Virus record (IMG/VR): IMGVR_UViG_3300044726_000028
Span: 1 to 35,950 of that record
Reading direction: 5' to 3' (one strand)
DNA from: a virus
Length of the DNA stretch: 35,950 nt
Part shown: positions 1-35,950 of the stretch, piece by piece
Layout: each line of letters begins with the position of its first letter
Numbering within the stretch: the stretch's first letter is position 1
The notes under the pieces: generated by a model
The model's database searches: none
What the model was told of the DNA's origin: nothing
The model's input: the letters and a program-made list of their open reading frames with translations, nothing else
Program-made: the position numbers and the translations under genes

Positions 1-1
1 C

Positions 2-1246
2 AACCTCGCCAAGCTACAGGCCGCTAACCTCAAGGACGATGCAGCGATGGCTATGCTGACTGGAGGTGGGGGTGGGGTAGGTGGTGGAGGAGGGGTGGGT
101 TCCACTCAAGGTGGGGGTAGGTTAGGTGGAGGTGGGGGTGGGTTAACCAATATCACTGAAGACAGGATGGCTGCTATCTCCCTGTTCAATCCCAAGCTCG
201 GCACTGCGATCCGTGAATCCATCCAGTCAGGACGCAACAAGTATAAGATGTCGGACGATGGGCAGAGGGTGCTCAACATCGATACCATGCAGTATGAGGA
301 TGTGACTCCACCTCGCCAGAAGCAGGAGGATATCGTCATAGGTGGTAACACGTACAAGATGCGGCTATCTGACTACGATGCCTACCTCAAGGCTCAGGAT
401 GAGGGCTGGGGGCAGGAGTTCCTCGAGAAACTTGGTCGTGCTCCTACTACTGGAGGTCGTCCCGGTGGTCGTGCTACCAGCGAAGGAGGTGATCAACGTC
501 CAGTATCAGTGGAGGAGATGGGCTACGAGAAGACCAGACGCACAGTCGAGGAATCCAAGAAGGGTGAAGCCAACGCAGCTACCCGTGCTTCGTACATCGC
601 TACTGCTTCCGAGGCTCCGAGCATTATCTCTGATGCATCTGCACTCAAGGATATAGCGAAGACTCATCCACAGGTCTTCGGCATGCTACAGAAACCCGGT
701 CTAGTCCATGCATTCTTCGGGCTGATACAGGAAGGCGTGCAGACTCCCGGTGGATCGATCAACGTACCCGGCTTGGATGCTGCTGCTCGTAAGATATTCG
801 GTACTCAGGGAGACCTCGATGCTGCGGTAATCGCTGGCAGGTTCCTCGCAAGTATGGAGCTGGGTGCAGCTAAGTCCATGCTGAAAGGGCAGGGAGCTGT
901 CTCGGACATGGAACGCAGGATCGTCAAGGATATCAATGGCTCGATCAAGGACTCTGCTGTATCGCTCATGGCTAAGGCTGACTTCGTGATCGCTCGGGCC
1001 AACTTCGATATCGAGAGACGTGAACTGTACACTGAGTGGGAGGATGCTCATCCTAACAAGTCCATCGACAGGTTCGAGATATCGCCAGAGTACAAGACGC
1101 TGGTACGTGCATACAACAACGAGATGAGGGGGATCGGTGACAAGTATCTGCCGAATGAGCCATCTCGTGGAGCAACTACCAAGCAGCCAGCCAAGCCACG
1201 CGGAGCCAGTCCGATGAGCAATATGTACAATGAATTAGGAGGCTGA
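2..1246 (+). CDS. Gly-rich probable virion protein, 5'-truncated
   Basis: The reading frame is open from base 2, so the gene starts outside the window; the first ATG inside it (47) is not convincing as a start. Early in the visible part are runs of glycine (bases 62-145), then a mostly helical, charged protein of about 380 residues with low-complexity linkers (around residues 135-150 and at the C-terminus). No enzymatic motif is visible. It ends one base before the transglycosylase ATG and carries that gene's ribosome site (AGGAGG) in its last codons, so the two are translated together. Position before a virion transglycosylase suggests an internal virion protein; this is inference from neighbourhood only. 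Confidence 0.7.
   Translation, partial: NLAKLQAANLKDDAAMAMLTGGGGGVGGGGGVGSTQGGGRLGGGGGGLTNITEDRMAAISLFNPKLGTAIRESIQSGRNKYKMSDDGQRVLNIDTMQYEDVTPPRQKQEDIVIGGNTYKMRLSDYDAYLKAQDEGWGQEFLEKLGRAPTTGGRPGGRATSEGGDQRPVSVEEMGYEKTRRTVEESKKGEANAATRASYIATASEAPSIISDASALKDIAKTHPQVFGMLQKPGLVHAFFGLIQEGVQTPGGSINVPGLDAAARKIFGTQGDLDAAVIAGRFLASMELGAAKSMLKGQGAVSDMERRIVKDINGSIKDSAVSLMAKADFVIARANFDIERRELYTEWEDAHPNKSIDRFEISPEYKTLVRAYNNEMRGIGDKYLPNEPSRGATTKQPAKPRGASPMSNMYNELGG
62..145 (+). repeat. G-rich tract (GGTGGAGGTGGGGGT-type)
   Basis: Repeated GGGGG-T units on the coding strand encode the poly-Gly runs of the truncated virion protein. The repeated runs of three to five G could form G-quadruplexes in ssDNA or mRNA, and invite length change by slippage. 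Confidence 0.6.
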
Positions 1247-1247
1247 C

Positions 1248-2597
1248 ATGACACCTGAAGACCTCAAGAAGCTATCCAAGGAACAGAAGAACGGGATGCG
1301 TATGGCACGGAAGGCTGCACTCGAGGCTGGCGTACCACCTGAGCTATTCGGTGCGATCATCCTCAAGGAAAGCGGGGGAATCCATCCCAAGGACTACTCA
1401 TCCGGTGCTATCGGTAGCGCACAGGTCAGGAAGGCTGCGATCCGTGACGTGAACAAGGCACTCGGCAAGGAGCTTGATCCACACGATCCATACCAGAATA
1501 TGCTAATTGGTGCTCACCTACTGAAGCAAAAGCTCAACGAGTTCGATGGTGATCCAGAGAAGGCGACATTGGCCTACCGATGGGGAGCCAAGGCAGTAAA
1601 AGAGGGACGAATCCCCACTACCGATCCGAACTATACCAAGGACATTGACGCACTCATTGGTGGGTTCCAGCCATATGAAGGATACTCCTCTAAGGAACAG
1701 GGTGAGAAGATACGCGCCAAAGGTTTTGCTGGCTTAGACTTACCTTCTCAGATGATGATACTAGACACACACAATGGCCCAACTAAATCAGACTCTGACC
1801 GGGTAGAAGCTGCTGCCACTGGAGCTGCCATCGGAGCTGGAACCAGTATTGGACTACGCAGATTAGGCTTCGACCAGCCTCCACGTGGAACCACATCAGG
1901 CAGGGCAACACAGGTAGCTGGTGAGCTGGAGAGGTTGAGAGCTAAGGCAGCAGAGCCACTACCAGAGTCAGGAGGTCGCACCCCATACAACGAGGCAATG
2001 GAGGGCAACATCACCCCGGATGAGAGGAAGACTACCTCGGGACAGGCGAGGAGGGCAGTGTTCAACAGGAACGTAGCGGATGAGGCTCGTGAAGCTCGTG
2101 GCCTCAAGCAGCTCAGTGAGTTCGATGGTAGGCGCATAGCTGGGGCAACTGATACCGGGATAGCCATACCGGGGACGCTCATGGAGGAACTGAAGGCTGA
2201 GAAGGCAAGGGCAGCTCGGACAGACAAGCTACTCGCAGACAATCAGGCTATCTCCAACAAGGAACGTGAGCTGGCTGGTGCTATCAGGTCGGACACGCCA
2301 TCCACTCTCGCTCGGGCAGGTCACGCACTGGGCCATTGGCTACCTCAAGGTCTAGGTGGTGTCGGTACAGTGATGAGCGCAGACAAGGCCATGAAGCTAT
2401 GGGAGGCAGGTGATCGCAGTCAGGCAGTGGTCAACGCACTCGAGGCAGCATTCGGCGCAGTCAGCATGGTTCCACATCCGGTCGCTCGTGTGGTCGGTGG
2501 TATAGGTGAGGCTGGGATGGGTGGGATCGACTACCTGATGGATAAGTACAAGGAGCCTAAGCCAGTGGAAGAGTCAGCTCTGGGTGGGATGCAGTAA
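1248..2597 (+). CDS. Virion-associated lytic transglycosylase (SLT domain)
   Basis: 449 residues. The first ~125 residues look like a soluble lytic transglycosylase (goose-lysozyme-like) fold: Glu41 in LKESGG is the expected catalytic acid, SGAIGSAQV (52-60) matches the G-x-x-Q turn of the family, and AYRWG (109-113) corresponds to the usual AYN-G motif. Such domains cleave the glycan strand of peptidoglycan, and in phages they usually open the cell wall during DNA entry. The remaining ~320 residues are Ala/Arg/Glu-rich and hydrophobic near residues 355-420, unlike a free endolysin, which argues for a virion-borne enzyme. The start is set by AGGAGG 4 bases upstream. Last plus-strand gene of the structural block at this end. 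Confidence 0.85.
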   Translation: MTPEDLKKLSKEQKNGMRMARKAALEAGVPPELFGAIILKESGGIHPKDYSSGAIGSAQVRKAAIRDVNKALGKELDPHDPYQNMLIGAHLLKQKLNEFDGDPEKATLAYRWGAKAVKEGRIPTTDPNYTKDIDALIGGFQPYEGYSSKEQGEKIRAKGFAGLDLPSQMMILDTHNGPTKSDSDRVEAAATGAAIGAGTSIGLRRLGFDQPPRGTTSGRATQVAGELERLRAKAAEPLPESGGRTPYNEAMEGNITPDERKTTSGQARRAVFNRNVADEAREARGLKQLSEFDGRRIAGATDTGIAIPGTLMEELKAEKARAARTDKLLADNQAISNKERELAGAIRSDTPSTLARAGHALGHWLPQGLGGVGTVMSADKAMKLWEAGDRSQAVVNALEAAFGAVSMVPHPVARVVGGIGEAGMGGIDYLMDKYKEPKPVEESALGGMQ

Positions 2598-2603
2598 GAG
2601 AAA

Positions 2604-2636
2604 AGGGACGAGTCCTCACGAACAAGTCCCTGATCT
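2604..2636 (-). terminator. Hairpin terminator between convergent operons
   Basis: AGGGAC and GTCCCT pair around an inner CTCG hairpin. Read on the minus strand the arm runs into TCCCTTTTC, so it should terminate the leftward operon (6812 to 2770). It lies 7 bases past the transglycosylase stop and may also serve that transcript. It is one copy of the dispersed AGGGA-N4-TCCCT family. The rest of 2637-2769 contains no gene I can support. Confidence 0.6.
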
Positions 2637-2769
2637 GGCTGGTAGCGATGGACTGAACATCACTTCCGAGTGCTAACTAGATCAATGCGACCACCGTGCA
2701 GGGTAGGTGTTACTGAACCAGAGAGCTATGCAATCACTTATAGGAGCCACTGCAAGATTGGATTATACA

Positions 2770-2904
2770 TCAATCCAAGTATCCCAGCCAGTACAACACA
2801 ATCATAGCAGTCAGGGCGATGTTGAGGCCCAGCAGGAAGTAGCATACCCTCCTGAACATGCGGTCATCCCAGAACGGGGAGCGATCCCTATATCTTCGTC
2901 TCAT
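2770..2904 (-). CDS. Small membrane protein (44 aa)
   Basis: Starts inside the last codons of the YbcO-like gene. An Arg-rich N-terminus (about 20 residues) is followed by one hydrophobic helix (YFLLGLNIALTAMIVLYWLG), as expected for a single-pass inner-membrane protein with the N-terminus inside. A GGAGAG lies somewhat far upstream of this ATG; an internal ATG at residue 16 is an alternative start. Last gene of the leftward operon. No family recognised. Confidence 0.5.
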   Translation of the reverse strand: MRRRYRDRSPFWDDRMFRRVCYFLLGLNIALTAMIVLYWLGYLD

Positions 2905-3238
2905 CCACAACAAGATACTCTCCTTCGATCAATGCCCTGATGGTCTTACGGTAGGCCATATCCCAGAGCTCTATCTTCTCCTGCCGACTCAGCTTAGTCC
3001 CGTAGTCGATGTCATAGTGACAGTGAAAGCAGAGGGCTGCAAGGCATGCGTCACTGGATTTGTGGCACATACCTCGACCATCCCGGCTCTGGTTGCTGTG
3101 CGATGCCTGAGTCGATCCAGATAGGCCACAGATCATGCAGGGCAGGGTGGCTACAGCTCGTCTCAGCTTCTCACTCTTGAAGCCAATGTCCTTGGGTATC
3201 ACTGGCCTCTCGTGGTATCCATTGATCTCCTCGGTCAT
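2888..3238 (-). CDS. YbcO/DUF1364-like HNH-type putative nuclease
   Basis: 116 residues. A CxxC knuckle (PCMICG), a central SHSNQ histidine, and CFHCHYDID with further Cys/His match the layout of the lambdoid YbcO (DUF1364) proteins, small zinc proteins of the HNH/His-Me-finger type often found near recombination genes. I place the start at 3238 because its ATG overlaps the TGA of the preceding gene (ATGA); the open frame extends upstream, but that stretch is an out-of-frame shadow with biased composition. Biochemical role unproven. Confidence 0.65.
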   Translation of the reverse strand: MTEEINGYHERPVIPKDIGFKSEKLRRAVATLPCMICGLSGSTQASHSNQSRDGRGMCHKSSDACLAALCFHCHYDIDYGTKLSRQEKIELWDMAYRKTIRALIEGEYLVVDETKI

Positions 3239-3537
3239 CTGCCTCGCTCCTCTCCGTCTATCTGTCCGAGTGCCTTGATCACAGCATCTCCCGCTACACC
3301 CACATCTGCCATAACTGTCTTGCCCAGCGCATCGATGATAGTCCTGTCGAAGTGGGGGGACTCGGCACATGGCACACTATGAATTCCCCAATCCTGCTTC
3401 GGATCATGTACCGGAGCATCCCTGAGCATGCACACATACCTCTCGTTGATGCACATCTTATCCAACTTCTCGTTGATCTCCCGGAGCGCAGTCAACATCT
3501 CCAATTGGAATCTCTCAGTGGCATCCATGTCAGTCAT
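3235..3537 (-). CDS. Hypothetical protein (100 aa)
   Basis: A predicted short coiled coil (residues 5-30) precedes a polar region with two cysteines; no known domain seen. It is coupled to the next gene by an ATGA overlap. The start has only a weak TTGGG upstream. The 167 bases between it and the next gene hold no protein I trust; a 16-codon frame (MTGARVV...) is present there but too short to call. Confidence 0.55.
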   Translation of the reverse strand: MTDMDATERFQLEMLTALREINEKLDKMCINERYVCMLRDAPVHDPKQDWGIHSVPCAESPHFDRTIIDALGKTVMADVGVAGDAVIKALGQIDGEERGR

Positions 3538-3704
3538 CCCAAGTATCGTTCATTTTCATCTCCTATTGATAATGGCTCTCATCTGGAGCCGTGGATACCG
3601 AATTTCGTGATGTGAATGTAATCAGTCACTTAGTTAGGGTTGTCCACGGGGCCGATACAACACGTGCTCCAGTCATTCCAGAAGTGACATCCGTATTCTC
3701 ATTC

Positions 3705-4034
3705 TCATCTGACATTCCGGTCAGTAGTCCTGTTGCTGGCCTCGAGACTGCGCCAGATGTCTATCCTAGCCTGTGCTGCCACTAGCTGCCAGTGTAGCAG
3801 CTCCTCCTGCTCTATCGCTGCCTTGATGCCCTCGAGGTTCACCAGATAGTCAGGATGGGCGTAGGCTGCATTCTCACGGTCAGCTATGGTCTTAGCCTCA
3901 CTCTCATTGAATAGACGAGCCTTGAGTGCCTTACGAAATTCACTAAGATATACCCTCTCGCTCTTGGCCTTGGCGTACAGCTTGGCATGCTTGAGGATGA
4001 AGTCTACTGCTATGTTGGGATCGATGGTCTCCAT
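3705..4034 (-). CDS. Conserved phage protein of unknown function (109 aa)
   Basis: Helical, charged protein starting METIDPNIAVDF and containing EEELLHWQLVAAQARID...WRSLEASNR near its end. I recognise this as a family recurring in phages of Proteobacteria, always uncharacterised. It starts at a TAATG overlap with the upstream gene. Length (about 110 residues) is normal for the family. Function unknown. Confidence 0.7.
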   Translation of the reverse strand: METIDPNIAVDFILKHAKLYAKAKSERVYLSEFRKALKARLFNESEAKTIADRENAAYAHPDYLVNLEGIKAAIEQEELLHWQLVAAQARIDIWRSLEASNRTTDRNVR

Positions 4035-4225
4035 TACTTACACGCCTCCAGTCCAAGTAGTGTATGCTGCAACGCAGCATAGATCGACAGTCCATTGAAG
4101 TCACGCAGCTCCATGTCGGATAGCTTCATCCTGACTGCATCAATCAGTAGCTCCAGCTCCTCAGGTGTCTCGATCACTATGTAGGCCGGGTTGAATCTAT
4201 CTGTATCCTGTTGAACTCTCATCAC
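4034..4225 (-). CDS. Hypothetical protein (63 aa)
   Basis: Acidic, probably helical small protein. Overlaps the genes on both sides by short TAATG/ATGATG junctions, which supports it being translated. No motif recognised. Confidence 0.6.
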   Translation of the reverse strand: MMRVQQDTDRFNPAYIVIETPEELELLIDAVRMKLSDMELRDFNGLSIYAALQHTLLGLEACK

Positions 4226-4587
4226 TTCCTCACCAGATAGGTTACGCCATCGAAGTCCACCTCATTCAGCACACGCCTGAGAGCCTCCTCCATATTGTCA
4301 GTGTCAGGCATCCCATGCTCCAGTACGGCAGCTACCGCAGGATGTACGTCCTTCATCTCCCTCAGGAACTTCTTCAGCAGTCTGGGCAGTGAGTCCTTCT
4401 GCACGACAGCAGTCCCATCAGTCCACTCGCGGCTCTTGGCATATCCCTGTGTCATCAGGCTCTTCAGCGTCTCAAGCTCGTGGCCCTGCTTGTCCTCGGC
4501 TACCAGATACATCAGCCTGTCGATCACGTCCCGGCTATTGAATAGAGGCAGGATGTTGCTTATCACCATGTTCTCGACCTTCATCAT
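4222..4587 (-). CDS. Paralogue family protein A (ends FDGVTYLVRK)
   Basis: 121 residues. Its C-terminus (VDFDGVTYLVRK) and the segment DRLMYLVAEDKQGHELETL match two other genes in the window: 4584-4961 (VPFDGANYLVRS) next door and 7253-7609 (LDFAGTTYFVHK) on the other strand. The ending resembles a small beta hairpin closing a domain. Function unknown; the chain with its neighbours has ATGA overlaps, so expression is joint. Confidence 0.65.
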   Translation of the reverse strand: MMKVENMVISNILPLFNSRDVIDRLMYLVAEDKQGHELETLKSLMTQGYAKSREWTDGTAVVQKDSLPRLLKKFLREMKDVHPAVAAVLEHGMPDTDNMEEALRRVLNEVDFDGVTYLVRK

Positions 4588-4961
4588 GACCTCACCAAGT
4601 AGTTAGCACCATCGAACGGAACAACGAAGCAGCCATCACGGAACTCCTTGATCGCAGCATCATAGTGGAATGTCATGTGATTGAAGGGCCACGGCACGTC
4701 ACCGGGGAACTCCTTGTTGACATCATGCTCCTCGTCAATGAACCGCCTCACGTAATCATCGAAGGTATCCTCCCTCAGCATCACCACTGGCACACCTTGC
4801 TCCCAGCTCAGGCTCGTCTGCATCAGTCTCCTGATCTCCGAGAGTGCCTTGAACTCCAGCAACCTGCCATCAGCCAGCTCTGCCAGCCTCTCGTCCACCT
4901 CCTTGTAAGGGATGATCTTATCCTCACTGTTGAACTTCCACCCTGCACTATTCACCGACAT
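4584..4961 (-). CDS. Paralogue family protein B (ends FDGANYLVRS)
   Basis: 125 residues from the ATG at 4961, chosen because GGGAG lies 6 bases upstream; the frame is open a little further. It shares the C-terminal FDGxxYLVR signature with the gene at 4222 and with the plus-strand gene at 7253. It overlaps the preceding gene by 14 bases. No enzymatic motif. Confidence 0.6.
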   Translation of the reverse strand: MSVNSAGWKFNSEDKIIPYKEVDERLAELADGRLLEFKALSEIRRLMQTSLSWEQGVPVVMLREDTFDDYVRRFIDEEHDVNKEFPGDVPWPFNHMTFHYDAAIKEFRDGCFVVPFDGANYLVRS

Positions 4962-5211
4962 ACCATTCTCCCGGTTCACCACGGTTCCCCAGTCTCCACT
5001 GAGTCACAATGTCCTTCATTAACTGGTCACGACGACCGCTCACTGCACTGCTGTTGAGGTAGGTCTTCAGCCACATCCTACCTGCCAGCCCCTTCCGCTT
5101 GTTACGTTCAGCTATAAGCCACCTGACCTCGCACCTGTGACGCTTCCTCTCGATAGCCTCATAGTCCACTGGCTCAATAGCATCCCTGCTTATGCACCAC
5201 ACGCCACTCAT
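4948..5211 (-). CDS. Hypothetical basic protein, possibly DUF7696-like
   Basis: 87 residues from the ATG at 5211, which overlaps the stop of the preceding membrane protein (ATGA). The core (HRCEVRWLIAERNKRKG... then RRDQLMKDIVTQWRLGN) is Arg/Trp-rich and resembles the DUF7696 pattern of short phage proteins (CEVR at the front, QW near the end). Resemblance by eye only. Confidence 0.5.
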   Translation of the reverse strand: MSGVWCISRDAIEPVDYEAIERKRHRCEVRWLIAERNKRKGLAGRMWLKTYLNSSAVSGRRDQLMKDIVTQWRLGNRGEPGEWYVGE

Positions 5212-5315
5212 AGTCCACTGGGCCACCTGAATGCCAGCCCGATCACGATCCCGAGGGCCAGCATAGCCACGAGTGCTATCCCTAAGCTGATGTCCTCAAT
5301 CATTCCGTCCTTCAT
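5208..5315 (-). CDS. Small membrane protein (35 aa)
   Basis: A short acidic N-terminus is followed by one hydrophobic helix (ISLGIALVAMLALGIVIGLA). The start at 5315 has GGAGGTGA upstream and overlaps the stop of the previous small gene (ATGA). The frame is open upstream but that part lacks protein character. One of several tiny membrane proteins in tandem here. Confidence 0.6.
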   Translation of the reverse strand: MKDGMIEDISLGIALVAMLALGIVIGLAFRWPSGL

Positions 5316-5410
5316 CTGCACATCACCTCCAATGGGTTCATCCAGCCTACGCCTACGCCACACATGAACAGCAGCACCAGCTTGATGATGAACCAGTCTG
5401 CATCTCTCAT
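5312..5410 (-). CDS. Small membrane protein (32 aa)
   Basis: Starts MRDADWFIIKLVLLFMCGVG: a short N-terminus then one membrane helix. Overlaps the zinc-ribbon gene upstream and the 35-residue gene downstream, each by ATGA. The double coupling is the main support for so short a gene. Confidence 0.5.
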   Translation of the reverse strand: MRDADWFIIKLVLLFMCGVGVGWMNPLEVMCR

Positions 5411-5595
5411 ATCCTGCTCCATCCACACTTGGGACACTTCCAGCAGCCTATGAGCTTGCCGGGGCCACCTCGGGATACAGTCACCACCTCCTTGCTGCCG
5501 ATGAAGTCCGGTATCCCTGTGAGCGTCTGCTGGATAGCTACCCCTCGCTTCAGCTCTACGTCACACTTGGTACACCTCAAAGCTTCCTCTCCCAT
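5407..5595 (-). CDS. Zinc-ribbon protein (62 aa)
   Basis: Contains CTKC near the N-terminus and CWKCPKCGW near the C-terminus, a four-cysteine zinc ribbon. Start at 5595 chosen because GGGAGGG sits just upstream; an ATG five codons earlier lies inside the previous gene. Probably binds nucleic acid or protein; no specific family recognised. Confidence 0.6.
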   Translation of the reverse strand: MGEEALRCTKCDVELKRGVAIQQTLTGIPDFIGSKEVVTVSRGGPGKLIGCWKCPKCGWSRI

Positions 5596-5768
5596 ACTAC
5601 CCTCCCGCATCCGTTAGCCACTGCATCGTGTATCTTGGTGTCATCATGGAGATCGTCACCACACTCGTACTGCTGCTTGAACTGCCTCGGGGCATTGGCC
5701 TCATCCAGCCTGACTATCAGGAACAGGATGAACAGGGCCAGCGCACATAGTCCATAACGCTTAACCAT
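5577..5768 (-). CDS. Membrane-anchored or secreted small protein (63 aa)
   Basis: A Lys/Arg start followed by a hydrophobic stretch (LCALALFILFLIV) then a polar domain with two cysteines. This is a signal anchor or signal peptide, placing the C-terminal ~35 residues in the periplasm. With the tiny membrane genes beside it, a role in lysis or superinfection exclusion is possible but not shown. Confidence 0.55.
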   Translation of the reverse strand: MVKRYGLCALALFILFLIVRLDEANAPRQFKQQYECGDDLHDDTKIHDAVANGCGRVVWERKL

Positions 5769-5940
5769 GCTCTCCCTCCCGAGTCTTCCACCACTTCCAG
5801 CCCTCGACCAACAGCACTCCCATGATCACCAGCCACATGATGGTGATGAAGCCTATCCCTATCACCTTGAGGGTAGGCAGCATGGCATCGATCAGCTCCA
5901 TGACATCCTCGATACCCTCGACCTCGATCAGTATCTTCAT
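5761..5940 (-). CDS. Small membrane protein (59 aa)
   Basis: An acidic N-terminal region (MKILIEVEGIEDVMELIDAM) precedes one hydrophobic helix (VIGIGFITIMWLVIMGVLLV) and a short basic/Trp tail (GWKWWK). The start overlaps the HTH gene stop (ATGA) and the end overlaps the next ATG. Fits a single-pass membrane protein. Confidence 0.6.
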   Translation of the reverse strand: MKILIEVEGIEDVMELIDAMLPTLKVIGIGFITIMWLVIMGVLLVEGWKWWKTREGEHG

Positions 5941-6218
5941 GTCTTCAGCCTCTCATACAGGGGCGAGTCCTTGGGGATCGGTGGCTCGACCTGCTTGAAC
6001 CCATAGATGTCATTCACCCTCGCTATCTGGACGACATGAGCATGCTGGCACTTAGGGCATATTATGGGAACTCTATAGGAAGCTGATCCCCTCTTCAGCG
6101 CACTGCCAATTCCACCTACTGTGACACCATGCAACCTAGCTGCCTGAGCCATTGACATACCCATTGCGACATCCTCTAACGCTTGCTTCATTGCTACAGT
6201 CTGCACCCTGCCTCTCAT
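5937..6218 (-). CDS. HTH plus CxxC small DNA-binding protein
   Basis: 93 residues. Residues 10-42 (ALEDVAMGMSMAQAARLHGV then VGGIGSALKR) have the pattern of a Psq/resolvase-type helix-turn-helix that senses site sequence; CPKC follows at residues ~54-57. AAGGAGAT lies 5 bases before the ATG. An operator-like half site (TATACG) lies 25 bases upstream. Likely a small regulator or nucleic-acid-binding protein. Confidence 0.6.
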   Translation of the reverse strand: MRGRVQTVAMKQALEDVAMGMSMAQAARLHGVTVGGIGSALKRGSASYRVPIICPKCQHAHVVQIARVNDIYGFKQVEPPIPKDSPLYERLKT

Positions 6219-6261
6219 CGCTATCTCCTTGATTCTAACGTATAAATATTACTGATGATTG

Positions 6262-6302
6262 GAGCCATCTACTATGGCTCCCCAGTAAAGGGACGCGTCC
6301 CT
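6262..6302 (-). terminator. Two hairpins closing the 6304-6812 gene pair
   Basis: The first hairpin is the perfect palindrome AGGGACGCGTCCCT (6289-6302), directly after the stop at 6304 when read leftward. It is followed by TTTACT and an 8-bp stem GGAGCCAT/ATGGCTCC with a 5-base loop (6261-6281). The T tract is short, so termination may be partial and the downstream leftward genes may be read through. Confidence 0.55.
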
Positions 6303-6303
6303 A

Positions 6304-6564
6304 TTAGCTGGCCTCATCGAATGCTGTCAGCTCCATCTCTGCATCCTCAATGCTGCCCTCCTCATCGAAGTCCTTGAGTGCTTGCTTGGCCTCCTTCAAT
6401 GCCTCCCGAGTGTCCTTGCCTCGCTCCTCGCCCTCATTGTCAGCCTTACAGTTCTCCAGATGCTCCACGAGGTCAGCTCTCTCCTGCTTGGCCTCCTCAA
6501 GGGCCATCTCCAATGCAATACGCTGTTCCTTCATGTCATCCAGCTCATCTTGTCCAGTGCTCAT
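6304..6564 (-). CDS. Acidic coiled-coil protein (86 aa)
   Basis: Very rich in Glu, Lys, Ala and Leu; residues 8-70 look like an extended coiled coil. Start at 6564 has GGGAGG just upstream and overlaps the preceding stop (ATGA); the open frame continues far upstream but only as a shadow of that gene. Function unknown. Confidence 0.6.
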   Translation of the reverse strand: MSTGQDELDDMKEQRIALEMALEEAKQERADLVEHLENCKADNEGEERGKDTREALKEAKQALKDFDEEGSIEDAEMELTAFDEAS

Positions 6565-6812
6565 GCTGTCCTCCCTAGTGACTCGTACATCCTCTGCCTC
6601 GTGACCATCTTGCCATTGAGCTTGTAGTAGGCTGCGACCGTATCCTTGCCCCTCCTCGTCACGAAGGCATGCTTGATCTCGTACACATTGCCATTGAAGG
6701 TCACGCTGCCCCGTGCCTGTATCGACTTGTACCTGTCTGATGCCATAGCTACCGCTTGCTCCAGTGCGAACAGCAGTGCGTGTTGCTGTGATTCCCATTG
6801 CGACTTGCTCAT
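6561..6812 (-). CDS. Hypothetical protein, divergent paralogue of 6973-7209
   Basis: 83 residues ending YKLNGKMVTRQRMYESLGRTA. The plus-strand gene at 6973 ends FKVAGKRVSRKAAYELLA, so the last ~20 residues match in pattern (G-K-x-V-[ST]-R-x-x-x-Y-E). The two are divergently transcribed from one control region with an operator on each side. First gene of the leftward operon. Confidence 0.65.
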   Translation of the reverse strand: MSKSQWESQQHALLFALEQAVAMASDRYKSIQARGSVTFNGNVYEIKHAFVTRRGKDTVAAYYKLNGKMVTRQRMYESLGRTA

Positions 6813-6828
6813 GTGTGGCTCCTAGTGG

Positions 6829-6847
6829 TTGGTATCAGTCATACCAA
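6829..6847 (-). repeat. Inverted repeat in the leader of the leftward operon
   Basis: TTGGTAT and ATACCAA are separated by 5 bases, just downstream of the leftward promoter. It can fold as a 7-bp RNA hairpin before the first gene, or act as a protein site. No other copy noticed. Confidence 0.5.
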
Positions 6848-6853
6848 GATCAC

Positions 6854-6881
6854 ATTGTATACGACTCTCCGAATAAAGCAA
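6854..6881 (-). promoter_or_regulatory. Leftward promoter with TATTCG-N6-CGTATA operator
   Basis: On the minus strand TTGCTT, 16 bases, TACAAT. The spacer and -10 hold the inverted repeat at 6858-6875 (half sites TATTCG and CGTATA, spacer GAGAGT). It faces the 6812 gene. Confidence 0.65.
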
Positions 6882-6904
6882 GTGATATTTATGCTAAATA
6901 ATTG

Positions 6905-6933
6905 TTGACAGATTATTCGGATGTCCGTATGAT
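6905..6933 (+). promoter_or_regulatory. Rightward promoter with TATTCG-N6-CGTATG operator
   Basis: TTGACA, 17 bases, TATGAT. The operator is at 6914-6931 with spacer GATGTC. It is followed by CCTGT and CACTCAAC, a leader motif shared with the promoters at 7828 and 22316. It drives the operon beginning at 6973. Confidence 0.75.
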
Positions 6934-6972
6934 CCGTCCTGTAGTATCACTCAACCAACGAAAGGTAATGAC

Positions 6973-7209
6973 ATGAAGACATTGACAGAAGCACAGAGGG
7001 AACTTTCTAGATTGAGCTACGAAGCATCTGTGGCTATGGACAAGGGCGAAGAAGCATCGATGACCAAAGAGATAGCTGGTCACCAGTTCACAGTCTCCTA
7101 CCATGTTGTGAACCGTGAGTGCTACGACAATCTGCCTACCCCGACAGTGATGTTCAAGGTAGCTGGCAAGAGAGTGTCTCGTAAGGCTGCATACGAGTTG
7201 CTGGCTTAA
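6973..7209 (+). CDS. Hypothetical protein, paralogue of 6561-6812
   Basis: 78 residues; N-terminal helix then a C-terminal G-K-R-V-S-R-K-x-x-Y-E motif shared with the divergent neighbour. GAAAGG precedes the ATG. First gene of the operon driven by the promoter at 6905; function unknown. Confidence 0.65.
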   Translation: MKTLTEAQRELSRLSYEASVAMDKGEEASMTKEIAGHQFTVSYHVVNRECYDNLPTPTVMFKVAGKRVSRKAAYELLA

Positions 7210-7217
7210 TCAACCAA

Positions 7218-7237
7218 GGCCCTGCTCAGGTGGGGCC
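7218..7237 (+). repeat. Intercistronic hairpin of the GGCCC family
   Basis: GGCCC/GGGCC stem with a 10-base loop, lying between a stop codon and the AAGGAG of the next gene. There is no T tract, so it is more likely an mRNA processing or stability element than a terminator. Related hairpins occur at 8711, 8926 and 9327. Confidence 0.5.
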
Positions 7238-7252
7238 ATCAAGGAGACTCAC

Positions 7253-7609
7253 ATGGAACACAGCATCAGCAACAACTGGGTGACCATCGATAGCAGCGAC
7301 ATCATGGCTCGTCTGATGTACCTGACCTGCATACGTGACAGGCTCTTGGATGATGACCTCGCTGACTTCGAGGATAGCGATGATGGCATGGAGCTGGCAG
7401 CACTGATCAAGGTAGCGATGGAGGGCATTAAGTGCGCTGACTGGAACACCAGCACGGTACTGATCAACGAGGAATACTTCACCGAGTATCTCTATGACCT
7501 GACTGATGGCATGACTGGCTTTGGCGATCAGGACTCACGGGTAGAGGACGAGCGTGACAACTACACGGCACTGGACTTCGCTGGGACTACTTATTTCGTT
7601 CACAAATAG
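7253..7609 (+). CDS. Paralogue family protein C (ends FAGTTYFVHK)
   Basis: 118 residues, acidic. Segment DIMARLMYLTCIRDRLLDDDLADF and the C-terminus LDFAGTTYFVHK align by eye with the two minus-strand genes at 4222 and 4584 (DRLMYL..., FDGxxYLVR). AAGGAG lies 7 bases before the ATG. Function unknown. Confidence 0.65.
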   Translation: MEHSISNNWVTIDSSDIMARLMYLTCIRDRLLDDDLADFEDSDDGMELAALIKVAMEGIKCADWNTSTVLINEEYFTEYLYDLTDGMTGFGDQDSRVEDERDNYTALDFAGTTYFVHK

Positions 7610-7618
7610 GAGACTGAG

Positions 7619-7813
7619 ATGAAACAACGGCACTCTAGGATACTGCACTGGGACGACGAGAGAAGCATCGGGAACTCGCTGATCGTTACGCTGGCAGGTG
7701 GCTGGAAGTTCTCTGCCGATCCACTGAGCAATGAGCATGTACGTGGGTTCGATACCGTCAAGGAAGCAATGGCAGAAGTACGATCAGCCATACCTTGCGA
7801 TTGTTGCAAATAA
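7619..7813 (+). CDS. Hypothetical protein (64 aa)
   Basis: Pattern W-D-D-E-R-x-I-G-N-S-L-I-V-T-L, H-V-x-G-F-D-T, ending CDCC. Small proteins with DDER...GN near the front and a Cys cluster at the end recur in phages, uncharacterised. TAGGAG lies just upstream. Last gene before the promoter at 7828. Confidence 0.6.
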   Translation: MKQRHSRILHWDDERSIGNSLIVTLAGGWKFSADPLSNEHVRGFDTVKEAMAEVRSAIPCDCCK

Positions 7814-7827
7814 TACTTACATTATGC

Positions 7828-7855
7828 TTGCATTATATTCTGATATGCGTATAAT
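7828..7855 (+). promoter_or_regulatory. Rightward promoter with operator, for DUF932 gene
   Basis: TTGCAT, 16 bases, TATAAT. Operator at 7836-7853 (TATTCT, GATATG, CGTATA). The leader contains CCTGTAG and TTCACTTAAC before TAGGAG. Confidence 0.75.
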
Positions 7856-7905
7856 GCATTCCTGTAGCACTGACTGATTCACTTAACTTACTTAGGAGCC
7901 TTACC

Positions 7906-8703
7906 ATGAGAACAGCAACTGTACTGAGCAACCAAGACCTGATCCGCATCGCACCATCTGTCTTCGCTGAACACGCACATGAGAGCATGTCCGAGAAGTA
8001 CGCCTACATCCCAACCATGTCTCTCGTACAGGGACTGCGTGAGGAAGGCTTCCTGCCAGTTCGTGTCGATCAGGCTGGCTCCCGTAAGAAGGATCACGCT
8101 GGCTTCGGCAAGCACATGCTCCGGTTCCGCCGTGAGGATCAGCTCGATGCCAAGGAAGCACGTGAGGTCGTACTGATCAACTCGCACGATGGCAGCTCTG
8201 GCTTCCAGCTCATGGCAGGTGTGTACCGTCTGGTCTGCTCCAATGGCTTGATCGCCTACCAGCAGGATTGCCACATCAAGCTGCGTCACACTGGTAATGC
8301 CAAGGCCGAGGTGATCGAGGGTGCGTACAAGATCATCAATGGCTTCGACGCTGTTACCAAGTCCATTGAGACCATGAAGGCCATCACGCTCTCGGACACG
8401 CAGAAGCTGGCATTCGGGAAGGCAGCACTGGCCCTGAAGTACGACGATCCTGACAACTGCGGGTTTTCCCCGGCTCAGATCATCCGTCCTCGCAGGTTCG
8501 CTGATGAGAGGTCTGATCTCTGGACAGTGTTCAACGCAGTGCAGGAGAACGTGATCAAGGGCGGTCAGTCTGGCATCAAGACTAATGAGCTCGGTCGTCG
8601 TGTCAGAACTTCATCCCGGAAGATCAACGGCATCGACCAGTCCACTGCGCTTAATCGTGGCCTCTGGGTACTCGCTGAGGAGATGGGCAAACTGGTAGCG
8701 TAA
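7906..8703 (+). CDS. DUF932 family protein
   Basis: 265 residues, full length for DUF932, a family widespread in phages and plasmids with no settled function. Recognisable features are AYIPTMSLVQGLREEGF near the front, the central SNGL segment (VYRLVCSNGL) and the C-terminal NRGLWVLAEEMGK. It has its own strong promoter and ribosome site (TAGGAGCC), implying high early expression. DUF932 genes are often among the most abundant early phage products, so a role in host takeover or DNA protection is plausible but inferred. Confidence 0.85.
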   Translation: MRTATVLSNQDLIRIAPSVFAEHAHESMSEKYAYIPTMSLVQGLREEGFLPVRVDQAGSRKKDHAGFGKHMLRFRREDQLDAKEAREVVLINSHDGSSGFQLMAGVYRLVCSNGLIAYQQDCHIKLRHTGNAKAEVIEGAYKIINGFDAVTKSIETMKAITLSDTQKLAFGKAALALKYDDPDNCGFSPAQIIRPRRFADERSDLWTVFNAVQENVIKGGQSGIKTNELGRRVRTSSRKINGIDQSTALNRGLWVLAEEMGKLVA

Positions 8704-8710
8704 TCAATCA

Positions 8711-8730
8711 GGGGCTGCTTCCGTGGCCCC
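8711..8730 (+). repeat. Intercistronic hairpin GGGGC/GCCCC
   Basis: A 5-bp G/C stem with a 10-base loop ending in GTG, immediately upstream of the AGGAG of the next gene. Same family as the hairpins at 7218 and 8926; no T tract. Confidence 0.5.
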
Positions 8731-8745
8731 ATCTAGGAGATTCAC

Positions 8746-8919
8746 ATGGACTCAGTAGCACAAGACGCAATAGCCAAGATATTTGAGGATGTGTTCGCTA
8801 TCGTGAAGAAACAGCAGTCAGACATCGAGCAACTCAAGGAGCTGGCTGCTATTCATACCGATACCATCAGCAAGATGAGCATAGTCATCAAGCATCTCTC
8901 GGAGAATAGAGCAGGTTAA
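8746..8919 (+). CDS. Small coiled-coil protein (57 aa)
   Basis: MDSVAQDAIAKIFEDVF... followed by heptad-like KKQQSDIEQLKELAAIH; an amphipathic helical protein. TAGGAGATTCAC precedes the ATG. Flanked by GGGGC-type hairpins on both sides. No family recognised. Confidence 0.6.
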   Translation: MDSVAQDAIAKIFEDVFAIVKKQQSDIEQLKELAAIHTDTISKMSIVIKHLSENRAG

Positions 8920-8925
8920 TCACAC

Positions 8926-8946
8926 GGGCCACTGACTGGGTGGCCC
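8926..8946 (+). repeat. Intercistronic hairpin GGGCCAC/GTGGCCC
   Basis: Perfect 7-bp stem with a 7-base loop between two small genes, followed by CTTCAC and then the AGGAG of the next gene. Could be a weak terminator or RNase target. Confidence 0.55.
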
Positions 8947-8971
8947 TTCACTCACGGTATAGGAGCCGACA

Positions 8972-9082
8972 ATGACTGACGAACAACTGAGACTGCTGCT
9001 GGACACGAAGGATTACCCGGTAGATCGTACCCTGCTGGCTGAAGTGAATGCTATGGAGGAGGAGGAAGATGCTGAAGCCTGA
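8972..9082 (+). CDS. Small acidic protein (36 aa)
   Basis: MTDEQLRLLLDTKDYPVDRTLL then an acidic tail (EEEED). AGGAGCC lies 6 bases upstream and the next gene's ribosome site lies in its 3' end. Short and unrecognised; supported by ribosome site and spacing. Confidence 0.5.
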   Translation: MTDEQLRLLLDTKDYPVDRTLLAEVNAMEEEEDAEA

Positions 9083-9314
9083 ATTCAAGAAGGTATTGAA
9101 TCTCGTGATGGATAGCCCTCATAGCATTCTGGTGCTGGGAATACTGGCTGATATCGATGATGAGACTCGTGACATCATCAAGCGAATGGTAAGGTTAAGA
9201 TACCTTGATGAGCACTGGCTACATACCCATGATGGACTGACTGCCTATGTATGCCTCTCTTGGTATGGGTTCATGGCATATCAAGATGAAAAAAGGGACG
9301 AGTCCCTATTCTGA
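9069..9314 (+). CDS. Hypothetical, possibly winged-helix protein (81 aa)
   Basis: Start at 9069 after GGAGGAGGAGG, inside the end of the previous gene. The order helix, DIDDETRDIIKRMVRLRYLDEHW, then LTAYVCLSWYGF is reminiscent of a winged-helix fold, without a firm match. Its last codons (KRDESLF) are encoded by a copy of the AGGGACGAGTCCCT hairpin, so the stop lies just past the hairpin. Confidence 0.55.
   Translation: MLKPEFKKVLNLVMDSPHSILVLGILADIDDETRDIIKRMVRLRYLDEHWLHTHDGLTAYVCLSWYGFMAYQDEKRDESLF
9294..9307 (-). terminator. AGGGACGAGTCCCT hairpin with T tract on minus strand
   Basis: Four-base loop and 5-bp stem; leftward it ends in TCCCTTTTTT, a compact intrinsic terminator. It backs up the larger terminator at 9321 for transcripts from the small terminase gene. 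On the plus strand it is the 3' end of a coding region. Confidence 0.6.
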
Positions 9315-9320
9315 CTGACC

Positions 9321-9360
9321 AAAAAAGGGGCCACTATCTATTGGGGAGATCGGTGGCCCT
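9321..9360 (-). terminator. GGGCCAC/GTGGCCC terminator for the small terminase gene
   Basis: A 7-bp stem with an 18-base loop followed by TTTTTT on the minus strand. It lies between convergent genes, 37 bases beyond the small terminase stop. Confidence 0.7.
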
Positions 9361-9397
9361 AAAGTCGACTGCTAGAGTTCACGTACCCACTATACCA

Positions 9398-10033
9398 CTA
9401 CTCCTGCTTCTTGCGCGTAACCTTCTTGACCTTGGTGATCTTCTCTACCCGCTTGCTCATCTCGAGGTTGCTCACAATCTCCATCATCCTGTTGTAGTCA
9501 CTGCGCGATCCACCATCCTTGGACTTGACCTCCTTCTCGTGAGGCTTCCTGTCGCCGTAGTCCTTGGGCAGATACTTGGATGCCAGCCACTTATGGGCCT
9601 CCATCCTGATCTTCTGCCATGAGATGTAGGCTGCATCGAAGCTGAAGTTGCCTTGGTTATCTATGATCACATTGGGAACCTCTCGGGCTATGTCCAGTAT
9701 CTGTGCTGCCAGATGGTGTGCTCCATTAGCTCTGGCCTCACGCACCCTCTTCCCGAAGTCAGGATAGTCCCGCATCCACTTGTAGATCAGGCTGGCTGAT
9801 GGCATGTTGGGTTCCTCCTCCATCATGGGTAGCGTCTGTCCCTGCTCGAGCCTGTTGAGTATCTCGATCTCGATCTCGGGAGTGAACGCGAACTTCCTAT
9901 TGTCCTTGCGCCTACACTTGTCCCTGATCTCCATCTGCTTACGTGCATACTCTTCCTTGAACTCTTGGTTCCTCGCATGCCATGAGACCAGATCGTCCTC
10001 GGTAACCTCTCTCTTGTTGCTCTCTTTACGCAT
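9398..10033 (-). CDS. terS: Terminase small subunit
   Basis: 211 residues. An N-terminal basic region precedes an HTH-like segment (FTPEIEIEILNRLEQGQTLPMM... SASLIYKWMRDYPDFGKRVREAR, ~49-100), then a helical oligomerisation region and the typical end RMEAHKWLASKYLPKDYGDR (~143-162). These features match phage small terminase subunits of the Sf6 type, which bind the packaging site and load DNA on the large subunit. It is alone on the minus strand, 21.6 kb from the large subunit, instead of adjacent to it. The ribosome site is weak (AAGGGAAAG). Confidence 0.8.
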   Translation of the reverse strand: MRKESNKREVTEDDLVSWHARNQEFKEEYARKQMEIRDKCRRKDNRKFAFTPEIEIEILNRLEQGQTLPMMEEEPNMPSASLIYKWMRDYPDFGKRVREARANGAHHLAAQILDIAREVPNVIIDNQGNFSFDAAYISWQKIRMEAHKWLASKYLPKDYGDRKPHEKEVKSKDGGSRSDYNRMMEIVSNLEMSKRVEKITKVKKVTRKKQE

Positions 10034-10048
10034 ATCTTAACTTTCCCT

Positions 10049-10089
10049 TTGCATTGTCTGAATGTCTGTGATATTCTGATACCCGAACA
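10049..10089. promoter_or_regulatory. Divergent control region with degenerate operator
   Basis: The operator copy at 10072-10089 (TATTCT, GATACC, CGAACA) lies between the small terminase gene and the rightward operon. TTGCAT with 17 bases to TATTCT is the best rightward promoter; it is weaker than the others. Downstream lies TTCACTTAAAC, the shared leader motif. Confidence 0.5.
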
Positions 10090-10126
10090 CTACAGTTCAC
10101 TTAAACGAATCTTATAGGAGAATCAC

Positions 10127-10339
10127 ATGACTGAGTTATTCGCTGTAATTGGTACGATCTTCGTGGTATCCCTGCTTGCTACACTGTGGATGTACGAGCG
10201 TAAGTCCGTGTCCCTGATGAAGCATGAGACCTCAGCTAACAAGTGGTTAGTATGGCACATCAAGCATCCAGTCCCAGTCAGGAACGTCGACATGGCTATT
10301 CGCACAATGGAAATGTACTACAACAAGCGAAGGATGTAG
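10127..10339 (+). CDS. Small membrane protein (70 aa)
   Basis: An N-terminal hydrophobic helix (LFAVIGTIFVVSLLATLWMY) is followed by a basic cytoplasmic tail, so the bulk of the protein should be inside. TATAGGAG lies 8 bases upstream. First gene of the operon 10127-13680. No family recognised. Confidence 0.65.
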   Translation: MTELFAVIGTIFVVSLLATLWMYERKSVSLMKHETSANKWLVWHIKHPVPVRNVDMAIRTMEMYYNKRRM

Positions 10340-10379
10340 AGCTGTTGTATCTTCCGAGCTTTGACTCTGGGAGGTGCAG

Positions 10380-10961
10380 ATGGGTAAGAACCTTGTCAGG
10401 AAGTTCAAGGTGCTGGAGATGGGCCGGGACAATCAGCACAAGGAAGTTCAGGCCAAGTACGTCAAGAACAAGGGTGAGACTAAGCCCAAGGTGGTCGGCC
10501 CGAAGTACGAGCTGACTGAGTGGTTCAAGTGGCACGATGGCATCAAGGTCTATCGGATACGAGCGTTACGGGACTTCGATGAGGTCAAGGTCGGCTACCT
10601 CGGCGGCTATGTCCAGAGCGAGGACAATCTTAGCCATGATGGTGACTGCTGGGTATCCCAGTACGCCATCATCAGGGACAAGGCTCTGGTCTGTGAGAAT
10701 GCATGGGCATTGGATCGCTCGGTAATGCGGGACGAGGCCAGAATGTGCGGTAGTGCATGCATATTCGACAACGTGACCTTGCGGGGCAGGTGTCTGATCA
10801 AGGGCTCTGTGCAGCTATACAAGCAGGTGGTGGTAGGAGGTAGGGTGCAGCTATGGGGGAATCTTCACTTCGATGATAACCGTACATTGTCTGCCTATTT
10901 GAAGACTGAATATGAGAAAAGGAAGCAGAGAAATGAACCTGAACAAGCAACAGAAGGCTGA
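10380..10961 (+). CDS. Left-handed beta-helix (hexapeptide-like) phage protein
   Basis: 193 residues from the ATG at 10380, with GGGAGG just upstream. The central part has IKVYRIRALRDFDEVKVGYLGGYVQSEDNLSHDGDCWV then repeats of about 18 residues with A-x-V/V-x-G steps, the pattern of a parallel beta-helix related to hexapeptide-repeat proteins. Proteins with this RIRALRDF...G-GYV-S-NLS start are common in phages; no activity is established. Its 3' end overlaps the next gene. Confidence 0.7.
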   Translation: MGKNLVRKFKVLEMGRDNQHKEVQAKYVKNKGETKPKVVGPKYELTEWFKWHDGIKVYRIRALRDFDEVKVGYLGGYVQSEDNLSHDGDCWVSQYAIIRDKALVCENAWALDRSVMRDEARMCGSACIFDNVTLRGRCLIKGSVQLYKQVVVGGRVQLWGNLHFDDNRTLSAYLKTEYEKRKQRNEPEQATEG

Positions 10962-11328
10962 GATAGCGCAACTACTGGAAAGCATCCTCGAGAGGGTGAA
11001 GGATGGCCTCAGTGCGGAGAACAAGGAGGAGCTGTGGCGCACCAAGGCCAAGCTCAGGCAGGTGCAGGGCATCAAGTTCGAGTGTCTACAGGACGATGGC
11101 ACGTGGACTAAGGGCCACTTCTCGTTCGATGGGCCAGAGGAGCGGTACAGGGAAGCCACTACACCCGTGAAGTACTTCGCTGTACTCGTTCAGGATGAGG
11201 GTGGCACAACCAATGTTGCGGTGAGCAATGTGTTCGCATGTGCTGATGACTTCCTGCTCTCGATAGCCGATGAGGACGTGGCGGTGATCGGCAAGGTTCA
11301 CGAGCTGAAGGCTGACCTCAATGAGTAA
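10933..11328 (+). CDS. Hypothetical protein (131 aa)
   Basis: An N-terminal helix (KQQKAEIAQLLESILERVKDGL) is followed by a mixed domain containing DDGTWTKGHFSFDG. Start at 10933 is preferred over an upstream GTG/ATG because AGGAAGC precedes it; it sits 29 bases inside the previous gene. Ends with an ATGA overlap. Confidence 0.6.
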   Translation: MNLNKQQKAEIAQLLESILERVKDGLSAENKEELWRTKAKLRQVQGIKFECLQDDGTWTKGHFSFDGPEERYREATTPVKYFAVLVQDEGGTTNVAVSNVFACADDFLLSIADEDVAVIGKVHELKADLNE

Positions 11329-11662
11329 GCCACCCGAGAAGCTGAATGCCAAGGTACTCAGGTTCCTCGGGAGGGCTACCCGTGCAGATGGCAAGCCCGT
11401 GAAGATGCCCGACAACGATCTCAACAAGCGGAAGCTGGAAGTCCTCTGTGCAGTGGTAGGTCAGGCTATCTGTGAGGAGCATGACTCAGCCAGTGACATT
11501 ATCGCAATCGTAGTCGACATGATGCAAACCGCTAAGAAGGCTCAAGCTATCAATGTTGATGGTGATTTCATGGTGATATCTGAGGCCCTGTGGCGCAAGA
11601 CAGAGAAGGCCCTAGATCAATTCATCGCCAAGAAGCAGGGTGAGCTGGAGGCTATGGAATGA
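11321..11662 (+). CDS. Tandem paralogue 1 (EEHDS family)
   Basis: 113 residues. It aligns along most of its length with the next gene: KVLRFLGRATR / RVIRILKEVTR, CAVVGQAICEEHDSASDIIAIV / CSVVNNAVLEEHDSTRGIIKII, VDGDFMVISEALWRK / IDGEIYAVVPDKIWRF. Hence a tandem gene duplication. The invariant EEHDS may be functionally important. Function unknown. Confidence 0.7.
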   Translation: MSKPPEKLNAKVLRFLGRATRADGKPVKMPDNDLNKRKLEVLCAVVGQAICEEHDSASDIIAIVVDMMQTAKKAQAINVDGDFMVISEALWRKTEKALDQFIAKKQGELEAME

Positions 11663-11988
11663 GTAGCTCAGGGAAAGACAAGATGGAAGCCCGTGTGATC
11701 CGCATCTTGAAGGAAGTCACCAGAACTGAGGATCAGGAATTCCTAGTGCCTACCGATCCAGTACAGAAGCGAGGCTTCGATGCCATGTGTTCTGTAGTGA
11801 ATAATGCGGTACTCGAGGAACATGACTCGACCAGAGGGATTATCAAGATCATCACAGCCATGCTCGAAACTGGCAAGCCGCGCATCATCGATGGCGAGAT
11901 ATACGCTGTAGTTCCTGACAAGATATGGCGGTTCACCAATGATGCCGTCACCGAGTTCATCAAGAAGAAGATAGAGGAGCTTAGATAA
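11659..11988 (+). CDS. Tandem paralogue 2 (EEHDS family)
   Basis: 109 residues, paralogue of the preceding gene, coupled to it by an ATGA overlap. It retains the EEHDS motif and the DG-x-x-x-V-x-x-x-[IL]-W-R segment. The sequences have diverged well below half identity by eye, so the duplication is old. Confidence 0.7.
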   Translation: MSSSGKDKMEARVIRILKEVTRTEDQEFLVPTDPVQKRGFDAMCSVVNNAVLEEHDSTRGIIKIITAMLETGKPRIIDGEIYAVVPDKIWRFTNDAVTEFIKKKIEELR

Positions 11989-12308
11989 TGAGCGCAAGGG
12001 AGCTGCTGCTGCACAAGACGATCAGGCTGATACTGATTGCCGAGGGGAAGGCTATCAATGAGGGCGATATCGAGTTCGTCGCTGCCATGACTGACGCTGA
12101 GGGCCAGATGGAGAAGAGCATCAAGCTGGTCGATCTGGCAGTGAAGGATGAGAGGGAGGAACTGCTCCGAATGTTCAAGTTCGTGAGGGACAAGGAGCTG
12201 AGCACTGGTACTCCGGAGTACAACAATGGACGCTCGGCTGGGGCTGCAATCTGCTGCTCACTGCTCGAGCTCAGGATGAAAATGGAAGAGGATGGACTGA
12301 CACTATGA
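11988..12308 (+). CDS. Hypothetical helical protein (106 aa)
   Basis: Almost entirely helical, rich in Glu/Lys/Leu, with two cysteines near the end. Starts at a TAATG junction and overlaps the next gene by ATGA. No motif recognised. Confidence 0.6.
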   Translation: MSARELLLHKTIRLILIAEGKAINEGDIEFVAAMTDAEGQMEKSIKLVDLAVKDEREELLRMFKFVRDKELSTGTPEYNNGRSAGAAICCSLLELRMKMEEDGLTL

Positions 12309-12715
12309 GAACAGATGCAGAAATATTGAATCGTGCAGCAGCAATCAAGGATCGTGACTGGATGGGGACTGAGATGGGTGATCTGATTATCAGGTTGCCA
12401 TTCAATCTGGCTAAACCATACTTGAATGAGACCGCCAAAGAGGAAGAGTGGACGGTTTGGCCTCGGGATCGTGAATCCATGCTGAAGGAGATGCTGGAGT
12501 ACATGCCATTCGCTTGGGAGAAAGCCAACAACGGACGTGGCCTCAGTGCAGGTCGGAGCATGTCCCACTACGCTGCATGGGTGTGGCTGGCAGGGGATGA
12601 CCTCGGAAACTTCCATGACTACGAGTACTACGGCAAGGACAATCTGGTCATGATCTGCGACCACTACGGCTGGGATCACAAGCAATGGGACGATGGGGAA
12701 AGGAGTAACGGGTGA
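12305..12715 (+). CDS. Conserved phage protein of unknown function (136 aa)
   Basis: Has the arrangement DWMGTEMGDLIIRLPF, MSHYAAWVWLAG, then DYEYYGKDNLVMICDHYGWD. I recognise the YGKDxLVxICxHYGWD ending as common among uncharacterised phage proteins. ATGA overlap upstream; AGGAG in its 3' end serves the next gene. Confidence 0.65.
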   Translation: MRTDAEILNRAAAIKDRDWMGTEMGDLIIRLPFNLAKPYLNETAKEEEWTVWPRDRESMLKEMLEYMPFAWEKANNGRGLSAGRSMSHYAAWVWLAGDDLGNFHDYEYYGKDNLVMICDHYGWDHKQWDDGERSNG

Positions 12716-13038
12716 TGATGACTGCTGAGGAGATATGGGACAAGGCCGGGGAGATGGCTGCTGCTAAGGACAAGGAGATAGTTGATGCAGCAGTCAAGGC
12801 TGGATTCACAGATGGGATTGCCCTCTGGAATAGCGTAGAGAAGCTCAGGAAGTTCCTCGATATCATGGGACTCAAGGATGGTATCAAGACCGAGAGGCAC
12901 TACATGGCACAGGTCAAGGATTCAGGAGGCTCTATTGTTACTTGGTCTGCGTCTAGTAGAGAACAGATCATAGAATCTGCACAAGAATATGATTACACAA
13001 TCATCGGTGAGATCGAAGAAAGGGATGTACCGCTATGA
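12715..13038 (+). CDS. Hypothetical protein (107 aa)
   Basis: An Ala/Lys-rich helical N-terminus precedes a C-terminal part YMAQVKDSGGSIVTWSASSREQI...YDYTIIGEIEE. The YTII-acidic ending resembles the minus-strand gene at 14984 (GYTIISDVVEVE), suggesting a shared small domain. Start at 12715 after AGGAG, overlapping the stop by one base. Confidence 0.6.
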   Translation: MMTAEEIWDKAGEMAAAKDKEIVDAAVKAGFTDGIALWNSVEKLRKFLDIMGLKDGIKTERHYMAQVKDSGGSIVTWSASSREQIIESAQEYDYTIIGEIEERDVPL

Positions 13039-13325
13039 AGATATTCAAGTACAACCTGAACTTCTTGGCTGATAGCATCGTAAGGTTGCCCACTAATTTC
13101 ACTGTCCTGTCCATACAGTCTCAGGGTACGGATGTGTCTATGTGGGTGACCTGTGATCCTGACAGTGAGATGCATGACAGGAAGTTCTTCGGGCTGGCTA
13201 CAGGTGATGATCTACCGGAGGGGATCACGTGGAATGAGTACCTCGGTACTGTGGTGCTATATGGTGGCAAGTTCGTCTGCCATTACTTTGATGGTGGGCC
13301 AATAACTAATGGGGATGAACAATGA
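13035..13325 (+). CDS. DUF7352-like phage protein
   Basis: 96 residues: MKIFKYNLNF, IVRLPTNFTVLSIQSQG, VSMWVTCDPDSEMHDRKFFGLATGDDLPE, YLGTVVLYGGKFVCHYF. The order LP...L-x-V/I-Q, W-x-x-x-D, F-x-x-x-x-T-G, YLGTV, HxF matches the DUF7352 pattern of small beta-sheet phage proteins. Function unknown. ATGA junctions both sides. Confidence 0.65.
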   Translation: MKIFKYNLNFLADSIVRLPTNFTVLSIQSQGTDVSMWVTCDPDSEMHDRKFFGLATGDDLPEGITWNEYLGTVVLYGGKFVCHYFDGGPITNGDEQ

Positions 13326-13528
13326 GCGAGAAACTGGTGAAGGATAACTTCAGTGCAAAGATCACGATATCGATGGACAACAACGGCAATACCGGGGTGC
13401 AGTTCGAGACGGCGGGTGATACATTCCAGCCTATCACTATGCTGGGTGCTATCGAGCATGCCAAGGTGCTGTTCATCCAGCAGTACGTCAAGTCCGTGCA
13501 GCAACCAATACCTAACAACCTGAATTGA
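13322..13528 (+). CDS. Hypothetical protein (68 aa)
   Basis: A beta-rich N-terminal half (AKITISMDNNGNTGVQFETAG) and a C-terminal helix (AIEHAKVLFIQQYVKSV). Coupled to the previous gene by ATGA, with GGGGATG as ribosome site. Unknown. Confidence 0.55.
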   Translation: MSEKLVKDNFSAKITISMDNNGNTGVQFETAGDTFQPITMLGAIEHAKVLFIQQYVKSVQQPIPNNLN

Positions 13529-13542
13529 ATCCATCAACCATC

Positions 13543-13680
13543 ATGGCCTTCCTGAACCTGCATGCCATCACAATCGTGCAGGTCATCTTCGCGCTGATCA
13601 TATGCTACTTCTTCTGGGCAGCATTCAGTGGGGACGATGATGATGAGAAGGGCGGCGGAAGTGGCTCAGGATCGCTCTAG
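13543..13680 (+). CDS. Small membrane protein with acidic/Gly tail (45 aa)
   Basis: One hydrophobic helix (ITIVQVIFALIICYFFWAAF) precedes DDDDEKGGGSGSGS. The ATG has a poor ribosome site; a TTG at 13525 that overlaps the previous stop (TTGA) is an alternative start adding six residues. Last gene of the operon. Confidence 0.5.
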   Translation: MAFLNLHAITIVQVIFALIICYFFWAAFSGDDDDEKGGGSGSGSL

Positions 13681-13725
13681 GATCGTCGATCAGGTATTTC
13701 GGTAGGTTGCCATAGCTTGGACAGC

Positions 13726-13749
13726 AAAAAGGCCGTCAATCGACAGCCT
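13726..13749 (-). terminator. Intrinsic terminator for 13773-14033
   Basis: On the minus strand GGCTGTC pairs with GACGGCC (one G-T) around GATT, followed by TTTTT. It is 24 bases past the gene stop and also lies after the rightward operon. Confidence 0.75.
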
Positions 13750-13772
13750 CAGTGCTTCTACTACAAGGGTAC

Positions 13773-14033
13773 TTATACTGGGGTGACTACAGGTGGTGCA
13801 TCCCCACAAGCCTCATCCTCATCAGCTATCCTGCGTTTACGCTCGGCAACCAACAGGTCAGCCATTGCATAGATTTGTGTAGCTAATGCCTTCTGTGCAT
13901 CTCCAACTGCTGCGCCATCAGGGATACGTGGCAAGATGCCAGCAGCAATGGCTGTAGCAAAGCCATCTCTCAGCTTACGTCTTTCTTCACGAGTGGTAGT
14001 AGTAGGTGTAGGTGTAGGTGTTGGATTAGGCAT
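13773..14033 (-). CDS. Pro/Thr-repeat protein (86 aa)
   Basis: The first ~15 residues are alternating Pro and Thr (encoded by a GT/GG-rich tract at 13994-14030), then a helical domain (REERRKLRDGFATAIAAGILPRIPDG...ALATQIYAMADLLVAERKRR). AAGGAG lies 6 bases before the ATG at 14033; the frame continues 15 codons upstream but without a ribosome site. Helix-rich proteins with this ending occur in phages; function unknown. Confidence 0.65.
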   Translation of the reverse strand: MPNPTPTPTPTTTTREERRKLRDGFATAIAAGILPRIPDGAAVGDAQKALATQIYAMADLLVAERKRRIADEDEACGDAPPVVTPV

Positions 14034-14102
14034 GTTAAGTCTCCTTGGTGGAATTACTGGGAGCGACCAGTCTATCATGCCTTATCCTGTCTGTTGTGTG
14101 CG

Positions 14103-14222
14103 TTACCCAACATAAAAAAGGGACGAGTCCCTGATAGAATTCCAGCTCCAGATGGGTGGTGGTATTAGAGATGCTTCCTTGTTGATCATGCTTTCGAGAG
14201 CTGCTTGATCAGCACAACTCAT
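14103..14222 (-). CDS. Small hypothetical protein ending through the hairpin (39 aa)
   Basis: Starts with an ATGA overlap with the preceding gene and ends in IRDSSLFYVG, encoded by the AGGGACTCGTCCCT hairpin and T tract. The coupling supports translation; the composition gives no hint of function. The stop lies just beyond the terminator, so truncated transcripts would lack it. Confidence 0.4.
   Translation of the reverse strand: MSCADQAALESMINKEASLIPPPIWSWNSIRDSSLFYVG
14114..14132 (-). terminator. AGGGACTCGTCCCT terminator of the 17086-14103 operon
   Basis: Leftward, the hairpin runs into TTTTTT. It is the cleanest copy of the dispersed hairpin and sits where the second minus operon should end. 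A 70-base gap between it and 14033 holds nothing else. Confidence 0.7.
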
Positions 14223-14650
14223 CTGGTCAGCCCTCTCCACTCGAAGTCACCCTTGTCCTCCTTGATCACAGGCTCATCCTCCTTGCACGGACACTCGTAC
14301 CCGCTCAGGTGATCCGCCACTGGCCTCCAGAAGTTCCTGACCTTGCCTCCCGGCACATGATTATCCTCCTCGGCATCAGACAATCCGAACTGCTCGATCA
14401 CCCAAGCTGCCTCAGCTCCCGTGGCCCTAGTCGAATTGCGGGTGATGCTGACATGGTACAGAGGGCCTAGTGGCATCTCGTCAGGCTGGTCAGTCACCTC
14501 CACGGCAGACAACACGAACAGGCCATTCTCGTGAATCCACGGCTCGACAGGGTAGCCCAGTGCTGCAAGCTGGGGAGGACACACCCACCACTTGGCGATC
14601 TTCCATCCCTTACCTGTTGGTCGCTTAGGTTGAATGAGTGACTGGATCAT
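14219..14650 (-). CDS. DUF7694-like conserved phage protein
   Basis: 143 residues from the ATG at 14650, which overlaps the preceding stop (ATGA). It contains GPLYHVSITRN, then AEEDNHVPGGKVRNFWRPVADHLSGYECPCKEDE. The EEDNHVPGG...RNFW...EC-C stretch is typical of a phage family annotated only as a domain of unknown function (DUF7694-like). His and Cys residues suggest metal binding, unproven. Confidence 0.65.
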   Translation of the reverse strand: MIQSLIQPKRPTGKGWKIAKWWVCPPQLAALGYPVEPWIHENGLFVLSAVEVTDQPDEMPLGPLYHVSITRNSTRATGAEAAWVIEQFGLSDAEEDNHVPGGKVRNFWRPVADHLSGYECPCKEDEPVIKEDKGDFEWRGLTR

Positions 14651-14835
14651 TCGTCCCACACCTGAAACCACTCGTTATCGTCCATCACCTCATACTCGAA
14701 CGTCCCGGCAGTATCTCGCGTCAATCCGATAACGGTCTGCATGTAGGCTCCGGGCGCACGGACTGTCCTGAGTGGAGCATCATCAAATATGGTTCCGGCT
14801 GGTATCACTATGTCCTTCATCAGTACGTGTTTCAT
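14647..14835 (-). CDS. Hypothetical protein (62 aa)
   Basis: Beta-rich small protein (VLMKDIVIPAGTIFDDAP...), ending in acidic/Trp residues. ATGA junctions on both sides. The first strand (DIVIPAGTIF) resembles short beta-barrel repeats seen in many phage small proteins; no family assigned. Confidence 0.55.
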   Translation of the reverse strand: MKHVLMKDIVIPAGTIFDDAPLRTVRAPGAYMQTVIGLTRDTAGTFEYEVMDDNEWFQVWDE

Positions 14836-14987
14836 GTCTTCGGCCTCTTAATCTCTTCCTCGATGTGCTTGTACTCGGCAATGAACCGTCTCAACTTCAG
14901 CTCCATGTCATAACTCTCGATGAACAGGTTGGCCCTCTGTGCTGCCTCGTACAGGATATCCTTCCCATCCTTGATCACGGCAGTCAT
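14832..14987 (-). CDS. Small helical protein (51 aa)
   Basis: MTAVIKDGKDILYEAAQRANLF followed by a long charged helix. Both ends overlap neighbouring genes by ATGA, strongly supporting the call despite its size. Unknown. Confidence 0.6.
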   Translation of the reverse strand: MTAVIKDGKDILYEAAQRANLFIESYDMELKLRRFIAEYKHIEEEIKRPKT

Positions 14988-15259
14988 AGCGTATACTCGA
15001 CCTCGACCACGTCACTGATGATCGTATAGCCATCCTCTTCCATGATCTTACGCAACTCAGCCTCGTCGTGTCCTGACATCGCTTTCGGACATCCATCTCG
15101 TGGACACCAGACCATCACCATGTAGTGCTTCCTCTTCTTAGGCATGGCCTCCAATCTGCGGTACTCAGCATTGAACTTGTTCAGCGTCTCCTCGATCTGT
15201 GGGGTAACTATGACAATCCCTGCTGCACCTGCTGCCTTCAGCAAGTTCTCTCGGCTCAT
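14984..15259 (-). CDS. Hypothetical protein (91 aa)
   Basis: The N-terminal half is helical (LLKAAGAAGIVIVTPQIEETLNKF), the C-terminal half has CPRDGC and ends DGYTIISDVVEVEYTL, like the plus-strand gene at 12715. A pair of cysteines could bind metal or form a disulfide. ATGA junctions at both ends. Confidence 0.6.
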   Translation of the reverse strand: MSRENLLKAAGAAGIVIVTPQIEETLNKFNAEYRRLEAMPKKRKHYMVMVWCPRDGCPKAMSGHDEAELRKIMEEDGYTIISDVVEVEYTL

Positions 15260-15474
15260 CTCGGATATCCCTCACAGTCAACCTGCTCCCACTCTGAATC
15301 GCCATCCTCAATGCTGATGTTCCCTATGACTACCTTGGCATTATTCCTGTCCAAGTCCATCAGCATCCTGACTACCCTGCCATCCATCACAGCCATCGTA
15401 GTAATCACGCCATCGGATGTTCTCCTGACTTGACCGCCAGCTCTCATATACTCTATTGCCTCTCCCATCTTCAT
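15256..15474 (-). CDS. Hypothetical protein (72 aa)
   Basis: From the ATG at 15474 after GGGAG. Pattern MRAGGQVRRTSDGVITTMAVMDGRV...IEDGDSEWEQV is a short beta-sheet domain. The frame is open far upstream, but that part is a shadow of the secreted His-rich gene, so the longer form is rejected. Confidence 0.6.
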   Translation of the reverse strand: MKMGEAIEYMRAGGQVRRTSDGVITTMAVMDGRVVRMLMDLDRNNAKVVIGNISIEDGDSEWEQVDCEGYPR

Positions 15475-15476
15475 TG

Positions 15477-15812
15477 CTATCTCCCGTGCTTGTTGTGCTT
15501 GTGATGCCCATGTCCGTGATGCTTCCTCTCGTAGTACTTCCGGTAGTACATGGAACAGGCCGGGTGATCGTGATACATCCATCCACAGTGGGGTGGGTAG
15601 ACCATCTGAGGCTGCTGGTAGATGATCTGGGGTTGGGGGTAGACGTACACTGGCTGGCGAGGCATGTTGATCCCGACTGATGTGCCATATGGCCCCGTGC
15701 TGAAGTCTATCTGTGGCTGGTGAGCATGTGCCTCCCTCACGGACATCGCATAGCCGCATACGCATGCCGTAATCAGTATCAGTACCCAGTAGAACCATCC
15801 CTTCTCTCTCAT
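15477..15812 (-). CDS. Exported His/Tyr/Pro-rich small protein
   Basis: 111 residues. The N-terminus (MREKGWFYWVLILITACVCG) is a signal sequence, with either ITAC as a lipobox or cleavage after AHA at residue 30. The mature part is rich in Pro, Gln and Tyr (VYVYPQPQIIYQQPQMVYP) and ends in a His cluster (HHGHGHHKHNKHG) able to bind Zn, Ni or Cu. Similar signal-plus-YPQPQ-plus-His proteins are known in Proteobacteria but uncharacterised. Envelope function in an infected cell is inferred. Confidence 0.65.
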   Translation of the reverse strand: MREKGWFYWVLILITACVCGYAMSVREAHAHQPQIDFSTGPYGTSVGINMPRQPVYVYPQPQIIYQQPQMVYPPHCGWMYHDHPACSMYYRKYYERKHHGHGHHKHNKHGR

Positions 15813-16093
15813 GATATCTCCTGCGGTATAGTCATCACTACATCACTCTCCCAGTCAGGCTTCTCCCCGGTATTGAAGCTCATGACCACCTGCTCGTCCA
15901 CGATCACATCGATCCTGTCATCTCGCTCGAGTAGCCAGTAGCCATCGTAGTCGAATCTCGCCACGAAGTAATCCAGCTTCTCACGATCCTTGCTGCACTG
16001 CCTGATGATGTCGTCGATGATAGCCTGATCGGTCTCGCCTATCGAGCGGAGCCATGACATGATCTTCTGGCGATCCGTAATTGGTAGCTTCAT
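15809..16093 (-). CDS. Hypothetical protein (94 aa)
   Basis: Mixed helix/strand protein with YFVARFDYDGYWLLERDDRIDVIVD. ATGA overlaps link it to both neighbours. No known motif. Confidence 0.55.
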   Translation of the reverse strand: MKLPITDRQKIMSWLRSIGETDQAIIDDIIRQCSKDREKLDYFVARFDYDGYWLLERDDRIDVIVDEQVVMSFNTGEKPDWESDVVMTIPQEIS

Positions 16094-16404
16094 CGCCTGA
16101 ACGTAGCCTTGAATGGAAGTGAGGGACTCGTCCCTTTATTCTGGTGACCGAAGTCCAGTGAGAGCTGCCTGATCTTCTCCCGGCAAGCAGGGCATCCCTC
16201 CCAAGGCAGACACTCGCACTTGACCTCAACGTACTTGTCGCCCTTCACCCACTCACCTCGCTCTATCTCCACGTCACTGCTCCTCTGCCTGTCACATTCA
16301 GTCCAGTGTGGGCTAATGCCATCCGGTGTCATTGGATGCCACTTGCCATTGTGCATCACGAACTTGATCTGCTTGCCACATCTCCTGCACGATGTTGTAG
16401 CCAT
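16090..16404 (-). CDS. Zinc-finger-like protein, hairpin-encoded C-terminus
   Basis: 104 residues. CRRCGK at the N-terminus and WTEC at ~37 suggest a zinc ribbon; a second cluster CECLPWEGCPAC lies at ~63-74. The last 20 residues (NKGTSPSL...) are encoded by a copy of the AGGGACTCGTCCCT hairpin at 16122-16135, which may have extended the frame. GGAGAT precedes the ATG. Confidence 0.6.
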   Translation of the reverse strand: MATTSCRRCGKQIKFVMHNGKWHPMTPDGISPHWTECDRQRSSDVEIERGEWVKGDKYVEVKCECLPWEGCPACREKIRQLSLDFGHQNKGTSPSLPFKATFRR

Positions 16405-16405
16405 T

Positions 16406-17086
16406 CTATCTCCAGTCTGTATCGTCCCAGTTGCCCTTGCCGTGGTTACATGATTGGCACATTATTTGTAAATTATTGATATCTAACGCTAATTCAGGAT
16501 GCTTCTTACGACACTTGATATGATCTACATTCATAATCGCACCATTCTCAGGAGTGTCCCCACAGCACTGGCATTTCCTACCGTACTTGATGAGAGCCTT
16601 CATCCGGAGCTCCCTCCAGTCGTAGCTCTCCAAGAATGCTGGGCTGGCTATGTACAATGCCTTCTCTGGTGAGATGATCGGCTTCTTTACTCGTGGTGCG
16701 CTAGGCTTCTTCGGTTCTGCCTTGAAGTCCAGACATTGCTGAAGAGGTATCACCTCAACAGGCCCACTTAAGCTCTTGTGATACGGCTTATCCTTCCACT
16801 TCACCTTCTTCTGCTTCGGTGGTGGAGGTGGACTTAGCAGCATCTTCCCTGTCGTGGCTCGATTCAAACTCAGGTACTCTGCCAGATAGTGAACACAGTT
16901 CAGCACAGTATGCTTAGTGAGTGAATTCTTCCCCAGTAGCAATGCCAACTGCACCCAATTGTGATACTTGATATCGACATTGCACTCAGGCAATCTGGAG
17001 ATGATCTTCCGCGTCTGTAGCAAGGTGTTCCCACCACACAGTATCTTGGTAACTCGCCTACGTGCCAACTGCCCAACCCCTCTCAT
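16406..17086 (-). CDS. HNH endonuclease
   Basis: 226 residues. The C-terminal part is an HNH nuclease: CQCCG (172-176), VDHI (187-190, D188-H189), then LDINNLQIMCQSCN (201-214) giving the second Cys pair and the Asn. The first 80 residues (LARRRVTKIL..., KYHNWVQLALLLG) may form a DNA-binding region, joined by a proline/lysine-rich linker. HNH proteins near packaging or replication genes can be homing or cos-cleaving nucleases; which applies here is open. GGGGGAGG lies 9 bases before the ATG. First gene of the leftward operon. Confidence 0.75.
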   Translation of the reverse strand: MRGVGQLARRRVTKILCGGNTLLQTRKIISRLPECNVDIKYHNWVQLALLLGKNSLTKHTVLNCVHYLAEYLSLNRATTGKMLLSPPPPPKQKKVKWKDKPYHKSLSGPVEVIPLQQCLDFKAEPKKPSAPRVKKPIISPEKALYIASPAFLESYDWRELRMKALIKYGRKCQCCGDTPENGAIMNVDHIKCRKKHPELALDINNLQIMCQSCNHGKGNWDDTDWR

Positions 17087-17162
17087 TACCCGAAACCTCC
17101 CCCTACCCCAGTGATCGGAGTATGAGGAGGAGATAGGCTTTACCGCCCTAAGGCGTATCGAT

Positions 17163-17196
17163 GTTAGGGGCCGTTATTATGCCCTCCCCTAATCCC
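17163..17196. other. Stem-loop in the control region
   Basis: TTAGGGG and CCCCTAA form a 7-bp stem around a 15-base loop. It lies in the 5' leader of the HNH gene (leftward). No T tract, so it is probably a leader structure. The remainder of 17087-17354 holds only two tiny leftward frames (24 and 16 codons) that I cannot support. Confidence 0.4.
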
Positions 17197-17354
17197 CGGA
17201 CTTCGGATATTCAACCAGTCCACGACAATCACCAGTATGGAATTGCACCATCGCCACATACCTCGGCATAGTGTGTCATTAGCAGTTCTCTCTCCGGCAA
17301 CCCTGCATGGGTTCGCTGTTGACGCAGAAGGCACGGATAGAAGTAGTGGACATG

Positions 17355-17389
17355 AAAAAGCCCCCAGCGAGAATCCCCGCCAGAGGCTT
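17355..17389 (-). terminator. Strong intrinsic terminator, minus strand
   Basis: A 10-bp stem (GCCTCTGGCG with CGCTGGGGGC, some G-U pairs), an 8-base loop and TTTTT. There is no gene on the minus strand just upstream of it, which means it terminates a non-coding transcript. Confidence 0.8.
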
Positions 17390-17511
17390 AGTTACTGCAT
17401 GATCTCAGGCGGCTTGATTCGCTACTTCGGAACTGGAAGGTTCCCTAATAGCGGCTACGACTCTCTCGTAACTCCGCCTCCCAGATCACCGAGGGATATC
17501 AACCCCTCAAT
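17355..17511 (-). ncRNA. Predicted structured non-coding RNA or leader, ~157 nt
   Basis: A minus-strand promoter at 17518-17546 and the terminator at 17355-17389 bracket about 157 nt with no convincing frame. The RNA can fold without conflict: a 5' hairpin (GAGGG/CCCTC, 17491-17508), then a closing stem GTGATC/GATCAT (17484-17489 with 17399-17404) and AGGCGG/CCGCCT (17474-17479 with 17407-17412). These enclose two hairpins, TACGA/TCGTA (17456-17470) and CGCTA/TAGCG with inner GGAAC/GTTCC (17420-17453), then the terminator stem. It is a three-way junction. It is either an independent small RNA or an attenuator/antiterminator leader of the HNH operon. Confidence 0.6.
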
Positions 17512-17517
17512 GAGCGC

Positions 17518-17546
17518 ATCCTATGATTTGATTCCTCACTTGTCAA
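17518..17546 (-). promoter_or_regulatory. Minus-strand promoter of the structured RNA
   Basis: TTGACA (17541-17546), 17 bases, TAGGAT (17518-17523), read on the minus strand. The operator at 17550-17567 lies directly upstream of its -35, a position where a bound protein could repress or activate. Confidence 0.65.
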
Positions 17547-17569
17547 CATATTTCGTATTATCGAATAAT
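17540..17569 (+). promoter_or_regulatory. Upstream tandem plus promoter with operator
   Basis: TTGTCA, 18 bases, AATAAT. It includes operator copy ATTTCG-TATTAT-CGAATA at 17550-17567. Its -35 overlaps the -35 of the minus promoter, so the two probably compete for polymerase. Confidence 0.45.
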
Positions 17570-17574
17570 CCCAC

Positions 17575-17602
17575 TTGACAATCATTCGGAGTAACGTACA
17601 AT
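17575..17602 (+). promoter_or_regulatory. Main rightward promoter of the vWA operon
   Basis: TTGACA, 16 bases, TACAAT, with operator at 17583-17600 (CATTCG, GAGTAA, CGTACA). Fifty bases upstream of the vWA ATG. Confidence 0.7.
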
Positions 17603-17655
17603 CCATGTTAGCGATTAAGCACTCGCTTAGTCCAAACTAGACATATGGAGACACT

Positions 17656-18276
17656 ATGACTGAGAGCACAGCAGCAGTAGCAGCAGCAGGGCCAGTATTG
17701 ACGAACTATGACTTCATCATTGGCATCGACAAGTCAGGCTCGATGGGGACTGAGGACTGCAAGGGCAAGTCACGCTGGCAGTATGTGCAGGAGACTGCAT
17801 GCCAGTTCGCACGTGAGCTATCCAAGATCGACAGCGATGGTCTGGGCTTGGTCATGTTCGGTGGCGCACATATCACCAAGGAAGATGGCGTAGACGCTAA
17901 TCGTATAGCTGATGCATTCGCCAAGAACCGTCCGTCCGGTAGCACACCACTGGCTGAAGGTCTGACCGCATGCCTCGAGCTGGCTGGCAAGAGCGACAAG
18001 AAGGACTTCATCATCATCTTCACCGATGGGGAGCCTGACGACCGCGCTGCTGCCAAGAAGGTGATCATCGACGCTGCCAACAAGCAGGATACTGACGATG
18101 CATTGACGATCCTGTTCATTCAGGTGGGCAATGATGCAGCAGCAGGGAAGTATCTCGCAGAGTTGGACGACAACCTGAAAGAGGCCAAGTTCGACATCGT
18201 GGATGCCAAGACACAGGCAGAGGCTGAAGCATTCCCAAGCCTGACTGACCTGATCTTGCATGCAATCAATGACTAA
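17656..18276 (+). CDS. vWA-domain protein (MIDAS intact)
   Basis: 206 residues, essentially one von Willebrand A domain. The metal-ion-dependent adhesion site is complete: DKSGS (D25, S27, S29), T97 in GSTPLAEGL and D124 in FTDGEPDD. Such domains bind protein partners through a Mg ion; stand-alone bacterial forms resemble TerY/TerF-type proteins. The N-terminus is Ala-rich without signal peptide, so it acts in the cytoplasm. TATGGAG precedes the ATG; it is the first gene after the tandem operator-bearing promoters, suggesting strong early expression. Its partner is unknown. Confidence 0.8.
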   Translation: MTESTAAVAAAGPVLTNYDFIIGIDKSGSMGTEDCKGKSRWQYVQETACQFARELSKIDSDGLGLVMFGGAHITKEDGVDANRIADAFAKNRPSGSTPLAEGLTACLELAGKSDKKDFIIIFTDGEPDDRAAAKKVIIDAANKQDTDDALTILFIQVGNDAAAGKYLAELDDNLKEAKFDIVDAKTQAEAEAFPSLTDLILHAIND

Positions 18277-18290
18277 AGTAGGTTAACTGA

Positions 18291-18310
18291 AGAGGGGATC
18301 AGTCCCCTCT
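18291..18310 (+). repeat. GGGGA-TCAG-TCCCC hairpin after the vWA gene
   Basis: An 8-bp stem (AGAGGGGA/TCCCCTCT) with a four-base loop between the vWA stop and the GGAGG of the next gene. Same core as the AGGGA-N4-TCCCT family. No T tract; partial terminator or mRNA stabiliser. Confidence 0.5.
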
Positions 18311-18322
18311 CTGGAGGATCAC

Positions 18323-18451
18323 ATGATTGACCTGATACTGCTGGCATTCTGTTTCGGTGTCTTCTATTTCGGCTTCTGGGCTGGCAACAAGTACGGCACT
18401 CTGACGAACATGAAGGACAAGATAATTGAGAAGTTTTCTACTAATAAGTAA
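18323..18451 (+). CDS. Small membrane protein (42 aa)
   Basis: MIDLILLAFCFGVFYFGFWAG is a membrane helix right at the start, then a polar tail with three lysines. GGAGG lies 6 bases upstream. Unknown function. Confidence 0.6.
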   Translation: MIDLILLAFCFGVFYFGFWAGNKYGTLTNMKDKIIEKFSTNK

Positions 18452-18461
18452 GGAGTACCTG

Positions 18462-18812
18462 ATGACCATTAACATTGACAATCTGACCATAGGCGAGGCT
18501 CGTGAGATCGCTGCCATGTTCAACGCAAGGAAGACCGAGAACACATCTGACTCAGGCTGGATTATTGGCATGTCCTACCTGATCCGTACAGTGACCATGA
18601 TCAATACAGGCAAGCTGCTATCAGTCACTCCACACGAGCTGGTGCTGACGGACGCTGCATGGATCGCTGACACAGGACGATTCGCAGATGCTCTGAAGAC
18701 TGGCAACTTCAATGAGATCGAACCATTCCCGGATGGCATCGTGATCATCGGACGTGGTGCTATCGTGGATGCATGCCCGATCAAGTTCCCACTACCACGG
18801 GTGCAGAAGTGA
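18462..18812 (+). CDS. Conserved phage protein of unknown function (116 aa)
   Basis: From the ATG at 18462 after AAGGAG. Features IRTVTMINTGKLLSVTPHELVLTDAAWIADTGRFADALKTG...EIEPFP...RGAIVDACP. The T-G-x-L-x-x-V-T-P-x-E-[IL]-V-L-x-D-A-A-W-I-A-D-T-G-R-F block is shared by many proteobacterial phage and plasmid proteins and resembles an Sm/Hfq-like barrel strand order. Role unknown. Confidence 0.7.
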   Translation: MTINIDNLTIGEAREIAAMFNARKTENTSDSGWIIGMSYLIRTVTMINTGKLLSVTPHELVLTDAAWIADTGRFADALKTGNFNEIEPFPDGIVIIGRGAIVDACPIKFPLPRVQK

Positions 18813-19105
18813 GCGACAAGCTGTTCAAGTACAAGGCATCAAGCTGGATCAAGCCAGCCATTGAACGTTTAGAGATACTCAGTGAATCCGAGAAGATGGT
18901 GATGTTACCAAGACGTGGATTCAGCGCGATTATCCATCCTTCAAGAGAGAAGAAGGAATCTGAAGGTGTTAAGTGGTGTGATACATGGCAGGAGGCACAC
19001 GACTATCTGCGGGAAGGGATCAAGGACAAGATAGCTCGGTGCTCATCTAAGCTGAACATGCTGGTGGATGAACAGGCACTGATCAATGAGATGAAGCCTG
19101 AATGA
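18809..19105 (+). CDS. Hypothetical protein (98 aa, GTG start)
   Basis: GTG at 18809 overlaps the preceding TGA (GTGA). Basic protein with two helices (WIKPAIERLEILSES; EAHDYLREGIKDKIARC). Ends with ATGA into the first SWC-type small gene. Unknown. Confidence 0.55.
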   Translation: MSDKLFKYKASSWIKPAIERLEILSESEKMVMLPRRGFSAIIHPSREKKESEGVKWCDTWQEAHDYLREGIKDKIARCSSKLNMLVDEQALINEMKPE

Positions 19106-19311
19106 TATGCCTAGCACACTATGACGGCTCCAAGTCCGAATCGAGGACACTGGCAACCTATTCGTCCACCTGTCGTACCGGATCGTGGTATGGGCAGTGG
19201 AGCTACTCGTGGTGCAAGTCAACAATGGATGGTAGAGCACGTGTCAATTCTGAGTGCAGATCGAAATGGAATGGCATTAGCTTCTCACAAATGATAAGGG
19301 TGAATAGATGA
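19102..19311 (+). CDS. SWC-array protein 1 (69 aa)
   Basis: Ser/Arg/Cys/Trp-rich: TCRTGSWYGQWSYSWCKSTMDG then SECRSKWNG. The SWCKS-x-x-[ND]G segment matches array proteins 2 and 5, and the DNA shares 15 identical bases with protein 5 (CTCGTGGTGCAAGTC). It lacks the N-terminal LR-x-G signature of the other members. ATGA overlaps upstream and downstream support translation. Few acidic or aliphatic residues, no membrane helix. Function unknown. Confidence 0.55.
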   Translation: MICLAHYDGSKSESRTLATYSSTCRTGSWYGQWSYSWCKSTMDGRARVNSECRSKWNGISFSQMIRVNR

Positions 19312-19736
19312 CTGAACCAACAGGACGCGCCAAGGGAGGGCTGGCCCGTGCAGCCAAGCTGACTCCAGAGAGACGGAGCGAGATCGCCAGTCACGCTGTC
19401 GCAGCCAGATGGGGCAAGGATAATGCTGCTCAACTTGTTAAGGGGAGGACACCTAAGTCCAAAGTGTATGGGATCAGGCTCGACTCGATGACCAAGTATC
19501 TGGCAGAGATAGCAGCCCGTAACCAGCACCGATCATTAGCTAACTTCATCGAATATGCTCTGATACGGGCATTGGATAGCGTCGATCTTGGCGATGGGAC
19601 GGTATGGAGTGAGCAGCAGAAGCTGTGGGATATCGATGAGCATGATCGACTCAGGAAGCTGGCGAAGCACTACCCTGAGCTGCTGACGTTCGAGGAGAAG
19701 GAATTGCTACAGAACAATGATGAAGGAGTGGAGTGA
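19308..19736 (+). CDS. RHH-type DNA-binding protein with basic N-terminus
   Basis: 142 residues. The N-terminus (GRAKGGLARAAKLTPERRSEIASHAVAARWG) is the basic GAKGG-ARAAKLTPE-R pattern seen in many phage and plasmid proteins; the middle (VYGIRLDSMTKYLAEIAARNQHRSLANFIEYALIRAL) fits a ribbon-helix-helix fold. It may repress transcription; operator unknown, although the TATTCG-N6-CGTATA sites are candidates. The acidic tail carries the next ribosome site. It sits inside the SWC array. Confidence 0.6.
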   Translation: MTEPTGRAKGGLARAAKLTPERRSEIASHAVAARWGKDNAAQLVKGRTPKSKVYGIRLDSMTKYLAEIAARNQHRSLANFIEYALIRALDSVDLGDGTVWSEQQKLWDIDEHDRLRKLAKHYPELLTFEEKELLQNNDEGVE

Positions 19737-20038
19737 TGGCTAAGATTGCAGGGATACTTGATCTGGATAGCTATGAAGGCTGGGTAGCATCACGTCCACC
19801 GATAGTGCAGGAGGTGATCAAGAAGTACCCACCGAACTTGTTATACAGGCTGACGACCACCGATCAGATAGTGACCATCTACTCATACAGTGAGGATGGG
19901 ACAGTGACCGTGGATGTGGATCATGATCTCAATCCGGACAAGCCAGCAGGTGTCACAGTGTTCGGTATCGATCCTGACGATCTTGTGGAGTGCGATATCC
20001 CGGATTATGCCAAGCACATATTCCATACAGTCCAGTGA
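19736..20038 (+). CDS. Conserved phage protein of unknown function (100 aa)
   Basis: WVASRPPIVQEVIKKYPPNLLYRL, VTIYSYSEDGTVTVDV, VFGIDPDDLVECDIP. I recognise the SRPP-V-Q...PPNLLYRL...GVDPDDL-ECD layout from many phage genomes. Starts at a TGATG junction after AAGGAG. It is of ordinary composition, unlike its array neighbours. Confidence 0.7.
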   Translation: MAKIAGILDLDSYEGWVASRPPIVQEVIKKYPPNLLYRLTTTDQIVTIYSYSEDGTVTVDVDHDLNPDKPAGVTVFGIDPDDLVECDIPDYAKHIFHTVQ

Positions 20039-20268
20039 ACACTTCACTGATGTATCGGCGCAGTGTGATTAGCATCATCCGGTCAGTATCTGGGGCTGGG
20101 CCAGATGCGGATGCTCATGTCGGATCAGTATCAATGAGCAAGATGAACTGTATTGGTCACTCATGGTGTGAGTCGAGCAATGGCCTGTATCGATCTAACT
20201 TTTCCTGCATGAGGGTTAATTTCATGGCAGTCAGGACACGATCACTAACATCGAGATATACGAAATGA
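20035..20268 (+). CDS. SWC-array protein 2 (GTG start, 77 aa)
   Basis: The GTG at 20035 overlaps the preceding TGA (GTGA) and gives MNTSLMYRRSV, matching MNTSTLRSAFD of protein 9; an ATG at 20050 is the alternative. The centre has HSWCESSNGLYRSNFSC, the SWC signature, and the end has MAVRTRSLTSRYTK, similar to the end of protein 3 (MAVRTTDHRARSF). Confidence 0.55.
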   Translation: MNTSLMYRRSVISIIRSVSGAGPDADAHVGSVSMSKMNCIGHSWCESSNGLYRSNFSCMRVNFMAVRTRSLTSRYTK

Positions 20269-20489
20269 TGGCAACCACCATGTGCAGAGGGTGCATGAAC
20301 CATGACAACGACTTCTCGTGGATGCAGTCAGGCTCTGGGAAGATGCTGCTATCTGATATCAGCAGCAGGTCTAACTGTTGTACCCGCTCGTACACTGAGA
20401 CCAACAATGGGCTGACCATCTTCTCAGGCATGGCAGTCAGGACTACCGACCACAGGGCGAGGTCATTTTTAGGGGAGGACGACGAATGA
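20265..20489 (+). CDS. SWC-array protein 3 (74 aa)
   Basis: MMATTMCRGCMN is a variant of the N-terminal M-x-A-x-x-[LM]-R-x-G motif. Middle SRSNCCTRSYTETNNGLTIFSGMAVRT is alignable with protein 2. Unlike the others it ends acidic (LGEDDE). ATGA overlaps at both ends; its 3' end supplies the strong GGGGAGG of the next gene. Confidence 0.55.
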   Translation: MMATTMCRGCMNHDNDFSWMQSGSGKMLLSDISSRSNCCTRSYTETNNGLTIFSGMAVRTTDHRARSFLGEDDE

Positions 20490-20686
20490 GAGCATCAATA
20501 ATGAGACGAGCATATGAACGTACTAGCAGAGGATCGGGTACAGGATGCCGAACGGGTTTCTGGAAAACCGAATCGGTTTCGAGATCACGCACGGCTAAGA
20601 TATCAACCTCGTACTCATGGATGATCTCATCCTCCCTCAACAGGTCATCATCAGGTAACACAACATGTTCTCGATACCAGTACTGA
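20486..20686 (+). CDS. SWC-array protein 4 (66 aa)
   Basis: MRASIMRRAYERTS fits the array signature M-x-A-[AS]-x-[LM]-R-x-[GA]-[YHF]-[DE]. Then serine/arginine-rich (SVSRSRTAKISTSYSWM, SSSLNRSSSG) with only two cysteines; SWM replaces SWC. Strong ribosome site GGGGAGG. ATGA overlap with protein 3. Confidence 0.55.
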   Translation: MRASIMRRAYERTSRGSGTGCRTGFWKTESVSRSRTAKISTSYSWMISSSLNRSSSGNTTCSRYQY

Positions 20687-20868
20687 AGCGAGGGCATGAC
20701 ATAGCAGGGACACGCATCTACTCGAGCTGTGGGTGTGCAAGCTGGCAGAAGGGTAGCTCGTGGTGCAAGTCTAGGAATGGGTTCAGGTCACGCTCTCATG
20801 GTGATCATGGGCCTGTCTCGAGGCCGTACTGGTCAATAATGCTTAAACCTATAGGGGATTTATCATGA
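20665..20868 (+). CDS. SWC-array protein 5 (67 aa)
   Basis: Overlaps protein 4 by 22 bases. PVLKRGHD corresponds to AVLRTGHD of protein 10, which supports the ATG at 20665. The body YSSCGCASWQKGSSWCKSRNGFRSRSHGDHG carries SWCKS-x-NG. Ends with an ATGA overlap into a membrane protein. Confidence 0.55.
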   Translation: MFSIPVLKRGHDIAGTRIYSSCGCASWQKGSSWCKSRNGFRSRSHGDHGPVSRPYWSIMLKPIGDLS

Positions 20869-20972
20869 TATTTTACAAGTTACTCTTGTCGTTCCTGTTC
20901 TTCATTATCACGCTGCCCATGCTGATCGTGGGCTTCATCTATATCTGCAAGTTATTAGGGTTCATGGGATGA
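20865..20972 (+). CDS. Small membrane protein (35 aa)
   Basis: Almost wholly hydrophobic (LLLSFLFFIITLPMLIVGFI), one membrane helix. ATGA junctions on both sides; ATAGGGG upstream. Unknown. Confidence 0.6.
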   Translation: MIFYKLLLSFLFFIITLPMLIVGFIYICKLLGFMG

Positions 20973-21184
20973 AGTACCAGCATGCATTCCCACTGCCATT
21001 TGAGGACATCTCAGGTCGAGTAGACAACGGCATGAAGATGATCGACTACATCGCGTTTCAGGTGCTCCCATCAATCATCCTGTGCGATCCTAATAAGACC
21101 ATGAGCCTGAGAGATGTCGCTGCTGAGGCTTACGATCTGGCTGAGGAAGTGATGGACGAACGGAGACGCAGGGCTATCACATGA
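20969..21184 (+). CDS. Small helical protein (71 aa), GM-x-x-x-D family
   Basis: GMKMIDYIAFQVLPSIIL...LRDVAAEAYDLAEEVMDERRRR. The GM..-[DE]Y-A..., A..AYD-A--M--R layout recurs in phages and is shared with the gene at 27747 (GMTMLEYYAAEAMKS...AHDSFDMAKAML). Function unknown. ATGA coupling both sides. Confidence 0.65.
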   Translation: MKYQHAFPLPFEDISGRVDNGMKMIDYIAFQVLPSIILCDPNKTMSLRDVAAEAYDLAEEVMDERRRRAIT

Positions 21185-21354
21185 GTGCAGTCATTATGTG
21201 TGTCATCCCGAGTAAATCCAAGTGCTGGGTTGGTGGTAGCTCATATGGCAGAACGCGATCATTCTCACGTGCCAGCCTGTGGCAGTACAGCAATTCAACT
21301 TGCCGACATTACACATGGCCCTGCAACCTTATGCGTAGGAGTACATGCAGATGA
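21181..21354 (+). CDS. SWC-array protein 6 (57 aa)
   Basis: MSAVIMCVIPSK then SKCWVGGSSYGRTRSFSRASLW, ending with CRHYTWPCNLMRRSTCR. Five cysteines in 57 residues. ATGA overlaps at both ends. A second frame is also open here (see rejected list). Confidence 0.5.
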   Translation: MSAVIMCVIPSKSKCWVGGSSYGRTRSFSRASLWQYSNSTCRHYTWPCNLMRRSTCR

Positions 21355-21530
21355 GTGCAGTATTCATCAGGTCGGCATACATATTCAGCTTCGTTAGCTC
21401 AAGGTGTGGTTCTGGATCATGGCGATCAGGTAATAATACAGCCAGCTCATCTTTACGGTCAGGTCGAGACGGTCATGTTAAGCGATGGCTATCTCATCCG
21501 ATCAGGTCAATCTATTGGGGCAAGAGATGA
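21351..21530 (+). CDS. SWC-array protein 7 (59 aa)
   Basis: MSAVFIRSAYIFSF then SSRCGSGSWRSGNNTASSSLRSG and a basic end (IRSIYWGKR, like ISRIYW of protein 10). AGGAG 9 bases upstream. One cysteine only. ATGA overlaps both sides. Confidence 0.5.
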   Translation: MSAVFIRSAYIFSFVSSRCGSGSWRSGNNTASSSLRSGRDGHVKRWLSHPIRSIYWGKR

Positions 21531-21721
21531 GTGCAGCTACTCTCAGGACAGGGTATGAGATGTTTTACCGCAAGATATCCAAGTGTGTGTCCTCCCGGTT
21601 CAAATGGGGCAGGTCATGCTCATTCATCTCTATCGGGCATCTGACATATGCAAGGTCAGCCTCTGTCTCATCCAAGCGTAGGGTAAAGTCCGAGTGTGGT
21701 CGATGTGTGATCTACATATGA
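21527..21721 (+). CDS. SWC-array protein 8 (64 aa)
   Basis: MSAATLRTGYEMFYRK, the clearest form of the N-terminal signature, followed by CVSSRFKWGRSCSFISIG and a C-terminal CGRC. Overlaps protein 7 by ATGA and shares an ATGA with protein 9. Confidence 0.55.
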   Translation: MSAATLRTGYEMFYRKISKCVSSRFKWGRSCSFISIGHLTYARSASVSSKRRVKSECGRCVIYI

Positions 21722-21921
21722 ATACATCCACACTCAGGTCAGCCTTCGACAATCAGCACAGGTCATCCAATGCTACCAATATGTCAGGGTGCAGGACAAG
21801 AAGGCTTGGATGGTGTCGCCTGTACTCTATCTGTGATTCTGGAGAGGGGAAGCATTCCAGATCATGGTGCTGGTGTGGGATAGGGCAATGCAACATATCA
21901 AATACATGGAAGCCAACATGA
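21718..21921 (+). CDS. SWC-array protein 9 (67 aa)
   Basis: MNTSTLRSAFDNQHR, then CRTRRLGWCRLYSICDSGEGKHSRSWCWCGIGQC. Six cysteines in the second half, with RSWCWC. ATGA-type junction upstream; the ribosome site is weak. Confidence 0.55.
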   Translation: MNTSTLRSAFDNQHRSSNATNMSGCRTRRLGWCRLYSICDSGEGKHSRSWCWCGIGQCNISNTWKPT

Positions 21922-22097
21922 GCGCAGCCGTCTTACGAACAGGCCACGACTACACTATGGTTAAATCCTATTGCAAGGGTAGTCATGGGTACAGGCTGAT
22001 ATCTCGCATCTACTGGATGGCAGATGATCGATCATGGTGTCACACCTTAACCTATGGAATCATCCGGTCATTCCATCATTCAAGGGTGCAATGGTAA
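21918..22097 (+). CDS. SWC-array protein 10 (59 aa)
   Basis: MSAAVLRTGHDYTMVKSYCKG, then RLISRIYWMADDRSWCHTL. GGAAG upstream. Ends in an overlap with the membrane protein. Last array member. Confidence 0.55.
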   Translation: MSAAVLRTGHDYTMVKSYCKGSHGYRLISRIYWMADDRSWCHTLTYGIIRSFHHSRVQW

Positions 22098-22279
22098 TGA
22101 TCCGCCTACTCTTCGTGATCCATACCAGATGGTTTGCACAGTTCGGTGTCTACCTGATGTTTGGTGGGCTGGTGGACTATGCTGGCATTGGCCTATTCAC
22201 AGTGAAATACTGGGTACTTCTGGCCTGTTTCATCATCCTCATGAACTTCCACGACTGGGCCATCACGTCATCCAAATAA
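22091..22279 (+). CDS. Small membrane protein, two helices (62 aa)
   Basis: Two hydrophobic segments, FGVYLMFGGLVDYAGIGLF and VLLACFIILMNF. ATG at 22091 or 22097 (the latter overlaps the previous stop, TAATG). Last gene of the vWA operon. Confidence 0.6.
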   Translation: MVMIRLLFVIHTRWFAQFGVYLMFGGLVDYAGIGLFTVKYWVLLACFIILMNFHDWAITSSK

Positions 22280-22292
22280 GGGACGAATCCCT
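22279..22292 (+). terminator. AGGGACGAATCCCT hairpin closing the vWA operon
   Basis: 5-bp stem and four-base loop directly after the TAA. The following CTATTC is only mildly T-rich, so termination may be partial. On the opposite strand the loop is TTCG. Confidence 0.55.
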
Positions 22293-22315
22293 ATTCAATA
22301 TAGTGCATATAATTG

Positions 22316-22343
22316 TTGCATATTATTCGGATTAACGTATAAT
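22316..22343 (+). promoter_or_regulatory. Rightward promoter with operator for 22378
   Basis: TTGCAT, 16 bases, TATAAT; operator 22324-22341 (TATTCG, GATTAA, CGTATA), closest to consensus. Followed by CCTGTCACTTAAC and AAGGAG. Confidence 0.75.
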
Positions 22344-22377
22344 AGCTCCTGTCACTTAACCACTAAGGAGCACTGCA

Positions 22378-23205
22378 ATGACGTTGACTAATATTAAGTC
22401 CAAGATCAGCAGCAAACTTGACGTACTGACTATTGACCAGAAGGTTGGCATAGCACTGAATACCGCAGTAGTAGAGGTGGTACTGACTGACATGGTCAAG
22501 CAATCGACAGACATCACTGTGATCACCAATCCAGCAGGATACAAGCAAGCTCAGACTGCCCGGATCGCGCTACGTGATCAACGCTGCCTGATCGAGAAGA
22601 TCGGTAAGGCCGCTCGTGATGATGCTCAGAAGTTCTCCAAGGCAGTGATCGCTGAGGAGCGTAGGCTGATCGCTATCATCGAGCCCGAGGAGAAGCGGCT
22701 CCAAGCTGTGCAGGACGAATTCGACGCTATCAAGGAGGCCGAGAAGACCGCTGCCCTGACTGCCGAGAAGGTACGGGTAGAGAACCACCAGCACCTGATC
22801 ATGAGCATCCGGAACTCACCACTGGAGTACGTGAACAAGACTGCCGATGAGATCAGGGCTCAGATCAAGGCCCTCGAGAGCATCGATATCTCCAAGATGG
22901 AAGAGTACACCGACATGGCTGAGGATGCCCTGCACTGTGCATTCGAGAAGCTGGATGAGATGGTTAAGATCGCGTTAACCAGAGAGGAAGATGCTCGCAA
23001 GTCTGCTGAACAGGCCACTGAGATCGAGGCACTGAAGGCTCAATTGGCTGAAGCTACTGCCAAGCCAGTACTACATGAGGAAAAGTCAACCCGCATGCAA
23101 GTTGCTGAGTCCAAGCTCTCCAGCTTCCTGAATGAGTACCGCGACATCAAGGTGTTCGATACCATCAATGCTGCGATTGAAGTGTACTTCGATACTGCTG
23201 ACTAG
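22378..23205 (+). CDS. Phage coiled-coil protein, DUF1351-like
   Basis: 275 residues, largely coiled coil (approx. 45-125 and 195-225). The segment GYKQAQTARIALRDQRCLIEKIGKAARDD...IIEPEEKRLQAVQDEFD matches phage proteins of the DUF1351 type, found near recombination genes. It carries its own operator-controlled promoter. It ends in a 4-base convergent overlap with the primase gene, so opposing transcripts collide there unless regulated. Role unknown. Confidence 0.65.
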   Translation: MTLTNIKSKISSKLDVLTIDQKVGIALNTAVVEVVLTDMVKQSTDITVITNPAGYKQAQTARIALRDQRCLIEKIGKAARDDAQKFSKAVIAEERRLIAIIEPEEKRLQAVQDEFDAIKEAEKTAALTAEKVRVENHQHLIMSIRNSPLEYVNKTADEIRAQIKALESIDISKMEEYTDMAEDALHCAFEKLDEMVKIALTREEDARKSAEQATEIEALKAQLAEATAKPVLHEEKSTRMQVAESKLSSFLNEYRDIKVFDTINAAIEVYFDTAD

Positions 23206-24107
23206 GCTCGGTCTAGGCTCTCCCTAGGCTCGTCTTGCTGGGGTGGTTTTCGAGAGTTAACCATCTCCAGCATCCCACGCCTAAGCAGCTTCTCCACGGC
23301 AAGTATCCCCTCAGACTGGTGAAGGTCATTAGCATCCTGACCTTCCTCTGGTGGCATCACCCACGGTAATCCTGACTTCTCTGCTGCAACCCTGCCAGCC
23401 TCATCGTTATCAGCGACCACGATAGCGTTATCCTTGATGTAATTGGCGACCGCTGGGATGTTCACGGTACTGAAGCATACGATCACGAGCACTGGATTGT
23501 AGAAGCTCCTCGCTGCCTCCATGATACTCAGCCCTGTACCGTAGCCCTCGCAGAGTACCCGCATACCCTGAGCATTCTTGTTGCCCATCTTGAATACCGA
23601 TCCCTTGGCCCTGCCTCCATGCATGAACTTCTTCAGGCCATACTCATCAATGGACTGGACGCTGTTGAGCTTGTTGGTCACGATGTCGCGCATGGGTACT
23701 AGCAGGAGACCTCGGTTGACGAAGCCTAGCATCTCCGGGAAGCCCTTCTTGGCGAGATACGGGTGTGGCTTCATCTCCGACTCCTGAAGCAGTACCGCAG
23801 CCTCCTGAGCACCACGCTTGTATCGCTCCTCCTTGGCCTTGGATGACTCAGCGATAGCCAGTGCCATATCCTGCCTGAGCCTGAGGTTAGCTGGACTGTT
23901 CCATGCCTCGCTACCCCTGTCCGGATGGCATGCACACTCGGTCATAGTGGCCCAGTTAATCAATGCGCCGAACTTCCCATCGTGGATGTACGAGCCATTG
24001 TAATGACCACGCTTGTCCATTGTATCGACCCTGTGCCACTCATCGTCGCAGATGACCCTGTTGATGATCAGACCGTGGAACCTGCCCAGCTCTATGAACT
24101 CATTCAA
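23202..24107 (-). CDS. TOPRIM-type DNA primase
   Basis: 301 residues. The N-terminal zinc knuckle is not obvious (CACHPDRGSE at 58-67 only). A TOPRIM domain follows: E187 in VLCEGYGTGLSI and D233/D235 in AIVVADNDEAGRVAAEKSG, which bind Mg for primer synthesis. Resembles the short TOPRIM primases of phages. It follows the helicase gene by a 4-base overlap, so the two probably form the priming/unwinding unit. Confidence 0.8.
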   Translation of the reverse strand: MNEFIELGRFHGLIINRVICDDEWHRVDTMDKRGHYNGSYIHDGKFGALINWATMTECACHPDRGSEAWNSPANLRLRQDMALAIAESSKAKEERYKRGAQEAAVLLQESEMKPHPYLAKKGFPEMLGFVNRGLLLVPMRDIVTNKLNSVQSIDEYGLKKFMHGGRAKGSVFKMGNKNAQGMRVLCEGYGTGLSIMEAARSFYNPVLVIVCFSTVNIPAVANYIKDNAIVVADNDEAGRVAAEKSGLPWVMPPEEGQDANDLHQSEGILAVEKLLRRGMLEMVNSRKPPQQDEPRESLDRA

Positions 24108-25696
24108 ATAAGCACTCCTTGCCTGTTAGCCTGTTCCTTCTCACGCTTCTTCTTCTTGTGCCACCTGATCATATTGTAAGTGATCATTCCCCTGACCTCT
24201 TGGCTCGGTACGATGTTCTGTGTAGCCATCACCCGATACGGAGGCAGGTTCTTGGGCCACTCCTTGTACATCTGCTTGTAGTGGGACAGCGAGAAGTTCT
24301 CAGCTATCTTGTGATCTCCCTTGAGCTTGAAGGCGTGAACACATATCTCTCCCCATACCCTATTCCTGTCCTTCATCCACGGATGCTTGGCATGCTGGCT
24401 CCCATGAATATCGACCTCCTCGGTGACACCCGGCACATTCACCACGTGGCTCTTCCTGAGAGGACGCACATGACCACAGCTCGGACAGATCGGGGCCGCT
24501 GTCATGAACCCGCATGAGAAGCACTGGCTGGCCTCCTTCTCCTCCTTGGTCTTCTCCTTCCGGACATTGGTATCGTAGGATTTCGCACCCAGCTTGTGGA
24601 CACCATTGGCGTAGACCTCCTGCATGTCCTCGTGGAACCTGTGAATGTTCCCTGCATGATCGAGCCATAGCGCGTAATCCTTGCCGGGAGCTGGCCTCAT
24701 CACACGACCTGCACTCTGTATCACACCAGATAGTGACGTTCTGTACGGTCTCGCACCTATCCCGATCTTGATGTCAGGCACGTCGAATCCCTTGGCTAGA
24801 GCTTCGCACGAGATAAGCCCCATGATCTCCGAGTCAGGCTTCCGGAACTCCTCGATCAGGATGCGCCTACGCTTGTCGTCCCTGTCCTTGTAACTGATCT
24901 GCTGGAAGTTGAATCCCATGTCATGGAACCCTGCACATAGCTCCGCACCATGCGCCACTGACACCGAGAACCCGAGCGACTTCACAGCCTTGCCGAAGTG
25001 GGTACGAGTCTGGTGCATCCACTCCTCGATGACATCCCCCACGATCTTGAGGCTCTCACGCTCCATACCCTTGTCCTCCCACTCGCCGTCACGCTTGGTC
25101 TTGACCCCAGTCATGTTGACCTCGGTGGCTGCGTAGTACTTGACCGGAACAAGCCAGCCCAGTTCAATCAGTGCATCCGTAGTGATGGCATTGACGATAT
25201 TGGTGTACGACTTACCCATCCACTCGGGGAACGGGGTAGCAGTCAGGCCGATCACATAGATAGCTGGATTGGCGCAGTACTCACGGGCCAGTGTAGAGAA
25301 CGTGTGACACTCATCGATGATCACGAGCTTGGGCTCACGGTACTCCATCTCGCTCTGCTTCCGGGGACGACCCTTGCGTCTGGTCGCTGTCTGGGTAGAG
25401 ACCACCTGAATATTCTCCCACGGTCTCACACGTCCATGATCACCTTGAATGACACCATGAGGTATCCCGTAGAAGTCCAGCATCTTGGAGGTCTGATCCA
25501 CCAGTGCTATCCGGTCACACAGGAAGTGAGCCGATGTCCCTCGCTTATGAGCCTCAGCCAGCAAGCAACACGCTACGACCGTCTTCCCTCCACCTGTTGG
25601 CAGCACCAATATCTGTGAGTGATACCCTCCCCTGATCCCATCCCTGAGGCTATCGAAGCTCCTCTTCTGGTAGTCCCGTAACTTCTCGAAGTCCAT
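24104..25696 (-). CDS. SF2 DEAD/DEAH-like DNA helicase
   Basis: 530 residues from the ATG at 25696 (TAGGAGAT upstream). Motifs of superfamily 2: TGGGKT (34-39, Walker A), DECH (128-131, Walker B), TATP (152-155), and QSAGRVMRP (327-335, motif VI with Arg). A Cys4 zinc finger follows (C392, C395, C404, C407). This matches UvsW/RecG-like and phage replication helicases that unwind or remodel DNA using ATP. Neighbours (primase, ParB-like) indicate a replication module; no DNA polymerase lies in the window, so the host or unseen genes supply it. Confidence 0.9.
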   Translation of the reverse strand: MDFEKLRDYQKRSFDSLRDGIRGGYHSQILVLPTGGGKTVVACCLLAEAHKRGTSAHFLCDRIALVDQTSKMLDFYGIPHGVIQGDHGRVRPWENIQVVSTQTATRRKGRPRKQSEMEYREPKLVIIDECHTFSTLAREYCANPAIYVIGLTATPFPEWMGKSYTNIVNAITTDALIELGWLVPVKYYAATEVNMTGVKTKRDGEWEDKGMERESLKIVGDVIEEWMHQTRTHFGKAVKSLGFSVSVAHGAELCAGFHDMGFNFQQISYKDRDDKRRRILIEEFRKPDSEIMGLISCEALAKGFDVPDIKIGIGARPYRTSLSGVIQSAGRVMRPAPGKDYALWLDHAGNIHRFHEDMQEVYANGVHKLGAKSYDTNVRKEKTKEEKEASQCFSCGFMTAAPICPSCGHVRPLRKSHVVNVPGVTEEVDIHGSQHAKHPWMKDRNRVWGEICVHAFKLKGDHKIAENFSLSHYKQMYKEWPKNLPPYRVMATQNIVPSQEVRGMITYNMIRWHKKKKREKEQANRQGVLI

Positions 25697-25706
25697 GTCC
25701 CATCTC

Positions 25707-26612
25707 CTATACCGATTTACCTGCACCATTTGGTATCGCCAATATCCCCTTGCCCTTCTTGGCCTTCTCCTTCAGCGTCTTCAGCTCATAGTTCAGTCGA
25801 CTATGCTTGCGCTGCCAGTCATTACGAGCCCAGATGAGAGAGTCGACACGGGCATGTAGCTCCATGATCTGCTTGGCCTGTGTATCCGTGCTCTCAGCAT
25901 CCTTGTATCGCTTCAGCTCCTTGCTGACAGCCTCATACTCGACAACCAGTGCATCGTACCGTCCCAGCAATTCGTCGTACTCGAGCTTCAGCACCCGAGG
26001 CTTACCTGACTTATTCGTACCCTTGACCCACTTCGAGTCCTTGCTCTGCTCTACCGCTGCCAATTGCACCTCAGGCGGCAACTTGGAGATACGTGCTGCC
26101 TCGGTGACACCCATCTTCCCATCGACCACTGCTTGCTTCACCTCTGGAGTCCCGAGCTTGACCACTGTCCGAGCCCGAGTCATGGTCTTCTCATCCACCC
26201 CAGCCAGTACTGCTGCTTCCTTACGGGAGATAGGCTTCGCTGCTACGGCTACAGCCACACTTGCAGCACTCTCACGGGGAGCGGGAGGCACTGGCTTACC
26301 CTTCTGCCACTCACTCAGGAGGGCGATTGAGTAGGCCCTCTGTGCGCCATCCATATTCCTTCGGTGGAGGTTCTTCGACATCACTGTTGCTACTGGATCA
26401 TTCCCCTCGAAGTCGAGCATGGGTGGTAGTGGCATCTGTAACTGGCAGAGAGCCATGTACCTATGCCACCCATCCATAATCATGCCCTCGTACAGCACGA
26501 TCTTCTCCTTGACACCATGCCTTCTGATGTCAGCCTTCAATTCCTCAAACGCTTCGGTCTCCATTGATGGGAATGCAGCACTCAATGGATGCCTAAGATA
26601 CGTCCTGTTCAT
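25707..26612 (-). CDS. ParB/Srx-fold protein
   Basis: 301 residues. The N-terminal ParB nuclease-like fold is recognisable: LSAAFPSM...FEELKADIRRHGV, MDGWHRY (47-53) and KNLHRRNMDGAQRAY (79-93). A central HTH (SRKEAAVLAGVDEKTMTRARTVVK) and a C-terminal coiled coil follow. No ParA partner is seen, so it is not a partition system; phage relatives act as DNA-binding/CTP-binding regulators or nucleases. It ends 10 bases before the helicase ATG. Confidence 0.75.
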   Translation of the reverse strand: MNRTYLRHPLSAAFPSMETEAFEELKADIRRHGVKEKIVLYEGMIMDGWHRYMALCQLQMPLPPMLDFEGNDPVATVMSKNLHRRNMDGAQRAYSIALLSEWQKGKPVPPAPRESAASVAVAVAAKPISRKEAAVLAGVDEKTMTRARTVVKLGTPEVKQAVVDGKMGVTEAARISKLPPEVQLAAVEQSKDSKWVKGTNKSGKPRVLKLEYDELLGRYDALVVEYEAVSKELKRYKDAESTDTQAKQIMELHARVDSLIWARNDWQRKHSRLNYELKTLKEKAKKGKGILAIPNGAGKSV

Positions 26613-26955
26613 TCGCTATTACTCCTTTAGGTTGATATGTCTTGATACGATCCTTGTTGACCGCAGCTTGTAGCTTGGCCTCCTTCTTCTTGCGCTTCAG
26701 TGCTTCTGCTTCCTCGATTGCCTTGACCTCAGGCCATATCTTCTCCCACATATCCGGGAAGAGCTTCTGTCTGTTCCATCTACCCGCTGTAGCCATCTCG
26801 ATCTGGTATGCCAGAACGATCAACTTGGCCTCAGGAATCCGGTTCAACTTGCGCCAGTCAGACACGGTAGACCACGCTGAATTGCACAGTGCAGCAGTCT
26901 TCGATGTCCCTCCCAGCATGTCGATGATCTCGGATGGTGTTAGAGTTAATTCCAT
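26593..26955 (-). CDS. Cro/YdaS-like HTH regulator
   Basis: 120 residues. Residues 7-45 (PSEIIDMLGGTSKTAALCNSAWSTVSDWRKLNRIPEAKL) have the pattern of YdaS/Cro-type helix-turn-helix proteins. The C-terminal half is basic and helical (EEAEALKRKKKEAKLQAAV). It starts beside the most symmetric operator copy at 26985-27002, so autoregulation, and control of all the TATTCG-N6-CGTATA promoters, is likely but inferred. AAGGAGG lies upstream. Confidence 0.7.
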   Translation of the reverse strand: MELTLTPSEIIDMLGGTSKTAALCNSAWSTVSDWRKLNRIPEAKLIVLAYQIEMATAGRWNRQKLFPDMWEKIWPEVKAIEEAEALKRKKKEAKLQAAVNKDRIKTYQPKGVIANEQDVS

Positions 26956-26975
26956 TCTTCCTCCTTATGATTACC

Positions 26976-27004
26976 TTGACATTGTATTCGAGTTAGCGAA
27001 TAAT
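26976..27004 (+). promoter_or_regulatory. Rightward promoter with the most symmetric operator
   Basis: TTGACA, 17 bases, AATAAT. Operator at 26985-27002 is TATTCG-AGTTAG-CGAATA, perfectly symmetric in its arms. A weak leftward promoter (-10 TACAAT) for the Cro-like gene overlaps it, so one site could control both directions. Confidence 0.75.
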
Positions 27005-27048
27005 TACTACTGTTTCGCGTACATCCATTAAACCACGAAAGGGACAGC

Positions 27049-27750
27049 ATGACAGCAGACGAGATTGAGGGCATATCAGTGGCTACTCAGAAGGACTTGG
27101 ACGACATCGATAGACAGGCCATGCGCGAGATGAACATCTACCAGCGCATTAACGAGATCAGGAAGGAGGTCAGGTACATCCAGAAGCTCACGAAGGTTAA
27201 GGCTGGTGAGGGGACATACCTCGCCGTGACCCACGATACTGTGACCGCCAAGATCAGGGATCACCTCATTGAATACGGGATCATCTGTGTGCCTACCCTG
27301 CTGACATCAGCCTCACACGCGATAGGCATCATGGGCAAGCAAGCCAGATACGATGCTACCTACAAGTTCACCTTCATCAATTCAGACAGGCCATCTGAGA
27401 CCATCGAGATCGTGATGGAAGCTCACGCTATGGATACTCAGGACAAGGCTCCCGGCAAGGCCCTCTCATACGCCAAGAAGTACGCCATCCTCAAGCTGTT
27501 CGAGATCGAGTCTGGGGACAAGGAGGAGGATCGAGTCGAGGAGGAACCTGATACTGACCTTGTGAATGAGGAGCAGGTAGCTGATATGAGGAGGCTGATC
27601 ACTGCATCCAAGACCGAGGGAGCCAAGTTCCTGCGCTACTACAAGGTGAATTCGCTGGAGGAGATGACCATAGCTGGCTACAAGCGAGGCATGGCATCAC
27701 TCAGGGAGCGCGAGAAGAACATGCTGGACGAGGCTAAGGTGACATCATGA
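27049..27750 (+). CDS. ERF-family single-strand annealing protein
   Basis: 233 residues. Typical ERF pattern: IYQRINEIRKEVRYIQK, VTHDTVTAKIRDHLIEYGI, then KAPGKALSYAKKYAILKLFEIESGDKEE (133-160). ERF recombinases anneal complementary strands and work with a 5'-3' exonuclease and SSB; both are downstream here. The acidic C-terminal tail could bind partners. AAAGGGA before the ATG; regulated by the operator at 26985. Confidence 0.85.
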   Translation: MTADEIEGISVATQKDLDDIDRQAMREMNIYQRINEIRKEVRYIQKLTKVKAGEGTYLAVTHDTVTAKIRDHLIEYGIICVPTLLTSASHAIGIMGKQARYDATYKFTFINSDRPSETIEIVMEAHAMDTQDKAPGKALSYAKKYAILKLFEIESGDKEEDRVEEEPDTDLVNEEQVADMRRLITASKTEGAKFLRYYKVNSLEEMTIAGYKRGMASLREREKNMLDEAKVTS

Positions 27751-27947
27751 GATCAGCATTTCCTAATGGCGCACAGATATATGGCGGTATGACCATGCTC
27801 GAGTACTACGCAGCAGAGGCCATGAAGTCGTTCATAACTGAGTATGGTGGCAAGATAAACACCTGTGATATGGCGGCTATTGCTCATGACTCATTCGATA
27901 TGGCAAAGGCTATGCTAACTGAGGCTGAGAGGAGGATGAAGACATGA
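27747..27947 (+). CDS. Small helical protein, GM-x-x-x-[DE] family (66 aa)
   Basis: GMTMLEYYAAEAMKSFITEY...MAAIAHDSFDMAKAMLTEAERR. Same small phage family as the gene at 20969. ATGA overlaps at both ends. Function unknown. Confidence 0.65.
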   Translation: MRSAFPNGAQIYGGMTMLEYYAAEAMKSFITEYGGKINTCDMAAIAHDSFDMAKAMLTEAERRMKT

Positions 27948-28132
27948 GCGACCAAGAGAGAATACCCAAGCTCACGATTACCCTGATCCTGTATGAGGAT
28001 CGCTACTCCAGAGTGAAGATGAGTACCACTGATGGTCGTCCGTTTGAAATTAGTGATGCTGCATATCTTCTGGAAATGGCTACCATCAAGTTGATGGAAC
28101 AACCCACATTTGCTTCACAGGAGGATGCATGA
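27944..28132 (+). CDS. Hypothetical protein (62 aa)
   Basis: Beta-rich start (KLTITLILYEDRYSRVKMST) and a helical end. ATGA overlaps both sides. Unknown. Confidence 0.55.
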   Translation: MSDQERIPKLTITLILYEDRYSRVKMSTTDGRPFEISDAAYLLEMATIKLMEQPTFASQEDA

Positions 28133-28323
28133 GCGACTCGAATATATCACTGACGGACGATGAGATGGACAGGCTCAGGAAGGCAACCACAGGCCGCGAA
28201 TGGGGTGATGTGTGTGATGACATCAAATCTGCCCGTGATGGTCAATATCCGCACGACTGGTTCAGGAAGGTGCTGGCATCCGGGCTGCTCCATGAACTAC
28301 AGCAGAAGTGGGTGGAACCATGA
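28129..28323 (+). CDS. Hypothetical protein (64 aa)
   Basis: Helical and charged, DDEMDRLRKATTGREWGDVCDDIKSARDGQYPHDWFRKVL. The GREWGDVCDDIKSARDG...PDWF layout recurs among small phage proteins. ATGA overlaps upstream. Confidence 0.55.
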   Translation: MSDSNISLTDDEMDRLRKATTGREWGDVCDDIKSARDGQYPHDWFRKVLASGLLHELQQKWVEP

Positions 28324-28505
28324 TTACTCCTGTTGATGAAGTAGGAGAGATGGTCTACAGGCTGATGAAGACCGACTCTGAGATGAGGAAGGTCGTCCCT
28401 CCTATCCCGCAATATGAGCTAATGAAGAACACACCAATCTTCATCGCCATATGCATGACCGTCAAGCTGGCACTGGAGGAAGATCGGAAGATGCGATGCC
28501 AGTAA
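28320..28505 (+). CDS. Hypothetical protein (61 aa)
   Basis: Starts at an ATGA overlap; residues 35-60 (NTPIFIAICMTVKLALEEDRK) are amphipathic. Its 3' end encodes the ribosome site of the exonuclease gene. Unknown. Confidence 0.5.
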   Translation: MITPVDEVGEMVYRLMKTDSEMRKVVPPIPQYELMKNTPIFIAICMTVKLALEEDRKMRCQ

Positions 28506-29113
28506 GGTCACCTGAGTGGTTCGCTCGTAGGCTCGGCAAGCTCACGGGCAGCAAGGTAGCCAATGCGATGAGGAGCGGTAAGGGTACTGCTGAGTCAGTC
28601 ACTCGGAACAAGCTCATACGTCAACTGGTATTCGAGCGTCTCACTGGCACATCTCAGGAGAAGGACATCAGCCACCTGCCAGCTATCCAGTGGGGGATAG
28701 AGCAGGAACCCGAGGCGATCAGGCTGCTGGAGTACCTGCACGACTATGTGATCACGCCTACCGATACGACAGATCACTCGATCATAGCGATGGCTGCTGC
28801 TACTCCTGATGGGCTGCTTCAGGGTGGTGGTGTGCTCGAGGTTAAGTCACCCAATACCGACACGCACATGAGCTATATTGAGGAGCCTGTTATCCCTCCC
28901 GACTATCGTAAGCAGATGCTCTGGGAGATGGCCTGTAGCGGCAAGGAGTGGGGCCACTTCGTCTCATTCGATCCACGGATGGAGAGCTACAAGAACAAGC
29001 TGCTGATCATCCCGCTGGAGCCAAAGCTATCGGAGATCAGGGAGCTGGAGGAGCGAGGACAGGAGTTCCTGCATGAGGTATCGGTAATGACCAAGTGGTA
29101 CAGGGAACGGTAA
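28496..29113 (+). CDS. YqaJ-family (lambda Exo-like) recombination exonuclease
   Basis: 205 residues from the ATG at 28496 (GGAAG just upstream). Motifs of the PD-(D/E)XK YqaJ fold: SKVANAM, WGIEQEPEA (E71), TPDG (D105), LEVKSP (E115, K117), YRKQMLWEM (Q140). It should degrade one strand 5'-3' from DNA ends to feed the ERF protein; the pair is a complete phage recombination module. A terminator follows its stop. Confidence 0.85.
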   Translation: MPVRSPEWFARRLGKLTGSKVANAMRSGKGTAESVTRNKLIRQLVFERLTGTSQEKDISHLPAIQWGIEQEPEAIRLLEYLHDYVITPTDTTDHSIIAMAAATPDGLLQGGGVLEVKSPNTDTHMSYIEEPVIPPDYRKQMLWEMACSGKEWGHFVSFDPRMESYKNKLLIIPLEPKLSEIRELEERGQEFLHEVSVMTKWYRER

Positions 29114-29115
29114 TT

Positions 29116-29135
29116 AGGGACTCGTCCCTTTTCTT
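29116..29135 (+). terminator. Terminator of the recombination operon
   Basis: AGGGACTCGTCCCT followed by TTTCTT, 3 bases past the exonuclease stop. The most canonical plus-strand copy of the dispersed hairpin. Confidence 0.7.
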
Positions 29136-29380
29136 CCTGCCGTGTCGACGGCACAGAGGTTGCTCTGAGTTTTGCATATTCGTGAATAGCCAGTGTATTG
29201 AACTCAGTCCTGCTGGCATAGCGCGAGGTCAATGGGATCAGGGCGTAAAGTAGAAATCCCAGCGATCTAACCTTTCATCTCCGCAATCGCAAGGAGATAA
29301 CGAAAACTGAGGAGCGACAGACAGGCTGGATAGACAGCCACTTACATTTCGGGGAATCGTCCCCACTTACCAAGGAGAGC
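29136..29380 (+). other. Structured intergenic leader, 245 bases
   Basis: No gene seen. It contains several local hairpins: TGCCG/CGGCA (29136-29153), CAGAG/CTCTG, GGGAT/ATCCC (29234-29260), GGCTG/CAGCC (29326-29341) and GGGGA/TCCCC (29351-29364). A possible promoter is TTGCAT, 18 bases, TATTGA near 29172; it lacks the full operator but has TATTCGTGAATA. Probably the 5' leader of the 29381 operon. Confidence 0.4.
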
Positions 29381-29719
29381 ATGATGATCAGACCAATCAC
29401 AGACACAATACGAGTCATATCTGGTGGCGAGTTCCTAGATGAGGCAAGCGATCAACTGAATGAGCTCGTGACAGCGATCTCGGAGCGAGGTGGATCGGGC
29501 AAGGTGACACTGACAATCTCGGTCAAGAAGGCTACTCGTGGAGGTGCGATGCATGTTACCGGGAAGACCATGCTCACCAAGCCAGCAGACCTGCCACATG
29601 AGGTACTGCTATTCGCTACACCCGAGGGCAATCTGGTAGCTGATGACCCGAGCCAGATGAAGCTAGACCTGCAACAAGTTGAGCCAGCATCTACCGTACT
29701 GAGAAGCGTCCAGTCGTAA
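29381..29719 (+). CDS. Conserved phage protein, partner of DUF2303
   Basis: 112 residues: GGEFLDEASDQLNELVTAISERGGSGKVTLTISVKKATRGG...LPHEVLLFATPEGNL. Small proteins with this FLDEAS-LNEL-AV...G--TLKISVKPA layout commonly precede DUF2303 genes. Suggests a shared complex. AAGGAGAG before the ATG (ATGATG; second is also possible). Confidence 0.7.
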   Translation: MMIRPITDTIRVISGGEFLDEASDQLNELVTAISERGGSGKVTLTISVKKATRGGAMHVTGKTMLTKPADLPHEVLLFATPEGNLVADDPSQMKLDLQQVEPASTVLRSVQS

Positions 29720-29746
29720 TACCGACAACATACTGAGGAGAGATTC

Positions 29747-30619
29747 ATGGAATACAAGAGTGAAGAAGGCCGGGAGAACACAGCCCAGACATTGGCTCGG
29801 GAGATGAAGCAGCCAATCGAGCTTGAAGACTCAAGTGCTTATGTGACACGTGTCGCGCTACCTGAGGGCTGGAATATCAAGGAGTACGATGATGAGAAGT
29901 ACTACGAGACCCCACGCCGGAAGAAGGGGACTGTAGGGCTACTGGATGTCGACAGCTTCATCAACTATGTTCAACGTCACAAGGTAGCAGATCATACCTC
30001 GATCTGGTGCAATGCCGACTACTTCAATGGGAACGTCAACTTCACGGCGATCATCAACGATCATGGGATGTCAGACGAGGATTGTCACTGGAGGGATCAC
30101 CTAGCCATATTCTCGCCAGCCTCTGCTGCTGAATGGATCAGGTGGAGGGAGAAGAACAGGCAGTCATTCACACAGCAGGAGTTCGCCACATTCATTGAGG
30201 ATAACCTCAAGGACGTGGTGAAGGTGGAGGAAAGCCCGAGTGGTGGTCAGATGCTGGAGATGGCACTGGACTTCGAGGCCAATCAGGAGAAGCGGTTCAA
30301 GTCAGCGATCCGGCTCCAGAGTGGCACAGTGAACATGCAGTTCGTCGATAGCGAGGACTCAGCGACGATCTCCAAGATGCAGATGTTCGAGCGATTCACT
30401 ATCGGTATACCTGTCTTCTGGGGTAGCGATCCATACCGTGTTGATGCCCGACTGAAGTACCGCCAGAGAGATGGCAAGCTCACGTTCCATTATGAGCTGA
30501 TCCGGACTGACAAGGTGCTCGAGGCTGCTACCAAGACGATCATCGAGAAGGTTAATGATGCACTCAAGCTCCCATTCTTCTTCGGCAATCCATTCGTCAA
30601 GGGGAATTCATGTCAGTAA
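29747..30619 (+). CDS. DUF2303 family protein
   Basis: 290 residues, full length. TVGLLDVDSFINYVQRHKVADHTSIWCN near residue 65, SDEDCHWRDHLAIFSPASAAEWIRW, and QQEFATFIEDNLKDV fit DUF2303, an abundant phage family near recombination/replication genes, of unknown mechanism. GAGGAGAG upstream. Its last codons overlap the SSB gene. Confidence 0.85.
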   Translation: MEYKSEEGRENTAQTLAREMKQPIELEDSSAYVTRVALPEGWNIKEYDDEKYYETPRRKKGTVGLLDVDSFINYVQRHKVADHTSIWCNADYFNGNVNFTAIINDHGMSDEDCHWRDHLAIFSPASAAEWIRWREKNRQSFTQQEFATFIEDNLKDVVKVEESPSGGQMLEMALDFEANQEKRFKSAIRLQSGTVNMQFVDSEDSATISKMQMFERFTIGIPVFWGSDPYRVDARLKYRQRDGKLTFHYELIRTDKVLEAATKTIIEKVNDALKLPFFFGNPFVKGNSCQ

Positions 30620-31044
30620 ACAAGGTCATATTGGTTGGGCGACTTACCAGAGATGTAGACTTGAGGAGCCTGAAGAATGGTGACTCGGTAGCCAATGCAT
30701 CACTGGCGACTAGCGAAAAGTGGACGGACAAGAGCGGGGAGAAGCAGGAGAAGGCTGAATTCCATAACCTGATCTTCTTCCGTGGCCTCGCAGACTTGGC
30801 AGCTAAGTATCTCGTCAAGGGTTCCCAGATATACGTTGAGGGCAAGCTGGCTACCCGTAAGTACGAGAAGGATGGGGTAGAGCGGTACACTACCGAGATC
30901 ATAGTGAACGATATGAAGTTCATCTCTAGCGGCAAGAAGAAGGAGGAGGGAGATGAGCCAGCAGCAGCAGCACCACCCAAGGCATCACCTCCACCTAAGC
31001 CGACACAGCACTTCGACGACTTCGATGATGACATACCTTTTTAA
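30610..31044 (+). CDS. ssb: Single-stranded DNA-binding protein
   Basis: 144 residues. Canonical OB fold: MSVNKVILVGRLTRDVDLRS, WTDKSGEKQEKAEFHNLIFF, YLVKGSQIYVEGKLATRKYEKDG, YTTEIIV, then a Pro/Ala linker and the acidic tip DDFDDDIPF that contacts partner proteins. Length is close to bacterial SSB though the linker is short. Protects ssDNA for the helicase/primase and recombinase. Starts 10 bases inside the DUF2303 gene. Confidence 0.95.
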   Translation: MSVNKVILVGRLTRDVDLRSLKNGDSVANASLATSEKWTDKSGEKQEKAEFHNLIFFRGLADLAAKYLVKGSQIYVEGKLATRKYEKDGVERYTTEIIVNDMKFISSGKKKEEGDEPAAAAPPKASPPPKPTQHFDDFDDDIPF

Positions 31045-31097
31045 TTCATAGACTTAGATATATAATACAGTAAATAGGATTGTTCCCTATAAGCAAG

Positions 31098-31610
31098 ATG
31101 AAGCATGAATTTGAAGCATGGCATGACCTGATATGTGCGACACTGGTGGGGACGAGTTCCTCTCACCCGATGTCCATGTCAGCAGTACTGGAAGTACACC
31201 GAGACGCTGGCCTTACCGCTGGCGTTTTGACTGAGATAGTGCTCAAGCTGATGACCGACAAGCGGGTGTGCTTCGCTCGGACGTTCAAGAATGGCGAGTG
31301 GCATGACCAGCTCTACACAGCAGGAATAGACATACAGGATAGGCGCGTACCGTCCAACAGGGAGCGCACACCACATCCCACCAAGAAGCCTGTCCGGAAG
31401 TGCCTCACCTGCACCAAGATACTGCCTGACTATCGGTTCGAGTTCGGATCACGCAGATGCATGGTGTGTGTCGAGCGCATCAAGACCGAGAAGTACGCGA
31501 AGCACAATCTCAAGAAGTGCATCACGTGCAAGGAGACCAAGGCCATGACTGACTACGACATCGAGCGATCCTATCGTAGGTGTAACCAGTGCGTGTCCAG
31601 ACACAAGTAA
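31098..31610 (+). CDS. Protein with two CxxC zinc knuckles
   Basis: 170 residues from the ATG at 31098 (a TTG at 31080 is possible). The last third holds a duplicated unit: CLTCTKILPDYRFEFGSRRCMVC and CITCKETKAMTDYDIERSYRRCNQC, two CxxC...CxxC fingers, about 39 residues apart. Such fingers are common in phage endonuclease VII-like and other nucleases, but no catalytic domain is visible. A helical N-terminus precedes. The gap upstream has ATATATAATAC, a possible -10. Confidence 0.6.
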   Translation: MKHEFEAWHDLICATLVGTSSSHPMSMSAVLEVHRDAGLTAGVLTEIVLKLMTDKRVCFARTFKNGEWHDQLYTAGIDIQDRRVPSNRERTPHPTKKPVRKCLTCTKILPDYRFEFGSRRCMVCVERIKTEKYAKHNLKKCITCKETKAMTDYDIERSYRRCNQCVSRHK

Positions 31611-31657
31611 GCTGATTGATTGTACTATGCGGCATTCCGACTTGATTACTAAGACGA

Positions 31658-33058
31658 ATGCTGGCAGAACTGTTAACGGAACAGACGTGGAGCAGCTTCG
31701 ATGAGCTGGACAGGATCGCACTCATCGCACATACCGAGTGGCTCATGGAGGCTCATGGCTACCAGATACCCCCACCTCTCGAGCAGGACTGGCTCATCTG
31801 GATGCTGCTGGCAGGACGCGGCTCCGGCAAGACACGTAGTGCTGTCGAGGCCGTATGGTGGTGGTGCTGGAAGAATCCTAACTGGCGGTATCTCGTGCTG
31901 GCCCCAACATCCAATGACATCAAGCACACCTGCTTCGAGGGCGAGTCTGGCCTGATCGCTGTCATCCCACCCGAGCTCATTGAGTCATACAACAAGCAGG
32001 ATCACCAGATCATATTGATGAACGGCAGCTCCATCCGAGGTATCTCAGGCGACTCTTACGAGCGGCTCCGTGGCCCACAGTGGCATGGCTGCTGGGCTGA
32101 TGAGCTGGCTGCATTCAACTATCTCGATGAAGGTCAGGCATGGGACATGATGAACATGGGACTCCGGCTCGGGCCATCTCCTCGGGTGATCGTAACCACT
32201 ACACCACGGAACAAGGACTTGATCGTGGAGCTGGTGGATCGTGAGGGTGATGATGTCATCATAGATCGGGCTACTTCCTACGCCAACATAGACAACCTGT
32301 CCCCTACGTTCTCCAAGCAGCTCGAGCGGTACAAGGGTACTCAGCTCTACAATCAGGAGGTGCTGGGTGAGATCATCGATCTGGAGGAGGGCAAGGTCGT
32401 CAGTCGCAGCATGTTCCGGCTATGGCCTCACGACAGGGAATTCCCCGAGTTCGAGTACATCGTCCAAGCCTACGATTGTGCCTTCACCGAGAAGCTCTAC
32501 AATGATCCAACGGCAATGACCACGTGGGGAGTGTTCAAGCCAGTGGATGGCCCAACGTCAATCATGCTCATAGATTGCTGGGAAGAGCACCTGACCTTCC
32601 CCAACCTGAAGCCCAAGGTAATCGAGGAATTCGGTGTGCTCTACGGCTCAGGCACGACAGCCAAGCGACCGGACATCATACTGGTCGAGGACAAGGCCGC
32701 TGGGATATCGCTCATACAGGAACTCCAGAAGGCTTACCTCCCGGTCAGAGGATGGAACCCCGGCAGAGCTGACAAGATGCAGCGACTCCAGATAGCTGCC
32801 TCGGTATTCATCACAGGCCGGGTGTGGCTACCTGAGAGTGCCAACAAGCGAGGCTACGTGAAGAGCTGGGCAGAGGGATTCCTCAGTCAACTGTGCTCAT
32901 TCCCTGACTGCACCCGTGATGACTACGTGGACAGTGCATCTATGGCGATCCGGTTCCTGTCCGACAATGGCTGGATCGAGCTCAACCCAAGGCCCTACGA
33001 TCCTGACGAAGAGTACGTCGACGAGTACAAGCCTCGAGTCAATCCCTACGCCGTATGA
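31658..33058 (+). CDS. terL: Terminase large subunit
   Basis: 466 residues. Packaging ATPase: Walker A GRGSGKT (53-59), Walker B WADE (146-149), the coupling motif TTTPRNK (180-186). The C-terminal RNaseH-like nuclease has D273 (AYDCAF), E344-D345 (VEDKAAG) and D421-D425 (DDYVDSA), its three acidic sites. Pumps DNA into the prohead and cuts concatemers. The small subunit is not next door but on the opposite strand, about 21.6 kb away. Weak ribosome site; overlaps the resolvase gene by 4 bases. Confidence 0.95.
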   Translation: MLAELLTEQTWSSFDELDRIALIAHTEWLMEAHGYQIPPPLEQDWLIWMLLAGRGSGKTRSAVEAVWWWCWKNPNWRYLVLAPTSNDIKHTCFEGESGLIAVIPPELIESYNKQDHQIILMNGSSIRGISGDSYERLRGPQWHGCWADELAAFNYLDEGQAWDMMNMGLRLGPSPRVIVTTTPRNKDLIVELVDREGDDVIIDRATSYANIDNLSPTFSKQLERYKGTQLYNQEVLGEIIDLEEGKVVSRSMFRLWPHDREFPEFEYIVQAYDCAFTEKLYNDPTAMTTWGVFKPVDGPTSIMLIDCWEEHLTFPNLKPKVIEEFGVLYGSGTTAKRPDIILVEDKAAGISLIQELQKAYLPVRGWNPGRADKMQRLQIAASVFITGRVWLPESANKRGYVKSWAEGFLSQLCSFPDCTRDDYVDSASMAIRFLSDNGWIELNPRPYDPDEEYVDEYKPRVNPYAV

Positions 33059-33519
33059 TCCACAGGAAGAAGGCTATCATCGCGCTAGACCTTGGCCTCA
33101 ATACAGGCTGGGCGATCTTCAACCATGAGGGGATCATGTCAGGCCATGAGAACTTCGACGTGGCTAGGAATATCCATCGCTGCTACTCGTTCATGCACTA
33201 TGCCTTCTGGCTGGCTGAGATGCTCGACAAGTTCAAGATCACGCACCTGTACTACGAGGAGGTGGTGAGCCATGCCGGGAGTCGGGCAGCTCATGTCTAC
33301 GGCTCATTCGAGACCACTACCGAGCTTGAGGCATGCATAAGGGGGATCGTCCCTACTGGGATAGGCGTGACCACCATCAAGAAGTTCGCCACCAGCAATG
33401 GACATGCCGACAAGCCAATGATGATCCGCGCAGCACAGCAGCACAACCCAAGCATTACCTCGGACAATGAGGCAGATGCCTTCCACTTATTACGGTACGC
33501 GATGCAAAACACTGAATAG
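33055..33519 (+). CDS. RuvC-like Holliday junction resolvase
   Basis: 154 residues with an RNaseH fold: D12 in ALDLGLNTGWAI, E68 in YYEEV, and D137/D141 in SDNEADAFHLL. This is the acidic layout of RuvC-type resolvases, which cut branched DNA before packaging. The ATGA overlap with terL fits a role in clearing branches for packaging. Length is near the RuvC norm. Confidence 0.8.
   Translation: MIHRKKAIIALDLGLNTGWAIFNHEGIMSGHENFDVARNIHRCYSFMHYAFWLAEMLDKFKITHLYYEEVVSHAGSRAAHVYGSFETTTELEACIRGIVPTGIGVTTIKKFATSNGHADKPMMIRAAQQHNPSITSDNEADAFHLLRYAMQNTE
33343..33354 (+). repeat. Degenerate GGGA/TCCC hairpin inside the resolvase gene
   Basis: GGGATCGTCCC in frame, encoding GIVPT; a short form of the dispersed hairpin with a three-base loop. 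Similar degenerate copies occur near 31149. Confidence 0.3.
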
Positions 33520-33558
33520 CAGAGTATTATTACGGGAACTCAGAATGGAGCATCCCGC

Positions 33559-35950
33559 ATGGCCTCCGACAATCCCTTCAGTAGCGATCCACGACCATCC
33601 CTCCTAGAGTCTGCACTGGCTGGTGCTGACCGATCCAGCATCGAAGAATCACCCCTAGAAGTTCAGGCTGAGATGGCCCTGAAGCGTAGAGACATCCCCG
33701 CGTATATTGAGCTACAGGCTCGAAGGATGGGCAAGACTGGTATCGAGAACATCAGTCAGTACGGTCGTGACGTGCAGCGCAAGCCTATTGAGTCAGCTCT
33801 GGACTTGGTCAATCCCGGTGGAGCGATGGCTGGGGTGATCAGGAAGAATGGTAGTCAATGGTTAGATAAGAATATGCCAGCTCATATGAACATTCTGCTT
33901 GGAGATCAGCAATACCCGAATGCTGCACACAATCAGGCTCTGAGCAAGTGGATCAAAGGCCCGATGACCAAGTACCTGAAGAACGAGATGGCGACACCTG
34001 AAGACCCCATCCGTAAGCTGGCTGAGAGTGGCATCACGCACAATCCTGTCATCTACCCACGGTTACCACACATTCAGAAGCAGGTACAGGAGACAAGACA
34101 GGCTGCTGGATTCCCTGAGCCTATGGGACAGTCTGAGCACGCCAAGAAGTGGGAAGACCTTGCTGACAGCATGATTACATCGCAACCAGCCAAATATTAC
34201 GAAGGTCTACCAGCATATTCTGATCCGTGGCTCACGAAATTACCACCAGATGAGATAGTGCATGATCTCCCACACGTCTCATCCGATCTTGCGATGATGA
34301 ATAAGCTCGGCATGACACAGATGCGAGGGTTCCTACGGCGGGAGATGGAGCAAGGTAACCTCAGGCCGGAGAACCTCAATGCCCTGACGATGGAGCAAGC
34401 TGTTCGCAGGATGCACGATGCCAGAGTAGCAGCAGCGAAGGCTAAGGAGCTCGGTGATACCGAGAAGTTTGCTCAGTACCGGAACTTTCCGCTGCACAAG
34501 GAGTACGAGAGCGGATGGAGATGGGTGGACTTGCCGGACACTGGCACTCCTGAAGGATTGAAGACCGTCAAGGAGATTGGTTGCTCTGGTGGCTGGTGTA
34601 CGATGAAAGATACCGAGGCAGAAGGATATGGATCGAAGGAGGGTGGCAATACACTGAGGGCATTACTTGATCCAACGGGCAGACCTCACATACAAGCTCA
34701 CTCCGAGGAGATGTGGGATGGGCCTAAGAACCTCAACAAGACCAAGTTGACGCAGATCAAGCCATTAAACAATGAGTGGACAAGTGCGCGAGTCAATGAG
34801 TGGACTGACAAGAATCCCAAGTACCGTGAAGAGATTATCCCAATGATGCAGGACTACATCAGGTCGGGTAACTTCCATGAGGTACGGGACTACAACAATG
34901 CTGACCTGTTCCCCTCCAGTGACAAGATATCACCCGAAGGTAAGGCCCTGCTGGAGAAGCACGGTCACAAGGTTCCAGCCTTCATCAATGAACAAGAGCG
35001 AGGTGACTTGCGCGACAAGCTGATGAAGCTACTGGACTTGGGGGAGGAGATGAAGGAAGGGGGACGAGTCCCTAATATGGCAGATGGTGGGCTCGTCGTA
35101 CTTGAGGAGAGGCCATCGCTACTCGAGGCTGGGCTGGCAGGTGATCGTACTGGTGGAATTCAGAATTCCCCAAGCGTGATCCAGCAAGCTATGGATGAGC
35201 TGAATGCCAAGATCGGTCAGTCGGAGTACGTGCAGGGCGTGAAGCAACGTATGGCTGATCCTCTAGGTACGATAGCTGGTGAGGCCAAGAGATGGAGTGA
35301 GCTACCAGCAGAAGGGATGCTCGGGGAGCTGGGTGGTCATGGGCTGGTTGGTGCTACCAAGAGAGTAGCAGAGAGCGCATACGATCCTCTCTTCGGCTAT
35401 CCATCCAAGGCAGCATTCGAGCGATACAGGAAGTCAGAGCCTCGTGAAGCCAGACTTGAACGATTGGCTGAGGCATCGAAGCAGCGACATCCAGAGGCAC
35501 TCCCAGCATCTGAGGCACTGGGTAAGTTCGAGGGCAAGCGACTCAGGCTCACTCAGGCTGATCGGATGATCGCTGCCGGGGAGCATCAAGGTGGGCCTCG
35601 GCACTCGTATCTCCAGCAACAAAGCCCAGAGTACAAGAAGCGCAGGTCGGCATGGGCAGTCGGGAATGAACAAACGGCTAATCGGATGACCAAGCTCAAT
35701 CAGTCAGAGCCAACTGTCTGGACTCCATATATCGGCAGTGAGCACCAGCATGCCTCCAACCTCAGTGCCTTCAATCAGCTACACAAGGCTTTCGAGACAG
35801 CACGTGAGGAGGGCAAGCTACCCAAGGAGCTGCTGAATGCCTATAACCAGAGGCTGAATGTCATGTCTCTCAAGGGCCAGCCACTGTCTGTAGTCAAGGA
35901 CTCGGACATGCTGATGTTCCCTGAAGGTATCGATATCAGTAAGCCGGGTT
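33559..35950 (+). CDS. Giant virion-type protein, 3'-truncated
   Basis: 797 residues are visible and the frame runs off the end. GGAG lies 8 bases before the ATG. RPSLLESALAG-DR near the N-terminus recurs as RPSLLEAGLAGDR at ~515. The region with GCSGGWC...GRPHIQAHSEE (~355-400) is reminiscent of the PcfJ-like/polyvalent domains seen in large phage proteins. MADGGLV (~508) resembles A-DGG motifs of long structural proteins in environmental podoviruses. A dispersed hairpin copy (35061-35073) encodes GGRVPN inside the frame. Likely an ejected or internal virion protein; inference. Confidence 0.7.
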   Translation, partial: MASDNPFSSDPRPSLLESALAGADRSSIEESPLEVQAEMALKRRDIPAYIELQARRMGKTGIENISQYGRDVQRKPIESALDLVNPGGAMAGVIRKNGSQWLDKNMPAHMNILLGDQQYPNAAHNQALSKWIKGPMTKYLKNEMATPEDPIRKLAESGITHNPVIYPRLPHIQKQVQETRQAAGFPEPMGQSEHAKKWEDLADSMITSQPAKYYEGLPAYSDPWLTKLPPDEIVHDLPHVSSDLAMMNKLGMTQMRGFLRREMEQGNLRPENLNALTMEQAVRRMHDARVAAAKAKELGDTEKFAQYRNFPLHKEYESGWRWVDLPDTGTPEGLKTVKEIGCSGGWCTMKDTEAEGYGSKEGGNTLRALLDPTGRPHIQAHSEEMWDGPKNLNKTKLTQIKPLNNEWTSARVNEWTDKNPKYREEIIPMMQDYIRSGNFHEVRDYNNADLFPSSDKISPEGKALLEKHGHKVPAFINEQERGDLRDKLMKLLDLGEEMKEGGRVPNMADGGLVVLEERPSLLEAGLAGDRTGGIQNSPSVIQQAMDELNAKIGQSEYVQGVKQRMADPLGTIAGEAKRWSELPAEGMLGELGGHGLVGATKRVAESAYDPLFGYPSKAAFERYRKSEPREARLERLAEASKQRHPEALPASEALGKFEGKRLRLTQADRMIAAGEHQGGPRHSYLQQQSPEYKKRRSAWAVGNEQTANRMTKLNQSEPTVWTPYIGSEHQHASNLSAFNQLHKAFETAREEGKLPKELLNAYNQRLNVMSLKGQPLSVVKDSDMLMFPEGIDISKPG
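35061..35073 (+). repeat. AGGGACGAGTCCCT-type copy inside the giant gene
   Basis: GGGACGAGTCCCT in the coding strand, giving the residues GGRVPN just before MADGG. Shows that the element can be accommodated in frame without a stop. Confidence 0.5.

Follow-up and report, generated by a model that had tools for sequence, protein, structure and literature searches.

A structured, terminated phage RNA of about 157 nt lies on the minus strand at positions 17511-17355 of the window, the whole stretch of 35,950 nt analyzed here from the virus record IMGVR_UViG_3300044726_000028. An earlier note on this DNA had pointed to such an element from the letters alone, and our computations confirm the observation as real: the RNA has a promoter, an intrinsic terminator and a stable fold, and the fold is conserved in one relative. 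Judging from these signals, the RNA is presumably transcribed. Our main reading, to which we assign a probability of roughly 0.48, is that it forms the leader of a leftward operon headed by an HNH endonuclease-domain gene, with the RNA and the terminator acting together as an attenuator and the closing helix P1 as a plausible switch.

Promoter, terminator and fold

The RNA is preceded by a sigma-70 type promoter (17546-17518, minus strand) with the -35 box TTGACA at 17546-17541, a 17-nt spacer and the -10 box TAGGAT at 17523-17518. This promoter ranks third among the 71,820 positions that were scored with a sigma-70 matrix on both strands of the whole record. The predicted transcript start is at about 17511, and the length of about 157 nt is counted from there to position 17355, where the terminator T-tract ends. 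The intrinsic terminator (17389-17355) consists of a stem-loop at 17389-17358 with 14 pairs, of which 8 are G-C according to the terminator scan, and a T5 tract at 17359-17355; it contributes about -22 kcal/mol, as calculated from the RNA fold energies with and without it. The earlier note had described the same promoter, and a 10-bp terminator stem followed by TTTTT about 157 nt downstream; the promoter, the stem and the T-tract stand, while the stem length has to be corrected to 14 pairs. Its further claim that no convincing frame lies in between also agrees with our data, as no ORF of at least 20 amino acids was found inside the RNA on the minus strand. On the plus strand, a 113-aa ORF runs across the RNA; since the relative lacks this frame, the coding explanation was rejected.

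The minimum-energy fold of the minus-strand segment 17513-17352 has an energy of -75.4 kcal/mol (z -5.0), and none of 200 shuffled sequences folded as well. Without the terminator the energy is -52.9 kcal/mol (z -5.2), and the opposite strand folds more weakly (z -2.75). Among 1,196 segments of 120 nt from both strands of the whole record, the RNA takes the first rank (z -4.78). Elsewhere in the window, intergenic hairpins with the sequence TTACTGGGGAGCCAT...ATGGCTCC...CAGTAA are located at 6230-6310 (minus strand) before the leftward gene at 6218, with a fold z of -3.3.

From 5' to 3', the RNA is composed of the hairpin P0, the closing helix P1a and P1b around the inner hairpins P2 and P3, and the terminator, and this minimum-energy structure is the one that the earlier note had described (a hairpin at the 5' side, two stems making up the closing helix, and a pair of inner hairpins). 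P0 (17509-17490) occupies the 5' terminus and is formed by GAGGG/CCCTC, which is CAAGG/CCTTG in the relative. The three-way junction (17489-17399) is closed by the 13 pairs of P1, in which P1a pairs 17489-17483 with 17405-17399, and P1b pairs 17479-17474 with 17412-17407. The inner hairpin P2 (17472-17454; GTTACGA-GAGAG-TCGTAGC) is the most conserved part of the RNA. The second inner hairpin P3 (17453-17420) has a base stem that pairs 17453-17448 with 17425-17420 and an apical stem that pairs 17444-17440 with 17433-17429.

Conservation of the fold and search for homologs

A single contig with the RNA locus was found among the searched sequences, the 27-kb viral contig IMGVR_UViG_3300044728_000090, which was reached via the vWA and HNH proteins of the locus. 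The RNA promoter is identical in this relative, as is a tract of about 360 bp that runs from the terminator into the HNH gene (17011-17372) and includes the synonymous sites of the latter, whereas the divergence of the RNA body between them amounts to about 29%. A covariance model derived solely from the window RNA recovers the RNA of the relative with 53.9 bits and an E-value of about 2e-10. Useful covariation evidence can thus come from just one close relative, provided that its flanks are constant and its RNA body has diverged.

In a structural alignment of the two RNAs, which was made by hand and scored at 35 pairs, the 17 changed paired positions result in five compensatory double changes (two in P0 and one each in P1b, P2 and the tip of P3), three one-sided changes and two broken pairs. 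Random placement of 17 changes gives a mean of 0.86 compensatory pairs (P about 2e-4 for the observed five) and a mean of 11.8 broken pairs, and none of 200,000 runs kept as many pairs as observed. Since this alignment was made by hand, the test was repeated without structure information: the sequence-only alignment contains three compensatory pairs, whereas 126 control segments of equal divergence from the same genome pair average 0.57 and never exceed 2. The minimum-energy folds calculated for each of the two sequences on its own are separated by a tree-edit distance of 24, versus 80 +/- 17 in 242 controls with a minimum of 28; on the opposite strand this distance is 66. A column-shuffle control on a model-made alignment is weaker, with 27 of 500 shuffles reaching the observed count, as is expected with two sequences. 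The covariation that the earlier note had called for is therefore present in the one relative available, and this comparison, all of it with a single contig, argues that the minus-strand structure is real and has been kept despite the changed letters.

Nothing points to a known family. The Rfam 15 families give no match in the window at gathering score, and a search around the RNA up to an E-value of 10 returned only matches at chance level; the earlier note had likewise named no known RNA family. The RNA models R1 and R2 found no further member in about 1.4 Mb of related loci, in some 50 complete records and genomes to which these loci led, or in 399 genomes from the order of a Burkholderiales MAG with a related TerL. 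The five best matches in the latter set (E 0.005-0.37) are all at chance level for a search of that size, and closer inspection of three of them showed that they overlap long coding frames wholly or in part. Patterns taken from the conserved core of P2 retrieved from IMG/VR the same contig and chance matches only, and no genuine match came from comparing the DNA with phages and plasmids. Four loci with distant relatives of the vWA gene are devoid of the RNA, and the sequences of the TerL/helicase relative and of three close relatives do not include the RNA region. Taken together, these data support an unclassified RNA outside the known families, with a fold conserved through compensatory changes.

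MAGs of betaproteobacteria, from freshwater and elsewhere, contain relatives of TerL with about 50% identity, and therefore the host is probably betaproteobacterial, which is a guess from sequence similarity. The RNA adds a credible unclassified structured element to these poorly known phages related to freshwater betaproteobacterial sequences. No tyrosine integrase was found among the sequence fragments examined. A long imperfect hairpin is located beyond the primase gene of the relative contig 3300009091_000041 (L101:120-260) and is possibly an origin or a terminator.

Divergent promoters, the HNH operon and alternative readings

The RNA promoter stands back-to-back with the promoter of a rightward vWA operon (17575-17602, plus strand; TTGACA-16-TACAAT), which ranks second in the sigma-70 matrix scan. 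Between these divergent promoters and just upstream of the -35 box of the RNA lies an operator-like palindrome, TTCG-TATTAT-CGAA (17552-17565), which is the site nearest to the RNA promoter and is centred near -47; another operator-like site, TTCGGAGTAACGTA (17585-17598), is inside the spacer of the vWA promoter. The common motif TTCG-N6-CGWA occurs at these two places and at 6860-6873, 6916-6929, 22326-22339 and 26987-27000, and all six sites are at strong promoters. At promoters 6905+, 17575+, 22316+ and 26976+ the site falls between the -35 and -10 boxes, and the spacer of the strong promoter 7828+, behind which a DUF932-like protein is encoded (7906-8703), contains a degenerate copy. The number of strand-wise matches (8 observed, 0.59 expected from shuffles) is not decisive by itself, because the same letters reversed also give 7 matches; the placement of the sites is decisive instead. 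The shared motif points to one phage regulator, for which the HTH protein encoded at 26593-26955, weakly similar to P22 Cro and YdaS, is perhaps the obvious candidate. As the site nearest to the RNA promoter lies upstream of its -35 box, a factor that would block the early promoters need not block this one, and it might even activate it.

In the direction of the RNA, the terminator is followed by the HNH endonuclease-domain gene (17086-16406, minus strand; Pfam PF01844 and the PHROGs HNH families), the first gene of a leftward operon that extends to about 13773. The HNH start at 17086 is 269 nt beyond the terminator, matching the 270 bases given in the earlier note. The untranslated stretch between them (17354-17087), identical in the relative, contains two overlapping tiny ORFs and no convincing sigma-70 promoter; the best minus-strand candidate at 17100-17400 ranks only 658. 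For comparison, four other starts of leftward genes or operons were checked, and each has a promoter ranked 112 or better. The tiny ORFs (17353-17279 and 17281-17229) encode 24 and 16 amino acids and overlap at TAATG, and the second is preceded by the ribosome-site-like sequence GGAGAGAG. The locus displays the arrangement of an attenuator, namely a promoter, a structured leader, an intrinsic terminator and a co-directional gene without its own promoter, as far as sigma-70 type promoters are concerned. Since the sole strong promoter before the HNH gene is that of the RNA, we infer that the RNA is the leader of the HNH operon unless an unrecognized promoter exists. With a recognizable phage operator on one side and a terminator before the HNH operon on the other, the RNA poses a concrete and testable regulatory question.

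According to the proposed mechanism, the polymerase would start at about 17511, and the RNA would be the first transcribed segment of the HNH operon. The nascent RNA would form the 5' hairpin and the three-way junction, and transcription would by default stop at the intrinsic terminator, freeing a stable RNA about 157 nt long. Expression of the HNH operon would depend solely on those transcripts that continue through the terminator, and the RNA and the terminator would thus together constitute an attenuator. In a plausible switch, a trigger (a protein, a ribosome, an antisense RNA or a ligand) would open P1, whose 3' strand CCGCCUGAG would instead pair with the terminator 5' arm CUCUGGCGG. This possible antiterminator (17412-17377) is a weak candidate: the pairing is kept with different letters in the relative, and its P-value against shuffles is about 0.02-0.05 per sequence, the two sequences not being independent. 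When the antiterminator pairing is imposed, the resulting fold is less favorable than the terminated one by 12-16 kcal/mol; termination would therefore be the default, and switching would require an external trigger.

The leader reading has to be weighed against the small regulatory RNA that the earlier note had also offered, namely a free-standing RNA with its own promoter and terminator that would work in trans through base pairing or protein binding, the HNH operon being transcribed otherwise. This is a serious possibility, to which we give about one chance in three. It accounts well for the complete unit of promoter, RNA and terminator, for the hairpin at the extreme 5' end and for a conserved structure without a frame, and the 5' end closed in a hairpin and the strong terminator suit it equally well as they suit a leader. 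The operator placement can also be read in its favor: the sites lie inside the spacer at the four promoters named above but upstream of the -35 box at the RNA promoter, which is thus beside the operator and not under it and may be on while the early promoters are repressed. However, a complementarity screen of the window found 42 complementary 9-mers versus 33.5 +/- 10 for shuffles and thus no target in the phage; only one complementary match, of 10 nt to the conserved P2 loop, is common to the window and the relative, and a role as antisense to a phage gene has no support from this screen. The HNH operon would in addition be left without a recognizable promoter. It is the latter point, the absence of any other plausible sigma-70 promoter before this operon, that favors the terminated leader and makes it the likelier of the two readings of the earlier note, short of proof. 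Against the leader it counts that a single independent relative carries the RNA and that the HNH operon may use a promoter type outside the sigma-70 scan.

Other explanations receive far less weight. The divergence of the RNA body beside the identical tract and the unchanged promoter could reflect a fast-evolving specificity RNA (for immunity, incompatibility or anti-defence) whose variable letters result from allele exchange or diversifying selection on a fixed scaffold. We regard this as quite unlikely, since other 100-bp bins of the genome pair are equally or more diverged (up to 41%) and further identical tracts are present; the tract at 17011-17372 is likely a recent recombination tract, and mosaic exchange suffices to explain a diverged RNA body beside constant flanks. 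Hypervariability as a special property of the RNA is weakened accordingly by this mosaicism, and no cognate target was seen. The put-like reading of the earlier note, in which the RNA would bind the elongating polymerase and carry it into the HNH operon past the adjacent terminator and subsequent ones, fits the position between a leftward phage promoter, which it follows immediately, and a terminator, like that of putL in HK022 (PMC9378689). It is nevertheless very unlikely, as the RNA differs from put in size, shape and copy number: even with the filters switched off, a search of the window gave no second copy (E 1.7 for the next best match), and nothing in the complete HK022 record is matched significantly by the RNA model (best E 0.24). 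Chance, with promoter-like and terminator-like sites on either side of an unrelated stretch that folds fortuitously, can appeal to the numbers of such sites in the region, which are near those of shuffles; the fold conservation tests, the first rank of the fold and the third rank of the promoter make it highly improbable. Finally, we consider it unlikely, but worth stating, that the RNA represents a new class of phage RNAs, a three-way-junction element by a repressor-controlled divergent promoter that either switches the polymerase past its own terminator without a phage protein or is an immunity RNA that evolves fast and is produced while the early promoters are shut.

Comparison with known systems

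The pR' leader of phage lambda (the 6S RNA of lambda) consists of a promoter, a short terminated RNA and a terminator followed by an operon, and it precedes the late genes. The order of elements at our locus is the same, whereas the RNA described here diverges from an early operon and is not placed before late genes; no Q-like gene was identified among the scanned proteins. The purine riboswitch is a three-way-junction leader with an intrinsic terminator. As in such riboswitch and attenuator leaders, the closing helix of the three-way junction stands directly before the terminator, and its 3' strand could pair with the terminator arm. Unlike them, the RNA matches no Rfam family, and its closing helix has 13 pairs, with the alternative fold at the energetic cost given above. 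With the phage small RNAs c4 and OOP it shares the features of a short non-coding phage RNA adjoining a regulated divergent promoter region, but it matches neither c4 (RF01695) nor any other Rfam family, and no antisense target was found in the phage.

The put RNA of HK022 is about 70 nt long, folds into two stem-loops and is present in two copies, putL and putR, after PL and PR; it suppresses termination by acting directly on the polymerase through the beta' zinc-binding domain (PMC9378689). The RNA of the window is about 157 nt long, contains a three-way junction, is present in a single copy and is directly followed by its own terminator. What it has in common with put is the place of a structured RNA, which would be transcribed immediately behind a leftward phage promoter and ahead of terminators.
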